Part shown: piece by piece, positions 1 through 64,000 of the stretch
How the letters are laid out: every line of letters starts with the position of its first letter
Position numbering within the stretch: the stretch's first letter is position 1
Assembly: GCA_022484685.1 (NCBI GenBank)
Contig: JAKVKY010000001.1
Location: forward strand, 1-64,000
Direction: 5' to 3'
Source of the DNA: Acidaminococcaceae bacterium
GTDB lineage: Bacteria; Bacillota; Negativicutes; Acidaminococcales; Acidaminococcaceae
DNA length: 64,000 bases
Program-made: the position numbers and the translations under genes
The notes under the pieces: generated by a model
Databases searched by the model: none
What the model was told of the DNA's origin: nothing
The model's input: the letters and a program-made list of their open reading frames with translations, nothing else

Positions 1-1
1 T

Positions 2-1402
2 GAAGAGGCCCTGGACCCGGTAACGGTACTGCTATTGCAGGACGGCGGCCGGGAAAAGGTGGCTAACTACCAGAAATTTGTGACCTTGGCAGTAAATTTT
101 GCCGCTCAGGGTGGTACTACCGTGACCTGGCTGCAGGAACTGCGGCAGCAGCGGGAAGACCAGGAGCGGGAAGCTGCCGCAACCGTAATTTCAAGTGACG
201 CCGTGACCATCATGACCATCCATAAGGCTAAGGGCCTGGAAGCCGATACGGTCTTTGTGCCTAACCTGGACGCCAGGACGGAAACAGATAAGGTCAGCAT
301 TAAATATCTGCCCGGTCAGGGACTGGGTATCTCTGTGTGCAATGAGAATGAGGAACTGGTGGAGACGCCGGTGTTGCAAAATTTTAAAGCGGTGGAAAAA
401 GAGCTGAACGGCGAGGAACGCAGCCGGCTGCTCTATGTAGCCATGACCAGGGCGCAGCAGCGGCTGTATCTGCTGGGCGGGCATCTGCTAACCAAGAGCA
501 GCAGCAAGACCAGCAACTGGGTAACGGAGCTGCAATCCATCCTGGGTGCGGCGGAGCAGGATCTGGATGTGCGCCAGATAGATTTGACAGCCACCAAGAT
601 TGAGGCGCCGGCAGCTTTAACGGCAGTCCAGGCTGGCGCAGCTCTGCCACCTGCTGCAAAACTGGCACCTTTGCCGGGCTTCGGCCTGCATAACAGTACC
701 TATTTTTCGGCCTCGGCTTTGCAGGAATATCTGTATTGTCCCAGACGTTATTATTATGAGGTGGTGGAACAGCTGCCGCCCCTGGCTGCGGAACTGGAGC
801 CGGCGGGGAGGCAGTTAGCCGCCACGGCTATCGGCCATCTGGCCCACCAGGTGCTGGAACGTTATGACGGTACGAATTTTGCTGCCGTGTACCGGCAGGC
901 GGTGCAGGAACATGCCAATGGCAATCTGGCACTGGCGGCGCCGGTGCAAAAAATGCTGGAACAGTACCTGGCTTCGCCGCTCTACCAGAGCTTTGCTTCT
1001 AAAAAGCGGCAGACGGAATACAGGGTGCAGCTGCCTTTGACCGGGGACGGCCGGCTGCTCATGACCGGCTATATCGATGTCCTGGTGGAGAATGAGGATG
1101 GCAGCTGCGATATCATTGATTACAAGACCGGACAGCCGCCGGAAGGTGAACCCGGCGCCGGTTACGCCTACCAGCTGGCCTTTTACCAGCTGGCGGTGGA
1201 ACGTCTGTTGGGGAAAAAGGTACGGCAGGCCACCCTGCATTTTTTGCGGAACTGCCAGGCCTGGGTCCTGCCGCCGGGAGACTGGCTCCAGGAGGCCACG
1301 AGCCTGTGCCGGGAACTGGCCGGAAAGAAACAGGAAGCAGATTATCCCGTCAAGAAAGAACACTGCCGGACCTGCCCCTTTGCCTATCTGTGCCGGCGCT
1401 AA
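2..1402 (+). CDS. UvrD-type helicase with C-terminal PD-(D/E)XK Fe-S nuclease (5' partial)
   Basis: The reading frame is already open at base 2, so the N-terminus and the ATP-binding motifs lie outside the window. What is visible is the end of a superfamily 1 helicase: a motif V-like TIHKAKGLEAD segment near bases 215-245 and a motif VI-like LLYVAMTRAQQRLYL near 430-475. A RecB-type nuclease domain follows, with GYID and IIDYKTG catalytic signatures near 1070-1130. One cysteine in YLYCPRR (codon at 737) and a CxxC-x5-C cluster at the C-terminus (codons at 1364, 1373, 1391) match the four-cysteine iron-sulfur staple of AddB/Cas4-type nucleases. Its likely role is processing DNA ends for recombination or repair. 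AddA-like or AddB-like identity cannot be settled from this fragment. Confidence 0.85.
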   Translation, partial: EEALDPVTVLLLQDGGREKVANYQKFVTLAVNFAAQGGTTVTWLQELRQQREDQEREAAATVISSDAVTIMTIHKAKGLEADTVFVPNLDARTETDKVSIKYLPGQGLGISVCNENEELVETPVLQNFKAVEKELNGEERSRLLYVAMTRAQQRLYLLGGHLLTKSSSKTSNWVTELQSILGAAEQDLDVRQIDLTATKIEAPAALTAVQAGAALPPAAKLAPLPGFGLHNSTYFSASALQEYLYCPRRYYYEVVEQLPPLAAELEPAGRQLAATAIGHLAHQVLERYDGTNFAAVYRQAVQEHANGNLALAAPVQKMLEQYLASPLYQSFASKKRQTEYRVQLPLTGDGRLLMTGYIDVLVENEDGSCDIIDYKTGQPPEGEPGAGYAYQLAFYQLAVERLLGKKVRQATLHFLRNCQAWVLPPGDWLQEATSLCRELAGKKQEADYPVKKEHCRTCPFAYLCRR

Positions 1403-1439
1403 AAAGTTTGCATAAAATTCATATCTTTTCCGGTGGGCC

Positions 1440-1450
1440 TATGGTAAAAT
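1440..1450 (+). promoter_or_regulatory. Extended -10 promoter element before ireB
   Basis: TATGG followed by TAAAAT (1445-1450) sits about 40 bases before the ireB start and resembles a sigma-A extended -10. No good -35 box is visible at 17 bases. The same TATGGTAWWAT pattern recurs at 6719, 8521 and 26135. Confidence 0.5.
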
Positions 1451-1491
1451 AGAAGTGTAAGTTGTTGTTCTCTTGAAAGGAGCTGACAGCG

Positions 1492-1746
1492 ATGTCTAAT
1501 ATTGCTGAAGAAACATTAATGTATAAACGTCAGGGCGAGAAGGTGCCTGTAGCGCAAACCATTAAGGAAGTTTGCGCCGCCCTGAAAAGCAAGGGTTATA
1601 ATCCGGTGGACCAGCTGGTGGGCTATCTGCTTTCCGGCGATCCTACCTATATTACCAGTTACCAGGACGCCAGGAATAAGCTGCGCCGCTATGAGCGGTA
1701 CGAGCTGCTGGAGGAACTGGTGCTGAACTATGTGAATAAATTATAA
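1492..1746 (+). CDS. ireB: IreB family regulatory phosphoprotein
   Basis: This 84-residue protein belongs to the IreB family (DUF965, YrzL). In Enterococcus, IreB is phosphorylated by the Ser/Thr kinase IreK and modulates cephalosporin tolerance. The whole protein is the conserved domain, including the central NPVDQLVGYLLSGDPTYIT stretch. AAAGGAG lies nine bases before the ATG. It heads the classical Firmicute ireB-ruvX-yrzB-mltG gene order, with ruvX following after 22 bases, which strengthens the call. No partner kinase is in the window. Confidence 0.93.
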   Translation: MSNIAEETLMYKRQGEKVPVAQTIKEVCAALKSKGYNPVDQLVGYLLSGDPTYITSYQDARNKLRRYERYELLEELVLNYVNKL

Positions 1747-1768
1747 GAATGGTTGAGGTTGAACGGGC

Positions 1769-2212
1769 ATGAGATGCATGGCACTCGATTTGGGCTCTAA
1801 GACGATTGGAATAGCGGTCAGCGATGTGACAGGTCTCATTGCCGGCGGGGTTGAGACTATCCGCCGTACTTCGCCCCTGCGGGATGACAACCGGTTACAG
1901 GAACTGGTGCAGGAGTACGAGGTGGCCACCCTGGTAGTGGGTTACCCCAAGAACATGAATGGTACAGTGGGCGAGCGGGCACGCGGCTGCGAAGATTTTG
2001 CCGAACACCTGCGCGCCCTCTTTCCCTGTCTGGAGGTCGTGTTATGGGATGAACGGCTGAGTACCGTGGTGGCAGAGAAAGTGCTGGTGGATGCGGACCT
2101 GCGGCGTAAGAAAAGACGCAAGGTCATCGATATGATGGCTGCCGTGGTTATCCTGCAAAATTATTTAGACAGCAGACAGAATTTGAAACGGCGTACGGAG
2201 GCTGGTTCGTGA
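1769..2212 (+). CDS. ruvX: Putative pre-16S rRNA nuclease / Holliday junction resolvase-like RuvX (YqgF)
   Basis: This is a 147-residue YqgF/RuvX protein with an RNase H fold. The N-terminal ALDLGSKTIGIAVSD carries the first catalytic Asp, VVGYPKNMNG is the second conserved block, and LWDERLSTVVAE plus the terminal VIDMMAAVVILQNYLD supply the remaining acidic residues. The family matures the 5' end of 16S rRNA and has been proposed to resolve Holliday junctions. The first ATG (1769) is preferred over the one at 1778 because it restores the usual MR-x-M start. It lies downstream of ireB and its stop overlaps the next start (TGATG), implying translational coupling. Confidence 0.93.
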   Translation: MRCMALDLGSKTIGIAVSDVTGLIAGGVETIRRTSPLRDDNRLQELVQEYEVATLVVGYPKNMNGTVGERARGCEDFAEHLRALFPCLEVVLWDERLSTVVAEKVLVDADLRRKKRRKVIDMMAAVVILQNYLDSRQNLKRRTEAGS

Positions 2213-3786
2213 TGTGGAAAAAAGTTCTGGCAGGCCTGGCCCTGGTCATCCTGCTGGCCATCGGTGTGGCCATGCAGTTTGGCGGTGCGGCTGCCACCAG
2301 GCTGGTAGCCCAGATGCTGGACAACCAGGATGCAGTCCTGGGAACCATTAAATACGATAAGATTAATGCCGGCTGGTCCGGGGACGTGGAAATCCATAAT
2401 TTGCGCTGGGTAGCGCTTAACGGCAGCAAGAAAGCGGAAATCCCTTTGCTGACCCTGTCGGTAAATTTATGGGAGACCCTGACCCATGGCGGCGGGGTAG
2501 CCTCTATTAACAGCGTGGTTTTAGATCGTCCCCATTTTTACGGTATCTATACCCAGGACAAGGGCCTGGATATTTTACACGGCCTGCAGTTTGCCGGTGA
2601 GACTCCTACGGCGGTATATAAGCCGGTGGAAGAAATTAAACCGACGCAGTTCAGGGGCGAGGTAGATATTAAGGATGGTACCTTTGACCTGCTGGCGGAT
2701 AGTAAGACGGTGCAGTTTACCAAGATCAGCGGCCAGGGTTTGTTCAAACAATATCCGGTGCTGCAGTTTAATTTGACGGCCGTTAACGGTTCTTCGGCCA
2801 TGGTCTTTAATATTGAGAAAAAGGCGCAGGCCATTAATGTCAAGGGCGAGGTCAAGAACGGCCAGGTTCCGGATTTTGTACCTTTCCTGCCCAACCTGAA
2901 AGATATCGTGATCCGGGCTGGCAAAGTGGACACGGCGAATATCGTAGCTCACAAGGAACCCCAGAACCGCTGGGAATTTACCATGAGCGGCGCTTTTAAA
3001 GAACTGGAAGGTACGGGTTTTGGCTGGGACTTCAGCGAAGGCGCCAGCAAATTTACCGCTACCTGGGAAAATATCGGTCTGGACAAGCTGACCTGCAAGG
3101 TGAACGGGATGCCGGTAGAAGTATCCGGAAATATTAAGACTTCCGCCGGTCTGCCTGATCCGGCGGCTTATGATTTAAAAGTCAGAGCTCCGGTTTTTGC
3201 TGTGCCGGCCTTAAGTGCCGGTCTGGATCTTGGCGGTACCGTAGCGGCTCAGGGTACGATTACCGGTTCGGTACTGGAACCTAAGTTTGAAGGCCGGGTA
3301 CATCTGGAGGACCTGCAGGCAGGTCCGCTGCGGCTACACGATTTGAACGGTTTGTTCCAGTGTGCCAATAATGAGCTGCATCTGGGCGAGGTCAAGGGGA
3401 CGGCGGCCAGCGGTACGGTCAGGCTGAACGGGACCCTGGAACTGACCAAGCGTACTTTTACCTGGGAATTAGACGGTATCGATTTAGAGGCTCAGGAACT
3501 GATGGCGGATAAGGTCGGCGGCAGGCTGCAGTTTACCTCGGTCTTTACCGGCAGTAATGCGCCGGAAACTGCTACCGGCACCGGTTCTTTCCAGGTACCG
3601 GAAGGCTATTTTGGCGACGATAAGATGAAAAACCTGGCGGGGCGCATCGCGGTCCAGAACGGACATTTCGGACTGGCGGATGTAGCCATGCGGAAAGGGT
3701 TTAAAGTCTTTGCCTTGAAACTGGCTCTGGATAACAATAAAAAGTTAACCGTGGCTGATAAGGATGGCAAGATTAAATTTTTCTAG
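2212..3786 (+). CDS. AsmA-like / DUF748-type membrane-anchored envelope protein
   Basis: This 524-residue protein has a single N-terminal membrane segment (about residues 5-25) followed by a long, beta-rich, low-cysteine domain. Repeating patterns such as DIKDGTFDL, VNGSSAMVFN and GEVKGTAASGTVRLNGTL resemble AsmA/TamB-type proteins, which bridge inner and outer membranes and move lipids in diderm bacteria. Family assignment is by pattern only. The ATG at 2212 overlaps the ruvX stop; a GTG three bases earlier is also possible, and GGAGG is well placed for either. It interrupts the usual ruvX-yrzB adjacency of monoderm Firmicutes. Confidence 0.6.
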   Translation: MWKKVLAGLALVILLAIGVAMQFGGAAATRLVAQMLDNQDAVLGTIKYDKINAGWSGDVEIHNLRWVALNGSKKAEIPLLTLSVNLWETLTHGGGVASINSVVLDRPHFYGIYTQDKGLDILHGLQFAGETPTAVYKPVEEIKPTQFRGEVDIKDGTFDLLADSKTVQFTKISGQGLFKQYPVLQFNLTAVNGSSAMVFNIEKKAQAINVKGEVKNGQVPDFVPFLPNLKDIVIRAGKVDTANIVAHKEPQNRWEFTMSGAFKELEGTGFGWDFSEGASKFTATWENIGLDKLTCKVNGMPVEVSGNIKTSAGLPDPAAYDLKVRAPVFAVPALSAGLDLGGTVAAQGTITGSVLEPKFEGRVHLEDLQAGPLRLHDLNGLFQCANNELHLGEVKGTAASGTVRLNGTLELTKRTFTWELDGIDLEAQELMADKVGGRLQFTSVFTGSNAPETATGTGSFQVPEGYFGDDKMKNLAGRIAVQNGHFGLADVAMRKGFKVFALKLALDNNKKLTVADKDGKIKFF

Positions 3787-3796
3787 AATTAATAAA

Positions 3797-3825
3797 TTGA
3801 CAGACTTTTATTTGTGTTATAGAAT
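3797..3825 (+). promoter_or_regulatory. Sigma-A promoter before the DUF1292 gene
   Basis: TTGACA (3797-3802) is followed after 17 bases by TAGAAT (3820-3825), a near-consensus housekeeping promoter. It should drive the DUF1292 gene and possibly mltG. Confidence 0.75.
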
Positions 3826-3884
3826 TACACAGATGTGTGTAAAAAATTAGGATGTAAGGAAGCGAATGAGAAGGGAGCAAACCC

Positions 3885-4250
3885 ATGACTGATGAAGTAA
3901 AGAATCTTACGGAGAATAGCGAAGAGACAGAAGACCAGATTGTTGTCCTGCAGGACAATGAAGGCAAGGATAACTATTTCCGGATTGATGTAGTGTATCC
4001 GGTGGCAGCTAAGACGTATGCCGTGCTGGCGCCTGTTGATCCGGAGACCGGAGAAGATATGGGCTGTGGTTGCGGCTGCGAAGGCCACGAGCATGAGCAT
4101 GCAGACGCAGAAGGCGATGCCTTTATCGTGAAAGTAGATTTTGACGAGAAAGGCGAGGAAGGTTTCGTGGTACCGACGGAAGCTGAGTTTAAGGAAGCTA
4201 CCGCCGCCTATGAGAAACTTTTTGCCGAGGAACATGCTGAGGAAGTTTAA
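3885..4250 (+). CDS. DUF1292 family protein (YrzB-like) with Cys/His-rich insert
   Basis: This 121-residue acidic protein matches the DUF1292/YrzB family by position (between ruvX and mltG) and by its core: EDQIVVLQDNEG..., the FRIDVVYPVAAKTYAVLAPVD strand region, and a C-terminal FVVPTEAEFKEATAAYEKL helix. The family has no established function. Unusually, the loop at about residues 60-73 reads CGCGCEGHEHEH, a potential metal-binding cluster. AAGGGAG sits seven bases before the ATG, and a strong promoter precedes the gene. Confidence 0.82.
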   Translation: MTDEVKNLTENSEETEDQIVVLQDNEGKDNYFRIDVVYPVAAKTYAVLAPVDPETGEDMGCGCGCEGHEHEHADAEGDAFIVKVDFDEKGEEGFVVPTEAEFKEATAAYEKLFAEEHAEEV

Positions 4251-4280
4251 GTAGCAGGGAGAATTACTAGTTAGACAAAG

Positions 4281-4306
4281 ATGCCGGGCTCAGGTCCGGC
4301 ATTTTT
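4281..4306 (+). terminator. Rho-independent terminator after DUF1292 gene
   Basis: ATGCCGG (4281-4287) pairs with CCGGCAT (4296-4302) across an 8-base loop, with a run of T. It may attenuate rather than end transcription into mltG, which starts 32 bases later. Confidence 0.75.
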
Positions 4307-4338
4307 CTGACTAACTTAAAGCGGGGCGTGAAAGAAGC

Positions 4339-5382
4339 ATGAAAAAAGTATTACCTTTTATATTGGCCATTATCCTGGTGCTCCTGTTAGGGGGGTACTG
4401 GGCCTTGCATTTTACAGGCCGGAACACGGAATATGCCAAAGGGCAGCGTTATATCGTGACCATTACTCCCGGTATGACTACCAGGGATATCGCTGATCTT
4501 TTGCATAAGAAGCATCTGGTGAAGACACCGGAAGCTTTCAGGCTGGAAGCCAAGGTCCGGGGTCTGGAACGCAATTTAAAGGCGGGCATGTACGAGATTC
4601 AGGGCGGTATGTCCAACAGCGAGATCGTAGATGTCCTGAGCAAGGGACAGGTCCATCTGATCAAGTTTACCGTACCGGAAGGTTTTACCGTGGTCAAGAT
4701 TGGTAAAAAACTGGAAGCGGAAGGTTTAGGCAATGCCCAGAAATTTATGGAGGCGGCCAAAAACTATACGCCGTATCCGTACATGGAGACCAATAATCCT
4801 GACGTTATCTATAAGACGGAAGGTTTCTTATACCCGACCACCTATATGTTTGAGGCGGGCATGAGTGAAAAAGATATCGTGGCCATGATGGTCAAGGAGT
4901 TTAATACCCAGATTAACAAGGAAAATATTCCGGCCCTGGCCCGGGAACAGAACATGTCCATCCGCGACCTGGTTAATATGGCCGCCATGGTGGAGATGGA
5001 AGCTGTTTATAAGGAGGAGCAGCCGCGTATTGCCGGCGTCTTCCTGAAGCGGATGAAAATTTATATGCCCATTCAGTCGGATACGACGATTCAGTATATC
5101 CTGGGTACCCAGAAGGAAGAAATTACCATCGCGGATACCAAGATTAAGAATCCGTATAACACCTACCAGAACATCGGCCTGCCGCCGGGACCTATTGCCA
5201 GTCCCAGCATGAATGCCATCAAGGCGGTCCTGAATCCGGAAAAGACGGATTACCTGTATTTCGTGGCGGAAAAAGACGGTCATCACCGTTTTACCAAGAC
5301 CTATGCCGAACATCTGAAGGCGATTGACGATATCGAAAAGTCGCCGGCCCCAACGAAACCGGCAGCGCCGGCTGAACCTTGA
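4339..5382 (+). CDS. mltG: Endolytic transglycosylase MltG
   Basis: This 347-residue YceG/MltG protein cleaves nascent glycan strands inside the membrane-proximal peptidoglycan and so sets strand length. It has an N-terminal transmembrane helix (about residues 4-25), a LysM-like subdomain (ITPGMTTRDIADLL...), and the catalytic domain. The catalytic Glu lies in the AAMVEMEA segment near residue 220, followed by GVFLKRM, IQSDTTIQYILG and NTYQNIGLPPGPIASPS. The C-terminal tail is Pro/Ala-rich. Its position after yrzB matches the conserved Firmicute order. Confidence 0.95.
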   Translation: MKKVLPFILAIILVLLLGGYWALHFTGRNTEYAKGQRYIVTITPGMTTRDIADLLHKKHLVKTPEAFRLEAKVRGLERNLKAGMYEIQGGMSNSEIVDVLSKGQVHLIKFTVPEGFTVVKIGKKLEAEGLGNAQKFMEAAKNYTPYPYMETNNPDVIYKTEGFLYPTTYMFEAGMSEKDIVAMMVKEFNTQINKENIPALAREQNMSIRDLVNMAAMVEMEAVYKEEQPRIAGVFLKRMKIYMPIQSDTTIQYILGTQKEEITIADTKIKNPYNTYQNIGLPPGPIASPSMNAIKAVLNPEKTDYLYFVAEKDGHHRFTKTYAEHLKAIDDIEKSPAPTKPAAPAEP

Positions 5383-5457
5383 GCAGCATGCTTGTAGGCA
5401 GTTTAGCAGTGTAAGTTGTAATTAGTAATTGAAATGTAGGGAATAGCGATAGCTGAG

Positions 5458-6690
5458 ATGCAGAGAAAAAAAGTAAAACCAGAACTGCTGGCGCCGGCAG
5501 GAAATATGGAAAAGGGCAAGATGGCACTTATTTACGGTGCTGATGCCATTTACCTGGGCGGTAAGCTCTTCGGACTGCGGGCTTTTGCCGATAACTTCAG
5601 CCTGGAAGAAATCCGGGAGATGGTAGCCTTTGCCCATCACTTACAGAAAAAAGTTTATGTGACGGTGAACATCTTTGCCCATAACGAAGATTTAACCGAA
5701 CTGCCCGCTTATGCCCAGGCTTTGGCCGCGGCAGAGGTGGATGCGGTGCTGGTTTCCGACCTGGGGGTCTGGAGCCTGATCCATCAGGCCGTACCGGCGC
5801 TGAAACTGCATGTCAGCACTCAGGCTAACTCGACCAACTGGGCTGCCGTTAAGACCTGGGAACAACTGGGTGCGGACCGGGTAGTCCTGGCCCGTGAGTT
5901 ATCTTTTAAGGAGATCAGGGAGATTGCCGCAAAGACCACCGTGGAGCTGGAAACCTTTGTCCATGGCGCCATGTGTATCTCTTATTCCGGGCGCTGCTGG
6001 CTCAGCAGTTACCTCACCGGCCGCGACGGCAACCGGGGCGCGTGTGCCCAGGCCTGCCGCTGGGAATATACCCTGAAAGAAAAAAATCGTCCCGGCCAGG
6101 AGTTTGACGTAGCCGAGGACGAACGGGGGACGTATGTCCTCAATTCCAAAGATTTGTGTCTGCTGCCCTACCTGCCCCAGTTACTGCAGGCCGGGGTGTG
6201 CAGCTTTAAGATTGAAGGCCGGATGAAGAGCGCTCACTATGTGGCGTCCGTGGTCAGCGTGTATAGGAAAGCTATCGATGCTTGCTGGCAGGATCCGGAG
6301 CATTATCAGGTACAGCCGGGATGGCTGGAGGAATTGGAAAAAGTTTCCCACCGTCCCTATACCACCGGTTTTGCCCTGGTTAAGCCGGGACCGGAGTCTC
6401 AGGTTTATACGACCTCCAGCTATATTCAGAGTCATGATTTTGTGGGCCTGGCCCTGAGCTATGATGCCGGGGCGCAGCGTTTGTTTATTGAGCAGCGCAA
6501 CCATGTAGCGGAGGGCGAGCTGCTGGAAATATTGCAGCCGGATGGTTCTCTGACCAGCTTGCGGCTGACGGGCATGCGGGATGAGGATAACCTGCCCATT
6601 ACCTGTGCGCCCCATGCGCAGCAAAAGTTTTCGGCGTCCTGCACCAAAAATATTTTGCCTTATTCTATCTTAAGACGAAAAATTATGTAG
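5458..6690 (+). CDS. U32 family peptidase-like protein (TrhP/YrrO-type tRNA hydroxylation)
   Basis: This 410-residue protein has the U32 family start (ELLAPAGNMEKGKMALIYGADAIYLGG) and the diagnostic cysteine-rich segment near residues 172-205, with MCISYSGRCWLSSYL and GACAQACRW. Members of this subgroup (YegQ/TrhP in E. coli, YrrN/YrrO in Bacillus) are needed for prephenate-dependent 5-hydroxyuridine formation in tRNA and act with an iron-sulfur cluster rather than as proven proteases. Bacillus places two such genes plus trmR here; only one is present. No strong ribosome-binding site precedes the ATG. Confidence 0.85.
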   Translation: MQRKKVKPELLAPAGNMEKGKMALIYGADAIYLGGKLFGLRAFADNFSLEEIREMVAFAHHLQKKVYVTVNIFAHNEDLTELPAYAQALAAAEVDAVLVSDLGVWSLIHQAVPALKLHVSTQANSTNWAAVKTWEQLGADRVVLARELSFKEIREIAAKTTVELETFVHGAMCISYSGRCWLSSYLTGRDGNRGACAQACRWEYTLKEKNRPGQEFDVAEDERGTYVLNSKDLCLLPYLPQLLQAGVCSFKIEGRMKSAHYVASVVSVYRKAIDACWQDPEHYQVQPGWLEELEKVSHRPYTTGFALVKPGPESQVYTTSSYIQSHDFVGLALSYDAGAQRLFIEQRNHVAEGELLEILQPDGSLTSLRLTGMRDEDNLPITCAPHAQQKFSASCTKNILPYSILRRKIM

Positions 6691-6718
6691 GCAAAATGCA
6701 AAATATGTGCTAAAATAT

Positions 6719-6729
6719 TATGGTATTAT
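6719..6729 (+). promoter_or_regulatory. Extended -10 promoter element before the M24 peptidase gene
   Basis: TATGG plus TATTAT (6724-6729) lies about 30 bases before the start of the aminopeptidase gene. No convincing -35 box is seen. Confidence 0.4.
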
Positions 6730-6756
6730 TGAACTGGAAATGAGGGTTCGGTATTT

Positions 6757-7827
6757 ATGGAACGAACAGGAAAAATTTTCAGGTTCCTGGAAAGTCAGCA
6801 TTTAGACTGTCTGGTGACCAATGACGAAAATGCTATACGCTATCTGACCGGCTTCACCGGCACGGACAGTATCCTGTATGCCGATGATAATAAGGCGGTT
6901 CTCATCACGGACGGGCGTTATATTTTCCAGGCCCGGGAGGAAGTCAAGTATTGTCAGGTTAAGGAATACGCAGCAGAGAATGCCGAGAGTATCTGGCAGG
7001 CTGTGGCAGCGGAAGTTGGTGCCGCCGTGAAGGTGGCCTTTGACCGCTCATCTTTCCTGTATGACGAGATGGAAACCTTGAAACGGCTGCTGGGTGCTGG
7101 TCACGAGCTGATCCCGGTGGACCTGCGCGGTCTGCGGATGGTGAAGGACGAAAGCGAACTGAAGAGTTTGTGGCAGGCCTTCAAGATTTCTGACGAAGCT
7201 TTTAACCGGGTCCTGGCCGAATTAAAGCCGGGCATGACGGAAAAAGAATTAGCGGCGCATCTGGAATATTACATGCGTTCCCTGGGTAGCGAGAAAGTTT
7301 CTTTTGATACTATCGTGGCTTCCGGTTACCGTTCGGCTTTGCCCCACGGTATGCCTACTGATAAAGTAGTGGAAGTCGGTGATTTTGTCACCTTTGATTT
7401 TGGCGCTGTCTTCAACGGGTATCATTCCGATACCACCAGGACGGTGGTCATGGGCATGGCTAATTCCTGGCATAAAGAAATTTATACCATCGTGGAAGAA
7501 GCCCAGTACCGGGGCTTAAAAAATGCCAAGCCGGGTATCACCGGTAAGGAACTGGACGCGCTGGTACGCGAGTACATTGAATCACGGGGCTACGGCAAGA
7601 ATTTTAACCACGGCCTGGGGCACGGCGTGGGTCTGGAAATCCACGAGCTGCCCAACATTAACAAGCGGGGAGACATTCCCTTAGAAGCTGGTATGACTTT
7701 TACCATTGAACCGGGCATCTATGTACCGGGCAAGGGTGGGGTTCGTATAGAGGATACGGTTGTTTTGACGCGTGATGGCGCCCGGGTATTAACCACTTTG
7801 AAGAAACAACTATTAGAAATTGTATAA
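6757..7827 (+). CDS. Xaa-Pro aminopeptidase / M24 family metallopeptidase
   Basis: This 356-residue protein has a creatinase-like N-terminal domain (residues 1-125) and a pita-bread M24B catalytic domain. The five metal ligands are recognisable: Asp in TFDFGAV, Asp in YHSDTTR, His in NHGLGHGVGLEIHE, Glu in FTIEPGIY and Glu in VRIEDTV. It removes N-terminal residues before proline in the cytoplasm. It sits 19 bases upstream of efp, a pairing common in Firmicutes. The start has GAGGG about ten bases upstream. Confidence 0.93.
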   Translation: MERTGKIFRFLESQHLDCLVTNDENAIRYLTGFTGTDSILYADDNKAVLITDGRYIFQAREEVKYCQVKEYAAENAESIWQAVAAEVGAAVKVAFDRSSFLYDEMETLKRLLGAGHELIPVDLRGLRMVKDESELKSLWQAFKISDEAFNRVLAELKPGMTEKELAAHLEYYMRSLGSEKVSFDTIVASGYRSALPHGMPTDKVVEVGDFVTFDFGAVFNGYHSDTTRTVVMGMANSWHKEIYTIVEEAQYRGLKNAKPGITGKELDALVREYIESRGYGKNFNHGLGHGVGLEIHELPNINKRGDIPLEAGMTFTIEPGIYVPGKGGVRIEDTVVLTRDGARVLTTLKKQLLEIV

Positions 7828-7846
7828 ATTTTAGGAGGGTGTATTT

Positions 7847-8404
7847 ATGATTTCCACCAATGAATTCAAGACTAATCTGACGGTTACTATCGACGGTGAT
7901 GCATGGCAGGTGGTTGAGTTCCAGCATGTAAAACCTGGTAAGGGCGCGGCATTCGTACGTGCCAAGATGCGTAACCTGTGCACCGGTTCTGTCGTTGAAA
8001 GAACTTTCAACGCCGGTGAGCGTTTACCGGAAGCACATATCGACCGCCGGGATATGCAATACCTGTACCTGGATGGCGAGAAATATGTGTTCATGGATAA
8101 CGAGAACTACGAACAGATGGAATTAGGCAAGGAACAACTGGGTAACGGCGTTAACTTCCTCAAAGAAAATATGGAAGTTAAGGTTGTTATTTACGAAGGC
8201 CGCGTGTTAGGCGTAGAACTGCCCAACACCGTAGAGCTGACCGTGGTTAAGACCGATCCCGGCATCCGCGGCGATACGGCTACCGGCGGCAGCAAACCCG
8301 CTACCATGGATACCGGTTATGTGGTTAAGGTGCCTTTGTTCATTAACGAAGGCGACGTACTGCAGATTGATACCCGCAGCGGCGATTATATTTCCAGGGC
8401 CTGA
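7847..8404 (+). CDS. efp: Translation elongation factor P
   Basis: This 185-residue protein has the three-barrel EF-P fold: an N-terminal KOW-like domain, a central OB domain ([12 protein letters not shown]-like region), and a C-terminal OB domain ending [27 protein letters not shown] relieves ribosome stalling at polyproline. The loop that carries the modified residue reads PGKGAAF, with Lys at about position 32 as in Bacillus rather than Arg. No modification enzyme (EpmA, EarP) is in view. TAGGAGG lies before the ATG, and a strong terminator follows. Confidence 0.97.
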
Positions 8405-8426
8405 GACAAGTGGATAGATGATGTTT

Positions 8427-8457
8427 AACGACGGTAGTGTAGACTGCCGTCGTTTTT
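8427..8457 (+). terminator. Rho-independent terminator after efp
   Basis: AACGACGG (8427-8434) pairs with CCGTCGTT (8447-8454), extended inward by four more pairs around a tetraloop. Five T residues follow. Confidence 0.9.
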
Positions 8458-8520
8458 CACTGTTAATTCACGAATTACCTGCGGGTTTAGCGGTCCGGTT
8501 GGTAGCTTTTGCCCGGGGGT

Positions 8521-8610
8521 TATGGTATAATCTGGAATATAAAAATACCGGCGGTTAGCCAAGCTGCCGTCGGTAGTTGTGACTGATGTAGAAATCCTGC
8601 TGTAGGCAGG
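8521..8610 (+). promoter_or_regulatory. Promoter and structured leader of the DUF2156 gene
   Basis: TATGG plus TATAAT (8526-8531) is a good extended -10. The leader of about 95 bases can form two hairpins: ACCGGCGG (8547-8554) with CCGTCGGT (8567-8574), and CCTGC (8596-8600) with GCAGG (8606-8610). The second ends 11 bases before the AGGAGG ribosome-binding site (8622-8627), so it could affect translation. No known riboswitch consensus was recognised. Confidence 0.5.
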
Positions 8611-8634
8611 AACAAGTTTTAAGGAGGAGTTTTT

Positions 8635-9519
8635 ATTTTAACATTCAAGGAAGTTGCCGTTGACGATAAGGAAGTTTTTGAACGCTACATTTCAAAGCCG
8701 CATTTTATGGGTTCGGAATGTGCTTTCACCAATATGTTCCTGTGGCGTAATTACTTTCATACTTACTGGACTATCAATCATGATTTTTTACTGATTAAGG
8801 TGAAGAAGAGCGGTAAGGACTTTTTCCTGCAGCCGTTTGGCGGCAAGGACGAAGATTTGCCCCTGGTGATTGCCGAACTGCGTACGTACCATGACAATAA
8901 GGGCTTTGAGTTCCACGGCATTTACGAAAATTCCCTGGAACGGCTGCGTCCCTTTGCGCCTACGGCTAACTATGAGGAAGACCGGGACAACTGGGACTAT
9001 GTCTATCTGCAGACGGACCTGGCTAACTTGTCCGGACGTAAATATCACGGCCAGAAAAACCATTATAATTCTTTTAAAAAGACTTATCCCGATTATACTT
9101 TTGAAATGATAAATCCCAATATTTATGCGGAGTGCCTGGCTTTCGGTGAAGAATGGTGCCGCAAGAAGATGATGGACGACGAAAGTGTGAAGTACGAGAT
9201 TCAGGCTATCCGGGAAGCCTTTGTTAACTTTAACAAGCTGGGTTTGCGAGGCGGCGCCATCCGCGTGGGCGGTAAGATCAGAGCCTTTAATTTCGGCCGC
9301 AAGATTAACGACGAGGTGGCCGTACAGCATGTGGAAAAAGCGGATCCCGATATCCGGGGTCTCTATACTGCTATCTGTAAGGAATGCGCGGAAAAGATCT
9401 GGCCGGACGTGAAATATTTGAACCGGGAAGAGGACATGGGCCTGCCGGGATTAAGGAAGGCCAAGGAAGATCTGCACCCGGTGACCATGGTCAAAAAGTT
9501 TAATCTGTTTATTAAGTAG
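8635..9519 (+). CDS. DUF2156 domain protein (lysyltransferase-like), probable ATT start
   Basis: This is a DUF2156 protein, related to the GNAT-fold catalytic part of phosphatidylglycerol lysyltransferases; its substrate is unknown. The first ATG (8707) would remove the conserved opening (LTFKEVAVDDKEVFERYI, then FTNMFLWR). In frame, the only plausible initiation codon between the stop at 8620 and that ATG is ATT at 8635, seven bases after a perfect AGGAGG. This gives 294 residues, the usual family length. The GNAT-like half contains LRGGAIRVGGKIRAFNFG and YLNREEDMGLPGLRKAKE. It is followed closely by a second acetyltransferase, so the two may act together. Confidence 0.8.
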   Translation: MLTFKEVAVDDKEVFERYISKPHFMGSECAFTNMFLWRNYFHTYWTINHDFLLIKVKKSGKDFFLQPFGGKDEDLPLVIAELRTYHDNKGFEFHGIYENSLERLRPFAPTANYEEDRDNWDYVYLQTDLANLSGRKYHGQKNHYNSFKKTYPDYTFEMINPNIYAECLAFGEEWCRKKMMDDESVKYEIQAIREAFVNFNKLGLRGGAIRVGGKIRAFNFGRKINDEVAVQHVEKADPDIRGLYTAICKECAEKIWPDVKYLNREEDMGLPGLRKAKEDLHPVTMVKKFNLFIK

Positions 9520-9528
9520 GTGGACAAG

Positions 9529-10710
9529 ATGGAATATAAGATGGTGACTCCGGCAAACCTGCCGCAGGTCATGGCTTTGTGGGATTATTGTTTTGAAAAG
9601 GCGGGAACGCCTTTCTTTGAGTGGTATTTTCGCGAGTACTGTTTAAAAAATAATCTGGTCCTGGGCGGTTTTGCAGAAAAGACCGGCCAGCTGGCCAACA
9701 TGCTCCATCTGAACCCCTATAATGTCTTGCTCAGGGGACGCAAGGAAGCCATGCCGTATATCGTAGGGGTGGCTACGGCGCCGGGAGCCAGGGGCAGGCA
9801 TCTGACCTTGCCGCTGCTGGAGATGGCGTTTAAGGTGCTCCGGGGCGAGCGGTTTGCTTTCGCCCTGCTCATGCCGATTAATGCCGGCATCTACCTGCCT
9901 TATGATTTTGCCTATTGTTATTATAAACACGAGTACCGTCTGCCTCTGACGGCTTTAGAGGTGCCGCCGCCGCTGGAGGATACCAGGGTGGAACTGGTGC
10001 CGGATCTGGACGCTGGTTATTTTGCACCGGTCTATGCGGCTTTTGCCGCCCGGCATCACGGTATGGTGGTGCGGAATGAATTCCAGTGGCACAAGCTTTT
10101 AACCGTGCATAAGCTGGAAAAGGTCCAGGCCGCGGTAGCTTTTACCGGGGACCAGCTGACCGGTTACATGTTCTATACCATTGAGGATAAAACTTTTAAG
10201 ATTCAGGAACTGCTCACGGTGAACCTGGATGCCAAGCGGGCTTTACTGTGGTATGCCAAGGGCCATCTCTCTCAGGCGGAGAATCTGGAGTGGGGCGCAC
10301 CGGTGGATGATTTAACCTATCTGGATTTTAAGCAGCAGGACTATACAGGTGCTCTGGCGCCGTTCATGATGGCCCGGTGTATCGATGCCACCACGGCTTT
10401 ACAGGCCCTGACCGTACCGGAGCAGATGCCGGACGGGGAAGTAACACTGCTGTTAAGCGATAAACTGATTGCGTTAAATAACTATCTGCTGAAGCTGACT
10501 ATCAGCGGGGGGCAGCTGACCATGGCGCTCACCGATGCAGCGGAGGATGTGACCATGGGCATGGGAGCCTTTACCCAGTTATACTTTGGCGCCTTTAGCG
10601 CCACGGAACTGGCCGCCGCCGGCAGGATCAAGGTGGCGGCGCCGGAAAAACTGGCGTTCCTGGATGCTCTTTTCCCCAAGCAGAGAAACTATATTAACGA
10701 ATATTATTAA
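9529..10710 (+). CDS. Eis-like GNAT family N-acetyltransferase
   Basis: This is a 393-residue protein with a tandem GNAT arrangement. The acetyl-CoA-binding region (YIVGVATAPGARGRHLTLPLL, about residues 78-98) replaces the usual Q/RxxGxG/A with a degenerate version. The C-terminal third (from about residue 290) looks like the sterol-carrier-type domain of Eis acetyltransferases. The ATG at 9529 has AGGTGG six bases upstream and is preferred over the GTG that abuts the previous stop. It is probably co-transcribed with the DUF2156 gene. The substrate is not predictable. Confidence 0.75.
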   Translation: MEYKMVTPANLPQVMALWDYCFEKAGTPFFEWYFREYCLKNNLVLGGFAEKTGQLANMLHLNPYNVLLRGRKEAMPYIVGVATAPGARGRHLTLPLLEMAFKVLRGERFAFALLMPINAGIYLPYDFAYCYYKHEYRLPLTALEVPPPLEDTRVELVPDLDAGYFAPVYAAFAARHHGMVVRNEFQWHKLLTVHKLEKVQAAVAFTGDQLTGYMFYTIEDKTFKIQELLTVNLDAKRALLWYAKGHLSQAENLEWGAPVDDLTYLDFKQQDYTGALAPFMMARCIDATTALQALTVPEQMPDGEVTLLLSDKLIALNNYLLKLTISGGQLTMALTDAAEDVTMGMGAFTQLYFGAFSATELAAAGRIKVAAPEKLAFLDALFPKQRNYINEYY

Positions 10711-10791
10711 GTTATTTTTTCGGTCCTCTGGCAGGACTGGCAACAAGATAATGGCCTGACAGGTTCAGGAATAAACGGCGGAGGGGTTAAC

Positions 10792-13700
10792 ATGACAAGT
10801 ATCAGACGTGTGTATGTGGAGAAGAAAGAAGCTTTTGCGGTAGAGGCGCAAGGTTTATGGGCTGACCTGGCTCATAATCTGCTCATCAAAAACTTACAAA
10901 GCGTACGGATCCTGGCCCGTTATGACGTGATGGGTCTGTCGGCGGCTGAGTTTAAACAGGCGCTGACCCTGATCTTGTCCGAGCCGCCGGTGGATAAGGT
11001 GCTGACGACTTTAAAACCGGCTAAGGATGAACATGTTTTTGCCGTGGAACTGCTGCCCGGTCAGTACGACCAGCGGGAAGATTTCGCAGAACAGTGCATC
11101 CAGCTGATTACCCAGAAGGAAAAGCCGGTGGTAGCTGCCGCCAAGGTCTACGTGCTGAAAGGCAAGCTGAGCAAGGCCGATATCGCCAAGATCAAACATT
11201 ACTGCATTAACCCGGTGGAAGCCAGGGAAGCGGCGCTGGAACTGCCCAAGACTTTGGAAGAAACTTTAACCGAGCCGGGTGCCGTAGCGAAGATGACAGG
11301 TTTTTTAAAACTGTCCAAGAAGCAAGTGGCAGCCCTGCAGCAAGAACTGGGCCTGGCCATGAGCGTGGAAGATTTGCTCTGGTGCCAGACATATTTTAAA
11401 AAATTAAGACGGGAACCGACCATCACCGAGATCAGGGTGTTGGACACCTACTGGTCCGACCACTGCCGGCACACCACTTTCATGACCTGCCTGGACAAGG
11501 TGGAGATTGCGGAGGGACCCTTTAACACGCCGATTCAGGCGGCTTTTGCCAAGTATCAGGCTGATCGGGATTTCGTGTACGGGAAAAATACCACCCGTCC
11601 CATGACCCTGATGGACCTGGCCAGCATCATCACCAAAAAATTAAAGAAACAAAAACTGGTCAAAGACCTGGATGAGTCAGAGGAAATTAATGCCTGCTCC
11701 ATCGTGGTACCAATCAAGGTGGACGGGAAAAAAGAAAACTGGCTGGTGATGTTTAAGAACGAAACGCACAACCATCCTACGGAGATTGAACCGTTTGGCG
11801 GCGCTGCTACCTGTCTGGGGGGCGCTATCAGGGATCCTCTCAGCGGCCGCAGCTATGTGTATCAGGCCATGCGGATCACCGGTGCGGCAGACCCCCGGGT
11901 GGCCATTGAAAAAACTCTGGCCGGCAAGCTGCCTCAGCGCAAGCTGACTATTGGCGCTGCTGCCGGTTACAGCGCGTACGGCAACCAGATTGGTCTGGCT
12001 ACCGGCTATGTGCATGAATATTATCACGACCGTTTTGTAGCTAAGCGGATGGAGGTGGGCGGCGTCATCGGCGCTGCGCCCCAGGATGCCGTACGCCGGG
12101 AACGTCCGGCGGCCGGGGATATCGTAGTCCTGTTAGGCGGACGTACCGGTCGCGACGGTATCGGCGGTGCTACCGGTTCTTCCAAGGAACATACGGTGGA
12201 GAGCCTGGCTACCTGCGGTGCCGAAGTGCAAAAAGGTAATCCGCCTACCGAACGTAAGATTCAGCGTCTGTTCCGTAATCCCAAGGTGACGCTGCTCATT
12301 AAGCGCTGCAATGATTTCGGCGCCGGCGGTGTTTCCGTGGCCATTGGCGAACTGGCCGACGGCCTGACGATTGACCTGGACAAGGTAACCAAGAAATATG
12401 AAGGCCTGGATGGTACCGAACTGGCTATCAGTGAATCCCAGGAGCGGATGGCGGTAGTCATTGCGGCTAAGGATTGGGCCAAGTTTAAACGGGCGGCGGC
12501 TAAAGAGAACCTGGAAGCCACCGTGGTGGCTAAAGTTACGGCAGAGCCGAAGCTGATCATGCGCTGGCGCGGTCAGGAAATCGTCAACATTGAACGGGCC
12601 TTCCTGGATACCAACGGCGTGGCACAACATGCCAAGGTGAAAGTTGCCAAGATTAAGGGCGCCTCGGCCTGGGATCAACTGCCGGCTGCCGTGAAGAGTA
12701 CTAAAAAATTAGAGCAGGCCTGGCTGGCGAACTTGCGCCGCCTGAATGTCTGCAGCGAAAAAGGGTTGTGTGAACGTTTTGATAGTACGATCGGCCGCGG
12801 CACCGTGGAGATGCCGTTTGGCGGTAAATATCAACTGACGCCTACCGAAGGTATGGTAGGTCGTCTGCCGGTGCTGGGCGGAACTACTACGACCGCCAGC
12901 GTCATGGCCTGTGGTTTTAATCCGGACGTGGCCTGCTGGAGTCCCTTCCACGGCGCCATGTACGCGGTGACGGAATCTATCGTGCGGGCGGTAGCCCTGG
13001 GGGCAGACCCGGATCAGCTCCGCTTCTCCCTGCAGGAATATTTCCAGAAACTGGTCAAGGCCAGTGACTGGGGCCAGCCGTTAGCGGCACTGCTGGGCGC
13101 CAACTCTGTGCTGGATGCCATGCAGGTTCCGGCTATCGGCGGCAAGGACAGCATGTCCGGTACTTTTATGGACAAGCATGTTCCGCCTTCCTTACTCAGT
13201 TTTGCCGTCGGCATCATCGATGGTGACAAAGCTGTCAGCAGCGAGTTTAAAACTGCCGGCAGCCAGGTCATCTTTATCGCTTGTCCGGTCCTGGAAGGCG
13301 GCGTCCTGGATTTTGCAGCCCTGCGTACCAACCTGCGGGCCGTGCATAAACTAATGACCAAAGGTAAAGTTTTAAGTGCGACCGCCGTAAAAGAAGGCGG
13401 TATTGCCGCAGCAGTTACCACCATGTGTCTGGGTAACGACCTGGGCTTTAGTTTTGTGAAACCTTTCCCGGATCCGGAATGTCTGTTTACCCTGCAGCCG
13501 GGCGGTATCCTTTTGGAAGTGGCGGCAAAGGCGGACCTGGAGAAATTGTTGAAGGACCTGGATTATCTGCTGTTAGGTAACACCACGGCAGCTGGTAAGC
13601 TGGTTATCAATGACTGTGAGTTGACGCAGCAGGAATTACTGGCTGCGTATACGGATACCCTGGAACCCATTTTCCCGTCTCATACCACAGGCGCAGTGAC

Positions 13701-14565
13701 GCCTGAGGACATCGACCAGCCGTTGACGTACAGTAAGCTGCCGTTGACGGCGCCGGTGAATATTGCCAAACCCCGGGTTTTCATCCCGGTATTCCCTGGC
13801 ATTAATTGTGAGTACGACAGCGCCCAGGCTTTTGAGGCTGCCGGCGCCAAACCGGAAGTTTTTGTGGTCCGCAACCTGACGCCCCAGGCGGTAGAAGAAT
13901 CTATAGCGGCCATGGTGAAGGGCATTAACCAGTCCCAGATTATCATGATCCCCGGTGGTTTTAGTGCCGGTGATGAACCGGACGGCAGCGGCAAGTTTAT
14001 TGCCACCATGCTGCGTAATCCCCGTATCGCGGCGGCGGTCCAGGATTTGCTCCAGGTTCGCGACGGTCTGATCCTGGGTATCTGCAACGGCTTCCAGGCC
14101 CTGATTAAGTTAGGCCTGCTGCCTTACGGCGAGATTCGTCCATTGACCGCCACGGCGCCCACGCTGACCTTTAATACGATCGGCCGCCATGTGAGCCAGA
14201 TGGTTTACACCCGGGTGGTTTCTAATAAATCGCCCTGGCTGGCAGGGGTAGAACCGGGCCAGATCTTTGCCATCCCTGTTTCCCACGGTGAAGGTCGTTT
14301 CTATGCACCGGTACCGACCATTAAAAAACTGTTTAAGTCCGGTCAGATTGCCACCCAGTATGTGGACCTGAACGGGAAACCGACCATGGAAAGTCCTTAT
14401 AATCCTAACGGTTCCCTTTACGCGGTAGAAGGTTTGACCAGTCCGGATGGACGCGTGCTGGGAAAGATGGGGCACAGTGAACGGTATGTGCCGGGTCTCT
14501 TCCAAAATATTTACGGCGCTAAGGATCAGCAGTTGTTTAAGAGCGGCGTCAAGTATTTTAAGTAA
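10792..14565 (+). CDS. purL: Phosphoribosylformylglycinamidine synthase, single-chain PurL
   Basis: This 1257-residue enzyme makes FGAM from FGAR, glutamine and ATP in purine synthesis. It is the large fused form, not the PurS/PurQ/PurL split set typical of Bacillus. An N-terminal PurS-like domain is followed by the first AIR synthase half with ETHNHPTEIEPFGGAATCLGG (about residue 323), the second half with GGTTTTASVMACGF and IGGKDSMSG, and a C-terminal glutaminase from about residue 995. The nucleophilic Cys is in GICNGFQ near residue 1098; SHGEGRF and the tail GHSER follow. GGAGGGG precedes the ATG. No other pur genes are near, and its terminator is interrupted by an insertion sequence. Confidence 0.97.
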   Translation: MTSIRRVYVEKKEAFAVEAQGLWADLAHNLLIKNLQSVRILARYDVMGLSAAEFKQALTLILSEPPVDKVLTTLKPAKDEHVFAVELLPGQYDQREDFAEQCIQLITQKEKPVVAAAKVYVLKGKLSKADIAKIKHYCINPVEAREAALELPKTLEETLTEPGAVAKMTGFLKLSKKQVAALQQELGLAMSVEDLLWCQTYFKKLRREPTITEIRVLDTYWSDHCRHTTFMTCLDKVEIAEGPFNTPIQAAFAKYQADRDFVYGKNTTRPMTLMDLASIITKKLKKQKLVKDLDESEEINACSIVVPIKVDGKKENWLVMFKNETHNHPTEIEPFGGAATCLGGAIRDPLSGRSYVYQAMRITGAADPRVAIEKTLAGKLPQRKLTIGAAAGYSAYGNQIGLATGYVHEYYHDRFVAKRMEVGGVIGAAPQDAVRRERPAAGDIVVLLGGRTGRDGIGGATGSSKEHTVESLATCGAEVQKGNPPTERKIQRLFRNPKVTLLIKRCNDFGAGGVSVAIGELADGLTIDLDKVTKKYEGLDGTELAISESQERMAVVIAAKDWAKFKRAAAKENLEATVVAKVTAEPKLIMRWRGQEIVNIERAFLDTNGVAQHAKVKVAKIKGASAWDQLPAAVKSTKKLEQAWLANLRRLNVCSEKGLCERFDSTIGRGTVEMPFGGKYQLTPTEGMVGRLPVLGGTTTTASVMACGFNPDVACWSPFHGAMYAVTESIVRAVALGADPDQLRFSLQEYFQKLVKASDWGQPLAALLGANSVLDAMQVPAIGGKDSMSGTFMDKHVPPSLLSFAVGIIDGDKAVSSEFKTAGSQVIFIACPVLEGGVLDFAALRTNLRAVHKLMTKGKVLSATAVKEGGIAAAVTTMCLGNDLGFSFVKPFPDPECLFTLQPGGILLEVAAKADLEKLLKDLDYLLLGNTTAAGKLVINDCELTQQELLAAYTDTLEPIFPSHTTGAVTPEDIDQPLTYSKLPLTAPVNIAKPRVFIPVFPGINCEYDSAQAFEAAGAKPEVFVVRNLTPQAVEESIAAMVKGINQSQIIMIPGGFSAGDEPDGSGKFIATMLRNPRIAAAVQDLLQVRDGLILGICNGFQALIKLGLLPYGEIRPLTATAPTLTFNTIGRHVSQMVYTRVVSNKSPWLAGVEPGQIFAIPVSHGEGRFYAPVPTIKKLFKSGQIATQYVDLNGKPTMESPYNPNGSLYAVEGLTSPDGRVLGKMGHSERYVPGLFQNIYGAKDQQLFKSGVKYFK

Positions 14566-14602
14566 GTCAGGCTGGCGCAGTTGGTTTCAGGATAAATTAA
14601 AA

Positions 14603-14623
14603 CCCGGCGGGAAAAATTTCCTG
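14603..14623 (+). terminator. Left half of the purL terminator, split by an IS
   Basis: CCCGGC (14603-14608) plus GGGAAAAATTTCCTG would pair with GCCGGG and a T run that now lie beyond the IS, at 15997-16008. Rejoining the flanks gives a near-perfect 12-bp hairpin followed by five T. Confidence 0.8.
14609..14623 (+). repeat. Left 15-bp direct repeat flanking the IS
   Basis: GGGAAAAATTTCCTG is repeated exactly at 15983-15997. It is the apparent target duplication, though 15 bp is longer than the 3-5 bp usual for IS3 elements. Confidence 0.75.
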
Positions 14624-14640
14624 TGAACTGGTAAACTTTA

Positions 14641-14680
14641 AGTAGACATTCATAAAAAAATGGATGTCTACTCTTTTTTA
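14641..14680 (+). terminator. Terminator-like hairpin in the IS left end
   Basis: AGTAGACATTCAT (14641-14653) pairs with ATGGATGTCTACT (14660-14672), with one G-T wobble and a six-A loop, followed by CTTTTTT. It would block read-through from purL into the transposase, and its 5' arm contains the inner part of the terminal inverted repeat. Confidence 0.75.
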
Positions 14681-14722
14681 TGCTTAAATAGATATAGGAT
14701 TTGTATTTGAAAGGAGAAAACC

Positions 14723-15106
14723 ATGGGATGTTTAAAGGGTGTTCCTCATCATAAATGGACAAAAGAAGAAAAGCTTAGAATTGTAAAAATGCATCTAGAA
14801 GAGCATATTCCCATTAGGAAAATAGAGAAGAAAGAGCACATCAATCATACCCTAGTGAGTGCTTGGTGTAAACGTTATGCAGAAGAGGGTGAAGTTGCCC
14901 TTGAATCACATAAGGGTAATAAATTTGCAGCCTTACATACAAGCAAGTCTTTGAGCGAGGTAGAACGCTTACGTTTAATCATACTTAAACAGGAATTGGA
15001 ACTCGCACGCCTAAAAAAAGGCTACTTTGTGAGAGGAGTTGGTGCAAACAAGGAATACGTTATTGGCAAAGGGCAGATTTTGAAATCATCGAAGCCTTCA
15101 AAATAA
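14723..15106 (+). CDS. IS3 family transposase OrfA
   Basis: This 127-residue protein carries an N-terminal helix-turn-helix (about residues 10-60: WTKEEKLRIVKMHLEE, then INHTLVSAWCKRYAEEG) that binds the IS ends. A leucine-rich helical segment follows (LSEVERLRLIILKQELELARLKK) and serves for multimerisation in this family. AAAGGAG lies eight bases upstream of the ATG. An A7 run at 15013-15019 near its 3' part is a typical -1 frameshift site. Readers that slip leave this frame for orfB; those that do not continue another 30 residues to a stop. Confidence 0.9.
   Translation: MGCLKGVPHHKWTKEEKLRIVKMHLEEHIPIRKIEKKEHINHTLVSAWCKRYAEEGEVALESHKGNKFAALHTSKSLSEVERLRLIILKQELELARLKKGYFVRGVGANKEYVIGKGQILKSSKPSK
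15013..15019 (+). other. Probable programmed -1 frameshift site
   Basis: The heptamer A-AAA-AAA followed by G is slippery in the orfA frame. A one-base backward slip enters a frame that is open from here through the whole of orfB, giving an OrfAB fusion transposase spanning 14723-15945. Confidence 0.75.
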
Positions 15107-15114
15107 GATATCCC

Positions 15115-15945
15115 GTGATGCTTCTTTGCAAGGTATTAGGCGTAAACAGATCCGGATTCTACAAATGGCGTTCGCGTCACGGAAAGCTAAATAGCTATGA
15201 AACCAACAGGCAGGTCCTTACCGGAATGCTGAAAGAGCTCCACTTAAAGCATAAGACTTGGGGATATCACCGCTTGGCTCAAGCCATACGTGAAAACACC
15301 GGGTGGAAGTTCTCAGATAATCTGGCCCATAAGTGTTGCAAGCAGGCAAAGATTTATTCTCTGGTACGCCATTATAAATACAGAAAGCCTGGAGCGGAAA
15401 GCGTTAGGTTACCAAATATCGTGCAAGGTAAATGGATAGCCAAAAGACCGTTGCAGATAGTTGTGTCAGACATGACTATCCTCAAGACGAAGAAAGGGAA
15501 CTATGAGTGGACGTTACTTGTGGACACCTTTAACAACGAGATTATCTCGCATGCTTTCTCTGCGCGCAGGGGAGATTCAGGGACATACTATAAATGTTTA
15601 GCAGACCTTATAAGGATGCTCCCTAAAAAACAAAAGCAGACGGCCCCAACAGTTTTGCACACCGATCAGGGAGCCGTCTACTCGTCCATGGCCTTTTACG
15701 AGGCCCATAGATATTATAATATAAAACGGTCAATGTCGCGAGGGGGTACCCCGACGGATAATCCAATTATTGAAGCCTTGAATGGTTGGATAAAGGACGA
15801 ATTATATGTGGACTTCGGGCTAAAAACCACGAACGACGTGCCCGGAGTGCTTAATAAATATGTTAAATATTTCAACAATAAGCGTTCTGCAGCTGCATTG
15901 GGATACAAAACCCCAATTCAGTACAAGACCGAATTGGGGTTTTGA
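15115..15945 (+). CDS. IS3 family transposase OrfB (DDE integrase domain)
   Basis: This is the catalytic half of the transposase, 276 residues if started at the GTG/ATG pair but more likely made as an OrfAB fusion, because the frame is open upstream to the frameshift site. An HTH_21-type segment (MLLCKVLGVNRSGFYKWRSR and HLKHKTWGYHRLAQAIRE) precedes the rve integrase core. The DDE residues are visible: Asp in IVVSDMTIL, Asp in VLHTDQGAVYSS and Glu in PIIEALNGWIKDEL. It ends KTPIQYKTELGF, with coding sequence that also forms a terminator palindrome. The protein appears intact. Confidence 0.92.
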   Translation: MMLLCKVLGVNRSGFYKWRSRHGKLNSYETNRQVLTGMLKELHLKHKTWGYHRLAQAIRENTGWKFSDNLAHKCCKQAKIYSLVRHYKYRKPGAESVRLPNIVQGKWIAKRPLQIVVSDMTILKTKKGNYEWTLLVDTFNNEIISHAFSARRGDSGTYYKCLADLIRMLPKKQKQTAPTVLHTDQGAVYSSMAFYEAHRYYNIKRSMSRGGTPTDNPIIEALNGWIKDELYVDFGLKTTNDVPGVLNKYVKYFNNKRSAAALGYKTPIQYKTELGF

Positions 15946-15950
15946 GTTTT
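15907..15950 (+). terminator. Terminator palindrome at the orfB 3' end
   Basis: AAAACCCCAATTC (15907-15919) pairs perfectly with GAATTGGGGTTTT (15931-15943) around an 11-base loop. It overlaps the last codons of orfB and its A/T flanks could terminate in both directions. Confidence 0.8.
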
Positions 15951-15982
15951 CTTATTGTGTCTACTTTTGCTTGACAGGTTCA

Positions 15983-15997
15983 GGGAAAAATTTCCTG
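15983..15997 (+). repeat. Right 15-bp direct repeat flanking the IS
   Basis: Exact copy of the repeat at 14609-14623. It continues into CCGGGCTTTTT, the right half of the interrupted purL terminator. Confidence 0.75.
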
Positions 15998-16055
15998 CCG
16001 GGCTTTTTCGTAGGCCGTGCAATTTTGTCTGGAATTAGCAAGTTTTTGTGGCGCA

Positions 16056-16093
16056 ACCAAGTTACGATGGCTCGACCAAATTACGATGGCGCA
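16056..16093 (+). repeat. Two tandem 19-bp repeats
   Basis: ACCAAGTTACGATGGCTCG (16056-16074) is followed by a second unit differing by one base over its first 16 bases. The surrounding 16009-16139 holds no gene that I can support. Confidence 0.6.
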
Positions 16094-16139
16094 CTAAAAT
16101 TGCTGTTGGGTATTTCTTTTTTCCGACGCAGTTTCCTGC

Positions 16140-16403
16140 TCACAGTTTAAATAAGACACTGCTCTGGGACTTTTTCGGTTTTTCATCGGCCAGGGGATGC
16201 ATTTTTCTCTCCGGGTGGTCAATCAGTTCCATTTCCTCGGGACGGATCTTGCCGCGTTTACTTTCAAAATCATCAATGATCCATTTCAGGATCTGTTCAA
16301 TTTCCTTGTTCACGGAACGTCCGTTATAGTCAGCGATAACCTTCATTTTTTTCATAACCAGCGGATGAATCCGGAGGGTAAAACGTGCTGTTGCCATTGT
16401 CAT
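16140..16403 (-). CDS. Arc/CopG-like ribbon-helix-helix DNA-binding protein
   Basis: This 87-residue protein has a ribbon-helix-helix N-terminus (TARFTLRIHPLVMKKM, then ADYNGRSVNKEIEQILKWII), the dimeric fold of Arc, CopG and many antitoxins. The remaining tail is charged and of unknown role. The ATG at 16403 has GGAGG (16410-16414) six bases upstream, so the longer in-frame start at 16421 is rejected. It is isolated: no toxin-like gene lies next to it, so an antitoxin role is unsupported. A candidate promoter and direct-repeat operator lie upstream, suggesting autoregulation. Confidence 0.8.
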   Translation of the reverse strand: MTMATARFTLRIHPLVMKKMKVIADYNGRSVNKEIEQILKWIIDDFESKRGKIRPEEMELIDHPERKMHPLADEKPKKSQSSVLFKL

Positions 16404-16446
16404 GATAAACCTCCACGCCATTGAGAAGCCATTTCCAGCTCTGCGA

Positions 16447-16463
16447 CGTCACTATTGCGTCAC
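16447..16463 (-). promoter_or_regulatory. Candidate RHH operator (direct repeats)
   Basis: CGTCAC occurs twice, at 16447-16452 and 16458-16463, exactly 11 bases apart, about one helical turn. Tandem half-sites with this spacing are typical targets of ribbon-helix-helix repressors. They lie in the 5' leader of the RHH gene. Confidence 0.4.
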
Positions 16464-16479
16464 TTTGTTGTCTAGCCTT

Positions 16480-16508
16480 ATTATATAAAAAAGTTCCCCG
16501 GACCGCAA
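16480..16508 (-). promoter_or_regulatory. Candidate promoter of the RHH gene
   Basis: Read on the minus strand, TTGCGG (16508-16503) is followed after 17 bases by TATAAT (16485-16480). The -35 lies within the palindrome at 16497-16515. Confidence 0.55.
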
Positions 16509-16515
16509 GTCCGGG
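16497..16515. repeat. GC-rich palindrome between the RHH and M16C genes
   Basis: CCCGGAC (16497-16503) and GTCCGGG (16509-16515) flank a 5-base centre. T runs lie on both sides, so it may be a terminator in either direction, or an operator over the minus-strand -35 box. Confidence 0.6.
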
Positions 16516-16588
16516 ACGGTGATTTTTTACTGTTATGGACCCTGCTTTTGTGCTATACTATTATATATGTCTGCACGGGAGGAAAAGC

Positions 16589-19513
16589 ATGAAGTTAGAA
16601 TTACAAAAAATATATCACGGTTTTAAAGTTTTGCGCCGGGAAGAAATTGAAGAAGTTGCTTCCACCGGTTATGTGCTGGAGCATGTACGCAGCGGCGCCC
16701 GGTTAGTGTACCTGGCCAACAGCGACGACAATAAAGTTTTTACCATCGGTTTTAGGACGCCGCCGGCGGATGATACAGGCATCGCCCATATCATGGAACA
16801 TTCCACCCTGTGTGGTTCCAGAAAGTACCGGTTAAAGGAACCGTTCGTGGAACTGGTGAAGGGTTCCCTGAATACCTTTTTGAACGCCATGACTTATCCG
16901 GATAAGACGGTGTACCCTATTGCCAGCAGGAACGCTAAAGATTTTGCCAACCTGATGGATGTATATCTGGATGCGGTGTTCTATCCTTTGATTTATGAGA
17001 ACAAATATACCTTGAAACAGGAAGGCTGGCATTACGAACTGACCCGTCCGGAAGATCAGCTGGCTTATAACGGCGTGGTCTATAACGAGATGAAGGGCGT
17101 GTATTCGGCGCCGGATGCGTTGCTGACCTACTGCGGCTCCAAGGCGCTGTTCCCGGACACGCCGTATCGCTTTGAGTCCGGCGGTCTGCCGGAAGCGATT
17201 CCCCAGTTAACCCAGGCGGCTTTCGAAAAATTTCATCAGACTTATTACAGTCCGGAAAATTCTTATATCTATTTATACGGCGATCTGGATATTGAGGCCA
17301 GCCTGGCCCATCTGGACAGCTATCTGCAGGCGTTTACCAAGACGGGCAAGATCCATTCCGAGATCCCGCTGCAGCCCATGAGCGAGTTCACGGCGGAAGT
17401 GAACGAGACGTATCCGGTGGCGGCTGGAGAAGATACTCATGCCAAAACTTTCCTGGAACTGCAGGTGGTGGTAGGCGAGAGTACGGATCTGAAAACTACC
17501 ACGGCTTTAAAATTATTAAAGAGCGTGCTTTTAGATACGGAATCAGCACCGCTGCGCCGGGCGCTTTTGGACGCCGGCGTGGGCAAGGATATCAGCGGCA
17601 GCTTTGAAGGCAGCCTGCGTCAGCCCGTGCTGTCCATCCGGGCCAGCGGCAGTGAGCCGGAGTTCAGGGAAAAGTTTGTGCAGGTGCTGTACCGGACCTT
17701 GCAGAAACTGACCCGGGAAGGTTTGGATAAAGAGCTGCTGGAAGCAGCCTTAAACTATCAGGAATTTAAACTGCGGGAAGCGGACTTCGGCCTGTATCCT
17801 AAGGGGCTCATCTATGGTCTCAGCCTGTTTGATACCTGGATTTACGGCGGCGACCCTCTGGCAAGCTTCAGATATAACGAACTGTTTAAGGAGCTGCGGG
17901 CCGCGCTAAAGACCAGATATTTTGAAAATTTAATTGAGACCTACCTGATGGATAATTCCCATAAGGCGCTCCTGGTGTTAAAACCGGAGCCGGGTAAGGA
18001 AGAATGGGCGCAACAGGCAGAAGTACAGCGCCTGGCACAGTTGCAGCAAACTTTTACCAGGGAGCAGCTGCAGACTTTTGCTGCGGAATGTCAAGAGCTC
18101 CATGCCCGTCAGGGCAAGCTGGACAGCCCTGAGGCGTTAGCTTCGATTCCGCTGCTGTCCCGGCAGGATATTCGCCGGGAGGTGGAACAGATTCCCCATG
18201 AAAAAGAAAAAGTAGCCGGCGGCGCCTTGTATTTTGTGCCGCTGCCGACCAATAAGATTACCTATCTGAACTGGTATTTTGATGTGACCGGGCTGGAGCC
18301 TGAGTTCCTGCCGTACTGCAATCTGCTGTGCGACGTGCTGGGACGACTGGATACGGAGCCGTATAAGTACGGCGATTTGTCCAAATATATCAATATGTAC
18401 ACCGGCGGCATCACCTTTAATTTTAGCGCGGTGCCGGCGCCTACAGACTGCAACCGCTATCAGCTGGAGTTCGAGGTACACGCCAAGGCGTTGACGGCTC
18501 AGGTACCGCATCTGTTTAAGCTGCTGCGCGCCATGGCCCTGCAGACTCTCTTTACGGACCGGGCCCGTTTGCAGGAGCTGGTGGGTACGCTCTTGACCGA
18601 CTGGGATAATAATTTCTTCAGCCGGGGCCAGGAAGTGGCTAAGGCCAGGTTGGGCGCTTATTTTAGCGCCAGCGCCCGGGTGGACGAACAGGATTATTTA
18701 AGTTATTACCAGTTCTTAAAAGAACTGAACGCGCATTTTACAGAGCGGGCGCCGCAGATACTGGAAACTTTACAGGAACTGACCGGGCAGCTCTTTAACA
18801 AGACAGAGTTTTTGCTGACCTATGCCTGCGAAAGCGCAGAGCGCAGCCAGGTGCGCCAGCAGATCCTGGATTTTAACAACAGCCTGGGCGAGAGCAGGTA
18901 TGCCGGTAAACCGGCGGTACTTTTAGCTGCGCCGGGACGCAACGAAGGTATCAAGACGCCGGGCAAGGTACAGTATGTCACCGCCGGCGGCAATTTCCGG
19001 GAGCACGGCCAGGAATATACCGGCGCCATGCTGGTCCTGGCGACCATGCTGCGTTATGAATATCTGTGGACCAAGATCAGGATTCAGGGCGGTGCGTACG
19101 GGGCCAATGCTGCGTTCAGCCGTTCCGGCGAGATGTATTTCACCACTTACCGGGATCCCCAGTTAACGGCCAGCCTGGAAGCATTTAAAGGTTTGCCGGC
19201 CTGGCTGCACAACCTGCAGCTGACAGAGCGGGAACTGACCAAGTATGTGATTGGTACCATCAGCGGTCTGGATACGCCGCTGCCGGTTTCTTATAAAACT
19301 ATCCGGGTAGCACTGCAGGAACTGGGCGAAGGCGTGACCGTGGCTCAGCGGCAGCAGACCCGGAACGAGGTTCTGGATGTGCGTTTGCAGGATTTGCAGG
19401 CGCTGGCAGAACCTATCGGTAAGGTGCTGGCGGATAATTATCTGTGCGTGGTAGGCGGCAAGCAGCCTATCGAAGCTGCCGGTTCCCTTTTCAACAAAAC
19501 TTTCTCGGTCTAA
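16589..19513 (+). CDS. Presequence protease-like M16C zinc metallopeptidase
   Basis: This 974-residue protein is an M16C (PreP/Cym1/HypA-type) clam-shell peptidase built of two M16 halves. The inverted zinc motif HIMEH is near residues 67-71 in DTGIAHIMEHSTLCGSRKY, with a downstream Glu region (NEMKGVYSAPDALL). The C-terminal half includes TKIRIQGGAYGANAAFSRSG, a conserved M16C block. Such enzymes degrade short unfolded peptides. The ATG at 16589 follows GGGAGG and begins KLELQKIYHGFKVL, the family start; an upstream in-frame ATG at 16535 lacks a ribosome-binding site. It appears monocistronic or loosely linked to dlt. Confidence 0.93.
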   Translation: MKLELQKIYHGFKVLRREEIEEVASTGYVLEHVRSGARLVYLANSDDNKVFTIGFRTPPADDTGIAHIMEHSTLCGSRKYRLKEPFVELVKGSLNTFLNAMTYPDKTVYPIASRNAKDFANLMDVYLDAVFYPLIYENKYTLKQEGWHYELTRPEDQLAYNGVVYNEMKGVYSAPDALLTYCGSKALFPDTPYRFESGGLPEAIPQLTQAAFEKFHQTYYSPENSYIYLYGDLDIEASLAHLDSYLQAFTKTGKIHSEIPLQPMSEFTAEVNETYPVAAGEDTHAKTFLELQVVVGESTDLKTTTALKLLKSVLLDTESAPLRRALLDAGVGKDISGSFEGSLRQPVLSIRASGSEPEFREKFVQVLYRTLQKLTREGLDKELLEAALNYQEFKLREADFGLYPKGLIYGLSLFDTWIYGGDPLASFRYNELFKELRAALKTRYFENLIETYLMDNSHKALLVLKPEPGKEEWAQQAEVQRLAQLQQTFTREQLQTFAAECQELHARQGKLDSPEALASIPLLSRQDIRREVEQIPHEKEKVAGGALYFVPLPTNKITYLNWYFDVTGLEPEFLPYCNLLCDVLGRLDTEPYKYGDLSKYINMYTGGITFNFSAVPAPTDCNRYQLEFEVHAKALTAQVPHLFKLLRAMALQTLFTDRARLQELVGTLLTDWDNNFFSRGQEVAKARLGAYFSASARVDEQDYLSYYQFLKELNAHFTERAPQILETLQELTGQLFNKTEFLLTYACESAERSQVRQQILDFNNSLGESRYAGKPAVLLAAPGRNEGIKTPGKVQYVTAGGNFREHGQEYTGAMLVLATMLRYEYLWTKIRIQGGAYGANAAFSRSGEMYFTTYRDPQLTASLEAFKGLPAWLHNLQLTERELTKYVIGTISGLDTPLPVSYKTIRVALQELGEGVTVAQRQQTRNEVLDVRLQDLQALAEPIGKVLADNYLCVVGGKQPIEAAGSLFNKTFSV

Positions 19514-19532
19514 GTTAGGACCGCCTATAAGG

Positions 19533-21029
19533 ATGAGTGGTATGTGGATTTTAGACAGGCTGCAGGCCTGGCAGGAAAAAACCAAAATTGCTTTGCGCTA
19601 CGGGACGGACAGTCTGACCTTTAAGGAACTGTGGTCCCAGAGCGAGGCTTTAGCAGCTTTTTTAGAAACTAAATATCCGGAGATGCTGCGGCAGAAGACA
19701 CCGTTAGTCCTGTACGGGGCTAAGGAACTGGCGCTGGTACCGGCCATGCATGCGGCTTTAAAATGCGGTGTGCCTTACGTGCCGGTGGATACCCTGTATC
19801 CGGTGGACCGGCTGCGGCAGATTATCAGCCAGGTAGAAGCCAAGGTAATTATTAATTTGTCTGCTTGTCAGCTGCAAGGCAATTTTGAGGTGCTGGACGG
19901 CAGGGCTTTGCAGCAAATTTTTACGGACTACGCCGGACACACCAGTAACACGGACCACTGGGTACAGGACCGGGATGTGTGCTACATGCTTTTTACCAGC
20001 GGCAGCACCGGCCAGCCGAAGGGCGTGCAGATCTGTAAGGAAAACCTGCTCTGCTTCGTGAACTGGTACCGGGATTTCTGTCCGGTTACGGAAGAGACCG
20101 TGGCCTTAAACCAGGTCAGCTATTCTTTTGACGTGTCAGTGATTCCTCTGTATATTTATCTGGCTCAGGGTGCCACCTTGTTTAACGTGGGCCACGCTGA
20201 GCTGGAAGATTTTAAACTTTTAGAGACGGCCCTGGGTGCATCCCGGTTAACCGACTGGGTGAGCACGCCGGCGCTCTTTGATATCTGCCTGTTTGCCAAA
20301 AACTTTAATCAGCAGCTTTTGCCGCGGCTAAAACGGTTCACCTTTGCCGGCGAAGTTTTAACGAAGACGCTGGTGCGGGAGCTGCAGAACCGTTTCGGCA
20401 GGGAAGCTGTGGTCATCAACGGCTACGGTCCCACCGAAACCACGGTGCTGCTTACGGCCTGCGTGGTCACGGCAGCTATGCTGGCGGCGCCGGAAAGTAT
20501 CCCTATCGGCCGGCTGAATCCGGCGCTGGGCCACAAGCTGGATCAGGGTGAACTTTTAGTCTGGGGCGGCAGCATCGGCGCCGGTTATTTTAAAAATCCG
20601 GAGCAGACGGCCAAGAACTTTTTTACGGCCCCGGACGGCAAACGCGGGTACCGGACCGGCGATCTGGTGACGGAGCGGGAAGGCCTGCTCTATTATCAGG
20701 ACCGCAAAGATTTTCAGCTGAAGCTGAACGGTTACCGCATTGAGCCGGACGATATCAGCAGCAACATTAATAAGCTGGACAGCGTACAGCATAGTCTGGT
20801 GCTGCCGGTGACCAAGGATGGCAAGGTGGCATACCTGGCCGCTTTCGTACAGCTGAAACCGGGCTGCTCTCAGGGCAGTTCCTTGAAGGATGCTATCGCC
20901 GTCAAGAAATTTTTAAAGACGGTGGTACCTGTGTACATGATTCCCAAGAAAATTGTGCTGGTGGCACAATTTCCCACGAACGTGAACGGGAAGGTGGACC
21001 GTAAAAAGCTGCTGGAGGGATTGTCATGA
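19533..21029 (+). CDS. dltA: D-alanine--D-alanyl carrier protein ligase DltA
   Basis: This 498-residue adenylation enzyme activates D-alanine with ATP and loads it on DltC. The AMP-binding loop FTSGSTGQPKGVQI is near residue 155; other landmarks are SYSFDVSVIPLY, the NGYGPTETTVLLTA adenylation motif, GYRTGDLVTER, KLNGYRIEPDDI and the C-terminal NVNGKVDRKKLL catalytic lysine region. These and the operon order fix the identity despite a divergent middle. TAAGGA lies just upstream of ATG 19533; ATG 19542 is an alternative. The stop overlaps dltB (ATGA). Confidence 0.9.
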   Translation: MSGMWILDRLQAWQEKTKIALRYGTDSLTFKELWSQSEALAAFLETKYPEMLRQKTPLVLYGAKELALVPAMHAALKCGVPYVPVDTLYPVDRLRQIISQVEAKVIINLSACQLQGNFEVLDGRALQQIFTDYAGHTSNTDHWVQDRDVCYMLFTSGSTGQPKGVQICKENLLCFVNWYRDFCPVTEETVALNQVSYSFDVSVIPLYIYLAQGATLFNVGHAELEDFKLLETALGASRLTDWVSTPALFDICLFAKNFNQQLLPRLKRFTFAGEVLTKTLVRELQNRFGREAVVINGYGPTETTVLLTACVVTAAMLAAPESIPIGRLNPALGHKLDQGELLVWGGSIGAGYFKNPEQTAKNFFTAPDGKRGYRTGDLVTEREGLLYYQDRKDFQLKLNGYRIEPDDISSNINKLDSVQHSLVLPVTKDGKVAYLAAFVQLKPGCSQGSSLKDAIAVKKFLKTVVPVYMIPKKIVLVAQFPTNVNGKVDRKKLLEGLS

Positions 21030-22180
21030 TCCAGCTGAGCGCGTACGGTAGTTTCTTTTCCTTATACATTTACGGTTTGCTGCTGCTGCCGGCCCTAGTG
21101 CTGGGTTTATGCGGCTGCCGTCTTAAATACTACGGCATGCTTTTATCCCTGCCGCTCTTATGGTCGCTTTTAGGCGCCGACCTGCCGCATTTCCTGGCTT
21201 TCCTGGCCGGGGAATTTTGCCTGCTGGTGCTCTTTTATTACGGCTGGCAAAAACAGGGCTGGCACGCTAACTTTTTTTACTACGGCGTGCTGCTGTGTTC
21301 CATCGCTCCGGTAGCCTTTATCAAATACGCCATCGTGGCGTCGATTCCCGGCGTGGCTTTTTTAGGCGTCAGCTACATGAGTTTTAGGATCTGGCAGATG
21401 CTGGTGGAGATTCACGACGGCCATGTGACTGTTTTTAAACCTCTGGAAATTTTGTATTTCATTACTTTTTTCCCCACCCTTAGTTCCGGACCTATCGACA
21501 GGCTGGCCCGTTTCAGCGGGGACCTGGCCGCCCGGATTAGCGGCCGCACTTATGCGGACGAGTACCTGGCTTACGGTTTAAAAAAGCTTCTGAAGGGTAT
21601 CGTCTACAAGTTTGCCTGTGCCAATTTGCTTTTCATGTATGCCCTGAGCAAGATTCCTACGGAAATTACTTTGCTCAACGCCCTGGCGTACATGTATGTC
21701 TATACTTTCTATCTGTATTTTGACTTTGCCGGTTATTCCGACATGGCCATCGGTACCGGGTACCTGCTGGGCATCCGGGTACCGGAAAACTTTAATCAGC
21801 CTTTCCTGGCCAAGAGCATGAAGGAACTGTGGGAAAGATGGCATATGTCCCTCTCCCGCTGGTTCGGTGATTATATCTTCAGCCGTTTCGTGCTGAACCT
21901 GCTCCGGGGAGGTTATGTAAAAAAACAATCTACCGCGGCGCGGCTGGGCTTCTTCGTGACCATGACGGTGATGGGTATCTGGCACGGCTTTACCCTGTAC
22001 TATATCGTGTACGGCATGTACCACGGTCTGGCCCTGGCCCTGACCGATTATTATCTGAAGACTAAGTTTTACCGTCATCATTTTAAGAAGCCTTACTATA
22101 AATGGGTAAGCCGGGTGGTAACCTTCCACCTGTTTGCCTTTGGCTTATTGATTTTCTCCGGTTACCTGCTTAAGTTTTAG
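21026..22180 (+). CDS. dltB: D-alanyl transfer protein DltB (MBOAT)
   Basis: This is a 384-residue membrane-bound O-acyltransferase with about ten hydrophobic segments. The MBOAT signature is clear: SSGPIDRLARF, then NFNQPFLAKSMKELWERWHMSLSRWFGDYIF, and the putative catalytic His in MGIWHGFTLYYIVYGMYHG. DltB moves D-alanine from DltC across the membrane toward the acceptor polymer. It starts inside the dltA stop codon and is followed 67 bases later by dltC, which has its own AGGAGG. Confidence 0.93.
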   Translation: MIQLSAYGSFFSLYIYGLLLLPALVLGLCGCRLKYYGMLLSLPLLWSLLGADLPHFLAFLAGEFCLLVLFYYGWQKQGWHANFFYYGVLLCSIAPVAFIKYAIVASIPGVAFLGVSYMSFRIWQMLVEIHDGHVTVFKPLEILYFITFFPTLSSGPIDRLARFSGDLAARISGRTYADEYLAYGLKKLLKGIVYKFACANLLFMYALSKIPTEITLLNALAYMYVYTFYLYFDFAGYSDMAIGTGYLLGIRVPENFNQPFLAKSMKELWERWHMSLSRWFGDYIFSRFVLNLLRGGYVKKQSTAARLGFFVTMTVMGIWHGFTLYYIVYGMYHGLALALTDYYLKTKFYRHHFKKPYYKWVSRVVTFHLFAFGLLIFSGYLLKF

Positions 22181-22247
22181 CGGCGCCGGCAAGATAAATT
22201 CTGGTTTGTAAAGTTACTTTTTAATTTTTAAGGAGGATGTAGTAAGC

Positions 22248-22487
22248 ATGGATTACGAACAGATGGCTCTGGAAATTTTACAGAAAGCAACGGAGACGGA
22301 TGACCTGGCGGAGGACATGGACCTGGATCTTTTTGACGCGGAACTTTTGGATTCCATGTCTGTGATCGCCATCATCATCAACATTGAGGAGCGGACCGGC
22401 AAGCGTCTGGAGCCTACCGATTTTACCCGGGACGATATTAAGACCGTCCATAATTTTGCCAGATTCTTAAAGGAGAAAGTTGGCTGA
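22248..22487 (+). CDS. dltC: D-alanyl carrier protein DltC
   Basis: This 79-residue acyl carrier protein has the phosphopantetheine attachment Ser36 in AELLDSMSVIAI, matching the LLDSM motif of DltC rather than the DSL of fatty-acid ACP. It shuttles thioester-bound D-alanine from DltA to DltB. AAGGAGG precedes the ATG by eight bases or so. The stop overlaps the dltD start (TGATG). Confidence 0.95.
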   Translation: MDYEQMALEILQKATETDDLAEDMDLDLFDAELLDSMSVIAIIINIEERTGKRLEPTDFTRDDIKTVHNFARFLKEKVG

Positions 22488-23686
22488 TGTTGCGTAAGTC
22501 CTTACGGGAGGTGCTGCTGGTCTTAGGCTGCAGCCTGCTCCTGACCCTGGCAGCGGTGTGTGGGCTGGATAGGTTCCTAGAGTACCAGATTAACCATCTG
22601 CCTTACAATCCTGCCGTGGTGCATCCCTATATTAATAATGACCGGGACAAGGGCCTGGCTTTCTACCGCCGTTCGGCAGCCCACGGGGATATTTTCCTTT
22701 TGGGTTCCTCGGAGCTGGAAATCCATGTGCCTCAGCATCCCAAATATTTCTTTCCCAACGCCCAGGCGCCCTGGCAGGTTTTCCCCAGCGGGAGAGCCTA
22801 CGCTCAGAGTTTGCAGGAAGCCATCCGGCTGGGAGCTTTGCCGGCTGAGACCATGCGGGGACAGAAAGTGGTCTTGATCACGTCTTTGCAGTGGTTCAGC
22901 AGTCCGGAAATTATCAAGGCCGGGCAGCAGGCCCGTTTTTCGGAGCTGCAGTATTATCATACCCTGGACAACCCGGCGTTGAGCAAAGAGACCAAGACCT
23001 ACCTTGAGAAACGCCTGCAGGGTTTCCTGGCGGATAACAGTTTGTTCAAACAGGCGGTGCTGTACACGAAGTTATCCCTGTCGGACCAGCCGCTGGATCA
23101 AGTGGTGCTGACCCTGATGACGCCGTACTACACCGGTTTAAAATTTTATCTGGGCCTGCGGGACAAATGGAATACTTATAAGCTTATTAAAAACCAGCCG
23201 CCGTATACGCCGGCGCCGCCACGTCAGGTTAACTGGCCCCAGGAGTACGCCCGGGCGGCTGAGGAAGGCAAGCTTTCCTGCACCAACAATAAGTTCTATG
23301 TGGAAAATGCCTATTATGACCGCTGGCTGAAAAAGAATATCGACTACGTGAAGGGCAAGTCCGATAAGGTGGACCTTTTGCATGGTAAGGAATGGGATGA
23401 CCTGGACTGCCTGCTACGGTTGTGTAAGGAAAATCAGGTCAGCCTTTACGTGGTCATCATGTCCACCAACGGGTATTATTACGATTACACCGGTATGTCC
23501 AAGGCTACCCGGGCTGCTTTTTACGACAAGCTTACCGGGGTGCTGCGGCAACATGATGTGCCCTACCTGAATTTGCAGGACAAGGAATACGAACCTTATT
23601 TTTATTACGATGTGATGCATCTGGGTTGGAAAGGATGGCTTTACGTGGATGAACAGCTTACCAGACATTATGGCCAGGGTCACTAA
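22487..23686 (+). CDS. dltD: D-alanyl-lipoteichoic acid biosynthesis protein DltD
   Basis: This 399-residue protein has an N-terminal membrane anchor (about residues 8-27) and an SGNH-like extracytoplasmic domain. Landmarks are FLLGSSELEI (Ser nucleophile region near residue 77), VVLITSLQWFS and the C-terminal YYDVMHLGWKGWLYVDE, which supplies the catalytic Asp/His pair. DltD completes D-alanine transfer to the polymer on the outer face of the membrane. The last 17 bases overlap the dltX microgene. Confidence 0.92.
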   Translation: MLRKSLREVLLVLGCSLLLTLAAVCGLDRFLEYQINHLPYNPAVVHPYINNDRDKGLAFYRRSAAHGDIFLLGSSELEIHVPQHPKYFFPNAQAPWQVFPSGRAYAQSLQEAIRLGALPAETMRGQKVVLITSLQWFSSPEIIKAGQQARFSELQYYHTLDNPALSKETKTYLEKRLQGFLADNSLFKQAVLYTKLSLSDQPLDQVVLTLMTPYYTGLKFYLGLRDKWNTYKLIKNQPPYTPAPPRQVNWPQEYARAAEEGKLSCTNNKFYVENAYYDRWLKKNIDYVKGKSDKVDLLHGKEWDDLDCLLRLCKENQVSLYVVIMSTNGYYYDYTGMSKATRAAFYDKLTGVLRQHDVPYLNLQDKEYEPYFYYDVMHLGWKGWLYVDEQLTRHYGQGH

Positions 23687-23795
23687 CTCGCTGGCCTTTA
23701 AGATCCTGGCGGTAACCTGCTGCCTGTGTTTGACCGTCCTGGTGCTGCTGCAGGTGCAGGATGGGGAAGTACACTATATCTATAATAATTTTTAA
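23670..23795 (+). CDS. dltX: DltX-like microprotein (teichoic acid D-Ala incorporation)
   Basis: This 41-residue frame starts at an ATG overlapping the dltD 3' end by 17 bases. It has a short basic N-terminus (MARVTNSLAFK), one transmembrane helix (about residues 10-28) and the C-terminal motif VHYIYNNF, which matches the conserved aromatic FIYN-x-F end of DltX. DltX is a small membrane partner of DltB and DltD; its C-terminal tyrosine motif is needed for D-alanine transfer. In Bacillus and Lactobacillus dltX precedes dltA, whereas here it closes the operon. A terminator follows four bases after the stop. The ribosome-binding site is weak, so it probably relies on coupling to dltD. Confidence 0.82.
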   Translation: MARVTNSLAFKILAVTCCLCLTVLVLLQVQDGEVHYIYNNF

Positions 23796-23798
23796 GGC

Positions 23799-23838
23799 TC
23801 CGGCCCGATGCCAATTTTGGCCGGGCTGATAATTTTTT
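23799..23838 (+). terminator. Rho-independent terminator after the dlt operon
   Basis: CCGGCC (23800-23805) pairs with GGCCGG (23819-23824), followed by a T6 run at 23833-23838. Confidence 0.75.
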
Positions 23839-23925
23839 GCAAAAACAAGGATTTATGACTTTTGTGTCGAATTGTAACAGGTAACCTAAAATGGTAAAAA
23901 GCAGAAGAAACAGGAGGCATTGAAC

Positions 23926-26055
23926 ATGCACAGTTACACAATGGACCTGGGCGGCAGACCTCTTACCCTTGAGATTGGTAAGATCGCCAAACAGGCAAAT
24001 GGTTCTTGTCTGGTACGTTACGGTGAAACCGCAGTGGTGGTTGCCGTTACCGGTACCAAGACCCCTCGTGAAGGCGTGGACTTTTTCCCGCTGACCGTGG
24101 ATTTTGAAGAAAAGATGTACGCCGTGGGCCAGATCCCCGGCGGTTTCTTAAAACGTGAAGGCCGTCCGGCTACCAGCGCAATCCTGACCAGCCGTCTTAT
24201 CGACCGTCCGATTCGTCCTATGTTCCCGGAAGGCTATCATAACGACGTACAGATTGTAGCTACCGCTGTGTCCGTAGACCCGGACAATGCACCGGATATT
24301 CCGGCCATGATCGGCGCCAGCTGCGCTTTAAGTATTTCTGATATTCCCTTTAACGGACCTATCGCCGGCGTACGTGTAGGCATGATTGATGGCAAGTACA
24401 TCATCAACCCCACCGTGGCCCAGGCTGAAGTCAGCCGTCTGAACCTGGCCGTAGCCGGGACCCACGACGCTATCCTGATGGTAGAAGCAGGCGCCAAGGA
24501 AATTTCCGAGGACGAGATGCTGAACGCCATCTGGTTCGCTCATGACAAGATTAAGGAAATCGTTGAATTTATCAGCAAGATTCAGGCCGAAGTAGGCAAA
24601 CCCAAGATGGAAGTGCCGGTGTATACGCCGCCTGCTGAATTAGTAACCGAGATTGAAGCTTACGGTTCTGAAAAGTTGAAGGCAGCCCTCATGGACGCCA
24701 ACAAACTGGAACGGGAAGAAAACGTAGCTAAAGTTAAGGAAGAAATCGCGAAAGTCTTCCTGGAAAAATATCCGGACAAGGGCGTGGACGTAGCTTACAT
24801 CACTCAAAAACTGGTGAAGAAGATTGTCCGTCACACCATTTCCGTGGATAAGATCCGTCCGGATGGACGTCAGCTGGATGAAGTACGCCAGGTAACCTGT
24901 GAAGTTGGCGTGTTAGCCCGTACCCACGGCAGCGCTCTCTTTACCCGTGGCCAGACTCAGATCCTGAATACCACCACCCTGGCTCCTCTGCGTGAAGCCC
25001 AAATCATTGAAGGCTTAGGCGTAGAAACCAGCAAGCGGTATATCCACCATTATAATTTCCCGCCGTACAGCGTAGGCGAGACGAAACCTATGCGCAGCCC
25101 CGGCCGTCGTGAAATTGGTCACGGCGCTCTGGCTGAACGTGCCCTGCTGCCGGTCATTCCTTCCGAGGAAGAATTCCCGTACGCTCTGCGTCTGGTGTCC
25201 GAAGTCCTGGAATCCAATGGTTCCAGCTCTATGGGCAGCGTCTGCGGCAGCACCCTGTCCCTGATGGATGCCGGTGTGCCTATTAAGGCTCCGGTAGCCG
25301 GCGTGGCTATGGGTCTGGTTAAAGACGGCGATGATTTCACCATCCTCACCGATATCCAGGGTCTGGAAGATGCCCTGGGCGATATGGACTTTAAGGTAGC
25401 CGGTACTGCCGCAGGCATTACCGCTATGCAGATGGATATTAAGATTCACGGCATCAACAAGGAAATTTTCCAGCAAGCGCTGGCACAAGCCAAGAAGGGC
25501 CGCGAATTTATCATGGGCAAGATGCTGGCCTGCATCCCCGCACCCAGGAAAGAACTGAGCAAGTACGCTCCCAAGATTACTACCGTCAAGATTAATCCGG
25601 AAAAGATTTCCAAGGTTATTGGACCTGGCGGTAAGATGATCAAGAGAATCGTAGAGGAAAGCGGCGCTCAGGTAGATATCAATGATGACAGCGGCAATGT
25701 TTATATCGCAGCTGTGAACACCGAGTCTGCTAACAAGGCCATCAAGATGATCCAGGATATTACCGCTGAAGCCGAAGTAGGCAAGGTCTATACCGGCAAG
25801 GTAACCCGTATCATGAACTTTGGCGCTTTCGTAGAAATCCTGCCGGGCAAGGAAGGCCTGGTACATATTTCCCAGCTGTCTACCGAAAGGGTAGCTAAGG
25901 TGGAAGATGTGGTTTCCGTAGGTGACGAGATTGTGGTTAAATGCACCGAGATTGACAGTCGTGGTCGTATCAACTTGTCCCGTAAGGCAGTTTTAAATGC
26001 CAAGGGCGCTGGTTATGCTGCTGCACCGAAAGTTCCGGTGGAACACAATAATTAA
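23926..26055 (+). CDS. pnp: Polyribonucleotide nucleotidyltransferase (PNPase)
   Basis: This 709-residue 3'-5' phosphorolytic exoribonuclease has two RNase PH-like domains (about residues 10-230 and 300-530), separated by a helical linker. A KH domain ([21 protein letters not shown], about 560) and an S1 domain ([20 protein letters not shown], about 620-690) follow. The second core has the conserved [25 protein letters not shown] (23912-23917) is eight bases before ATG 23926, so this start is used rather than the TTG six bases upstream. PNPase would act with the RNase J encoded later in the window. Confidence 0.97.
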
Positions 26056-26069
26056 TTTCTGGTAACTGG

Positions 26070-26102
26070 GAACCCATCGCTGTGGCGGTGGGTTCTTTTT
26101 TA
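26070..26102 (+). terminator. Rho-independent terminator after pnp
   Basis: GAACCCATCGC pairs with the facing GCGGTGGGTTC, followed by TTTTTT. Confidence 0.9.
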
Positions 26103-26134
26103 TGGGAAGTTGCTTCTGGAAATTATGCTTATAC

Positions 26135-26145
26135 TATGGTATACT
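26135..26145 (+). promoter_or_regulatory. Extended -10 promoter element before dut
   Basis: TATGG plus TATACT (26140-26145) lies 65 bases before dut, just after the pnp terminator. The -35 region is poor. Confidence 0.5.
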
Positions 26146-26210
26146 AATTAAGTAATAGCGTAACGCTAAAACTGCCGGTACCAAACCGGGAACAGGTAAG
26201 GGGTGCGAAG

Positions 26211-26663
26211 ATGAAGACACGCGGTTTTGAAAAAATTAAACGCTACGAGATGGTGAATCTCCAGATGCCGGCCCGGCAGACTAAAAATGCAGCCGGCTAT
26301 GATTTTTATCTGCCGGATGAGGTGGAGCTGGCGCCGGGACGGGTGACCATGGTGCCTACCGGGATGAAAGCTTATATGCAGCCCGACGAATTTTTAGGTT
26401 TGCATATCCGTTCCAGCCTGGCGGTAAAAAAGGGTCTGGAGCTGGTAAATAATGTGGGTATCGTGGATTCGGATTATTACAACAATCAGGACAACGAAGG
26501 CCATATCATGCTGGCCCTGCGCAACACGGATAAATATCCGGTGACCTTGGCTAAAGGCGAACGGGTAGCCCAGGGTATCTTCTATAAATTTTTAGTCACC
26601 GATGACGATGACGCCAAGGCTAAGGCGGAGCGTGCCGGTGGTTTTGGCAGCACGAAGAAATAA
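26211..26663 (+). CDS. dut: dUTP diphosphatase
   Basis: This 150-residue trimeric dUTPase hydrolyses dUTP to dUMP, keeping uracil out of DNA. Family motifs appear in order: AAGYDFYLPDEV (motif 1), IRSSLAVKKGLELVNNVGIVDSDYY (motifs 2-3, with the substrate-binding Asp), GERVAQGIF (motif 4) and the glycine-rich RAGGFGSTKK tail (motif 5). The NNQDNEGHI insertion places it in a Firmicute/phage-like variant, slightly divergent from the E. coli form. Its stop overlaps the next start (TAATG), coupling it to the DNA glycosylase gene. Confidence 0.93.
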   Translation: MKTRGFEKIKRYEMVNLQMPARQTKNAAGYDFYLPDEVELAPGRVTMVPTGMKAYMQPDEFLGLHIRSSLAVKKGLELVNNVGIVDSDYYNNQDNEGHIMLALRNTDKYPVTLAKGERVAQGIFYKFLVTDDDDAKAKAERAGGFGSTKK

Positions 26664-27241
26664 TGCTGCCGCTTAAATTTTATCTGCGCCCGGCCACGGT
26701 GGTGGCCCGGGAACTTTTAGGCAAGCTGCTGGTACACAAAAGTCCGGAGGGCACCACCGCCGGGATGATCGTGGAAACCGAAGCCTATGAGGGCGCGGTG
26801 GATAAGGCCTGTCATGCCTGGCATAACCGTAGTCCCCGTACCAAGATTATCTATCAGCGAGGCGGTCTGGCCTATGTGTATTTAATTTACGGCATGTACA
26901 ATTGTTTTAACGTGGTGGCCGGCCCCAGGGACACGGCGGACGCGGTACTGATCCGGGCCCTGGAACCGGTACAGGGGATTGATTTGATGCAGCGGCGCCG
27001 GGGGCCGAGGGTGGACCTGCGCAATTTCTGCCGGGGTCCGGGAAAACTCTGTCAGGCCCTGGGCATTACCCGGGCACAGTACGGCGCTGATCTGCGGACC
27101 AGTCCGCTTACCATAGAACCGTACCTGCGTTTCGCGGCGGCGGACATAGGTGTTTCACCGCGCCGGAACATTGATTATGCAGAAGAGGCCCGGGATTTTC
27201 CCTGGCGCTTTTACCTGCAGGATAATATTTTTGTTTCGTGA
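26663..27241 (+). CDS. DNA-3-methyladenine glycosylase (AAG/MPG family)
   Basis: This 192-residue base-excision repair enzyme removes alkylated purines. Recognisable segments are ARELLGKLLVHK, MIVETEAYEGAVDKACHAWHNRSPRTKIIY (catalytic Glu region), AYVYLIYGMYNCFNVVAG and VLIRALEP. CRGPGKLCQALGI and SPRRNIDYA lie near the end, and the overall length matches bacterial AAG. It overlaps dut by one base, forming a small DNA-protection operon. The ~145-bp gap after it holds the likely ech promoter. Confidence 0.93.
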   Translation: MLPLKFYLRPATVVARELLGKLLVHKSPEGTTAGMIVETEAYEGAVDKACHAWHNRSPRTKIIYQRGGLAYVYLIYGMYNCFNVVAGPRDTADAVLIRALEPVQGIDLMQRRRGPRVDLRNFCRGPGKLCQALGITRAQYGADLRTSPLTIEPYLRFAAADIGVSPRRNIDYAEEARDFPWRFYLQDNIFVS

Positions 27242-27293
27242 GTAACACTTTACTGCTGTTTTTGCAGTTGCGACCATAAATATGTAAAAAGAC

Positions 27294-27344
27294 TGGTCAT
27301 TTTGGCTGTAAGAAAGTATAATTAATTAGGTATAATTAGTTAGC
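27294..27344 (+). promoter_or_regulatory. Likely promoter of the ech-hyp operon with duplicated -10
   Basis: TGGTCA (27294-27299) is 17 bases from TATAAT (27317-27322). A second TATAAT lies at 27331-27336 because the 14-base unit starting at 27317 is tandemly repeated with two changes. Only one -35-like box is evident. Confidence 0.5.
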
Positions 27345-27386
27345 GTCAAAGAATTTTTGCAGCTGGATGCAGAGAGGGGAGAGACT

Positions 27387-29288
27387 GTGTTTTTATTAAG
27401 TTTGTTATGCGGTGTTCCCCTGGTAGCCGCCTTAATTTTACTGGCGGTCAAGGATAACGGGACCAGGAAGGTTATCGTCAAACTGGCGGCAGCCCTGACC
27501 ATGATTTTAGCGCTGGTCAGCGCCTGGACTTTTTACCGGGAGCCGGTGTTTACCTTTAAGCTGGCCGGAGCGGTCAGCGAGTTTGTCCTGGCGGGGGATG
27601 TGGTGCTGTGCCTGATCATCATGTACCTGTCCTGCCGCTCCGGGCGTTTTTGGATTGCGCTGCTGGCCCTGGTGCAGACCGGGCTCATGCTCTGGATGGA
27701 GACTACTACCGGCAGCACCCTGCAGGTGACGAATGATATCCTCATCGACCACCTCGCCGTGATCATGATGGTGATCGTAGGCGTCATCGGCAGCCTGATT
27801 ACCATTTATGCCCTGGGTTATATGGAAGATTTTCAGCGTTTGGAGCCGGACATCGAGGACCGGCGTCCTTACTTTTTCTTTGTGATGTTCTTATTCCTGG
27901 CTGCCATGTTCGGCCTGGTGTTATCAAATAACCTGCTCAACATGTATCTGTGCTGGGAGATTACCAGCGTCACCTCGTTCCTGCTCATCGGTTATACTCG
28001 GACGGGTGAAGCTACCCATAACGCGTACCGCGCCCTGTGGATGAATCTGCTGGGCGGTTTGTGTTTTGCCATCGCCATTGTCTATTTGCGGTTGCGTTTT
28101 GATACGGTGGAACTGGATCAGCTGCTGCGGCTGGGACTGGCATCCTTTAATGTGACCCTGCCGGTAGCGCTGTTAGTTTTTGCCGGCCTGACCAAGGCGG
28201 CGCAGATGCCGTTCTCGTCCTGGCTGCTTGGCGCCATGGTGGCGCCTACACCCACTTCGGCCCTGCTCCATTCGTCTACCATGGTGAAGGCAGGCGTCTT
28301 TTTGATTATTAAATTGAGTCCCTTGCTGGGGGATAACGAGGCCGGTCTGTTAGCCATGTTTGTCGGCGGCGTAACTTTCCTGTTTGCTTCTTTTGCGGCT
28401 ATCAGCCAGAGCAATGGCAAGAAAGTCCTGGCTTATTCTACGATTTCCAACCTGGGCTTAATCGTGTGCTGCGCCGGCATCGGTACTTTCGAAGCCGTAT
28501 GGACCGCCACCATGCTGGTAATCTTCCATGCGGTGGCTAAATCTTTGATGTTCCTGACGGTGGGTACCGCGGAACACCATGTGGGCAGCCGTGATATTGA
28601 AAGCTTTGACGGTCTCTTTAACGAGATGCGTACCCTGGCCGTATGTATGGCTATCGGTATCTGCGGTATGTTCCTGGCACCGTTCGGCATGCTGATTTCT
28701 AAATGGGCGGCCATGAAGGCCGTCATTGATGCGGGACATCCGTTCCTGATGCTGGTCCTGGTCTTTGGTTCCTCGGCCACATTTTTCTTCTGGACGAAAT
28801 GGCTGGGCAAGATCACGGCTATCGTCCCCGGACGGAAGAACCTGGAGGCGGACGTGCACGCTGATGAATGGCTGGCCATGAAAACTCTGGCCGTCCTGAC
28901 CATCGTGGTCTGTATCCTCTTCCCCTGGATTTCCAGCGCCGTGGTGGTACCGTATCTGCAAAATGTGTACCACGAGGTGGTGGAAGTTATCGGCCAGGAG
29001 AATCTGATTATCATGTCCTCCATGGTGGTGTTGCTGGTAATCCTGCCGCTGCTGTCCTTTGGCCGCGGCCATAAGAAACTGGTCCAGACCAACCTGAGCG
29101 GTGAAAACCTGGGCGATGATTTACATTATCGGGGCGCCATGGATGTGGATGTGCCGGTGACTTTGCGCAATATGTACCTGGAAAACTGGTTTGGCGAGGC
29201 GCGTATGAGCTTAGCGGGCGGCGCGCTGTGCCTGGCTTGTATCATCCTGGAGTTTGCCCAGCTCTTAGGAGGTGTGGCCCATGTCTGA
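27387..29288 (+). CDS. echA: Ech hydrogenase subunit A (NuoL/antiporter-like)
   Basis: This is a roughly 633-residue polytopic proton-conducting subunit related to NuoL and Mrp antiporters. It has about fourteen or more hydrophobic helices. The antiporter core shows the conserved Glu in NMYLCWEITSVTSFLLIG and Lys/His residues in AGLTKAAQMPFSSWLLGAMVAPTPTSALLHSSTMVKAGVFLI. GTG 27387 is chosen because GGGGAGAG lies just upstream; a TTG ten codons earlier would add a charged N-terminus. It heads the ech operon and would move ions driven by hydrogen evolution or uptake. Confidence 0.9.
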   Translation: MFLLSLLCGVPLVAALILLAVKDNGTRKVIVKLAAALTMILALVSAWTFYREPVFTFKLAGAVSEFVLAGDVVLCLIIMYLSCRSGRFWIALLALVQTGLMLWMETTTGSTLQVTNDILIDHLAVIMMVIVGVIGSLITIYALGYMEDFQRLEPDIEDRRPYFFFVMFLFLAAMFGLVLSNNLLNMYLCWEITSVTSFLLIGYTRTGEATHNAYRALWMNLLGGLCFAIAIVYLRLRFDTVELDQLLRLGLASFNVTLPVALLVFAGLTKAAQMPFSSWLLGAMVAPTPTSALLHSSTMVKAGVFLIIKLSPLLGDNEAGLLAMFVGGVTFLFASFAAISQSNGKKVLAYSTISNLGLIVCCAGIGTFEAVWTATMLVIFHAVAKSLMFLTVGTAEHHVGSRDIESFDGLFNEMRTLAVCMAIGICGMFLAPFGMLISKWAAMKAVIDAGHPFLMLVLVFGSSATFFFWTKWLGKITAIVPGRKNLEADVHADEWLAMKTLAVLTIVVCILFPWISSAVVVPYLQNVYHEVVEVIGQENLIIMSSMVVLLVILPLLSFGRGHKKLVQTNLSGENLGDDLHYRGAMDVDVPVTLRNMYLENWFGEARMSLAGGALCLACIILEFAQLLGGVAHV

Positions 29289-30156
29289 GTTAATGAACAA
29301 TCTGCTTTTCGGCATCGCCTATCTGATTTTGGCGCCGGTAGTCGGCGGTCTTTTGGCCGGCTGTGACCGGATCATTACGGCCCGCATGCAGCGCCGGGTA
29401 GGTCCGCCGCTGTTGCAGCCTTTTTACGATGTCTTAAAACTGACCGAGAAACAGGAAATCGCGGTCAACCTGATTCAGGATTTCTATGTAGGTGGCTTCC
29501 TGCTCTTTGTGATGATCAGCGGGATCTTCTTTTTCACAAGGGGCGATATCCTGCTGGTAGTCTTTACCCTGACTTTAGCCAGCGTGTGCCTGATCGTGGC
29601 GGCCTATTCTTCCAATTCGCCGTACAGTCAGATCGGCGCCGAGCGGGAACTGATCCAGACCATGAGTTACGAACCGATGCTGCTGATGGTAGCCATTGGC
29701 TTTTATCTGGCCACGGGTACTTTTAGCCTGAGCGAGATCATGCACGGCCATGCTGCCGGCATCATCTTTTTGCCGGGTGTGTTCCTGGGCCTGGTGTATA
29801 TCTTAGGCATCAAGTTCCGCAAATCACCTTTCGACCTGGCCATGAGCCATCATGCGCACCAGGAACTGATTAAAGGTACGGTAACGGAATTTTCCGGTAA
29901 GACCCTGGCTATGGTGGAAGTGGCCCACTGGTATGAAAACATTTTCCTGCTGGGCTTTGTCTACCTGTTTTTCGTCTGGTCCGCGGGCTGGAGTATCCTT
30001 TTAGGCTTGCTGGCCTGCGCGGTGGTCTTCTTCTTCGAGATTCTGGTGGACAACTGCTGTTCCAGGATCAAGTGGCAGGCCCTGCTAAAATCTACCTGGC
30101 TGGTTTCTCTGGTTGCCGGGTTCATCAACTTGTTAATCTTAATGTATATGCGTTAG
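29281..30156 (+). CDS. echB: Ech hydrogenase subunit B (NuoH-like)
   Basis: This 291-residue membrane subunit anchors the catalytic arm and forms part of the ion path. It has about eight transmembrane helices, the conserved cytoplasmic loop ITARMQRRVGPPLLQPFYDVLKL near residues 33-55, and KSPFDLAMSHHAHQELIKGTVTEFSGKTLAMVEVAHW around the quinone-site-equivalent region of NuoH. ATG 29281 lies eight bases after AGGAGGT and overlaps the echA end by 8 bp. Confidence 0.92.
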   Translation: MSELMNNLLFGIAYLILAPVVGGLLAGCDRIITARMQRRVGPPLLQPFYDVLKLTEKQEIAVNLIQDFYVGGFLLFVMISGIFFFTRGDILLVVFTLTLASVCLIVAAYSSNSPYSQIGAERELIQTMSYEPMLLMVAIGFYLATGTFSLSEIMHGHAAGIIFLPGVFLGLVYILGIKFRKSPFDLAMSHHAHQELIKGTVTEFSGKTLAMVEVAHWYENIFLLGFVYLFFVWSAGWSILLGLLACAVVFFFEILVDNCCSRIKWQALLKSTWLVSLVAGFINLLILMYMR

Positions 30157-30171
30157 AAAGGATGCTGCGAG

Positions 30172-30678
30172 ATGTCGTTTATGAAAAAATCACCCTGGGT
30201 CATCCATTATGATGGCTCCAGCTGTAACGGGTGCGATATTGAAGTGCTGGCCTGCCTGACGCCTTTGTACGATATTGAGCGCTTTGGCATCGTGAATACC
30301 GGCAATCCCAAACATGCGGATATCTTCCTGGTGACGGGCGCGGTGAATGCCCAGAACGTGCCTGTGGTGCGCCAGATTTACAGCCAGATGCCGGAACCTA
30401 AAGTGGTGGTGGCGGTAGGCGCCTGCGCTGCCTCGGGCGGTGTGTTCCATGATTGCTATAATATTATCGGCGGGGTGGACAAAGCCATCCCCGTGGATGT
30501 GTATGTACCTGGCTGTGCCGCACGGCCCCAGGCGATTATTGACGGTGTGGTACAGGGACTGGCGGTGCTGGAAGCCAAAAGAAAATTACTGGCGGAAGGC
30601 AAGCTGGAGGAGCTGGAGCAAAAAGATCAGCTGCCGCCGTTGCCGCCCCAGACCCATGTGAAGGAGGACCAGGCATGA
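30172..30678 (+). CDS. echC: Ech hydrogenase small subunit C (NuoB-like)
   Basis: This 168-residue NiFe hydrogenase small subunit carries one proximal [4Fe-4S] cluster. Cys18 and Cys21 lie in DGSSCNGCDIEVLA, Cys85 in AVGACAASGG and Cys115 in YVPGCAARPQ. The compact form without medial and distal cluster domains is typical of group 4 enzymes. Electrons pass from EchF to this cluster and on to the active site in EchE. GAAAGGA precedes the ATG; the stop overlaps echD (ATGA). Confidence 0.95.
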   Translation: MSFMKKSPWVIHYDGSSCNGCDIEVLACLTPLYDIERFGIVNTGNPKHADIFLVTGAVNAQNVPVVRQIYSQMPEPKVVVAVGACAASGGVFHDCYNIIGGVDKAIPVDVYVPGCAARPQAIIDGVVQGLAVLEAKRKLLAEGKLEELEQKDQLPPLPPQTHVKEDQA

Positions 30679-31052
30679 GCAGTCAGGATCTTGTCACCAT
30701 TAAACCTGAGAACAGGCCTACAGACTTGCTCCAGGAAGTGGAAAATTTAAAGTTCCAGGGCTACCGTTTTGTACAGATTTGCTGTACCCGGGTCCCGGAA
30801 GGTTTTGAGCTGACCTATTCTTTTGATAAAAATTACGAGCTGAAAAATTTACGTTTCACCCTGGCGGACGGCGAAGGCATTACCAGTATCACCAGCCTGT
30901 ACCTGCCGGCGTTTGTGTGTGAGAACGAGATTCACGATTTATTCGGCGTACCTATTAACCATATTGCCAAGGGTGTGGATTTTGGCGGCAAGTTTTTCCG
31001 CCTGGCTGAAAAAACTCCCTGGCATGATCTGCCGAAAGGAGGCGCACACTGA
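30675..31052 (+). CDS. echD: Ech hydrogenase subunit D (NuoC-like)
   Basis: This 125-residue homologue of complex I 30-kDa subunit has FEL-x-YSFDKNYELKNLRFTL and the signature VCENEIHDLFGVPINH near residues 82-97. It has no cofactor and stabilises the interface between small and large subunits. It overlaps echC by four bases and echE by one. Confidence 0.92.
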   Translation: MSSQDLVTIKPENRPTDLLQEVENLKFQGYRFVQICCTRVPEGFELTYSFDKNYELKNLRFTLADGEGITSITSLYLPAFVCENEIHDLFGVPINHIAKGVDFGGKFFRLAEKTPWHDLPKGGAH

Positions 31053-32134
31053 TGGGCAAACATACGGTGGTGCCTTTCGGACCACAACATCCGGTCTTGC
31101 CGGAACCTATCCATCTGGACCTGGAACTGGACGACGAGAAAGTAGTGCGGGCTATTCCTTCTATCGGTTATATCCACCGGGGTTTGGAAAAGCTGGTGGA
31201 AAAACGGGAGTTCAAGGAATATGTGTTTATCGCGGAGCGTATCTGCGGTATTTGTGCTTTCGGTCACGGCTGGGGTTACTGCAAGTCCGTGGAAGGCCTG
31301 ATGAATATCGAGATTCCTCTGCGGGCTAAATATCTGCGTACCATCTGGCATGAACTGTCCCGCATCCACAGCCATTTACTGTGGCTGGGGCTGATGGCGG
31401 ACGGTATGGGCTTTGAAAGTTTGTTCATGCATTCCTGGCGGCTCCGGGAAAAGGTGCTGGATATTTTTGAAAAGACCACCGGCGGCCGGGTTATTTTTTC
31501 AGCCTGCAAGATTGGCGGCGTGCGCCGGGATATTGAAGACAGCGAGCTGCACGGCATTGCCGAGATTTTACGAGGCATGCGGGACGAGGTCAGGGAGATC
31601 ACGGATATTTTCTTTAAGGAACCGACTTCCGTGAGCCGTTTAAAAGATGTGGGTATCCTCTCCAAGGAGGCGGCCGTTGCCACCTGCGCCGTGGGACCCA
31701 TGGTCCGGGCCAGCGGTATTCCCCTGGATTACAGGGTGGCAGATACCAGCGGTGTGTACAGGGAACTGAATTTTACCCCGGTGACCACGGACACCTGCGA
31801 TTGTTACGGGCGTTGCTGGGTCCGGGTCCAGGAAATTTTTGCTTCCCTGGATATGATCTGTCAGGCTATCGAAAAGATTCCGGCCGGCGACATCGCCGTA
31901 CCGGTGAAGGGCAATCCCAACGGAGAGTATTTTGCCCGGTTGGAACAGCCCCGGGGCGAAGCTTTTTACTATGTGAAGGGGAATAATACGACGCACCTGA
32001 CCCGCTTCAGGGTCCGGACGCCGACCAACATGAACCTGCCAGCGATGGTGGAAGCTTTGAAGGGCTGCGACTATGCGGACGTGCCCATGATCGTGCTCAC
32101 GATCGACCCCTGTATCAGTTGCACGGAAAGGTAG
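31052..32134 (+). CDS. echE: Ech hydrogenase large subunit E (NiFe catalytic subunit)
   Basis: This 360-residue NuoD-like subunit keeps both nickel-binding motifs: Cys65 and Cys68 in ERICGICAFGH, and Cys354 and Cys357 in DPCISCTER at the extreme C-terminus. Both are lost in complex I NuoD, so this is a true hydrogenase. The protein ends three residues after the last ligand, so it lacks the cleavable C-terminal peptide of most NiFe hydrogenases, and no maturation protease gene is present. Ech and CooH enzymes are known to be made this way. It starts on the last base of the echD stop. Confidence 0.96.
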   Translation: MGKHTVVPFGPQHPVLPEPIHLDLELDDEKVVRAIPSIGYIHRGLEKLVEKREFKEYVFIAERICGICAFGHGWGYCKSVEGLMNIEIPLRAKYLRTIWHELSRIHSHLLWLGLMADGMGFESLFMHSWRLREKVLDIFEKTTGGRVIFSACKIGGVRRDIEDSELHGIAEILRGMRDEVREITDIFFKEPTSVSRLKDVGILSKEAAVATCAVGPMVRASGIPLDYRVADTSGVYRELNFTPVTTDTCDCYGRCWVRVQEIFASLDMICQAIEKIPAGDIAVPVKGNPNGEYFARLEQPRGEAFYYVKGNNTTHLTRFRVRTPTNMNLPAMVEALKGCDYADVPMIVLTIDPCISCTER

Positions 32135-32140
32135 GCAGAG

Positions 32141-32644
32141 ATGGGCTATTTAAGTTTTGCCGGCACCATCCTGGGCGGCTTATTTAAAAAACCTGTGACC
32201 ACACAGTATCCTTTAAAACCGGCGGTACTGCCGGAGGAACTGCGGGGACGGGTCCTGATCGATATCCAGAGATGTATCAGCTGCGGCATGTGCATGCGCA
32301 AATGTCCGGCGGGTGCTATCGTGGTGGACCGGAGCGCCAAGAGCTGGTCCATTAACCGTTTTGCCTGTGTGCAGTGTGCCACCTGCGTGGATAACTGCCC
32401 GGTAAAATGTCTGCGCATGGAGCCCCAGTATGCGGCTCCCGGTACGGTCAAACAGAATGAGACTTTCGTGAAACAGGCAGCAGCCCAACCGGCGGTTGCG
32501 GTAACCCTGGTCAAAGGTGTGACGCCCACAGCGTCTGCACCTGCCACAGGAACCCAGGCCGCGGCTGCCTCTGCGGCAACAGCTGCTAAGACAGCAGCGG
32601 CGCCTCAGACTACACCGCCTGGTGACGGAGCCGGCCATGCATGA
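32141..32644 (+). CDS. echF: Ech hydrogenase ferredoxin-like subunit F (2x[4Fe-4S])
   Basis: This 167-residue NuoI-like electron-transfer subunit has two cluster motifs: CISCGMCMRKCPAG (about residues 45-60) and CVQCATCVDNCPVKC (about 77-92). It links ferredoxin to EchC. The N-terminal 115 residues cover the whole normal domain. The remaining ~50 residues are an Ala/Thr/Pro-rich low-complexity tail, unusual for EchF. The end overlaps hypA by eight bases. Confidence 0.93.
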   Translation: MGYLSFAGTILGGLFKKPVTTQYPLKPAVLPEELRGRVLIDIQRCISCGMCMRKCPAGAIVVDRSAKSWSINRFACVQCATCVDNCPVKCLRMEPQYAAPGTVKQNETFVKQAAAQPAVAVTLVKGVTPTASAPATGTQAAAASAATAAKTAAAPQTTPPGDGAGHA

Positions 32645-32993
32645 AGGTCCGGTGACGGAGGAAATTATCCGTATCGCCTGTGAGGCGGCCGCAGAACAAA
32701 AGGGACGCGTGACCGCCATCAACCTGGTGGTCGGCGAGGATTCCGGTTTTATCGGGGAATCCATCCAGATGTATTTTGATGTGCTGTCCGAAGGCACGGC
32801 CTGTACAGGTGCGCGCCTGCATCTTGAAGGCGTCAAACCCAAGCTGCGCTGCACCAGGTGCGGCCAGCTTTTTTATCGCAGGCCTTTTAGTTTTACCTGT
32901 CCCGCCTGCGGCGGTGACGGCCGGCCTACCGAGATTGGCAAGGAATTTTATGTGAAGAACGTGGAACTGGAGGTACCTGACACATGCATATGA
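32637..32993 (+). CDS. hypA: Hydrogenase nickel incorporation protein HypA
   Basis: This 118-residue protein delivers nickel to the hydrogenase large subunit with HypB. It begins MHE, with His2 as nickel ligand, which fixes ATG 32637 over an upstream GTG. The zinc site is Cys72/Cys75 (RCTRCGQ) and Cys88/Cys91 (TCPACGG). It overlaps echF and hypB, so structural and maturation genes form one transcription unit. Confidence 0.95.
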   Translation: MHEGPVTEEIIRIACEAAAEQKGRVTAINLVVGEDSGFIGESIQMYFDVLSEGTACTGARLHLEGVKPKLRCTRCGQLFYRRPFSFTCPACGGDGRPTEIGKEFYVKNVELEVPDTCI

Positions 32994-33658
32994 TCAGTAA
33001 GGACGTGCAGGTGGATATTCATGCTCGCAACGAACATGTGGCGGAGCACGTCCATGAGTATTTAACGGCCCGGGGTATTTTTACCGTGAACGTGATGGGC
33101 GCTCCCGGCGCCGGCAAGACCACTACTTTGGAAAAGCTTATTAAACTGCTGCCCGGTACAAGCTACGTGGTGGAAGGGGATATTGAGTCCGATATTGATA
33201 CGGAGCGGCTGCGTCAGCAAAAGATCAGCGCCAGCCAGATCAATACTTTCGGCGCCTGCCATCTGGATGCGCCCCTGCTGCATAATGCGGTGCATACCAT
33301 GGAGTTTGCGGCGCCAGGCATCCTGTTTGTGGAAAACGTAGGCAACCTGGTGTGCCCGGCAGAATTTTCCATCGGGGAAGATATTAAATTGCTGCAGGTT
33401 TGTGTGACGGACGGCAGTGACAAGCCTTATAAATATCCGCTGGCTTTTGAGAAAGCAGATGTGATCTTGCTCAGCAAGATTGATCTGCTGCCTTATGTGG
33501 ATTTCAACGAAGAATTTTTCCTGAAGGGGCTGCGGCATCTGAACCCGGAGGCGCCTTTCTTTAAGGTGAACGGCAAGACCGGCGCCGGTTACGACCAGGT
33601 AGCGGCCTGGCTCAGTAAAAGAGCAAGCGCGGTGACCGGCGCGGGCCAAGAAAAATAA
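32984..33658 (+). CDS. hypB: Hydrogenase nickel incorporation GTPase HypB
   Basis: This 224-residue SIMIBI-class GTPase has the Walker A loop VMGAPGAGKTTT near residues 37-48, VVEGDIESDIDTERL, the metal-binding NTFGACHLDA with its Cys and His, and FVENVGNLVCPAEFSIGED. LLSKIDLLPYVDF gives the guanine-specificity region. It lacks the His-rich or CxxCGC N-terminal nickel store of some HypB. It overlaps hypA by 10 bp. The 68 bases after it show no strong signal. Confidence 0.96.
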   Translation: MHMISKDVQVDIHARNEHVAEHVHEYLTARGIFTVNVMGAPGAGKTTTLEKLIKLLPGTSYVVEGDIESDIDTERLRQQKISASQINTFGACHLDAPLLHNAVHTMEFAAPGILFVENVGNLVCPAEFSIGEDIKLLQVCVTDGSDKPYKYPLAFEKADVILLSKIDLLPYVDFNEEFFLKGLRHLNPEAPFFKVNGKTGAGYDQVAAWLSKRASAVTGAGQEK

Positions 33659-33726
33659 ACGCGGCTGGTACCAGCGTGCAGTAAGGAAAGTAAGCAAGGT
33701 TCAACTTGCAGGCAACAGGTGACAAG

Positions 33727-36189
33727 ATGGTAGAAGCAGGGAGCAAGACCTGGGAACTTTGGCTTCAGGGGCGGGTGCAGGGCGTAGGTTTTAGACCGGC
33801 GGTCCTGCGGCTGGCCCAACAACTTCAGCTGACAGGCTGGGTCGCTAATAGCAGCGGCGCCGCCAGGATTACGGTGAACGCCAGCGCAGCGGAACTGGAA
33901 CGGTTCTGCACGGCTTTGCGGGCCCTGCCGGCGCCGATAGTACTTACACACTTGGACGCCAGGACGATAACGTCCCGGCGTTTTGCTGCTTTTACGATTC
34001 GGGAGAGCGGCGGTAAGCTGCCGCAGCCGGTGGTGCCGGCTGATCTGGGTGTGTGTCCGGACTGCCTGGCTGAGATGCTGAATCCTGGCAACCGGCGCTG
34101 GCATTATCCCTATATCAGCTGTGCCCAGTGCGGTCCGCGCTATACCATCATGCAAGCTTTGCCTTATGACCGGGAACGGACGACCATGTCTGAGTTTACC
34201 ATGTGCCAGGCGTGCCAGCAGGAATACGCGAACATTGACGACAGACGTTGCTACGGTCAGACGCTGAGCTGCCGGGACTGTGGTCCGCAGCTGGCAGGCC
34301 TGGTACGGGGACGTACGGAACTTTTAGCGCCCACGGCGGCGCTGGCAGCTGCCCGGGAACTATTGGCTTCCGGGAAGATTATCGCCGTAAAAAGCGTAGG
34401 CGGCTTTAACTTAGTCTGCAGGGCTGATGCAGAGACAGCGGTACAAGCCTTACGGCAGTTAAAACATCGTCCTACTAAACCTTTGGCCGTTTTAGTACGG
34501 GACCTGGAGTCAGCCCGGCAAATTTGTACGGTGACGCCGGCGGAGGCGGAACTTTTACAAAGTCCGGCCCGGCCCATCGTCCTCCTGGCCCGGAAAAATT
34601 TAGAGGCGGCGACCCTAAAGATGCAGCCAGCGACCAAGCCGGGGCCTGCTCAAAATGCTGCCGAGCCGGCAGTGACCATTGCCAGGTCGGTGGCGTATCC
34701 GTACGGACGGCTGGGCGTCTTTTTGCCGCCCCAGGGTCTGTATGCCTTGCTGGCGGAGCATTTTCCCCTGGTGGTTACCAGTTGTAATGAGAGCGGTGCG
34801 CCCATTATTTTTAGGGAGGCGTCTCTGGAAAAATATTATGCCGCCCACCCGCAGGTGGCCGGTTTGTTCACCTATGCACGCGCTATCCTGAGACCGGCGG
34901 ACGACAGCGTGGTCCAGGTGGTGGCGGGCCGGACGCAAATCTTGCGGCGCACCCGGGGCTATCTGCCGGAACCGGTGGCTATTACACCGGCATCAGGAGC
35001 ACGCTTAGCGGCACGGGTAACGCTTAATAAAGAAACAGCAGCATCTACATCCGGCGTGCGCGAAAAGTCAGCAGCACCGGCCCCGATAGCGCCGGTAGTT
35101 TTGGCGGTGGGAGCCCAGATGGAGCCGTCCTTTGCTTTGGGTAGGGAAAGTTTAATTTATCCGCTGGCCGTGCCGGGACATTTAGAAGAAGTAGCTACGC
35201 AGCAGCATTGGGATTGGCTGGTGCAGGATAGTGAAAAATTACTGGGACTCACGCCCCAAAGGGTGGTGGCGGATCTGCATCCGGATTATGTCACCACGAC
35301 CTGGGCTCAAAGTTCAGGACTGCCGGTTTTACAGGTGCAGCATCATCATGCCCATGCCTTAAGCGTCCTGGCCGAGCACCAGGTGCAGGGACCGGTACTC
35401 GCCGTATGTTTTGACGGTACCGGTTGGGGCAGCGACGGCACGGTGTGGGGCGGTGAATTTTTACATTGTGAAGGTTTAAGTTTCCGGCGGGTGGCACACC
35501 TGGCCGCCGTACCGATGCTGGGCGGGAATCAGTCCATGCGTCAGGGCTGGAAAACAGCTTTGTGCCAGTTAGTACACGCCGGGTTAACACCGGCGGCTTT
35601 CCCGGAAGCGGTACCCCAAATGACGGCGGCTAATTTTACCGCAGTCCGGGCAGCACTACACCAGCAGGTCAACGTCATCAAAAATTCCAGCCTGGGCAGG
35701 CTCTTTGACGCTGTCAGCGCCCTCTTAGGCATTTGCAGCGACAATACCCATCAGGGACGGGGCGCCATGGAACTGGAAGCCTGGGCCCAGTTAGCCCGGA
35801 CACAGAAAATAGCGCCGCTGGCTTTACACTTGGCAAACCGGGGTGAGATTTTTGATGCGGCGGCTTTGCTGCAGGAACTGGCAGAGTCTCGTAAACAGGT
35901 AGAAACAGGTGCGGAAAAACAATGGCGGGCAGCGGCGGCTTTAGGTTTCCACCGGGCCGTGATCGACATGGTTCTGGCGGTCGCCCAAAAAAGCAACTGC
36001 CGGCAGGTAGCCCTGACAGGCGGCTGTTTTGCCAACCGCATCCTGCTGGCAGGGTGCGAGCAGTCCTTGAAATCTGCAGGGTTTAGAGTTTATTTTAACG
36101 AACAGGTACCGCCCGGTGACGGTGGTATCGCTTTAGGTCAGGCCTATTATGGTTTACTTTATGCTGCCCGGGAACAGGGCGGCCAGTAG
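33727..36189 (+). CDS. hypF: Carbamoyltransferase HypF
   Basis: This 820-residue enzyme makes the cyanide ligand precursor from carbamoyl phosphate and passes it to HypE. Domains in order are acylphosphatase-like (GRVQGVGFRP, about residues 13-100) and two zinc-finger segments (CPDCLAEM...CAQCGPRYT and CQACQQEY...CRDCGPQ, about 110-190). A YrdC-like domain (KIIAVKSVGGFNLVCRA, about 215-390) and a Kae1-like domain with VQHHHAHALSVLAEH and GDGGIALGQAYYG (about 455-815) complete it. An Ala/Thr-rich linker around 421-455 is low in complexity. ATG 33727 has CAGGTG upstream; a TTG at 33706 is the alternative. Confidence 0.95.
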   Translation: MVEAGSKTWELWLQGRVQGVGFRPAVLRLAQQLQLTGWVANSSGAARITVNASAAELERFCTALRALPAPIVLTHLDARTITSRRFAAFTIRESGGKLPQPVVPADLGVCPDCLAEMLNPGNRRWHYPYISCAQCGPRYTIMQALPYDRERTTMSEFTMCQACQQEYANIDDRRCYGQTLSCRDCGPQLAGLVRGRTELLAPTAALAAARELLASGKIIAVKSVGGFNLVCRADAETAVQALRQLKHRPTKPLAVLVRDLESARQICTVTPAEAELLQSPARPIVLLARKNLEAATLKMQPATKPGPAQNAAEPAVTIARSVAYPYGRLGVFLPPQGLYALLAEHFPLVVTSCNESGAPIIFREASLEKYYAAHPQVAGLFTYARAILRPADDSVVQVVAGRTQILRRTRGYLPEPVAITPASGARLAARVTLNKETAASTSGVREKSAAPAPIAPVVLAVGAQMEPSFALGRESLIYPLAVPGHLEEVATQQHWDWLVQDSEKLLGLTPQRVVADLHPDYVTTTWAQSSGLPVLQVQHHHAHALSVLAEHQVQGPVLAVCFDGTGWGSDGTVWGGEFLHCEGLSFRRVAHLAAVPMLGGNQSMRQGWKTALCQLVHAGLTPAAFPEAVPQMTAANFTAVRAALHQQVNVIKNSSLGRLFDAVSALLGICSDNTHQGRGAMELEAWAQLARTQKIAPLALHLANRGEIFDAAALLQELAESRKQVETGAEKQWRAAAALGFHRAVIDMVLAVAQKSNCRQVALTGGCFANRILLAGCEQSLKSAGFRVYFNEQVPPGDGGIALGQAYYGLLYAAREQGGQ

Positions 36190-36203
36190 CAAAGGAGTCG
36201 CGT

Positions 36204-36428
36204 ATGTGCGTAGCTTTTCCCGGTCTTGTGAAAGAAATTGAAGGGCAGCATGCCCAGGTGGATTTTGCCGGTACTTTGGCCCGGGTCAATTTAGCGTTGG
36301 TAGAGGCCAAGGTAGGCGATTATGTACTGGTTCACGCCGGGATGGCCATCCAGGTCATGCAGGCGGAGCAGGCCCAGGAACTGACGGACCTGTACCGGGA
36401 ACTGGAGGAGGCGGCCCGTGCAGACTAA
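36204..36428 (+). CDS. hypC: Hydrogenase maturation chaperone HypC
   Basis: This 74-residue chaperone begins MCVAFPG, with the essential Cys2 that holds the Fe(CN)2CO unit together with HypD. VDFAGTLARVNLALVEAKVGDYVLVHAGMAIQ is the OB-like core. AAAGGAG lies upstream of the ATG. It overlaps hypD by 11 bases. Confidence 0.96.
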   Translation: MCVAFPGLVKEIEGQHAQVDFAGTLARVNLALVEAKVGDYVLVHAGMAIQVMQAEQAQELTDLYRELEEAARAD

Positions 36429-37455
36429 ACTGTTGGTAGAGTACTTAAAAAATTACCGGGGCCGGCCTCTAAAACTTATGGAAGTCTGCGGTACCCATAC
36501 GGCGGCTTTGTACCGCAGTGGTCTGCGCAACCTGCTGCCGGCGGGCATCAAACTGTTGTCCGGACCGGGTTGTCCCGTGTGCGTGACGCCGACGGCGTAT
36601 ATTGATAAGCTGGTGGCGCTGTCTCTGCAGCCGGGGACCTGCGTGCTTTCGTTCGGCGACATGCTGGCGGTGCCGGGAAGCAAGGCTTCCTTATTAAGCG
36701 CCCGGGCCCAGGGCGGTCACTGCGACTTTTTTTACCAGCCGGAAGATGTCCTAGCCCGGGCCGCCCGGGAACCGGAGACCACCTTTGTCCTGGCGGCGGT
36801 AGGCTTTGAAACTACGGCGCCGGTGTGGGCGGCTTTGGCGGCCACGGTGCTGGCCCAGGGTTTAACCAATATTAAATTTTTAACGGCCTTAAAAACCATG
36901 CCCCAGGTCCTGGACGAACTGTGCCGCACGGCGGATATCGACGGCTTCCTTTGTCCCGGTCATGTGGCGGTGATCACGGGCAGCGAAAGTTTTCGTCCCT
37001 TGGCGGAACGCTATCATAAGCCCATGGTGGTGGCCGGTTTTACGCCGGAACTTTTGGCGGCGGCCCTGTGCCGTCTGGTGCGGGCAGCCAGTCAAAACGA
37101 GGCCGGTCTCTGGAATGAGTACAGTACTTTTGTCAAACCGGAGGGCAATGCAAAAGCCCAGGCGCTGTTGCGGCAGGTTTTTGCACCGGGACCGGCCAGC
37201 TGGCGCGGTCTGATGGTACTGCCCGCTTCCGGTTTGTACCTGCAGGGACCTTATGCCAAACTGGATGCCGGCAGCCACGGTCTGGATGCGGATCAGATAC
37301 CGGCGGGCTGCAGCTGCGGGGCGGTGCTCACCGGCCAACTAACCAGCCGGGAGTGTCCGCTGTTTGGGACGGCTTGTACGCCGTCTCATCCGGTAGGCGC
37401 CTGCATGGTTTCCAGTGAAGGCAGCTGCCGCATCGTGTACGAGGAACAAGGTTAA
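36418..37455 (+). CDS. hypD: Hydrogenase maturation scaffold HypD
   Basis: This 345-residue iron-sulfur protein assembles the Fe(CN)2CO cofactor with HypC. Signature blocks are LMEVCGTHTAALYRSGL (near residue 24), LLSGPGCPVCVTP, FAAVGFETTAP-like VLAAVGFETTAPVWAAL, CPGHVAVITG, and the C-terminal cysteine cluster CSCGAVL...CPLFGTAC...VGACMVSSEGSC for the [4Fe-4S] cluster. The start is GTG within the hypC 3' end. Confidence 0.96.
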   Translation: MQTKLLVEYLKNYRGRPLKLMEVCGTHTAALYRSGLRNLLPAGIKLLSGPGCPVCVTPTAYIDKLVALSLQPGTCVLSFGDMLAVPGSKASLLSARAQGGHCDFFYQPEDVLARAAREPETTFVLAAVGFETTAPVWAALAATVLAQGLTNIKFLTALKTMPQVLDELCRTADIDGFLCPGHVAVITGSESFRPLAERYHKPMVVAGFTPELLAAALCRLVRAASQNEAGLWNEYSTFVKPEGNAKAQALLRQVFAPGPASWRGLMVLPASGLYLQGPYAKLDAGSHGLDADQIPAGCSCGAVLTGQLTSRECPLFGTACTPSHPVGACMVSSEGSCRIVYEEQG

Positions 37456-37500
37456 GCTGCCATCATGGCGACGCTTGAAAATTTATTGATACAGGGGAAG

Positions 37501-38553
37501 ATGCAGATGCAGATTGAAATGAAACATGGCGCCGGCGGCGCGGCGACCGAGGCTTTGATTAACAGTATCTTTGCTCAATATTTTCAGAACGAGACTTTGA
37601 GCCGCATGGAAGATGGGGCGGTGCTGCCGGAGCTCACAGGCAGCCCGGTGCTGACCACGGATAGTTTTGTGGTGACGCCGCTCTTTTTCCCCGGCGGCGA
37701 TATCGGCCGTCTGTCCGTGTGCGGTACGGTCAACGACTTAGCATGCATGGGCGCCCGGCCTTTGTATCTGACCGCCGGTTTTATCCTGGAAGAGGGTCTG
37801 GAACTGGCAACGCTGGAACGGGTGGTGCAGAGCCTGGCAGCCACAGCTCAAGAAGCCGGGGTGCAAATCGTGGCCGGCGATACCAAGGTGGTGGAACGGC
37901 GGCACGCAGAGGTGGGGACAGTTACAAAAGAAAATTTGGGAACGGGCAGCACTAATTTGCCCTCGCCGGGGCTTTTTATCAATACCACGGGCCTGGGCGT
38001 AAGACCGGCAGCGTGCCGGATTGGCGCCAGCCAGATTAAACCCGGCGACCGGATCCTGGTTTCGGGAACCTTAGGCGACCACCACGGCTGTATCCTGGCC
38101 ACCCGTCTGGGACTGCAGACCAGCCTGAAGAGCGACTGTGCGCCCTTAAACAAACTGGTGGCGGCGCTGCTGGCTGCGGGCATTAAGATTCACACCCTCC
38201 GTGACATGACCAGAGGCGGTCTGGCTACGGTGGCCAACGAAGTGGCTGCGGCCTCCGGCTGTAAGATTATTATCGAAGAAGATAAAGTACCGGTCCGGGC
38301 CGGCGTTACCTCTTTGTGCGGCTTGCTGGGACTGGAACCCTATACCATGGGGAACGAAGGCAAGCTTCTGATAGCGGTGCCGGCAGACCAGGCCGAGGCG
38401 GCCCTGCATATAATACAGGCCCAGCCTTACGGACGGGAAGCGGCCCTGGTAGGTACGGCCCACAGCGGCAGCGGCGTCTTTTTACAAACGGCGTTAGGCG
38501 GTCTGAGAAATTTACCGCCGCTCCGGGGGGAAGGTTTGCCCAGGATTTGTTAA
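37501..38553 (+). CDS. hypE: Carbamoyl dehydratase HypE
   Basis: This is a roughly 350-residue PurM-like ATPase that dehydrates the carbamoyl group on its C-terminal cysteine to thiocyanate. The protein ends PRIC, the diagnostic catalytic tail. The N-terminus reads MKHGAGGAATEALI; LTTDSFVVTPLFFPGGDIGRLSVCGTVNDLACMGARP is the ATP-binding core, and RDMTRGGLATVANEVA lies in the second domain. ATGs at 37501 and 37507 follow a GGGG segment; an ATG at 37465 with a weaker site is also open. It is the last gene of the ech-hyp unit. Confidence 0.95.
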   Translation: MQMQIEMKHGAGGAATEALINSIFAQYFQNETLSRMEDGAVLPELTGSPVLTTDSFVVTPLFFPGGDIGRLSVCGTVNDLACMGARPLYLTAGFILEEGLELATLERVVQSLAATAQEAGVQIVAGDTKVVERRHAEVGTVTKENLGTGSTNLPSPGLFINTTGLGVRPAACRIGASQIKPGDRILVSGTLGDHHGCILATRLGLQTSLKSDCAPLNKLVAALLAAGIKIHTLRDMTRGGLATVANEVAAASGCKIIIEEDKVPVRAGVTSLCGLLGLEPYTMGNEGKLLIAVPADQAEAALHIIQAQPYGREAALVGTAHSGSGVFLQTALGGLRNLPPLRGEGLPRIC

Positions 38554-38559
38554 AGCAAA

Positions 38560-38589
38560 AAGGGTACTGCAAATTTTTGCAGTACCCTT
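38560..38589. terminator. Bidirectional terminator between hypE and the BASS gene
   Basis: AAGGGTACTGCAAA (38560-38573) pairs perfectly with TTTGCAGTACCCTT (38576-38589). A/T runs on both flanks suit termination of both convergent genes. Confidence 0.88.
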
Positions 38590-38609
38590 AAATTATTTAA
38601 GTTTAAAGT

Positions 38610-39620
38610 TTAAGCTTTGGCCGGTGCGGCTTTGGCTTCAGTTCCTTCGGGAACGTAATCCGGATCAAACTTGGGGTTCAGGTAGTTGACGAAGATGAAA
38701 GCCAGGATGGCGCCGGAAATATTGTGCCAGGCACTGAAGATAGCGCCGGGAACCGTAGCCATAGGCATAGCGGCAAAGTGAGCTTTGGCCAGGCCCGTAG
38801 CCAGACCGGAGTTTTGCATGCCGACTTCGATAGAGAGGGCGACAGCTTTTTTCCAGCTCATGCCGGTAACTTTGGCGGCCAGGAAGCCTAAAGCGTAACC
38901 GCACACGTTGTGCAGCATAACCACTACGAGGATGAGCGCGCTGCTCTGCAGGATAGCATTGCGGCTGGCACCGATAACGCCGGCGATAATTAAGGAAATC
39001 GCGATGGCGGAAACGGCGGGCAGGTAATCTACGGCTACAGCGGCAAACTTAGGCAGGAACTTTTTTACAGCCAGGCCTAAGCAGATAGGAATAATAACAA
39101 TCTCGATGATGCTCCAGAACATAGCCACCGGGCTGAAATCAATCTTGGTACCGATGATGAGATAGGTTAAGAGCGGGGTTAAGATAGGCGACAGCAAGGT
39201 GCTGACGCTGGTCATGGTCACGGACAAGGGCAGGTCGCCTTTGCTCATGAAGGTGATGACGTTAGAAGCGGTACCGCCGGGGCAGGTGCCGACCAGGACC
39301 ACGCCGGCCGTGAGCGCCGGGCTCAAATCAAAAGCGCGGCACAGGATAAAAGCCAGACCGGGCATGATGATGTACTGAGCAGCAGCGCCGATTAATACAT
39401 CGGTGGGGCGCTTAAAGACTAAGATGAAATCTTCGGTGGTGAGCGTGGTGCCCATACCGAACATGATGACGCCTAACAGGAAGCTCAGGATGGAAATGCC
39501 GCCGGCTTTACCCAGGACCCACTTAAAAGCGTCCGGGAAGGTCATGCCCAAGATCAGGAACAAAACCGCCATCAAGCCGAAATACTTACCGATGGTTACG
39601 CATACTTTTTTCATAGTCAT
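38610..39620 (-). CDS. Bile acid:sodium symporter family (BASS) transporter
   Basis: This 336-residue membrane protein has about ten helices in the BASS fold. Landmarks are GVIMFGMGTTLTTEDF, GVVLVGTCPGGTASNVITFMSKGD (sodium/substrate site region) and SIEVGMQNSGLATGLAKAHF. Family members move bile acids, pantoate, pyruvate or other organic anions with sodium; the substrate cannot be deduced here. The C-terminus carries a short Ala/Lys tail. GAGG lies nine bases before the start, an ATG-ACT-ATG pair. It is transcribed alone, from a good promoter about 100 bases upstream. Confidence 0.88.
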   Translation of the reverse strand: MTMKKVCVTIGKYFGLMAVLFLILGMTFPDAFKWVLGKAGGISILSFLLGVIMFGMGTTLTTEDFILVFKRPTDVLIGAAAQYIIMPGLAFILCRAFDLSPALTAGVVLVGTCPGGTASNVITFMSKGDLPLSVTMTSVSTLLSPILTPLLTYLIIGTKIDFSPVAMFWSIIEIVIIPICLGLAVKKFLPKFAAVAVDYLPAVSAIAISLIIAGVIGASRNAILQSSALILVVVMLHNVCGYALGFLAAKVTGMSWKKAVALSIEVGMQNSGLATGLAKAHFAAMPMATVPGAIFSAWHNISGAILAFIFVNYLNPKFDPDYVPEGTEAKAAPAKA

Positions 39621-39717
39621 ACCAAGATACCTCTTTCCCTTAAAAATATAATAACAAACTTGCGCTCAAGGCGCTTCTTACGGTGGCAGAGCCCCGTAAA
39701 TTTGTATGTTGAAAGTT

Positions 39718-39746
39718 ATTATATACAGTTTGTTATAAAAAAGCAA
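39718..39746 (-). promoter_or_regulatory. Sigma-A promoter of the BASS gene
   Basis: On the minus strand TTGCTT (39746-39741) is followed after 17 bases by TATAAT (39723-39718). The rest of the AT-rich 39621-39871 stretch shows no gene. Confidence 0.7.
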
Positions 39747-39871
39747 ACAAAAAGTCACTTTTTTGTAAACATTTTTAAAAGCGAGCGTATTTTGTATACA
39801 AGGTTACAAAAAAATATGAAACAGATTTGACTTAAAACAATAAAAAGCTGGGCTTTTGTGTAAATTTTTGT

Positions 39872-39900
39872 TTGACAAGGCACACGTATCAGCTTATAAT
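39872..39900 (+). promoter_or_regulatory. Consensus promoter of the lysine biosynthesis unit
   Basis: TTGACA (39872-39877), 17 bases, then TATAAT (39895-39900): a perfect sigma-A promoter, starting transcription just before the riboswitch. Confidence 0.92.
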
Positions 39901-39913
39901 AGACGTAACTTGA

Positions 39914-40072
39914 AAGATAGAGGCGCGAGAAGCATCAGTACCCCGGGGAGAGGCATCGGCGAACCGGGAGAAAGGGCTATCGCCGAAGGGGGAAGGCAGG
40001 CATGCCCTCCAGCCTGGGCCGGCGGGGAAACCCGGCGGACTGTCGTCAGCGCTGCTGGCGGAGAGCTATCTC
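39914..40072 (+). ncRNA. Lysine riboswitch (L box)
   Basis: The leader opens AGATAGAGGCGCGA, contains the AGTA turn, GGCATCGGCGAA and the conserved ATCGCCGAAGG core, and closes with AGCTATCT, so that AGATAG (39915-39920) and CTATCT (40066-40071) form P1. These are hallmarks of the lysine riboswitch, and the downstream genes are dapB, asd, lysC and dapA. Lysine binding would favour the terminator at 40097-40127 and shut the genes off. The call rests on consensus by eye, not on a covariance search. Confidence 0.9.
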
Positions 40073-40096
40073 AACTATTTAGGTGCATTTAACTTG

Positions 40097-40127
40097 AACC
40101 GTTGGGATATGTCTCAACGGTTTTTTT
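40097..40127 (+). terminator. Riboswitch-controlled terminator before dapB
   Basis: AACCGTTGGGA (40097-40107) pairs with TCTCAACGGTT (40112-40122) around a tetraloop, followed by T7. It lies between the lysine riboswitch and dapB and is the likely expression platform. Confidence 0.9.
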
Positions 40128-40228
40128 ATAAGCCGGTGCTTTTAAGTGGACTGAGTTTAACGCGGATGTTACTTTTTAATGCTTTAGTTGCAACAAGGTT
40201 ACTTATAATGAAGAAAGGTGTGGCAAAG

Positions 40229-41011
40229 ATGAGCAAGGTTTTGGTGAACGGCGCTTTAGGGCGCATGGGCAGCGAGGTGGTCCGGGCGGTCAATAACGCG
40301 GCGGATCTGGAACTGGTGGGCGGAGTGGATATCCATGGCGCCGGTAAGACAGTGCCGGGTAAGCAGGGCGCCCTGCCTGTCTATACGGATTTAGCAGAGG
40401 CGCTGGCGGCCACCCGGCCGGACGTGGTGGTGGACTTTACCCGGCCGGATGTGGTCATGGACGGTCTGCGCCTGATCTTGAAAGCAGGCGTGCATGCTGT
40501 GGTAGGCACCACAGGGTTTACCCCGGAACGCTTGGCCGAGGTTAAACAACTGGCCGAGGCTCATCACACGGCCGCCTTGATTGCGCCGAACTTTGCGCTG
40601 GGCGCCGTGGTGATGATGAAGCTGGCGGCGGAAGCGGCTAAATATTTTAGCGACGTGGAAATCATCGAGAAGCACCACGACCAGAAACTGGATGCTCCCA
40701 GTGGTACGGCTCTCTTAACGGCTCAGATGATTACCAAGGTGAGGACGGCCCACAAGCAGGGTCATCCGGAAGAGAAAGAAACCCTGGCCTCCGTGCGGGG
40801 CGGCGACGTAGAAGGCATCCGCATCCACAGTTTGCGTCTGCCGGGGTACGTAGCTTCCCAGGAAGTTGTCTTTGGCAGTCAGGGCGAGACCTTAAAGATT
40901 ATCAATGACCCGGTGAACCGGGAATGTTATATGCCCGGCGTGCTCATGGGCTGCCGTAAGATTTTAGGGCGCCAGGGCCTGGTGTACGGTCTGGACCAGA
41001 TCCTGGATTAA
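40229..41011 (+). CDS. dapB: 4-hydroxy-tetrahydrodipicolinate reductase
   Basis: This 260-residue enzyme reduces the DapA product with NAD(P)H on the way to diaminopimelate and lysine. The Rossmann start is SKVLVNGALGRMGSEVVRAV; VVDFTRPD, VVGTTGFT, APNFALGAV, the catalytic EIIEKHHDQKLDAPSGTAL and SLRLPGYVASQEVVFG follow. ATG 40229, preceded by GAAAGGTG, is chosen; an upstream in-frame ATG at 40094 would run back into the terminator. It is the first gene under the riboswitch. Confidence 0.96.
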   Translation: MSKVLVNGALGRMGSEVVRAVNNAADLELVGGVDIHGAGKTVPGKQGALPVYTDLAEALAATRPDVVVDFTRPDVVMDGLRLILKAGVHAVVGTTGFTPERLAEVKQLAEAHHTAALIAPNFALGAVVMMKLAAEAAKYFSDVEIIEKHHDQKLDAPSGTALLTAQMITKVRTAHKQGHPEEKETLASVRGGDVEGIRIHSLRLPGYVASQEVVFGSQGETLKIINDPVNRECYMPGVLMGCRKILGRQGLVYGLDQILD

Positions 41012-41093
41012 GGCAGCGCGCTGTCAACAGCTGATGCTGTGCTGCAATAATCGTGTCACTGCAAATGATATTGTCACAAAGAAATGAGGGAAC

Positions 41094-42137
41094 ATGATGC
41101 AAAAATACAATGTGGCCATCCTGGGCGCTACGGGCGCGGTGGGAAGCGAATTTATCAACCTGATCGAGGAACGGGATTTTCCTTTTAACGAACTGCGGCT
41201 GCTGGCTTCTAAACGCAGTGCCGGCACCAAGCTTACCGTCAAGGGTAAAACTTATACGGTGGAAGAAGCTACCCCGGCTTCTTTTAAGGGCATGGATATC
41301 GCCCTCTTTGCCGGCGGCAGCATCTCCAAGGAATTTGCGCCTTACGCTGTCAAGGCCGGCGCGGTGGTCATCGATAACTCCAGCACTTTCCGCATGGATC
41401 CGGACGTACCTTTGATCGTGCCGGAGATTAATCCTCAGGCCATCCTGAAACACCACGGCATCATTGCTAATCCTAATTGTTCCACCATCATCATGATGAT
41501 GGCTTTAAAACCTTTATACGACCTGGCCCGGATCAAGCGGATTGTGGTCAGCACTTATCAGGCGGTGAGCGGCGCCGGCAAAGAAGGCATCGACGAGCTT
41601 ACCGATGAGACCAGGGCTTACAGCGAGGGCAAAGAGATGGTACCTCATATCCTGCCTTCCGCCAGCCTGGCCAAGCATTTTCCCATCGCCTTCAACCTGA
41701 TCCCGCAGATTGATGTCTTCCTGGATAACCTTTATACCAAGGAAGAGATGAAGATGGTCAACGAGACCCGCAAGATTTTTGACGACCAGAGTATCCGCAT
41801 CACGGCTACCACGGTACGGGTGCCCGTCTACCGCAGCCACAGTGAAAGCGTGAACGTGGAATTTGAGCACGACCTGGACCTGGCGGAGATGCGGCAGGCC
41901 CTGGCTCATTTCCCCGGGGTACAGGTCATGGACGAACCTAACGAGCAGGTTTATCCCATGCCTTTATACACCAGCGGCAAGAATGACTGTTACGTAGGCC
42001 GGCTGCGCCGGGATGAGTCTAATCCTAACACCTTTAACTTCTGGGTGGTGGGCGACCAGATTCGCAAAGGCGCGGCTCTGAACGCGCTGCAGATTGCGGA
42101 AGTGATGATTAAGAACGGCTGGCTGCAGAAAAAATAA
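41094..42137 (+). CDS. asd: Aspartate-semialdehyde dehydrogenase
   Basis: This 347-residue enzyme converts aspartyl phosphate to the semialdehyde that feeds DapA. The N-terminal VAILGATGAVGSEFI binds NADP, IANPNCSTIIMMMAL carries the catalytic Cys (about residue 129), and VSTYQAVSGAGKEGIDEL and TTVRVPVYRSHSESVNVEF follow. It has two adjacent ATGs (41094, 41097) after a GAGG. It is the second gene of the lysine cluster. Confidence 0.96.
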   Translation: MMQKYNVAILGATGAVGSEFINLIEERDFPFNELRLLASKRSAGTKLTVKGKTYTVEEATPASFKGMDIALFAGGSISKEFAPYAVKAGAVVIDNSSTFRMDPDVPLIVPEINPQAILKHHGIIANPNCSTIIMMMALKPLYDLARIKRIVVSTYQAVSGAGKEGIDELTDETRAYSEGKEMVPHILPSASLAKHFPIAFNLIPQIDVFLDNLYTKEEMKMVNETRKIFDDQSIRITATTVRVPVYRSHSESVNVEFEHDLDLAEMRQALAHFPGVQVMDEPNEQVYPMPLYTSGKNDCYVGRLRRDESNPNTFNFWVVGDQIRKGAALNALQIAEVMIKNGWLQKK

Positions 42138-42198
42138 ACAGCCGGCGTGGTCAAGAAGGGTCAGATGAGGGGACCCGGAGCAGGGAAGGAAACTAAAG

Positions 42199-43416
42199 AT
42201 GAAGATTATCGTACAGAAATTCGGCGGCACCTCCGTGAATTCGGAAGCGGCCCGCCAGGCGGTGACGAAAAAAGTACAGCAGGCCCTGGCCAAAGGCTTC
42301 AGCCCCGTGGTGGTGGTTTCCGCCATGGGCCGGAAGGGCCAGCCTTACGCCACGGATACTTTGATCACCACCCTGAAGGAAAATAATTTGTCCGTCCATG
42401 CCCGGGAGCTGGACCTGATGATGTGCTGCGGCGAGATTATCAGCGCCTGCATCATGGCGGCCACCCTGCAAAAAGTAGGGCTGAACGCCTGCGCCTTAAC
42501 CGGCGGCCAGGCCGGCATCGTGACGGACTCCCAGTACGGCGCCGCCCGTATCAAGACCATCCACACGGAAGCGCTGCTGAATCTGCTCAACGCGGATATC
42601 ATTCCCGTGGTGTGCGGCTTTCAGGGACAGACGGAAAATAACGCCAAGTTCACGACCCTGGGCCGGGGCGGCAGCGATACCACGGCGGCAGCTTTAGGCG
42701 CCGCCTTGAACGCTGAGGTGGTGGAGATTTACACCGATGTGGAAGGTATCATGACCGCCGATCCGCGGCTGGTAAAAGATGCCAGCCTGCTGGACCGGGT
42801 TTCCTACGGCGATGTGTGCCAGATGGCCCATCAAGGCGCTAAGGTCATTCATCCCCGGGCCGTGGAAATCGCCATGGCTAAAAATATTCCCCTGCTCATC
42901 AAGTCTACTTTCAGCGACGCGCCCGGCACGCTCATCACCAATCCGGTGTGCTTTACCGGCGGTGAAGCCCAGATTAACGAGAAGAGCGCCAGCGGCGTGA
43001 CTTCCATTACCGGTATTGCCCAGTTCCGGGTAACGCTGACGCCGGAGGAGCCGGCCAAAGGCCAGGCCCTCTTTGCGGATTTGGCGGAGGCCGGCATCAG
43101 CGTCGGCTGCCTGAACCTGTCCGAGACTTTGGCTATGTTCGCCGTCTACGACGACAAGGTGGCGCCTACCAAGAAACTGCTGGCGGAACGCCAGTTCTCC
43201 TTTGTCTGCAACGAACATTGCGCCAAGGTTAGCGTGGTGGGCAGCTGCATGGAAGGCGTGCCCGGTTACATGGCTAAGTTCGTCAGTGCGCTGACGGCCA
43301 ACAAGATTGGTATCCTGCAGACGGTGGACAGCGATGTGACCATCTCCGCGGTGATTAAGGACCAGTACGAGAAAGCAGCGGTCAACGCTTTGCATACGGC
43401 TTTTAAGTTAGGTTAA
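42199..43416 (+). CDS. lysC: Aspartate kinase
   Basis: This 405-residue monofunctional aspartokinase phosphorylates aspartate, the first pathway step. It begins IIVQKFGGTSVNSEAAR; VVSAMGRKG, TTLGRGGSDTTAAALGAALNAE and EIYTDVEGIMTADPR mark the kinase domain. Two ACT domains follow from about residue 265 (ITGIAQFRVTLTPEE and CAKVSVVGSCMEGVPGYMAKFVSAL), the usual feedback sites for lysine or threonine. GGAAGGAA precedes the ATG. It lies under the same lysine riboswitch as dapB and asd. Confidence 0.95.
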   Translation: MKIIVQKFGGTSVNSEAARQAVTKKVQQALAKGFSPVVVVSAMGRKGQPYATDTLITTLKENNLSVHARELDLMMCCGEIISACIMAATLQKVGLNACALTGGQAGIVTDSQYGAARIKTIHTEALLNLLNADIIPVVCGFQGQTENNAKFTTLGRGGSDTTAAALGAALNAEVVEIYTDVEGIMTADPRLVKDASLLDRVSYGDVCQMAHQGAKVIHPRAVEIAMAKNIPLLIKSTFSDAPGTLITNPVCFTGGEAQINEKSASGVTSITGIAQFRVTLTPEEPAKGQALFADLAEAGISVGCLNLSETLAMFAVYDDKVAPTKKLLAERQFSFVCNEHCAKVSVVGSCMEGVPGYMAKFVSALTANKIGILQTVDSDVTISAVIKDQYEKAAVNALHTAFKLG

Positions 43417-43538
43417 GCCGGGAGCCGGATCTTAAGTAAATCTACCGCAGCTTTGCCGCCGGTGGGCTTGTGCTTTTAGTTTTTAAGTGACAAAATTTAC
43501 ATAGTAGAGGTACTTTCAGTCAGAAAAGGAGTGTTAAG

Positions 43539-44435
43539 ATGAAGAACCCGTATTTTGGCAGATTATTAACAGCAATGGTGACGCCTTTCGCCCAGGACGG
43601 CAGCGTCAATTATAAGGCGGCCTGCGATCTGGCCGAGTGGCAGATCAACCACGGCACCGATGCCCTGGTGGTGTGCGGCAGCACCGGCGAAGCGGCGACC
43701 ATGTCCATGGAAGAAAGATTGGAACTGTACCGTCAGGTCATCAAGAGAATCAACAAGCGGGTGCCGATTATCGTAGGCACCGGCACAAACAGCACCAGCA
43801 GCACCATCGAGGCTACTCGTCTGGCGGCCGAGGTGGGTGTGGACGGCGTGCTGGTGGTGGGTCCCTATTATAATAAGCCTACCCAGGAAGGTTACTACCA
43901 GCATTTTGCCGCGGTGGCAAAGAGCACCACGCTGCCGATTATCGTTTATAACGTGCCCGGACGCACCGGCGGCAACATTGCCCCGGCGACGGTTGCCAGA
44001 CTGGCCCGGGATTTTAAAAATATCGTAGCCATTAAGGAAGCAGCCGGTAACGTGGACCAGGTAGCAGAATTGTACCGGACCTTACCGCCGGACTTTACCA
44101 TTTACAGCGGCGACGATATCCTCATCCTGCCCTTCATGTCCGTAGGCGCTACCGGTCTGGTGTCCGTGCTCAGCAACCTGGGCGGCAAACTCCTGAACGA
44201 CGTGATGAACGCCTATCAGGCTGGCAAGGTGCAGGAAGCGGCTTACTTTAACTCCAAGATGGTGCCGGTGGCTCATGCCATGTTCATCGAGACCAATCCT
44301 ATCCCCGTGAAAGCGGCCGTAACTTTGGTGACCGGTATTGATGCCGGACAGCCCCGGCTGCCCTTGACTCCGCTCAGCGCTCCGGCTTTGGCAAAACTCA
44401 AGGAAGTCCTGAAAGACAGTAAATTGATGCGCTAA
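43539..44435 (+). CDS. dapA: 4-hydroxy-tetrahydrodipicolinate synthase
   Basis: This 298-residue class I aldolase condenses pyruvate with aspartate semialdehyde. It shows LLTAMVTPFAQDGSVNY, VCGSTGEAATMSMEE, GPYYNKPTQEGYYQHF, YNVPGRTGGNI with the catalytic Tyr, and the Schiff-base Lys in IVAIKEAAGNV (near residue 164). AAGGAG precedes the ATG. It ends the lysine cluster. The 122 bases between lysC and dapA show no clear promoter. Confidence 0.96.
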   Translation: MKNPYFGRLLTAMVTPFAQDGSVNYKAACDLAEWQINHGTDALVVCGSTGEAATMSMEERLELYRQVIKRINKRVPIIVGTGTNSTSSTIEATRLAAEVGVDGVLVVGPYYNKPTQEGYYQHFAAVAKSTTLPIIVYNVPGRTGGNIAPATVARLARDFKNIVAIKEAAGNVDQVAELYRTLPPDFTIYSGDDILILPFMSVGATGLVSVLSNLGGKLLNDVMNAYQAGKVQEAAYFNSKMVPVAHAMFIETNPIPVKAAVTLVTGIDAGQPRLPLTPLSAPALAKLKEVLKDSKLMR

Positions 44436-44442
44436 TAATTCT

Positions 44443-44478
44443 GGCGCCGGTCTGCTTAAGGCCGGCGCTATTTTTTTT
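44443..44478 (+). terminator. Rho-independent terminator after dapA
   Basis: GCGCCGG (44444-44450) pairs with CCGGCGC (44462-44468), followed by a T8 run. Confidence 0.92.
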
Positions 44479-44646
44479 ACGGACAGACGCGGCTAAAAGT
44501 GGTAAAATAAAGACCGGATGGAATTTTGTTTTGTAAGCGTGGCCGCGATGGAAAGTTGTAATTTACATTATATCTTGGTCCTTGGCTTGGCGGTTTGCGT
44601 TTTACAATTTTAGCTTGAGCGTTTCCTTGAGGTTAAGGAGGTTCCT

Positions 44647-46080
44647 GTGCATTCTAAAATTTGGCTGGCCCTGGCGCCGTTCCTGGTCTATGTCCAGGTG
44701 GCTGCGGCCGGTATCATCACGGAAGGACCGCTGACCAGGGCGGACTTCTGGGTACAACATAATCCGGACGGCGAAAAGTTAATCCTGGACGCTGCCGGGA
44801 TCAAAGCGTATAACGAGCAGGTCTTACAGAGCGGCCAGCATCTGGCGGTGGTGGACCTGGCTACTTTTCCGCAGCTGCTGGACGGGGCGGCGGTAAAAAA
44901 GACCCTGACCAATTATAATTATCTGCGGGTACCGCTCTACGCCCACGGTAAACTTTTCACGGCGGCGGATCAGGCGAAGCTGAAAGCGCTGACGGACCCT
45001 GGCACCATCCCGCCGGTAGTGGTAACCCGTTACGGCGTGGCGGTACAGCACAGTTCCCTGCGCAACCTGCCCCGGGAAGAGGGCCTGTACGAGGAAGCAG
45101 ACGACCATTACTACGACGACCTGCAGGAGACGGTGGTGGAACCGGGCGAACCGGTAGCTATCCTGCACGCGTCTAAGGATCATCAATATTTTTACGTGCA
45201 GATGTATAACGTGCGGGGCTGGCTGTTGCAAAAAGACGTGGCCTTAACCACCAGGGAGCACTGGCTCACCTATGTGCAGCCGGACAAATTTATCCAGGTG
45301 GTGGACAAGGATTACCAGGTGCCGGGACCGGCGGGCAAAGTCTTTTACCTGATGGGAGCCCGGATGCGCCTGGAAAAAAAAGATAACAAACATTACACCG
45401 TGCTCCTGCCGTACCGGAACCAGTTTGGCCGGCTGGAGGAACAAGCGGTGAACCTGCCTAAGACGGCGGCGCTTCATGAGGGCTATCTGCCCTATACAGC
45501 CAACAACGTGGTGCGTCAGGCCTTTAAGTTTTACGGCAATCCCTACGGCTGGGGCGGCAGTTTCCGCAGCGTGGATTGTTCCAGCCTGGTCGGGTCGGTG
45601 TACAAGACGATGGGCGTTATCCTGCCCCGGAACTCGGACCAGCTGCGCCGTTGTCCTTTAGGCGGACGCCTGGATTTAGCCGGAGCCAGCCATGAGCAGC
45701 GGCAGCTGTTATATCAGGACCTGCGTCCCGGCGCTACCATCCATATGCCGGGTCATGTGATGCTGTATCTGGGCCAGGTGGACCAGAAGCCCTATGTGAT
45801 CCATGCCGCCAGCAGCTACTACGAACCGGGGGCGGCTACCGGCGCCCACGCGACCCAGTTTAAGCTGCACGGTCAGCCCTGGCATAAAGTTTATGTGCGC
45901 AAGGTGCTGGTCAGCGATTTGGCTTTGCACGGCCGGGACGGCAAAATTTTTGCGGACCGGGCCACCAGCGTCCGGGATTATGACTTGCAGGATTTTCCGG
46001 CGGCGGCCGCTCAGAACAAGTTGGCAGTAAGCAGCGCCGGTGTAGTACAAGCGGCAGCACAGCTGCCTACTAAAAAGTAA
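44647..46080 (+). CDS. Secreted SH3 and NlpC/P60 peptidoglycan hydrolase (copy 1)
   Basis: This 477-residue exported protein starts at GTG after AAGGAGG. It has a signal peptide (KIWLALAPFLVYVQVAAAG, cleavage near residue 22) and an N-terminal segment of unknown role. Two SH3-like domains (SSLRNLPREEG... and about 190-260) and a C-terminal NlpC/P60 domain follow. The catalytic Cys is in YGWGGSFRSVDCSSLVGSVY, with His in MPGHVMLYLG and a third polar residue at VIHAASSY. The family cleaves stem peptides, typically gamma-D-Glu-diaminopimelate bonds. It is paralogous to the next gene but longer, with a ~16-residue insert after HAASSYYEPG and an extended C-terminus. Confidence 0.9.
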   Translation: MHSKIWLALAPFLVYVQVAAAGIITEGPLTRADFWVQHNPDGEKLILDAAGIKAYNEQVLQSGQHLAVVDLATFPQLLDGAAVKKTLTNYNYLRVPLYAHGKLFTAADQAKLKALTDPGTIPPVVVTRYGVAVQHSSLRNLPREEGLYEEADDHYYDDLQETVVEPGEPVAILHASKDHQYFYVQMYNVRGWLLQKDVALTTREHWLTYVQPDKFIQVVDKDYQVPGPAGKVFYLMGARMRLEKKDNKHYTVLLPYRNQFGRLEEQAVNLPKTAALHEGYLPYTANNVVRQAFKFYGNPYGWGGSFRSVDCSSLVGSVYKTMGVILPRNSDQLRRCPLGGRLDLAGASHEQRQLLYQDLRPGATIHMPGHVMLYLGQVDQKPYVIHAASSYYEPGAATGAHATQFKLHGQPWHKVYVRKVLVSDLALHGRDGKIFADRATSVRDYDLQDFPAAAAQNKLAVSSAGVVQAAAQLPTKK

Positions 46081-46095
46081 AGCGAGGTACCTAGC

Positions 46096-47385
46096 ATGAA
46101 ACACTTACACAAGATATGCGTCCTGACGGCGCTGAGTTTAGCGTGGGCCCTGCCGGCCTGGGCCGGGATCGTGGCCACGGGACCTTTGACCACGGCGGAG
46201 TACTGGACTAAACGTAATCCTGCCGGCAACATGCTGATCTTAAACACGGCGGAAGTACAGGCTTTTAATAAAAAAGTCCGTCAGACATCCCCGGAGATGG
46301 TGGACCTGGCCAATCTGCCGGCGCAAATTAACGGCGCGCCCCTGAAGACCGCCCTCCTGAATTACAGCGTGCTGAACGCTACGCAGTACGTGAAAGGCCA
46401 TGTGGCAGACGAGAAGTATAAAAACCTCTTGAAGAAATTGACCAACGCCAACGCGGTGCCGGCCCTGATCAAGCCCCGGTATGCCGTGGTGACCCAGCGG
46501 GCCAATATCCGCACTTTGCCCACGGACCTGGGCATGTTTGACACAGCTACGGACACGTACTACGACAACCTGCAGGAAACAGCCATCGACCCCGGCGAAC
46601 CGGTGGCGATTTATCATAGCAGCAGCAACGGTCAGTTCTACTATGTGCAGAGCTACAACTACCGGGGCTGGCTCAATAAATACGCTTTGGGTTTGACGGA
46701 TAAGGCCACCTGGCTCAAGTTCGTGCAGCCCCAAAGATTCCTGGTGGTCACGGGCAAGGAATACCAGGTGCCCGTAGGCAAACAGCTGCAGTATTACCAG
46801 CAGGGTTCCCGTATCCTCTACGACGGTGAGCAGAACGGTAAACATCTGGTGACGGTGCCGGAGCGGAGCGTCAAGGGCCAGCTGGTCCTGACCCGGCGGG
46901 AACTGGCTAAAAGCAGCAATCTCAGCTTGGGCTATCTGGACTATACCGAGAATAATATTATCCGGGAAGCCTTTAAGTTTTACGGCAACGAATACGGCTG
47001 GGGCGGGCTGTTGAACAGCGTGGATTGCTCCTCCCTGGTGGCGGATGCCTACCGGACCTGCGGTATCGAACTGCCCCGTAACGCCCGGCAGCAAAAAGTC
47101 ACCGCCGGTTTGAATATGGATTTGACGCCGCTGAACCATGAGCAGCGCTTTGCCGCTTTCCGCAAACTGAATCCCGGTTCTACCATCCATCTGGGCAAGA
47201 CCCATGTGATGATCTTCTTAGGTATGCTGAACGGCCAGCCGTATGTGCTTCACGCCAGCAGCAGTTATTATGATAACGGCCAGAAGATTTACGTCCGCAA
47301 GGTGCTGGTCAGCGACCTGAACCTGCACAATAAGAACGGTTATACTTTCTTTGACGCGGTGGATAACTGCCGCACCTTTGAATAA
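46096..47385 (+). CDS. Secreted SH3 and NlpC/P60 peptidoglycan hydrolase (copy 2)
   Basis: This 429-residue paralogue of the upstream gene has a signal peptide (LHKICVLTALSLAWALPAWA), SH3-like domains (RANIRTLPTDLG; YNYRGWLNKYALG) and an NlpC/P60 domain. The catalytic Cys is in YGWGGLLNSVDCSSLVADAY, with His in GKTHVMIFLG and HASSSYY. The two proteins align over nearly the full length, with the same YYDNLQET and EPVAI blocks, so they arose by tandem duplication. The gap is 15 bases, with GCGAGG upstream, so they are probably co-transcribed. Confidence 0.9.
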   Translation: MKHLHKICVLTALSLAWALPAWAGIVATGPLTTAEYWTKRNPAGNMLILNTAEVQAFNKKVRQTSPEMVDLANLPAQINGAPLKTALLNYSVLNATQYVKGHVADEKYKNLLKKLTNANAVPALIKPRYAVVTQRANIRTLPTDLGMFDTATDTYYDNLQETAIDPGEPVAIYHSSSNGQFYYVQSYNYRGWLNKYALGLTDKATWLKFVQPQRFLVVTGKEYQVPVGKQLQYYQQGSRILYDGEQNGKHLVTVPERSVKGQLVLTRRELAKSSNLSLGYLDYTENNIIREAFKFYGNEYGWGGLLNSVDCSSLVADAYRTCGIELPRNARQQKVTAGLNMDLTPLNHEQRFAAFRKLNPGSTIHLGKTHVMIFLGMLNGQPYVLHASSSYYDNGQKIYVRKVLVSDLNLHNKNGYTFFDAVDNCRTFE

Positions 47386-47429
47386 GCGCCGGTTTGTCCG
47401 GTGTTAAAGTGAGAGCAGGCCTAAGTTTT

Positions 47430-47450
47430 CCCGGGCGCGTGCCGCCCGGG
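47430..47450 (+). repeat. Strong hairpin without T run before pepA
   Basis: CCCGGGCG (47430-47437) pairs with CGCCCGGG (47443-47450) around five bases. No T run follows on either strand, so simple intrinsic termination is unlikely. Confidence 0.6.
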
Positions 47451-47476
47451 ATCAGTATGAATTTCGAGGTGTCTTG

Positions 47477-48958
47477 ATGAGTAAAAAATTAACTTTGCAG
47501 GTAGCGTCTTTTGCCAGGGCGGATTATGCCCGGGCCGACGCCGTTTTAATCCTGGCAGGAGCACAATGTCTGCCGTTTTTAGGTAAGACCGGTCTGCCGG
47601 TGGCCCTGAAAAAAGCAGTGGCGGCCGCAAGTAAACAGGAAGCACAGGTAACCGGCGCCGGAAAGCTGACCAGCCTGCTGGTGCCGGTGGGTAAAAAATT
47701 AATAAAGGTGGTCATCGCCGGTCTGGGTACGGAAGGTACCGCAACGGAGCTGCGTAAGGCTGCCGGTGCTGCCATCCGTACTTTGCAGGAGGGCAGCTAC
47801 GCCACGGCGGTAGTAGTTGCGCCGCTGCTTTTAGAAGCGGCGCCGGCCGCTTCTTTGCAGGCCGTCCTGGAAGGTTTGGAACTGGGCAACTATGAGTTTA
47901 ATGTCTACAAGTCTCAGGCTCAGCAGCCGCAACCTTTGGCGGTGACGGTGCTGACGGCCGCCAGGAACAGCCGCCGCACTTTAAAGGAAGCCCGGATTAT
48001 CGCGGACAGCATCAACTATGTGCGGGAACTGGTGAACGAGCCCGGTAATATCTTGAATCCGGAAGTTTTTGCCGAGGAAGCGAAGATCGTGGCTAAGGAT
48101 TATCATCTGGCCATCGAGGTCCTGGATGAACACCAGCTGGTCCATAAACATATGGGGGCGTTGCTGGCCGTAGGTCAGGGCAGTCTGCATCCCTCCTGCC
48201 TGATCACCTTGACTTATAACGGGGGCGGGGACAAACCTTTCTTAGCCCTGGTCGGCAAAGGCATTACCTTTGACAGCGGCGGTATCTCTTTAAAACCCGA
48301 TGACAACATGGGCGAGATGAAGGACGATATGACCGGCGCCGGGGATGTGTTAGGTGCCCTGCGGGCCATTGCGGCTTTAAAGCTGCCGGTGAACGTGCTG
48401 GGTATCATGGCCTGCGCCGAAAATATGCCCGGCGGCAGCGCCCAGCGTCCCGGTGATATTGTGAAGAGCGCCAGCGGCAAGACCATTGAAGTTATTTCCA
48501 CCGACGCGGAAGGACGCATGGTTCTGGCGGATGCGGTATGGTACGCCGGTTATCTGGGCGCCGCCAAGGTGGTGGACATTGCTACCCTGACCGGTGCGGT
48601 CAGCGTGGCTTTAGGCAAAGAGACCAGCGCCATCATCAGTAACGATGACCAGCTGGCTGAGGCCATCAAGGACAGCGGCGCCAGGGTGGGCGAAAGCTGG
48701 TGGCAGCTGCCCAGTCTGCCGGATTTAGCGGCGGCTATCAAGAGCGATGTGGCCGATGTGAAGAACAGCGCCGGTCGTCCCGGCGGCTGCATCACTGGCG
48801 GTCTCTTTATCGGCAGCTTTGTGAAAAAAGATCTGCCCTGGGCCCATCTGGACATCGGCGGTACTTCTACCGCCACCAAGACCAGCGGCCATATTGTCCA
48901 GGGCGGTACCGGTTTTGGTACGGCTACCCTCATCGAACTGGCCCGGAGTTTAGCATGA
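47477..48958 (+). CDS. pepA: Leucyl aminopeptidase (M17)
   Basis: This 493-residue two-zinc aminopeptidase releases N-terminal residues in the cytoplasm. The catalytic domain has LVGKGITFDSGGISLKP, MKDDMTGAGDVLGAL and the diagnostic STDAEGRMVLADA near residue 341, with the zinc-binding Asp and Glu. PWAHLDIGGTS is near the end. ATG 47477 has GAGGTG upstream and is preferred over the TTG just before it. The stop overlaps the PHP gene start (ATGA). Confidence 0.95.
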   Translation: MSKKLTLQVASFARADYARADAVLILAGAQCLPFLGKTGLPVALKKAVAAASKQEAQVTGAGKLTSLLVPVGKKLIKVVIAGLGTEGTATELRKAAGAAIRTLQEGSYATAVVVAPLLLEAAPAASLQAVLEGLELGNYEFNVYKSQAQQPQPLAVTVLTAARNSRRTLKEARIIADSINYVRELVNEPGNILNPEVFAEEAKIVAKDYHLAIEVLDEHQLVHKHMGALLAVGQGSLHPSCLITLTYNGGGDKPFLALVGKGITFDSGGISLKPDDNMGEMKDDMTGAGDVLGALRAIAALKLPVNVLGIMACAENMPGGSAQRPGDIVKSASGKTIEVISTDAEGRMVLADAVWYAGYLGAAKVVDIATLTGAVSVALGKETSAIISNDDQLAEAIKDSGARVGESWWQLPSLPDLAAAIKSDVADVKNSAGRPGGCITGGLFIGSFVKKDLPWAHLDIGGTSTATKTSGHIVQGGTGFGTATLIELARSLA

Positions 48959-49794
48959 GCCTGGTAGATGTGCATCTGCACAGTACGTTTTCCGACGGTG
49001 TCTATACGCCTGCCCAGCTGGTGGAGCAGGCGGCAGCGGCTCAGCTTACCGTCATCGCCCTGACGGATCATGATACCTTGAACGGTATCCCGGAATTTTT
49101 TGCCGCCGGGAAAAAGGCCGGCCTGCAGGTTCTGCCCGGTGTGGAACTGGGCAGTCAGGTTGGAGGGGCGTCCGTCCATATCCTGGGTTACGGGGTCAGG
49201 CCTGATAACGAGCCGCTTTTAACTAATATGCTGCGGCTCAGGCACGCCCGGGAAACCCGGCTGCAGAAAATTTTAGGCAAGTTAAAGGAACACGGCATCC
49301 TGGTCCAGGTGGAAGAATGCGATCCCCGGAACCGGGACGTGGGCCGTCCTCATGTGGCCAAGGCCATGGTGGCTAAGGGTTATGTGCAGAGCGTGCAGGA
49401 AGCTTTTGACAAATATCTGGGCCGGGGCAAACCTTGTTACGTGCCTCAGCCGAAGCTGACGCCCCTGGAAGCGGTACACCTGCTTCATGGCGCCGGCGGT
49501 GTGGCGGTCCTGGCCCACCCGGAGGAAGTAGGAGACCGGGAGCTGATCACCAGCATTTTCGCCACGGTACCTCTGGACGGTCTGGAAGTTTATCATCCTT
49601 CCGCCCGGAACGTAAGCGGCGCCTTCCAGTATTGGCAGGATTTTGCCGCCGCCAGGGGCAAATTTATTACCGGCGGCAGCGATTTTCACGGCCATGCCGA
49701 CAGATACCCTACCCATTTGGGCGAATTTGCGGTACAATCAGGGTGGTTAGAGAAATTCTGGCAGCAGCCAGTCATTAAAAATTTTTTACGCTAA
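48955..49794 (+). CDS. PHP domain phosphoesterase (RNase AM/YciV-like)
   Basis: This 279-residue PHP-family hydrolase has metal-binding motifs DVHLHSTFSDG (start), IALTDHDTLNG, VLPGVELG, AVLAHPEEVGD and ITGGSDFHGHADR, in the order found in YciV/RNase AM and TrpH. E. coli YciV is a 5'-3' exoribonuclease that trims 5S and other rRNA ends, so a similar nuclease role is likely but not certain. A longer reading frame exists upstream but lies inside pepA; the ATG overlapping the pepA stop gives the complete domain. Confidence 0.88.
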   Translation: MSLVDVHLHSTFSDGVYTPAQLVEQAAAAQLTVIALTDHDTLNGIPEFFAAGKKAGLQVLPGVELGSQVGGASVHILGYGVRPDNEPLLTNMLRLRHARETRLQKILGKLKEHGILVQVEECDPRNRDVGRPHVAKAMVAKGYVQSVQEAFDKYLGRGKPCYVPQPKLTPLEAVHLLHGAGGVAVLAHPEEVGDRELITSIFATVPLDGLEVYHPSARNVSGAFQYWQDFAAARGKFITGGSDFHGHADRYPTHLGEFAVQSGWLEKFWQQPVIKNFLR

Positions 49795-49803
49795 GGGGAA
49801 ATC

Positions 49804-50625
49804 ATGGAAGTAGTTGCCTTTGTGGGACCCAGCGGCAGCGGTAAAAGTCACCGCGCCATCGGCGTCGCCCACGACAATAATTGTGAGGCCATCATCGACG
49901 ATGGTCTCCTCATCGAGGGGGCCAAGATCCTGGCCGGCACCTCCGCCAAAAGTGAAACCAGCCGTATCAACGCCGTGCGTCGCGCTATCTTTATGGAAGA
50001 CAGTCACGCCTCGGAGGTACGGGAGGCTTTAGCTTTGTCCGATATCCACCGGCTGCTGATCATCGCTACCAGCGACAAGATGATTGAAAAGATCATCCAC
50101 CGCCTGGTGCTGCCCGAACCTGTCAAGACGGTGTACATCACCCAGATTGCCACCAAGCAGGAAATCAAGAGCGCCAAAAAAGCCCGCCTTAAATACGGCA
50201 AGCATATCGTGCCCGTACCTACGGTGGAGTTAAAACAACATTTCAGCGGCTATTTTGCCGACCTGCCTTATAATTTATTTTCCCGCAACAAGCACCAGAC
50301 CGGCGGCGCCTTCCGTTCTATCGTCCGGCCTCAGTTTAGTTACTACGGCAGCCTGTTGATCTCGGACTACGTGATCGAGGACATCATCAACCTGATCATG
50401 AAAAAGGTCCTGGCCGTGGCCCATGTGAATTATATCCATGTACGCCGGCGCAGCGATGCCCGGGGCATTTCCGTCCATGTGGAACTGGTGTTATACTACG
50501 GCGTGCAAATTTTTGAGGTCAGCCGTCTCTTACAAAAAAAGATTAAAAGCAAGATTGAATACATGACGGCTATGCAGGTGAACAAGGTAAATATTTCCAT
50601 CCGCAGTTTGGTGTTAAGACAGTAG
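49804..50625 (+). CDS. P-loop ATPase fused to Asp23/Gls24-like domain
   Basis: This is a 273-residue protein with two parts. Residues 1-130 start with the Walker A loop VAFVGPSGSGKSH and include IIDDGLLI and LLIIATSDKMIEKI, a small kinase-like P-loop domain. Residues about 180-273 (LISDYVIEDIINLIMKKVLAVAHVNYI, ISVHVELVLYYGVQIFEVSRLLQKKIKSKIEYMTAMQVNKVNISI) match the Asp23/Gls24/YloU (DUF322) pattern in strand-helix order. Asp23-type proteins attach to the envelope and respond to stress. The role of the fusion is unknown; ATP-dependent regulation is only a guess. AGGGGAA precedes the ATG. It is likely co-transcribed with the PHP gene. Confidence 0.75.
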   Translation: MEVVAFVGPSGSGKSHRAIGVAHDNNCEAIIDDGLLIEGAKILAGTSAKSETSRINAVRRAIFMEDSHASEVREALALSDIHRLLIIATSDKMIEKIIHRLVLPEPVKTVYITQIATKQEIKSAKKARLKYGKHIVPVPTVELKQHFSGYFADLPYNLFSRNKHQTGGAFRSIVRPQFSYYGSLLISDYVIEDIINLIMKKVLAVAHVNYIHVRRRSDARGISVHVELVLYYGVQIFEVSRLLQKKIKSKIEYMTAMQVNKVNISIRSLVLRQ

Positions 50626-50655
50626 GGAACAAACTTTTCCCAAACTTACCCAAAA

Positions 50656-50687
50656 GTTAACTTAACTTAACTAAACTTAACTTAACC
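50656..50687 (+). repeat. Short TTAAC tandem repeats
   Basis: Five copies of TTAAC with CT or TAAACT variations follow the P-loop/Asp23 gene. They are too short and regular for CRISPR and lie within a 424-base convergent gap. Confidence 0.6.
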
Positions 50688-50742
50688 ACCGGGGTGAGAG
50701 GGTCAATTGTAAGACTTTTTGGTCTGCAAGCCGCTCCTTTCC

Positions 50743-50852
50743 TGGGGAGGAGAGGGTGAGAAGGTGTTTGGGGTAAAAGTCCCCAGAAAAAAATTATAAT
50801 CTCGTAAGTAAAAATAAACACTTTTACCCCTTTCTGCCTCTCACCTTCTCCC
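50743..50852. repeat. Palindromic interspersed-type repeat in convergent gap
   Basis: GGGGTAAAAGT (50770-50780) is inverted at 50820-50830, and the outer flanks (GGTGAGAAGG-like left, CTCTCACCTTCTCC-like right) continue the imperfect complementarity, giving a fold-back of about 100 bases. A third GGTGAGAGGG copy lies at 50693. The form resembles degenerate intergenic palindromes found in many genomes. The rest of 50626-50993 shows no gene. Confidence 0.5.
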
Positions 50853-50993
50853 AACCAGTCAGCGAGCGTTGAGACGGCCTTTTAACCTGTAAATTCGTCC
50901 TTCTCTTTTTGCCGGGAGGTTTTTTAATTTCGGTAATAATTTTTAATCATAATGGTAAAACACGGATACAAATTTTTCTGGAGCATAAAAAAA

Positions 50994-51043
50994 TCCGTCC
51001 CGCATGTTTCCTTTTAGGAAATCCTGCGGGACGGAACTTTTTT
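50994..51043. terminator. Bidirectional terminator
   Basis: TCCGTCCCGCA (50994-51004) pairs with TGCGGGACGGA (51025-51035), with an inner TTTCC/GGAAA stem. A7 lies to the left and T6 to the right, so it can stop both the minus-strand gene and plus-strand read-through. Confidence 0.88.
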
Positions 51044-51049
51044 ATGTGT

Positions 51050-51439
51050 TTAATTTTCAGGAGGAATCTTATCTGCCAGGGGGTTTGTTTCCGCGGCATC
51101 CTTCTGGCCGAAGACGAAAGCCGGGGAGGGATAATAAAATTCGCAGTGCTCAAAGGCGATGGCTTCGGTGGCAAATCTTTTCAGGATGGCCAGGGAGGTC
51201 CGCTCCTCGAAATCAATCAGGTTGTCCTTGTTGATATCGGCGTCTTCCACGATGACCAGCAGGTAGCCTTTCACTTCCGGCGCATCCGGGGGAACCTGGC
51301 TGCGGTCTAACGGCATGGCGGGCACGATGGTCAACCGGCCGATCAGTCTGTTCAAACCGTCATATAACTTGGCCCGGAAAAAATTCGTAAATAAGGTCCG
51401 GGCAACTTTTAAACTATACACACCAACATCTTGTGCCAT
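51050..51439 (-). CDS. Hypothetical protein, 129 residues
   Basis: I do not recognise this protein. It is soluble, with a basic N-terminal half (YSLKVARTLFTNFFRAKLYDGLNRLIGRLTIVPAMPLDRS), a central strand LLVIVEDADINKDNLIDFEERTSLAIL, and a C-terminal FEHCEFYYPSPAFVFGQ followed by a polar tail. DADINKDNLIDFEE superficially resembles an EF-hand loop (D-x-N-x-D-x-I-D-x-x-E) but is a single, unflanked case. ATG 51439 has AAAGG eleven bases upstream; a GTG nine bases earlier is too close to it. It has its own terminator and stands opposite the TAXI operon. Confidence 0.65.
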   Translation of the reverse strand: MAQDVGVYSLKVARTLFTNFFRAKLYDGLNRLIGRLTIVPAMPLDRSQVPPDAPEVKGYLLVIVEDADINKDNLIDFEERTSLAILKRFATEAIAFEHCEFYYPSPAFVFGQKDAAETNPLADKIPPEN

Positions 51440-51515
51440 AAGGTACACATCCTTTACTAAATTATTTTCTTTTTTATCTTAGCACACTTTCCGGGAAAGC
51501 GCAAAACTATTAAAA

Positions 51516-51549
51516 AGTGTAATATAATATACACTTCGAATAGTGTATA
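51516..51549 (+). promoter_or_regulatory. Candidate operator and -10 of the TAXI-TRAP operon
   Basis: AGTGTA (51516-51521), TATACACT (51528-51535) and AGTGTATA (51542-51549) are alternating half-sites. The last two form an 8-base inverted repeat with a 6-base spacer. They surround a TATAAT (51523-51528). A dimeric repressor or activator site is likely, but the regulator is unknown. Confidence 0.5.
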
Positions 51550-51622
51550 CAATATATTTTTCACAAATACCTCACAGGTAGCAGGAATTTGCGTGGAAGT
51601 GGCGAACAAAACAGTAACGATA

Positions 51623-51679
51623 AGTGATGGCATAAGTGTTTGTCCAAAGGCTCGAGGGGAGCTGGTGAAACCCATCACT
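51623..51679 (+). other. Leader stem upstream of the TAXI receptor gene
   Basis: AGTGATGG (51623-51630) pairs with CCATCACT (51672-51679), just before AAGGAGG (51684-51690). The leader is otherwise without a gene. It matches no riboswitch that I recognise. Confidence 0.4.
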
Positions 51680-51700
51680 ATAAAAGGAGGATGTGTAGAG

Positions 51701-52678
51701 ATGAAAAAACTATTGGCATTTCTGATGGCTATCCTGGTTTTCGGCACGATGCTGGCTGGTTGCGGCGGCGGTGGCGACAAGAAAGCTGCTGCTCCGGCTG
51801 CTGGTGACAAGAAGTTTATCAACATTGCTACCGGCGGTACTGCTGGTACGTACTTCCCTCTGGGCGGCGCGCTGGCTGATATTTTGAACAAGAACGTGAA
51901 GGGCGCTAATGCCTCCGCTCAATCTACGGGTGCTTCCGTGGCTAACGTTAACCTGCTGAAAGAGGGCAAGGTTGATCTGGCCTTTATCCAGAACGATATT
52001 GCTTACTATGCCGCTAACGGCACAGAAATGTTCAAAGACAAAAAAGTCGGCAACCTGAAAGGTATCTGCACCCTGTATCCTGAAACCATTCAGATCGTCG
52101 CACTGCAAGATTCCGGTATCAAGACCGTTGCCGATTGCAAAGGCAAACGCGTAGCCGTCGGCGCTGCTGGTAGCGGCACTGAAGCTAACGCCCGTCAGAT
52201 CCTGGAAGCTTATGGTATTACCTACAAAGACATTAAGGTTCAGTACCTGTCCTTCGCCGAAGCAGCTAACGCCCTGAAAGATGGCAACGTTGATGTGGCC
52301 TTCGTAACCGCTGGTCATCCGACCGCAGCTATTCAGGATATCGCTACTCAGCACAAGATCGTGTTACTGCCTGTTGATCCTGCTAAGGCTGATGCTTTGA
52401 TCGCTAAGTATCCTTTCTATACCAAGCTGGTCATCAAGGCTAAGACTTATACCAATCAGGACGCCGATGTTAACGCCGTTGCCGTTCGTTGCATGATCGC
52501 CGCAACCGACAAGATGGATGCCGACACTGGTTATGCAGTTGTAAAAGCCCTGTATGGCAACCTGGACCGTATGAAACAAGCTCACGCAGTAGCAGCCGGC
52601 ATTGCTAAGAGCAATGGCCAGAGCGGTATGTCTATCGCTTTGAACGCTGGTGCTGAAAAGTTCTTCAAAGAGAAATAA
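51701..52678 (+). CDS. TAXI family TRAP transporter solute-binding lipoprotein
   Basis: This 325-residue extracytoplasmic receptor has a signal peptide and lipobox (FGTMLAGC, lipidated Cys21). The TAXI signature follows: NIATGGTAGTYFPLGGALADILN, STGASVANVNLLKEGKVDLAFIQNDIAYYA, and VAVGAAGSGTEANARQILEAYGI. TAXI receptors bind small organic acids, often glutamate or 2-oxoacids, for sodium-coupled uptake. ATG 51701 has AAGGAGG ten bases upstream; an upstream in-frame GTG would bury the signal peptide. The gene is set apart by a long leader, and its codon use looks like that of a highly expressed gene. Confidence 0.93.
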   Translation: MKKLLAFLMAILVFGTMLAGCGGGGDKKAAAPAAGDKKFINIATGGTAGTYFPLGGALADILNKNVKGANASAQSTGASVANVNLLKEGKVDLAFIQNDIAYYAANGTEMFKDKKVGNLKGICTLYPETIQIVALQDSGIKTVADCKGKRVAVGAAGSGTEANARQILEAYGITYKDIKVQYLSFAEAANALKDGNVDVAFVTAGHPTAAIQDIATQHKIVLLPVDPAKADALIAKYPFYTKLVIKAKTYTNQDADVNAVAVRCMIAATDKMDADTGYAVVKALYGNLDRMKQAHAVAAGIAKSNGQSGMSIALNAGAEKFFKEK

Positions 52679-52702
52679 GCAGTAGGATAGAGATTAGTAG
52701 TG

Positions 52703-53239
52703 ATGGTTGTGCAAAGTGGCCGGACATCGAACTTTTTCGGCGTCCGGCCTTTCTTTAAGAAAGTATTTATAGCGGCTCTTGTCCTTTTGGCGTTTTTTTT
52801 GGTGTGGTATGCCCGGAATCTGGTCTTAGTCCTGGAACCTGAGGGTGGTTTAGAGAGACAAAGCATGACTACCCGTCCAGGTGACGAATGGTATTTAACT
52901 TATACCCATTCTGTGCAGCGGACACCCGTGTGGGAGTATTTTCGGGTGAACGGCGCTAATGACCAAACCATGACTCATACCGTGTATTCATCTTTAGGAG
53001 TTGGCTTACCATACGCTCCTTCAGAAGGAAAATATCATTGGTCAAAAGAGGGGCGTTTTGATTTGGAAATGAACAGACCGTTCAAGTCTGTTAAATTGAG
53101 GACTGCTGTCCAGGCCATGCATAAGTTTGTCCATCACGGACAGGTTTATGATTTATGCGGGTTGTACGGACAGGGGACTCTGGTGGAAGTCAAGGTTGAG
53201 CCCAGGTACCAGCTGTGGCTGGAGGAACTGGGTGCCTGA
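52703..53239 (+). CDS. DUF1850 domain protein
   Basis: This 178-residue protein has one membrane helix (about residues 20-38) and an extracytoplasmic DUF1850 domain (WYLTYTHSVQRTPVWEYFRV near the start; VGLPYAPSEGKYHW; FVHHGQVYDLCGLYGQG). The family is found almost only between TAXI receptor and fused TRAP permease genes, as here. Its function is unknown; a role in receptor-permease coupling is inference from context. Its 3' end is close to the permease start. Confidence 0.88.
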   Translation: MVVQSGRTSNFFGVRPFFKKVFIAALVLLAFFLVWYARNLVLVLEPEGGLERQSMTTRPGDEWYLTYTHSVQRTPVWEYFRVNGANDQTMTHTVYSSLGVGLPYAPSEGKYHWSKEGRFDLEMNRPFKSVKLRTAVQAMHKFVHHGQVYDLCGLYGQGTLVEVKVEPRYQLWLEELGA

Positions 53240-53253
53240 AGGGGGTTACCGCT

Positions 53254-55233
53254 ATGGCGGAAAATGAAGAAAAGAAGGTAGTCGCGCAGACCGAGCCGGA
53301 AGTAGACGAAAAGGTCATGTCTGCCGATGAAGTGCTGAAAAAGTACGATAAAGAATCTGATAAACGTACTTTGACCGGCACCTGGAATCATATTATCAAT
53401 GTTATCTGTATCGCATTTGCTCTCTTTCAGTTGTACACGGCCATCTTTGGCGTGCTGGATGCGGCGCTGCAACGTGCCATCCATCTGGCCTTCGGCCTGT
53501 CGCTGATTTATCTGCTGTATCCGGCCCGCGCCAAGTGGTCCCGGACCAGCATGCATCCTTTGGATTTAGCGTTTGCTATCGTCAGTGCTGCCTGCTGTAT
53601 GTACATCGTGGTGGAGTATGATCAACTGGTGCTACGTGCCGGGTTGAATACTGATTTTGATATGTACATCGCCTTGATCGGTACCATCCTGGTCATCGAG
53701 GCCGCCCGCCGTACGGTAGGCTGGCCCATGGTGCTGGTGGCTTTAGTGTTTATCCTGTACGCGCTCTTCGGACCGTACATGCCGGGACTGTTAGCCCACC
53801 GTGGCGTAGGTTTCGGCGAGCTGGTCGGCCATCTGTATTATACGACCGAAGGTATTTTTGGTACGCCTTTGGGCGTCTCGTCCACCTTTATTTACTTGTT
53901 CATTTTGTTTGGTGCTTATCTGGAATCTACCGGCCTGGGCAAGTTCTTCATTGATCTGGCCAACTCGGTAGCCGGTTGGGCCAGCGGCGGTCCGGCGAAA
54001 GTTGCCGTCCTGTCTTCCGGCCTGATGGGTACCGTGTCCGGTTCTTCCGTGGCCAACGTGGTTGGTACCGGTTCTTTCACCATTCCGATGATGAAGAAAT
54101 TAGGTTACCGTAAAGATTTCGCCGGCGCCGTCGAAGCAGCTGCTTCCACCGGTGGCCAGTTGATGCCTCCTGTCATGGGCGCCGCCGCCTTCCTGATGGC
54201 GGAGTTCATCGGTATTCCTTACATTCAGGTAGTCAAGGCCGCCGTTATCCCGGCTATCCTCTATTATGCCGGTGTGTGGCTGGGCGTGCATTACGAAGCT
54301 CAGAAGTACGGCCTCAAAGGTCTGCCCCGGGAACAGCTGCCTAAGTTAGGTAAATTGTTTACGGAAAAGTTCCATCTGGCAATTCCTCTGGTCGTCATTG
54401 TTTACTTGCTGGTTACCGGTTATACTCCCATGCGTGCAGCCCTGTGGGCGATTTTTCTGACCCTGGTGTGCTGCTGCCTGAGAAAATCTACCAGGATTAA
54501 ACCGAGAGATGTGGTTGATGGTTTGATCAACGGTTCCAAAGGCGTGCTGGGCGTACTGATTGCCTGCGCTACCGCCGGTATCATCATCGGCGTGGTCACC
54601 AAGACCGGCGTAGGTTTGAAGTTAGGTACGGCGCTCCTGGATTTAGCCGGCGGCAACCTGCTCTTTACCATGTTCTTCACCATGATTACTTCGTTGATCC
54701 TGGGCATGGGCGTTCCTACCACGGCTAACTACGTTATCACTTCCACCATTGCCGCGCCGGCGCTGCTGCAACTGCAGGTGCCGGTACTGGCTGCGCATAT
54801 GTTCGCCTTCTACTTTGGTATCGTGGCGGACGTGACGCCGCCTGTGGCCCTGGCTGCTTATGCGGGCGCCGGTATTTCCGGCGGCAACCCCATGAAGACG
54901 GGCGTTAATGCGGCTAAACTGGCCATCGCCGGTTTCATCGTGCCTTACATTTTCGTTATGTCTCCGGAACTGCTGATGGTTAATGCTACCGTCGGCAAAG
55001 TTTTGATGAGCATGTTTACGGCTATCATCGGTATGTGGGGCGTGTCCGTCAGCATGATCGGTTACTGTTCCAACCTGCTGAATCCTATCCAGAGAATCTG
55101 CTTCTTTATCGGCGGTCTGCTGCTGATTGATCCCGGTACCATGACCGATATTATCGGTATCGTGGTCCTGGTACTGTGCTACCTGTGGCAGCGTCATAAC
55201 AAGAAAGGCCATCTGGAAAGTCACGATGACTAA
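53254..55233 (+). CDS. TRAP transporter permease, DctQM (4TM/12TM) fusion
   Basis: This 659-residue permease carries the small (about four helices) and large (about twelve helices) TRAP subunits in one chain, the usual TAXI form. Landmarks are GVSSTFIYLFILFGAYLESTGLGKFFIDLANS, GTVSGSSVANVVGTGSFTIPMMKKLGYRKDFAGAVEAAASTGGQLMPPVMGAAAF and LGMGVPTTANYVI. It has a charged N-terminal cytoplasmic segment (about residues 1-40). ATG 53254, after GGGGG, is preferred to a GTG inside the previous gene. It imports the solute bound by the TAXI receptor. Confidence 0.93.
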   Translation: MAENEEKKVVAQTEPEVDEKVMSADEVLKKYDKESDKRTLTGTWNHIINVICIAFALFQLYTAIFGVLDAALQRAIHLAFGLSLIYLLYPARAKWSRTSMHPLDLAFAIVSAACCMYIVVEYDQLVLRAGLNTDFDMYIALIGTILVIEAARRTVGWPMVLVALVFILYALFGPYMPGLLAHRGVGFGELVGHLYYTTEGIFGTPLGVSSTFIYLFILFGAYLESTGLGKFFIDLANSVAGWASGGPAKVAVLSSGLMGTVSGSSVANVVGTGSFTIPMMKKLGYRKDFAGAVEAAASTGGQLMPPVMGAAAFLMAEFIGIPYIQVVKAAVIPAILYYAGVWLGVHYEAQKYGLKGLPREQLPKLGKLFTEKFHLAIPLVVIVYLLVTGYTPMRAALWAIFLTLVCCCLRKSTRIKPRDVVDGLINGSKGVLGVLIACATAGIIIGVVTKTGVGLKLGTALLDLAGGNLLFTMFFTMITSLILGMGVPTTANYVITSTIAAPALLQLQVPVLAAHMFAFYFGIVADVTPPVALAAYAGAGISGGNPMKTGVNAAKLAIAGFIVPYIFVMSPELLMVNATVGKVLMSMFTAIIGMWGVSVSMIGYCSNLLNPIQRICFFIGGLLLIDPGTMTDIIGIVVLVLCYLWQRHNKKGHLESHDD

Positions 55234-55283
55234 TTAAGCAGCCTTTGCTGGCAGCCGGTTTAAAAGTTTGGCTGAGTTTTTGC

Positions 55284-55315
55284 AGCGCTTCCCCTGAGGG
55301 GGAGGCGCTTTTTTT
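55284..55315 (+). terminator. Rho-independent terminator after the TAXI-TRAP operon
   Basis: AGCGCTTCCCC (55284-55294) pairs with GGGGAGGCGCT (55299-55309) around a tetraloop, followed by T7. Confidence 0.93.
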
Positions 55316-55357
55316 GTATGTAAATAGGAAAAAGTTTGTGAATTTGAGGGTAAACAA

Positions 55358-55386
55358 TTGTTTTTCCCGCGGAAGTATTGTATAAT
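55358..55386 (+). promoter_or_regulatory. Sigma-A promoter of rnj
   Basis: TTGTTT (55358-55363), 17 bases, then TATAAT (55381-55386). Confidence 0.8.
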
Positions 55387-55472
55387 TACAGCAGAGTTAA
55401 AGTGCGGCTAATAAAGAAATTTATTATTTATTAAATGTGCGGAAATTAAAAAAAATTGGAGGTGTATTTTTT

Positions 55473-57140
55473 TTGGAAAAAAATACAAAAAAATTATTAG
55501 TCATCCCTTTGGGTGGTTTAGGTGAAATCGGCAAGAACATGACGGCCTTCCGTTATGGCGAGGATATCATCCTCATTGATGCCGGCCTGAAGTTCCCTGA
55601 GGATGATATGTTGGGTATAGATTTGGTGATACCTGATATTACTTATCTGGTGGAGAACCGGGATAAGATTAAGGGTATCTTTTTAACGCATGGTCATGAA
55701 GACCATATCGGCGCTTTGCCCTATGTCCTGCGTGAGATTAACGTACCGGTGTACGGTACAGCTTTAACTCTGGGAATCTTGCAGGGAAAACTGGACGAAG
55801 CCCATGTCAGCGGCAATAATTTACATGTGATTAAGCCCGGTGACCGGATTCGCGCCGGCGTATTCAAGCTGGAATTCATGCGGGTTAACCACAGTATTCC
55901 GGATTCTATCGCCATCGCTATCCATACGCCGGTAGGCCTAGTAATCCACACCGGCGACTTTAAGATTGACCAGACGCCGGTAGACGGCCAGGTGACGGAT
56001 TTTGGCCGCTTTGCCGAATACGGCAATCAGGGTGTGCTGCTGCTGTTAGCGGATAGCACCAACGCCGAGCGCCCCGGTTTTACCCCCAGCGAAAAGATGG
56101 TGGGTAAGACTTTTGATGAAGAGTTTGGTACGGCCAAGAACCGTATCATCGTGGCTACCTTCTCGTCTAACGTGCACCGTATCCAGCAGATCATGGAGTC
56201 GGCGGCTAAATACAAACGCAAGGTGGCAGTCATCGGCCGCAGCATGGTTAACGTGGTCGGTATCGCCATGAAGTTAGGCTATCTGAAAGTTCCGGACGGT
56301 CAGTTGATCGATATCGATGACGCCCACAACTATCCCAATAATAAACTGGTACTGGTGTGCACCGGCAGCCAGGGCGAGCCCATGAGCGCGCTGACCCGCA
56401 TGGCCATGAGCGACCATCGCAAGGTCATCATCGTGCCGGGCGATACCATCATCATTTCCGCTTCGCCGATTCCCGGCAACGAAAAGATGGTGTCCCGCTC
56501 CATCGATGCTTTGCTGCAGCTGGGTGCGGACGTGATTTACGAAAAGGCTAACGGTGTCCATGTATCCGGCCACGGCAGCCAGGAAGAGTTAAAGTTGATG
56601 CACAACCTGGTGCGTCCCAAGTTCTTTATCCCTGTTCACGGCGAATACCGGCATCTGGTTAAGCATGCTAAATTAGCTGAAAGCCTGGGTATGCCCAAGG
56701 AAAATATCTTGATCGCCGAGAACGGCGCCGTCATCGAGGTGACGCCGGACAAGATTGCGCTCAACGGTCATGTACAGGCGGGCAAGGTCCTGATTGACGG
56801 TCTGGGTGTAGGCGACGTAGGCAATATCGTGCTGCGGGACCGCAAACAGCTGTCCCAGGATGGCGTGATTATCGTGGTCATGGCCATGGATAAGGCCAGC
56901 GGCCGGATTGAATCCGGTCCGGATCTGGTATCCCGCGGTTTCGTGTACGTGCGGGAATCCGAGGACCTGATGGATGAGGCCCGGGCCAAGATTGTCAACG
57001 TCTTAAATAAATGTGAAGACGACAATGTGAAGGAATGGTCCACCATTAAGGGCAACGTGCGGGACGCCCTGGGCAAGTTCTTGTTTGAAAAGACCCGCCG
57101 GAGACCGATGATCCTGCCGATCATCATGGAAATTAACTGA
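55473..57140 (+). CDS. rnj: Ribonuclease J
   Basis: This 555-residue metallo-beta-lactamase/beta-CASP RNase acts as 5'-3' exonuclease and endonuclease in mRNA turnover. The zinc site [12 protein letters not shown] is near residues 71-82; [42 protein letters not shown] and the beta-[15 protein letters not shown] with PVHGEYRHL follow. The likely start is TTG 55473, eleven bases after GGAGG; an in-frame GTG at 55437 has no site and adds a non-conserved extension. It would share RNA decay with PNPase. Confidence 0.95.
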
Positions 57141-57150
57141 GGTGTTGGAA

Positions 57151-59718
57151 GTGACTCGAGCTGTAAGGGATACCATTGAATCCGGTACCGGCAAAACTCC
57201 ATATCGAAAGACGGAACTGCTGGGTATCGTGTTGGTGGCCCTGGCGGTTTTTCTGGGTGCGTCATATTTCGGGCTGTCTACGGGCAGCCTGGGCGCCTTC
57301 CTGAATAAAATTATGCGGTACGCCTTAGGACTGGGAGCGCTCTTTGCGCCCCTGGTTCTCTTTGTCCTGGGGGCCGGGCTCATCCTGGCACACCGGAACC
57401 TGCTCTTAACCTGGGGCTTTGTGGCTGCCGTGCTGTTTATGGTGTGCGTGCTGGGTATTATCCATCATGTGTTTGTACCTGTGGGGGAGGAACTGTTCCC
57501 GGAACAGTTGCCCGCTGGAGGCGGACTTATTGGCGGCCTGGTCCTGATGCTGTTGCGGAAGGTGGCCGGTTCAGTAGGTGCGCTTCTTTTGCTTTGCGCC
57601 GGTATCCTGGTGAGCATCGTGCTGACCGGGAAAATTTCTTTGCGCTCGGCTTCGACCAAAGCCGGTGATAGTTTTAAACGCATCACCAGCCACAAGATTT
57701 TTTCGCCGGAGTACGAAGAGGAAGAGCCGCCGGCAGCGGCAACGGAAATCCCGGTAGCGCCGCCCTCTGCTCCGGAGCAGCCCAATGTGTACGAGCAGGA
57801 TGAGTTTGCCGATTACACGGAAGGAATTAAGAAAACCGGCCTCTTTAAACATATTTTAAATTTAGGCCATGAGAAGGAAAGAACAATCACCGTACCGGCG
57901 GAGACGGTAGCGCCGGAGTCCCCGGACGCGGAGACGGCTAACCGGAAACCTTTGACGCCGGTGTATGCAGAAAAACCGGAGATCGTGGTCCTGCGGCCCC
58001 GGGCGGCGGAAGTTCCCGGCGCTGAACCTGCGGCGGCCGGTGTGTCCGGTCCGGTGATTAAAAATTTTGATGATGAGCGTGAGACCGCGGAGACGGTGGC
58101 GGGAACAGCAGAGACTGCAAGTGCTAATCCGGCAGCGACTGCTAGCGGTACTAACGGCACGGAGCCTGGCGCCGGGGAAACTGCGGCATCTGGCTCAGCG
58201 GCTGCAACAAGTACTGCTGACAGCACCGTGGCCAAGACCGGAACTGCTACAACTGGTAAAAAGAAGAGCAGCCATTACCGGCTGCCGCCTTTAAGCCTGT
58301 TAAAAACCGTGGTCAAGCCTCGCAGTAAAGATTACGAGGCGGATATTCAGAAACAATGTGCCATCCTGGAACAGACCCTGGCGGATTTTAAAGTCCATGC
58401 CCAGGTGGTTCATGTGACCCGTGGGCCATCCGTCACCAGGTTCGAGTTGGAACCGGCGCCGGGCGTAAAAGTCAGCTCGGTGGTGAACCTGGCGGACGAT
58501 ATCGCTTTGCGGTTAGCCGCTTCCGGCGTGCGTATTGAAGCGCCCATCCCCGGCAAGGCGGCCATCGGCATCGAGGCGCCTAACATCAAGACGGAACCCG
58601 TCACTTTCAAGGAAGTGGTGGACTGCAAGGAACTGCGCGGCAACACGGACAAGCTCTGCGTGGGTCTAGGCCGGGATATTGCCGGCAACGTGATCTGCTG
58701 CGACCTGTCCAAGATGCCCCATCTGCTGGTAGCAGGTTCTACCGGTTCCGGTAAATCCGTGTGCATCAATACCATCATCGCCGGCATCTTGTATAAGGCC
58801 TTGCCGGAGGAAGTTAAATTTATCCTGGTGGACCCCAAGGTGGTGGAGCTGACCAATTACAACGGCATCCCGCACCTGTTGGTGCCCGTGGTGACGGATC
58901 CCAAGAAAGCCGCTTCGGCCTTACACTGGGCGGTAGCGGAGATGGAACGGCGCTATAAAGTGTTCGCGGATAATCATGTGCGCGACATGAACAGTTATAA
59001 CCGGCAGGCCGAGGAGGCCATGCCGTACATCGTTATCATCATCGACGAGTTGTCGGACCTGATGATGGTAGCCAAGGTAGATGTGGAAGATGCCATCCTG
59101 CGGCTGGCGCAAAAAGCCAGGGCGGCCGGCATCCATCTGGTCTTAGCAACCCAGCGTCCCTCCGTGGACGTTATCACGGGTATCGTTAAGGCCAATATTC
59201 CTTCCCGCATAGCCTTTGCCGTGTCTTCCCAGATTGACAGCCGGACCATCTTAGATGAGACCGGCGCGGAAAAGCTCTTGGGTAAGGGTGACATGCTCTA
59301 TTCTCCTATCGGTACCAATAAACCGGTGCGGGTCCAGGGCGCGTTTGTCACGGATGAGGAATTAAACAAGATTGTCTCGTTCATCAAAGATCAGGAACTG
59401 CCGGTGGAATATGCCGAAGAGGTAACCGAGCAGGCTTTGTCCGGTGAAGGCGGCAGCGGCAGCAGCGGCGGTCAGAACGATTTGACCGGGGACGAACTGT
59501 TCCCGGATGCGTTACGGCTGGTGCTGGACATGGGTCAGGCATCGTCTTCCATGCTGCAGCGGCGTTTCCGTATCGGTTATACCCGGGCGGCCCGTCTGGT
59601 GGATTGCATGGAACAGCTGGGCATCGTGGGTCCGGCGGCAGGGTCTAAACCCCGCCAGCTGATCATGAGCAGGCAGGATGTGGAAGCAAAATTTTTACAG
59701 AGTGGTAAGCAGGGTTAA
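57151..59718 (+). CDS. ftsK: DNA translocase FtsK/SpoIIIE
   Basis: This 855-residue translocase pumps DNA through the closing septum. Four or five membrane helices occupy residues ~20-170. A linker of about 200 residues is rich in Ala, Thr, Glu and Pro. The alpha domain ([24 protein letters not shown]) and RecA-like motor have Walker [14 protein letters not shown] near residue 528 and Walker [15 protein letters not shown] gamma winged helix at the end ([32 protein letters not shown]) reads the KOPS sequences. GTG 57151 follows GAGGTG by six bases; alternatives at 57142 and 57145 are possible. Confidence 0.95.
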
Positions 59719-59747
59719 GTTTAGGTTAGGCGTGGAGTGAGGCAGTC

Positions 59748-60653
59748 GTGGAAAAAGAGCAACAGCAACCGGCAGCGGTAGCGGAAAATTTAATCGGAAA
59801 AACTTTACGGGAGGCCAGGGAAGCCAAAGGCTTGACCCTGATCCAGGTTTCGGATGCCACCCGCATCAGCAAAGCTTATTTGCAGGCGGTGGAAGAGGAT
59901 GCCTACCAGAAAATTCCCGGCGAAGTTTTTGTGAAGGGCGTGCTGAGAGGCTACGGTAATTTTTTAGGCCTGGACGGCACCAAGCTGGTGGAACAGTACA
60001 AGATCCTGGCGCAGGGCATGCGGCCGGAAGAAGCCGCTTCCTTTAAGATCCGGGAAGCCACCAACGTGAAGATTACGCCGACTTTTAAACCCAATGAGGA
60101 TGCGCCCCAGAGCAGTAAAAATTCTCTGCTCATGGGTCTCCTGGTATTAGTGGTCCTGCTGGTAGCTGTGTGCGCTTACTATTTTATGATTGTGGCTAAA
60201 CCGGCCGGCACGGTGCCGGCCCCGGTGACTGGTACGCAACCGGCGGTTTCGGCTCCTGCTGCGCAGCTACCGGCAGCGCCAACGCCTGCTGCTCCGGCCG
60301 GAGCTAATACTGCTCCTAAGCAGGCAGGTCCGTCCCAACCGGCTAGTCCGGCTCAGCCCGCGGTCAATGCGACCCAGCCTCAGACGGCTGCTCCAGCTGC
60401 GGCTACGCCCAACGGTACGGTAGCCGTGAACGTAGACTGCAAAGGTATCTGCTGGCTGCAGGTTTTTGACGGCGAGAAGAAAATTTTTGAAGGCACGTTG
60501 GGCAAAGGGGAAAAGAATACCTTTACCAGTACAAATAAGCTGCGCATCGTGTACGGCAACATCAAGGATGTGGCCATTACCGTGAACGGTCAGGCGGAAG
60601 CACCGTTAAAGACCAACGAGGTTGTGACCAGGACTTACGCAGCGACGCACTAA
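59748..60653 (+). CDS. RodZ-like helix-turn-helix membrane protein
   Basis: This 301-residue protein has an N-terminal HTH_25 domain (LREAREAKGLTLIQVSDATRISKAYLQAVEE, about residues 19-60), one transmembrane helix (about 125-147) and an Ala/Pro-rich linker. A C-terminal DUF4115 beta-domain (VAVNVDCKGICWLQVFDGEKKIFEGTLGKGEK...IVYGNIKDVAITVNG) completes the RodZ arrangement, the MreB partner for rod shape. The linker (about 150-225) is compositionally extreme. It starts at GTG with GGAG upstream. No mreBCD genes are in view. Confidence 0.85.
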   Translation: MEKEQQQPAAVAENLIGKTLREAREAKGLTLIQVSDATRISKAYLQAVEEDAYQKIPGEVFVKGVLRGYGNFLGLDGTKLVEQYKILAQGMRPEEAASFKIREATNVKITPTFKPNEDAPQSSKNSLLMGLLVLVVLLVAVCAYYFMIVAKPAGTVPAPVTGTQPAVSAPAAQLPAAPTPAAPAGANTAPKQAGPSQPASPAQPAVNATQPQTAAPAAATPNGTVAVNVDCKGICWLQVFDGEKKIFEGTLGKGEKNTFTSTNKLRIVYGNIKDVAITVNGQAEAPLKTNEVVTRTYAATH

Positions 60654-60758
60654 ATAGTAATGCCGGCACGGGCGTCTAAGCAGGGACGCGGTGGTACCGG
60701 CGTCTCCATAAGTAACACCTGCAACAGCAATGCAGGAAGAAAGGTTTTAACAAATTTT

Positions 60759-62630
60759 ATGAATGGTTTTTTACCGATGAGTCTGGAAGAAATACAAGAG
60801 CTGGGCTGGCAGCAGCCGGATTTTTTGTTTATCAGCGGCGACGCCTATGTAGATCATCCCAGTTTTGGCCCCGCCGTGATCAGCCGCGTCTTAGAGGCTG
60901 AAGGTTACAAGGTGGCCATGTTGTGTCAGCCGGACTGGCATGATCTACGTAATTTTGAGGTGCTGGGTAAACCCAGGCTGGGCGTGCTCATCAGCGGCGG
61001 CAACCTGGATTCCATGCTCTGCCATTATACGGCGGCCAGGAAACCGCGCCGGGAAGATAAATACAGCCCCGGCAAGGCGATGGGTCTGCGTCCGGACCAT
61101 GCGACGGTGGTATACGCCCGTAAGGCCAAAGAACTGTGGCCGGACCTGCCGGTGGTTATCGGCGGTATCGAAGCCAGCTTGCGGCGTTTTGCCCATTACG
61201 ATTACTGGGAAGACAAGCTCCTGCCTTCCATCCTGGTGGACAGCGGCGCCGATTTGTTAGTGTACGGCATGGGCGAGAAACAGGTGCAGGAGATCGCGGA
61301 CTATTTAGCCGGCGGTGCCCGGGGCGCCGACCTGCAGTATATTAACGGGACTGCCTATCTTACTAAAGATTTAAGCTTGTTGGAAAATTATGTGGAACTG
61401 CCGGCCCTGGAAGCGATTAAGCAGGACCGGAAGCTTTATGCCAGGGCCTATGCCTTGCAGGCGGCGGAACAGGATCCTTTTTACGGCCGGCACGTGGTGC
61501 AGAAAAACGGCAGCCAGTACGTGGTGCAGAATCCGCCGGTATTGCCTTTGACGGAAGCCGAGATGGATTTTGTGTACGACCTGCCTTACACCCGGCGCTG
61601 GCATCCCCGTTATGATGCCGACGGCGGTATCGCCGCCCTGGAAGAGGTGCAGTTCAGCATCGTCAGCAGCCGCGGTTGTTTCGGCAGCTGCGCTTTCTGC
61701 GCCATCCATGCCCATCAGGGCAGGATCATCCAGGCGCGTAGTCACGCCTCTATTATTAATGAAGCTAAAAAAATTATCGCTATGCCGGAATTCAAAGGTT
61801 ATATCCACGACGTGGGCGGACCTACGGCTAATTTCCGGCACCCGTCCTGTCAGAAACAGTTAAAGCTGGGCGTGTGCAAGGACAGGCAGTGCCTGTTCCC
61901 GGAGCCTTGTCCCAACCTGGACGCGGATCACAGCGATTACGTCAGCCTGCTCCGGGAGTTGCGGGCTTTGCCGGGAGTGAAGAAAGTCTTCATCCGTTCC
62001 GGTATCCGCTACGATTATCTGCTGGCGGATAAGAAACAGGAATTCCTGGACGAACTCTGCCGCTACCATGTGAGCGGGCAGCTCAAGATTGCGCCGGAAC
62101 ATGTGGCGGAACCGGTATTAGCCTGCATGGGCAAACCCGGTAAAGATGTTTATTTAAAATTTGTAGGGGCTTTTAATAAGAAGAATAAGGAAGTGGGCCT
62201 GGAACAATATCTGGTGCCGTACTTTATCTCCAGCCATCCGGGCTGTACTTTGCATAATGCCATCGAGCTGGCGGAATTTTTGCGGGACACGGGCCACACG
62301 CCGGAACAGGTACAGGATTTCATTCCTACTCCGGGCAGCGCGGCCACGGCCATGTATTATTCCGGTATCAATCCCTTTACGGGGAAACCGGTCTTTGTCA
62401 CCAGGAATCCTCACGAGAAAGCGATGCAGCGGGCTCTGATGCAGTACAAGAATCCCCGCAACCGCAGCCTGGTCCTGGAAGCTTTACATCTGGGCCACCG
62501 GGAAGATTTAATCGGCCACGGACCCAAATGTCTGGTGCATCCTCATTATGACGATGACCGTCCGGGCAGGGAATACCGGCACGGCGCCGCTGGTGGCAGG
62601 ACCGGACGCCCGGCCTCAAAGTTCAGGTGA
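60759..62630 (+). CDS. YgiQ family radical SAM protein
   Basis: This is a roughly 623-residue YgiQ protein: an N-terminal B12-binding-like domain (FLFISGDAYVDHPSFGPAVISRVLEAEGYKVAMLCQPDW) and a radical SAM core. The cluster motif is SSRGCFGSCAFCAIHAHQG (CxxxCxxC). A DUF3362-like C-terminal part includes FIPTPGSAATAMYYSGINPFTG. The reaction is unknown. ATG 60759 begins MNGFLPMSLEEIQELGW, the family start, although its ribosome-binding site is weak; an ATG at 60660 is in frame but begins non-conserved sequence. Confidence 0.88.
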   Translation: MNGFLPMSLEEIQELGWQQPDFLFISGDAYVDHPSFGPAVISRVLEAEGYKVAMLCQPDWHDLRNFEVLGKPRLGVLISGGNLDSMLCHYTAARKPRREDKYSPGKAMGLRPDHATVVYARKAKELWPDLPVVIGGIEASLRRFAHYDYWEDKLLPSILVDSGADLLVYGMGEKQVQEIADYLAGGARGADLQYINGTAYLTKDLSLLENYVELPALEAIKQDRKLYARAYALQAAEQDPFYGRHVVQKNGSQYVVQNPPVLPLTEAEMDFVYDLPYTRRWHPRYDADGGIAALEEVQFSIVSSRGCFGSCAFCAIHAHQGRIIQARSHASIINEAKKIIAMPEFKGYIHDVGGPTANFRHPSCQKQLKLGVCKDRQCLFPEPCPNLDADHSDYVSLLRELRALPGVKKVFIRSGIRYDYLLADKKQEFLDELCRYHVSGQLKIAPEHVAEPVLACMGKPGKDVYLKFVGAFNKKNKEVGLEQYLVPYFISSHPGCTLHNAIELAEFLRDTGHTPEQVQDFIPTPGSAATAMYYSGINPFTGKPVFVTRNPHEKAMQRALMQYKNPRNRSLVLEALHLGHREDLIGHGPKCLVHPHYDDDRPGREYRHGAAGGRTGRPASKFR

Positions 62631-62633
62631 AGT

Positions 62634-63623
62634 ATGGGCAGAAGTAAAAAATTCTTGCTGGTAGTGCTGAGCGTGTTGCTGCTTTTGGTAGCGGCAGGCT
62701 GCGGTCTGGGCAAGGACCCGGCCCCTTCCCAGGGACAGGCGGTTACCGTAACCGGGATGCCGGAGCAAAAAGTATTGCCGGAATTAGTGGCTGCTTATAA
62801 CCAGGCGGGACGGAAATATCGGCTGCAGTATCAGCCGGACGCTTCCCAGCCGGTGGACTGTTACCTGGAAACCCAGGCCGCGGTACAGCAGCTGGCCCGT
62901 CAGCAAAAACTGGCGCCGCTCACGGTGAAGGACAATCCGGTGCCGGCAGCGTTCCGGGACGGGCAGCATTTCTGGTGCGGCGTCTTTTACGATCCGGTAG
63001 TTTTTCTGGTGAACCATCAGTTTGCCCGGGAGCAGGGTCAGGAACAGCTGCGGGACTGGTATAGTCTGCCGCACTTGAAGCAGGCCCGGCTGGCCCTGGA
63101 AAATTTAACGGACAATGCCTCGACCAAAGATTTTTTAGCGGCGTTAGCCTCCCATATGGGACAGGCGGAATGCCTGCAGTATTTTAAAACTTTACAGCCC
63201 CTGGTAGGGACCTACGGCAAGTTTCCCATCACCTCCATCAGGATGGTGGCAGGGGGCGATGCGGATTTAGCTTTGACCCGCAGTAGTTTTGTGGCGCCTT
63301 ACCTGGAAAGCGATTTTCCGGCGTACGTGCAGGTGCCGGAAGGGGGTACGCCGGTAACGCTCTATGCGTTTGCCCTGGCAAAAGCTTCCCGCCATCAGGA
63401 GGCCTGTGCCGATTTTCTGACCTGGCTGCTGACGGATCCCACGGCTCAAAAATTACTGCAGCCGGCCGGTTATTATCCGCTGCCGGCGGACGCAGATAAA
63501 GACGCGTGCGCCGCTTTGTGGCTGAATACTTTTTATAAGGAACCTCAGGCTGTGGATAAGTTAGCTGATGCCTGGGTCAAAACCATTCGTTTAGGAGCTA
63601 AGACCACGGAGGTAAAGAAGTGA
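62634..63623 (+). CDS. Extracellular solute-binding lipoprotein
   Basis: This 329-residue lipoprotein has a signal peptide and lipobox (LVAAGC, Cys23). The body resembles a family 1-type ABC binding protein: [22 protein letters not shown] near the start, [18 protein letters not shown], then a C-terminal [39 protein letters not shown], which is typical of iron or sugar receptors. No permease or ATPase gene is adjacent, so its transporter is elsewhere. Its TGA overlaps the rimO GTG start. Confidence 0.8.
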
Positions 63624-64000
63624 AGATAGGATTTGTTAGTCTGGGCTGTCCCAAGAACCTGGTAGATTCAGAGACCATGCTGGGCATCATCGAGACCTAC
63701 AAGATGGAAATTACTAGTGATCCCGCCGAGGCGGAGCTGATTATTGTGAATACCTGCGGCTTCATCGAAGCGGCTAAGGAAGAATCTATCAATACGATTT
63801 TGCAGATGGCGGCTTACAAAAAGAGCGGCCGTTGCAAATATTTAATTGTCACCGGCTGTCTGGTGCAGCGGTACGCGGAAGACCTCTTCCGGGAGCTGCC
63901 GGAGGTAGATGCCCTGGTGGGCACCAATGTGTACGAGGATATCGCTCTGGTCATACAGAAAGTTATGGCCGGGGAGCGGGTGCTGCATCTGCAGAAAACG
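63620..64000 (+). CDS. rimO: Ribosomal protein S12 methylthiotransferase RimO (3' partial)
   Basis: The frame runs from GTG 63620 to the window edge (127 codons). It begins [21 protein letters not shown], with [21 protein letters not shown] and [29 protein letters not shown], the UPF0004 domain of RimO/MiaB with its three cluster cysteines. The start [12 protein letters not shown] is RimO-like rather than MiaB-like. The radical SAM and TRAM domains lie beyond the window. GGAGG lies just upstream, and the start overlaps the lipoprotein stop. Confidence 0.93.

Follow-up and report, generated by a model that had tools for sequence, protein, structure and literature searches.

An intact IS3-type insertion sequence lies within the terminator of purL in the window analysed here, a 64,000-nucleotide stretch of DNA from an Acidaminococcaceae bacterium, and it is flanked there by a 15-bp target duplication. 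Our preferred reading, to which we give a probability of about three in four, is that the transposase of this element targets bidirectional terminators, and that the stagger of insertion is set from the base of the terminator hairpin or from its flanking A/T tracts. The exactness of the duplications, their terminator context, their symmetry about the hairpin dyad and the near-constant length of the arms outside them have been demonstrated at the sequence level.

The element inside the purL terminator

The features of the region are the following:

10792..14565 (+): purL (phosphoribosylformylglycinamidine synthase; Pfam GATase_5, AIRS_C and FGAR-AT_linker), the gene at whose 3' end the target terminator lies
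14599..14608 (+): left half of the target terminator, with the A-tract at 14599-14602 and the outer arm CCCGGC at 14603-14608, from the sequence and the fold of the joined flanks
14609..14623 (+): left copy of the target duplication, 15 bp, GGGAAAAATTTCCTG, which forms the inner stem and loop of the hairpin
14624..15982 (+): IS3-type insertion sequence of 1359 bp with ends TGAACTGGTAA and TTGACAGGTTCA; the second copy in the genome has the same end bases
14641..14679 (+): terminator-like hairpin with T6 at the left end of the element, oriented to stop transcription coming from purL
14723..15106 (+): OrfA, 127 aa, with a helix-turn-helix
15013..15020 (+): A7G slippery site for a predicted -1 frameshift between OrfA and OrfB, read from the sequence; the frame of OrfB is -1 relative to that of OrfA
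15031..15945 (+): OrfB, with a DDE transposase domain (Pfam rve; NCBIfam transpos_IS3)
15906..15944 (+): right-end hairpin at the end of OrfB, the terminator of the element
15983..15997 (+): right copy of the target duplication, 15 bp
15998..16008 (+): right half of the target terminator, with the arm CCGGGC at 15998-16003 and the T-tract at 16004-16008, from the sequence and the fold of the joined flanks
16140..16421 (-): convergent gene with an Arc-like DNA-binding domain, which makes the target terminator bidirectional

The repeat GGGAAAAATTTCCTG is identical at all 15 positions in its two copies, which directly abut the ends of the element (TGAACTGG... from 14624 and ...CAGGTTCA up to 15982), and it is the sole direct-repeat family between 14500 and 16150. 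OrfB matches both Pfam rve (2.5e-11) and the NCBIfam model transpos_IS3 (NF033516; 196 bits, cut-off 160), and its catalytic triad can be read as DD35E in the motifs SDM, HTDQG and PIIEAL. The first-pass annotation, which had placed an IS3-type element with 15-bp direct repeats inside the purL terminator, is thus confirmed by the exact 15-mer and by the transposase models. It had also claimed that removal of the element and one repeat restores a hairpin followed by a T run, and this holds for the empty site as inferred from the repeats: joining the flanks with a single repeat gives AAAA-CCCGGC-GGGAAAAATTTCCTG-CCGGGC-TTTTT (joined sequence AAAACCCGGCGGGAAAAATTTCCTGCCGGGCTTTTT), which folds into a strong hairpin (dG of -21.8 kcal/mol; z of -4.5 relative to shuffled sequences) located between purL and the convergent Arc-like gene.

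The hairpin at the left end of the element is itself stable (dG -17.3 in a 67-nt fold, z -4.9), and it is kept together with its T-run in the relatives from two other genomes, G015 and G025 (L080-L083, L087). This conservation suggests an insulating terminator under selection. In the present location, judging from its position and orientation, it probably restores termination for purL, whose own terminator was split. An orphan hairpin with 81% identity over 51 bp to this left-end hairpin has been observed in another genome (L006/L092, G002:C9:44334-44384), with no transposase in its vicinity; it probably represents convergence on a common terminator shape.

Duplication length in other copies and relatives

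Two further partial matches to the element have been found in the same genome, both reaching contig ends (the left 155 bases on contig C54 and the right 131 on C37), and they represent a second copy, split over these contigs, whose ends are 99% identical to those of the window element. Reading outward, C37 carries CCTCT-ATGCTTTTTGGGCGT before the right end, while C54 carries ATGCTTTTTGGGCGT-AGAGG-TTTTT after the left end. This copy is therefore flanked by its own exact 15-bp duplication, ATGCTTTTTGGGCGT, unrelated in sequence to GGGAAAAATTTCCTG, and the joined site, AAAAAAA-CCTCT-ATGCTTTTTGGGCGT-AGAGG-TTTTT, is a terminator between convergent ORFs. A different exact repeat of the same length shows that such repeats are generated by insertion, and rules out a chance repeat at purL.

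The same genome also contains a second, diverged IS3-type element (L069/L090, G000:C30, OrfB at 9461-10348; 44% OrfB identity), which belongs to a clade without terminator targeting. A clean duplication was not found at its flanks, where partly similar sequence occurs on both sides.

Close relatives were searched for in 59 genomes of the family, ~380 of the class and ~400 of the phylum, as well as in plasmids, phages and IMG/VR, and the same ends were found there only in G015, in G025 and in remnants in G189. In G015, a genome of the same family, the element is collapsed in the assembly, leaving four left and four right ends at contig ends. Each left flank pairs with exactly one right flank by shared terminal bases, giving duplications of CTTAGG (6 bp), GCTTTGC (7), GTTTTTCC (8) and GGCAGTCAC (9), all in terminator-like hairpins. 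This pairing is independently supported by the arms outside the repeats, which are complementary in three cases (GTCCG/CGGAC, GCACG/CGTGC and CGGG/CCCG) and partly so in the remaining one (TCATA/CCTGA). Furthermore, the complete chromosome of zrk7 (Mycoplasmatota, CP076021.1) carries two copies, reported by the search as 100% identical, both in terminators and with duplications of 6 and 9 bp. Since this chromosome is complete, assembly is excluded as the source of the length variation.

The remaining material is less complete. The three half-sites found in G025 lack partners; a T or A tract lies 11-14 bp from each of them, so that they are compatible with the length relationship described below and do not constitute a test of it. 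G031 has one right end. The copies in G189 are degraded or rearranged, with no clean duplications, and matches on the plasmid MO-XQ and on a faecal phage contig had no resolvable ends. G189 also holds MITE-like elements of ~64 bp (L143, C52:10801-10864; L149, C91:6095-6158; L140, C128:1083-1146), consisting of just both ends of a related IS (TGAACCGGTAAAG...CTTGACAAGTTC) that form a near-perfect hairpin; internal-deletion derivatives of 174 and 359 bp, on C37 and C98, were noted along with them.

Six close-lineage sites (the two copies of the window genome and the four G015 pairs) allow duplication length to be compared with terminator length; five of these, namely the second copy and the four G015 pairs, rest on joined contig ends. 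Arm length was counted outward from the insertion point, leftward up to the first A-run and rightward up to the first T-run. Arms measure 6/6 at purL and 5/5 at four of the sites, and those of one G015 pair (G015b) are 5/5 only when AA and TT are counted; with runs of three or more they become 19/8, there being no left A-run of at least three. Among random positions, the fraction at which both arms measure 5-6 is ~0.001 for the window and ~0.002 for the G015 pieces. Tract-to-tract distances of 16, 17, 18, 19, 25 and 27 correspond to duplications of 6, 7, 8, 9, 15 and 15 bp, respectively (r 0.99; 2 of 720 permutations fit equally well), so that the difference is 10 at five of the six sites and 12 at purL. 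The centre of the duplication falls within 0 to 0.5 bp of the hairpin dyad where the script located the hairpin; for G015b and G015d it picked other local hairpins, and dyad centring was read by eye. It appears, as a well-fitting hypothesis derived from the same sites that state it, that the duplication equals the length of the terminator minus ~10 bp. The hairpin of G015d is weak (dG -1.8) with good tracts, and G015b, with its poor left tract, may be no true terminator; neither feature alone is thus strictly required.

More distant relatives of OrfB (36-62% identity, drawn from 57 loci) place this behaviour in a phylogenetic context. In the OrfB tree, the Mollicutes elements branch off first, followed by the window element and then by two well-supported sister clades. 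Members of the Bacilli clade are in terminators too, yet they duplicate 3 bp in the loop at every resolved copy, a constant value over tract distances from 11 to 22. Members of the sister clade are mostly located elsewhere than in terminators, with duplications of 3-5 bp. An A- and a T-tract both lie near the insertion at 14 of 17 sites of the terminator groups versus 0 of 34 sites of the sister clade, and folding energies also differ between them (p 1e-5). These group labels, which were given after inspection of the sites, can be mapped on the tree with just two or three changes, versus about eleven when shuffled; within the sister clade L050 is an exception, and the tree includes several long branches. 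Where tract distances are equal (16-19), duplications measure 6-9 bp in the lineage of the window element and 3 bp in the Bacilli clade, so that the rule is a property of the transposase and not of the target alone. In Acholeplasma oculi (NZ_FUZK01, G381:C7), a related element interrupted by a frame change (L127) occupies the middle of a perfect palindrome, TGATACAATTGTATCA, that lacks the T-tract of a terminator; its duplication is 3 bp long (AAT).

The initial annotation had proposed either that the element targets terminators or that the cut was unusually staggered, and had named duplications of 3-5 bp in other copies as a result that would speak against it. Both proposals are supported together by the terminator hairpins at the copies of the window genome, G015 and zrk7 and by their long, variable duplications. 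The short duplications are absent from the element and its near kin (15, 15, 6, 7, 8 and 9 bp), and were seen only in relatives with ~45% OrfB identity that fall in separate clades.

Mechanism and alternative explanations

DDE transposases are textbook examples of fixed-stagger machines. In the proposed mechanism, the target would be a bidirectional intrinsic terminator composed of an A-tract, a GC-rich inverted repeat and a T-tract, and the ends of the element would be joined to the target strands symmetrically about the dyad, ~5 bp inside the A/T tracts and near the base of the hairpin. The stagger would then be whatever lies between the joining points, that is, 15 bp in long terminators and 6-9 bp in the shorter ones of G015.

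Two versions of this mechanism can be postulated. According to the first, each transposase subunit would read one inverted half-site formed by the A/T tract and ~5 bp, a possibility favoured by G015d, with its weak hairpin and good tracts. According to the second, the transposase would act on an extruded hairpin or cruciform and measure from its base, which is favoured by G015b, with a good hairpin and a poor left tract, in spite of its doubtful status as a terminator. On a cruciform, the attack points would be equidistant from the junction whatever the length of the hairpin, so that one active complex could produce a 6-bp as well as a 15-bp stagger; such a constant distance would be hard to reconcile with a rigid DDE complex working on B-form DNA. 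The specific proposal that the transposase attacks the hairpin of each strand ~5 bp above its base, with one fixed complex yielding 6-15 bp staggers determined solely by the size of the target structure, is put forward tentatively, at somewhat worse than even odds. If it is true, the duplications of variable length in IS families, so far unexplained, would gain a mechanistic model.

An unlikely alternative is that each element has a fixed long stagger (15 bp here and ~7-8 in G015), as in IS1202, and that terminators are picked through their A/T tracts or bendability. The duplication of exactly 15 bp in both copies of the window genome agrees with this explanation, and long, roughly constant TSDs are known in IS1202 (PMC10132070). 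Nevertheless, identical zrk7 copies have produced 6 and 9 bp, and a single element type in G015 has produced 6, 7, 8 and 9 bp, centred on the dyad and with near-constant arms; these lengths disfavour a fixed 15-bp stagger. It is far less probable that a 3-bp duplication in the loop is the norm, as in the Bacilli relatives, and that the longer repeats were created later, as the palindrome underwent repair or gene conversion: the 15-mers lack self-complementarity and yet their copies are identical to the base, the same length occurs at two independent sites, and all six long repeats are exact and dyad-symmetric. Least credible of all is coincidence or artefact, with insertion between two 15-mers of a pre-existing tandem terminator or a misassembly, which could draw on the split second copy and on the inferred empty site at purL but is contradicted by the recurrence of the arrangement, which is shown by six sites from two genera that differ in sequence, and also by a complete chromosome.

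Returning to insertion with a terminator-dependent stagger, its main value lies in a quantitative rule obtained from sequence alone, in which the duplication equals the terminator length minus ~10 bp and is symmetric on the dyad. How the structure of the target sets the stagger is directly testable by mutating one terminator, and the relatives with the contrasting rule (3 bp in the loop), together with the sister clade without targeting, provide natural transposase variants for swapping. The location also suggests that terminators of convergent genes are a low-cost landing site, with the left-end terminator of the element partly replacing the one that was split.

Comparison with known systems

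The target duplication typical of the IS3 family is 3-5 bp long, although this length does not define the family. The window element exhibits the rve and NF033516 matches, two ORFs with OrfB in the -1 frame after A7G, and TG...CA inverted repeats, all of them IS3 traits, while its duplications are 15 and 15 bp here and those of its kin 6-9 bp in G015 and zrk7. The IS3 assignment is based on the transposase and the architecture only. IS150 and IS3 of E. coli share with it the helix-turn-helix of OrfA, the rve domain and DD35E triad of OrfB, the -1 frame with A7G and the TG...CA ends. However, the K-12 elements have only 23% OrfB identity, and the window element differs from them in its 15-bp duplication (6-9 in kin) and its terminator targeting; in the tree, the K-12 references sit on long branches and are not part of the clade that unites the window element with its relatives.

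IS1397, ISKpn1 and ISPsy8 are also IS3-type elements that use extragenic palindromes as targets, inserting into REP sequences with a specificity that has been ascribed to the transposase (PMC1525189). In contrast, the window element uses terminators of diverse sequence instead of one repeat family, which rejects a REP-targeting assignment, and its duplication is long and variable; a nearer parallel is seen in the Bacilli relatives, which insert in the loop with 3-bp duplications.

Long duplications have been described in other families. IS1202 elements include one subgroup with TSDs of 16-28 bp, for which no target has been found, and the family is defined by a single TnsB-like transposase of ~390-510 aa and TGT ends (PMC10132070). 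Although long TSDs are common to both, membership was rejected because the window element has two ORFs, an IS3 model match and TGA ends. IS1549 and IS1634, with another transposase family, generate long, variable duplications of 8-514 bp; a 2008 review (PMC2266710) states that no mechanistic model had been proposed for them, and its passage on these elements makes no link to terminators.

The closest parallels to the two halves of the present behaviour are IS1272 and IS1630. IS1272 (IS1182 family) uses terminator hairpins as insertion sites without a preference for any primary sequence (PMC4923244, PMC5678879), but part of the stem-loop is deleted and no target duplication is formed, whereas exact duplications occur at every resolved close-lineage site, which rejects an insertion of this type. 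IS1630 from Mycoplasma fermentans belongs to the IS30 family; variable duplication of inverted repeats is reported in the title of Calcutt et al. 1999, as cited in PMC3317919, where TSDs of 16, 23, 25 and 26 bp are given for strain M64. The likeness is that of variable inverted-repeat duplication by a transposase of another family, and assignment of the window element to IS30 was discarded since only IS3/IS481-type models match, along with a weak IS66 TnpA match for OrfA. Within an incomplete coverage of the literature, no report was found of terminator targeting with variable duplication in an IS3-type element. Each half of the behaviour has a precedent, IS1272 for the targeting of terminators and IS1630 for variable duplication of inverted repeats; what appears to be new is their combination in an IS3-type element, together with the quantitative rule.
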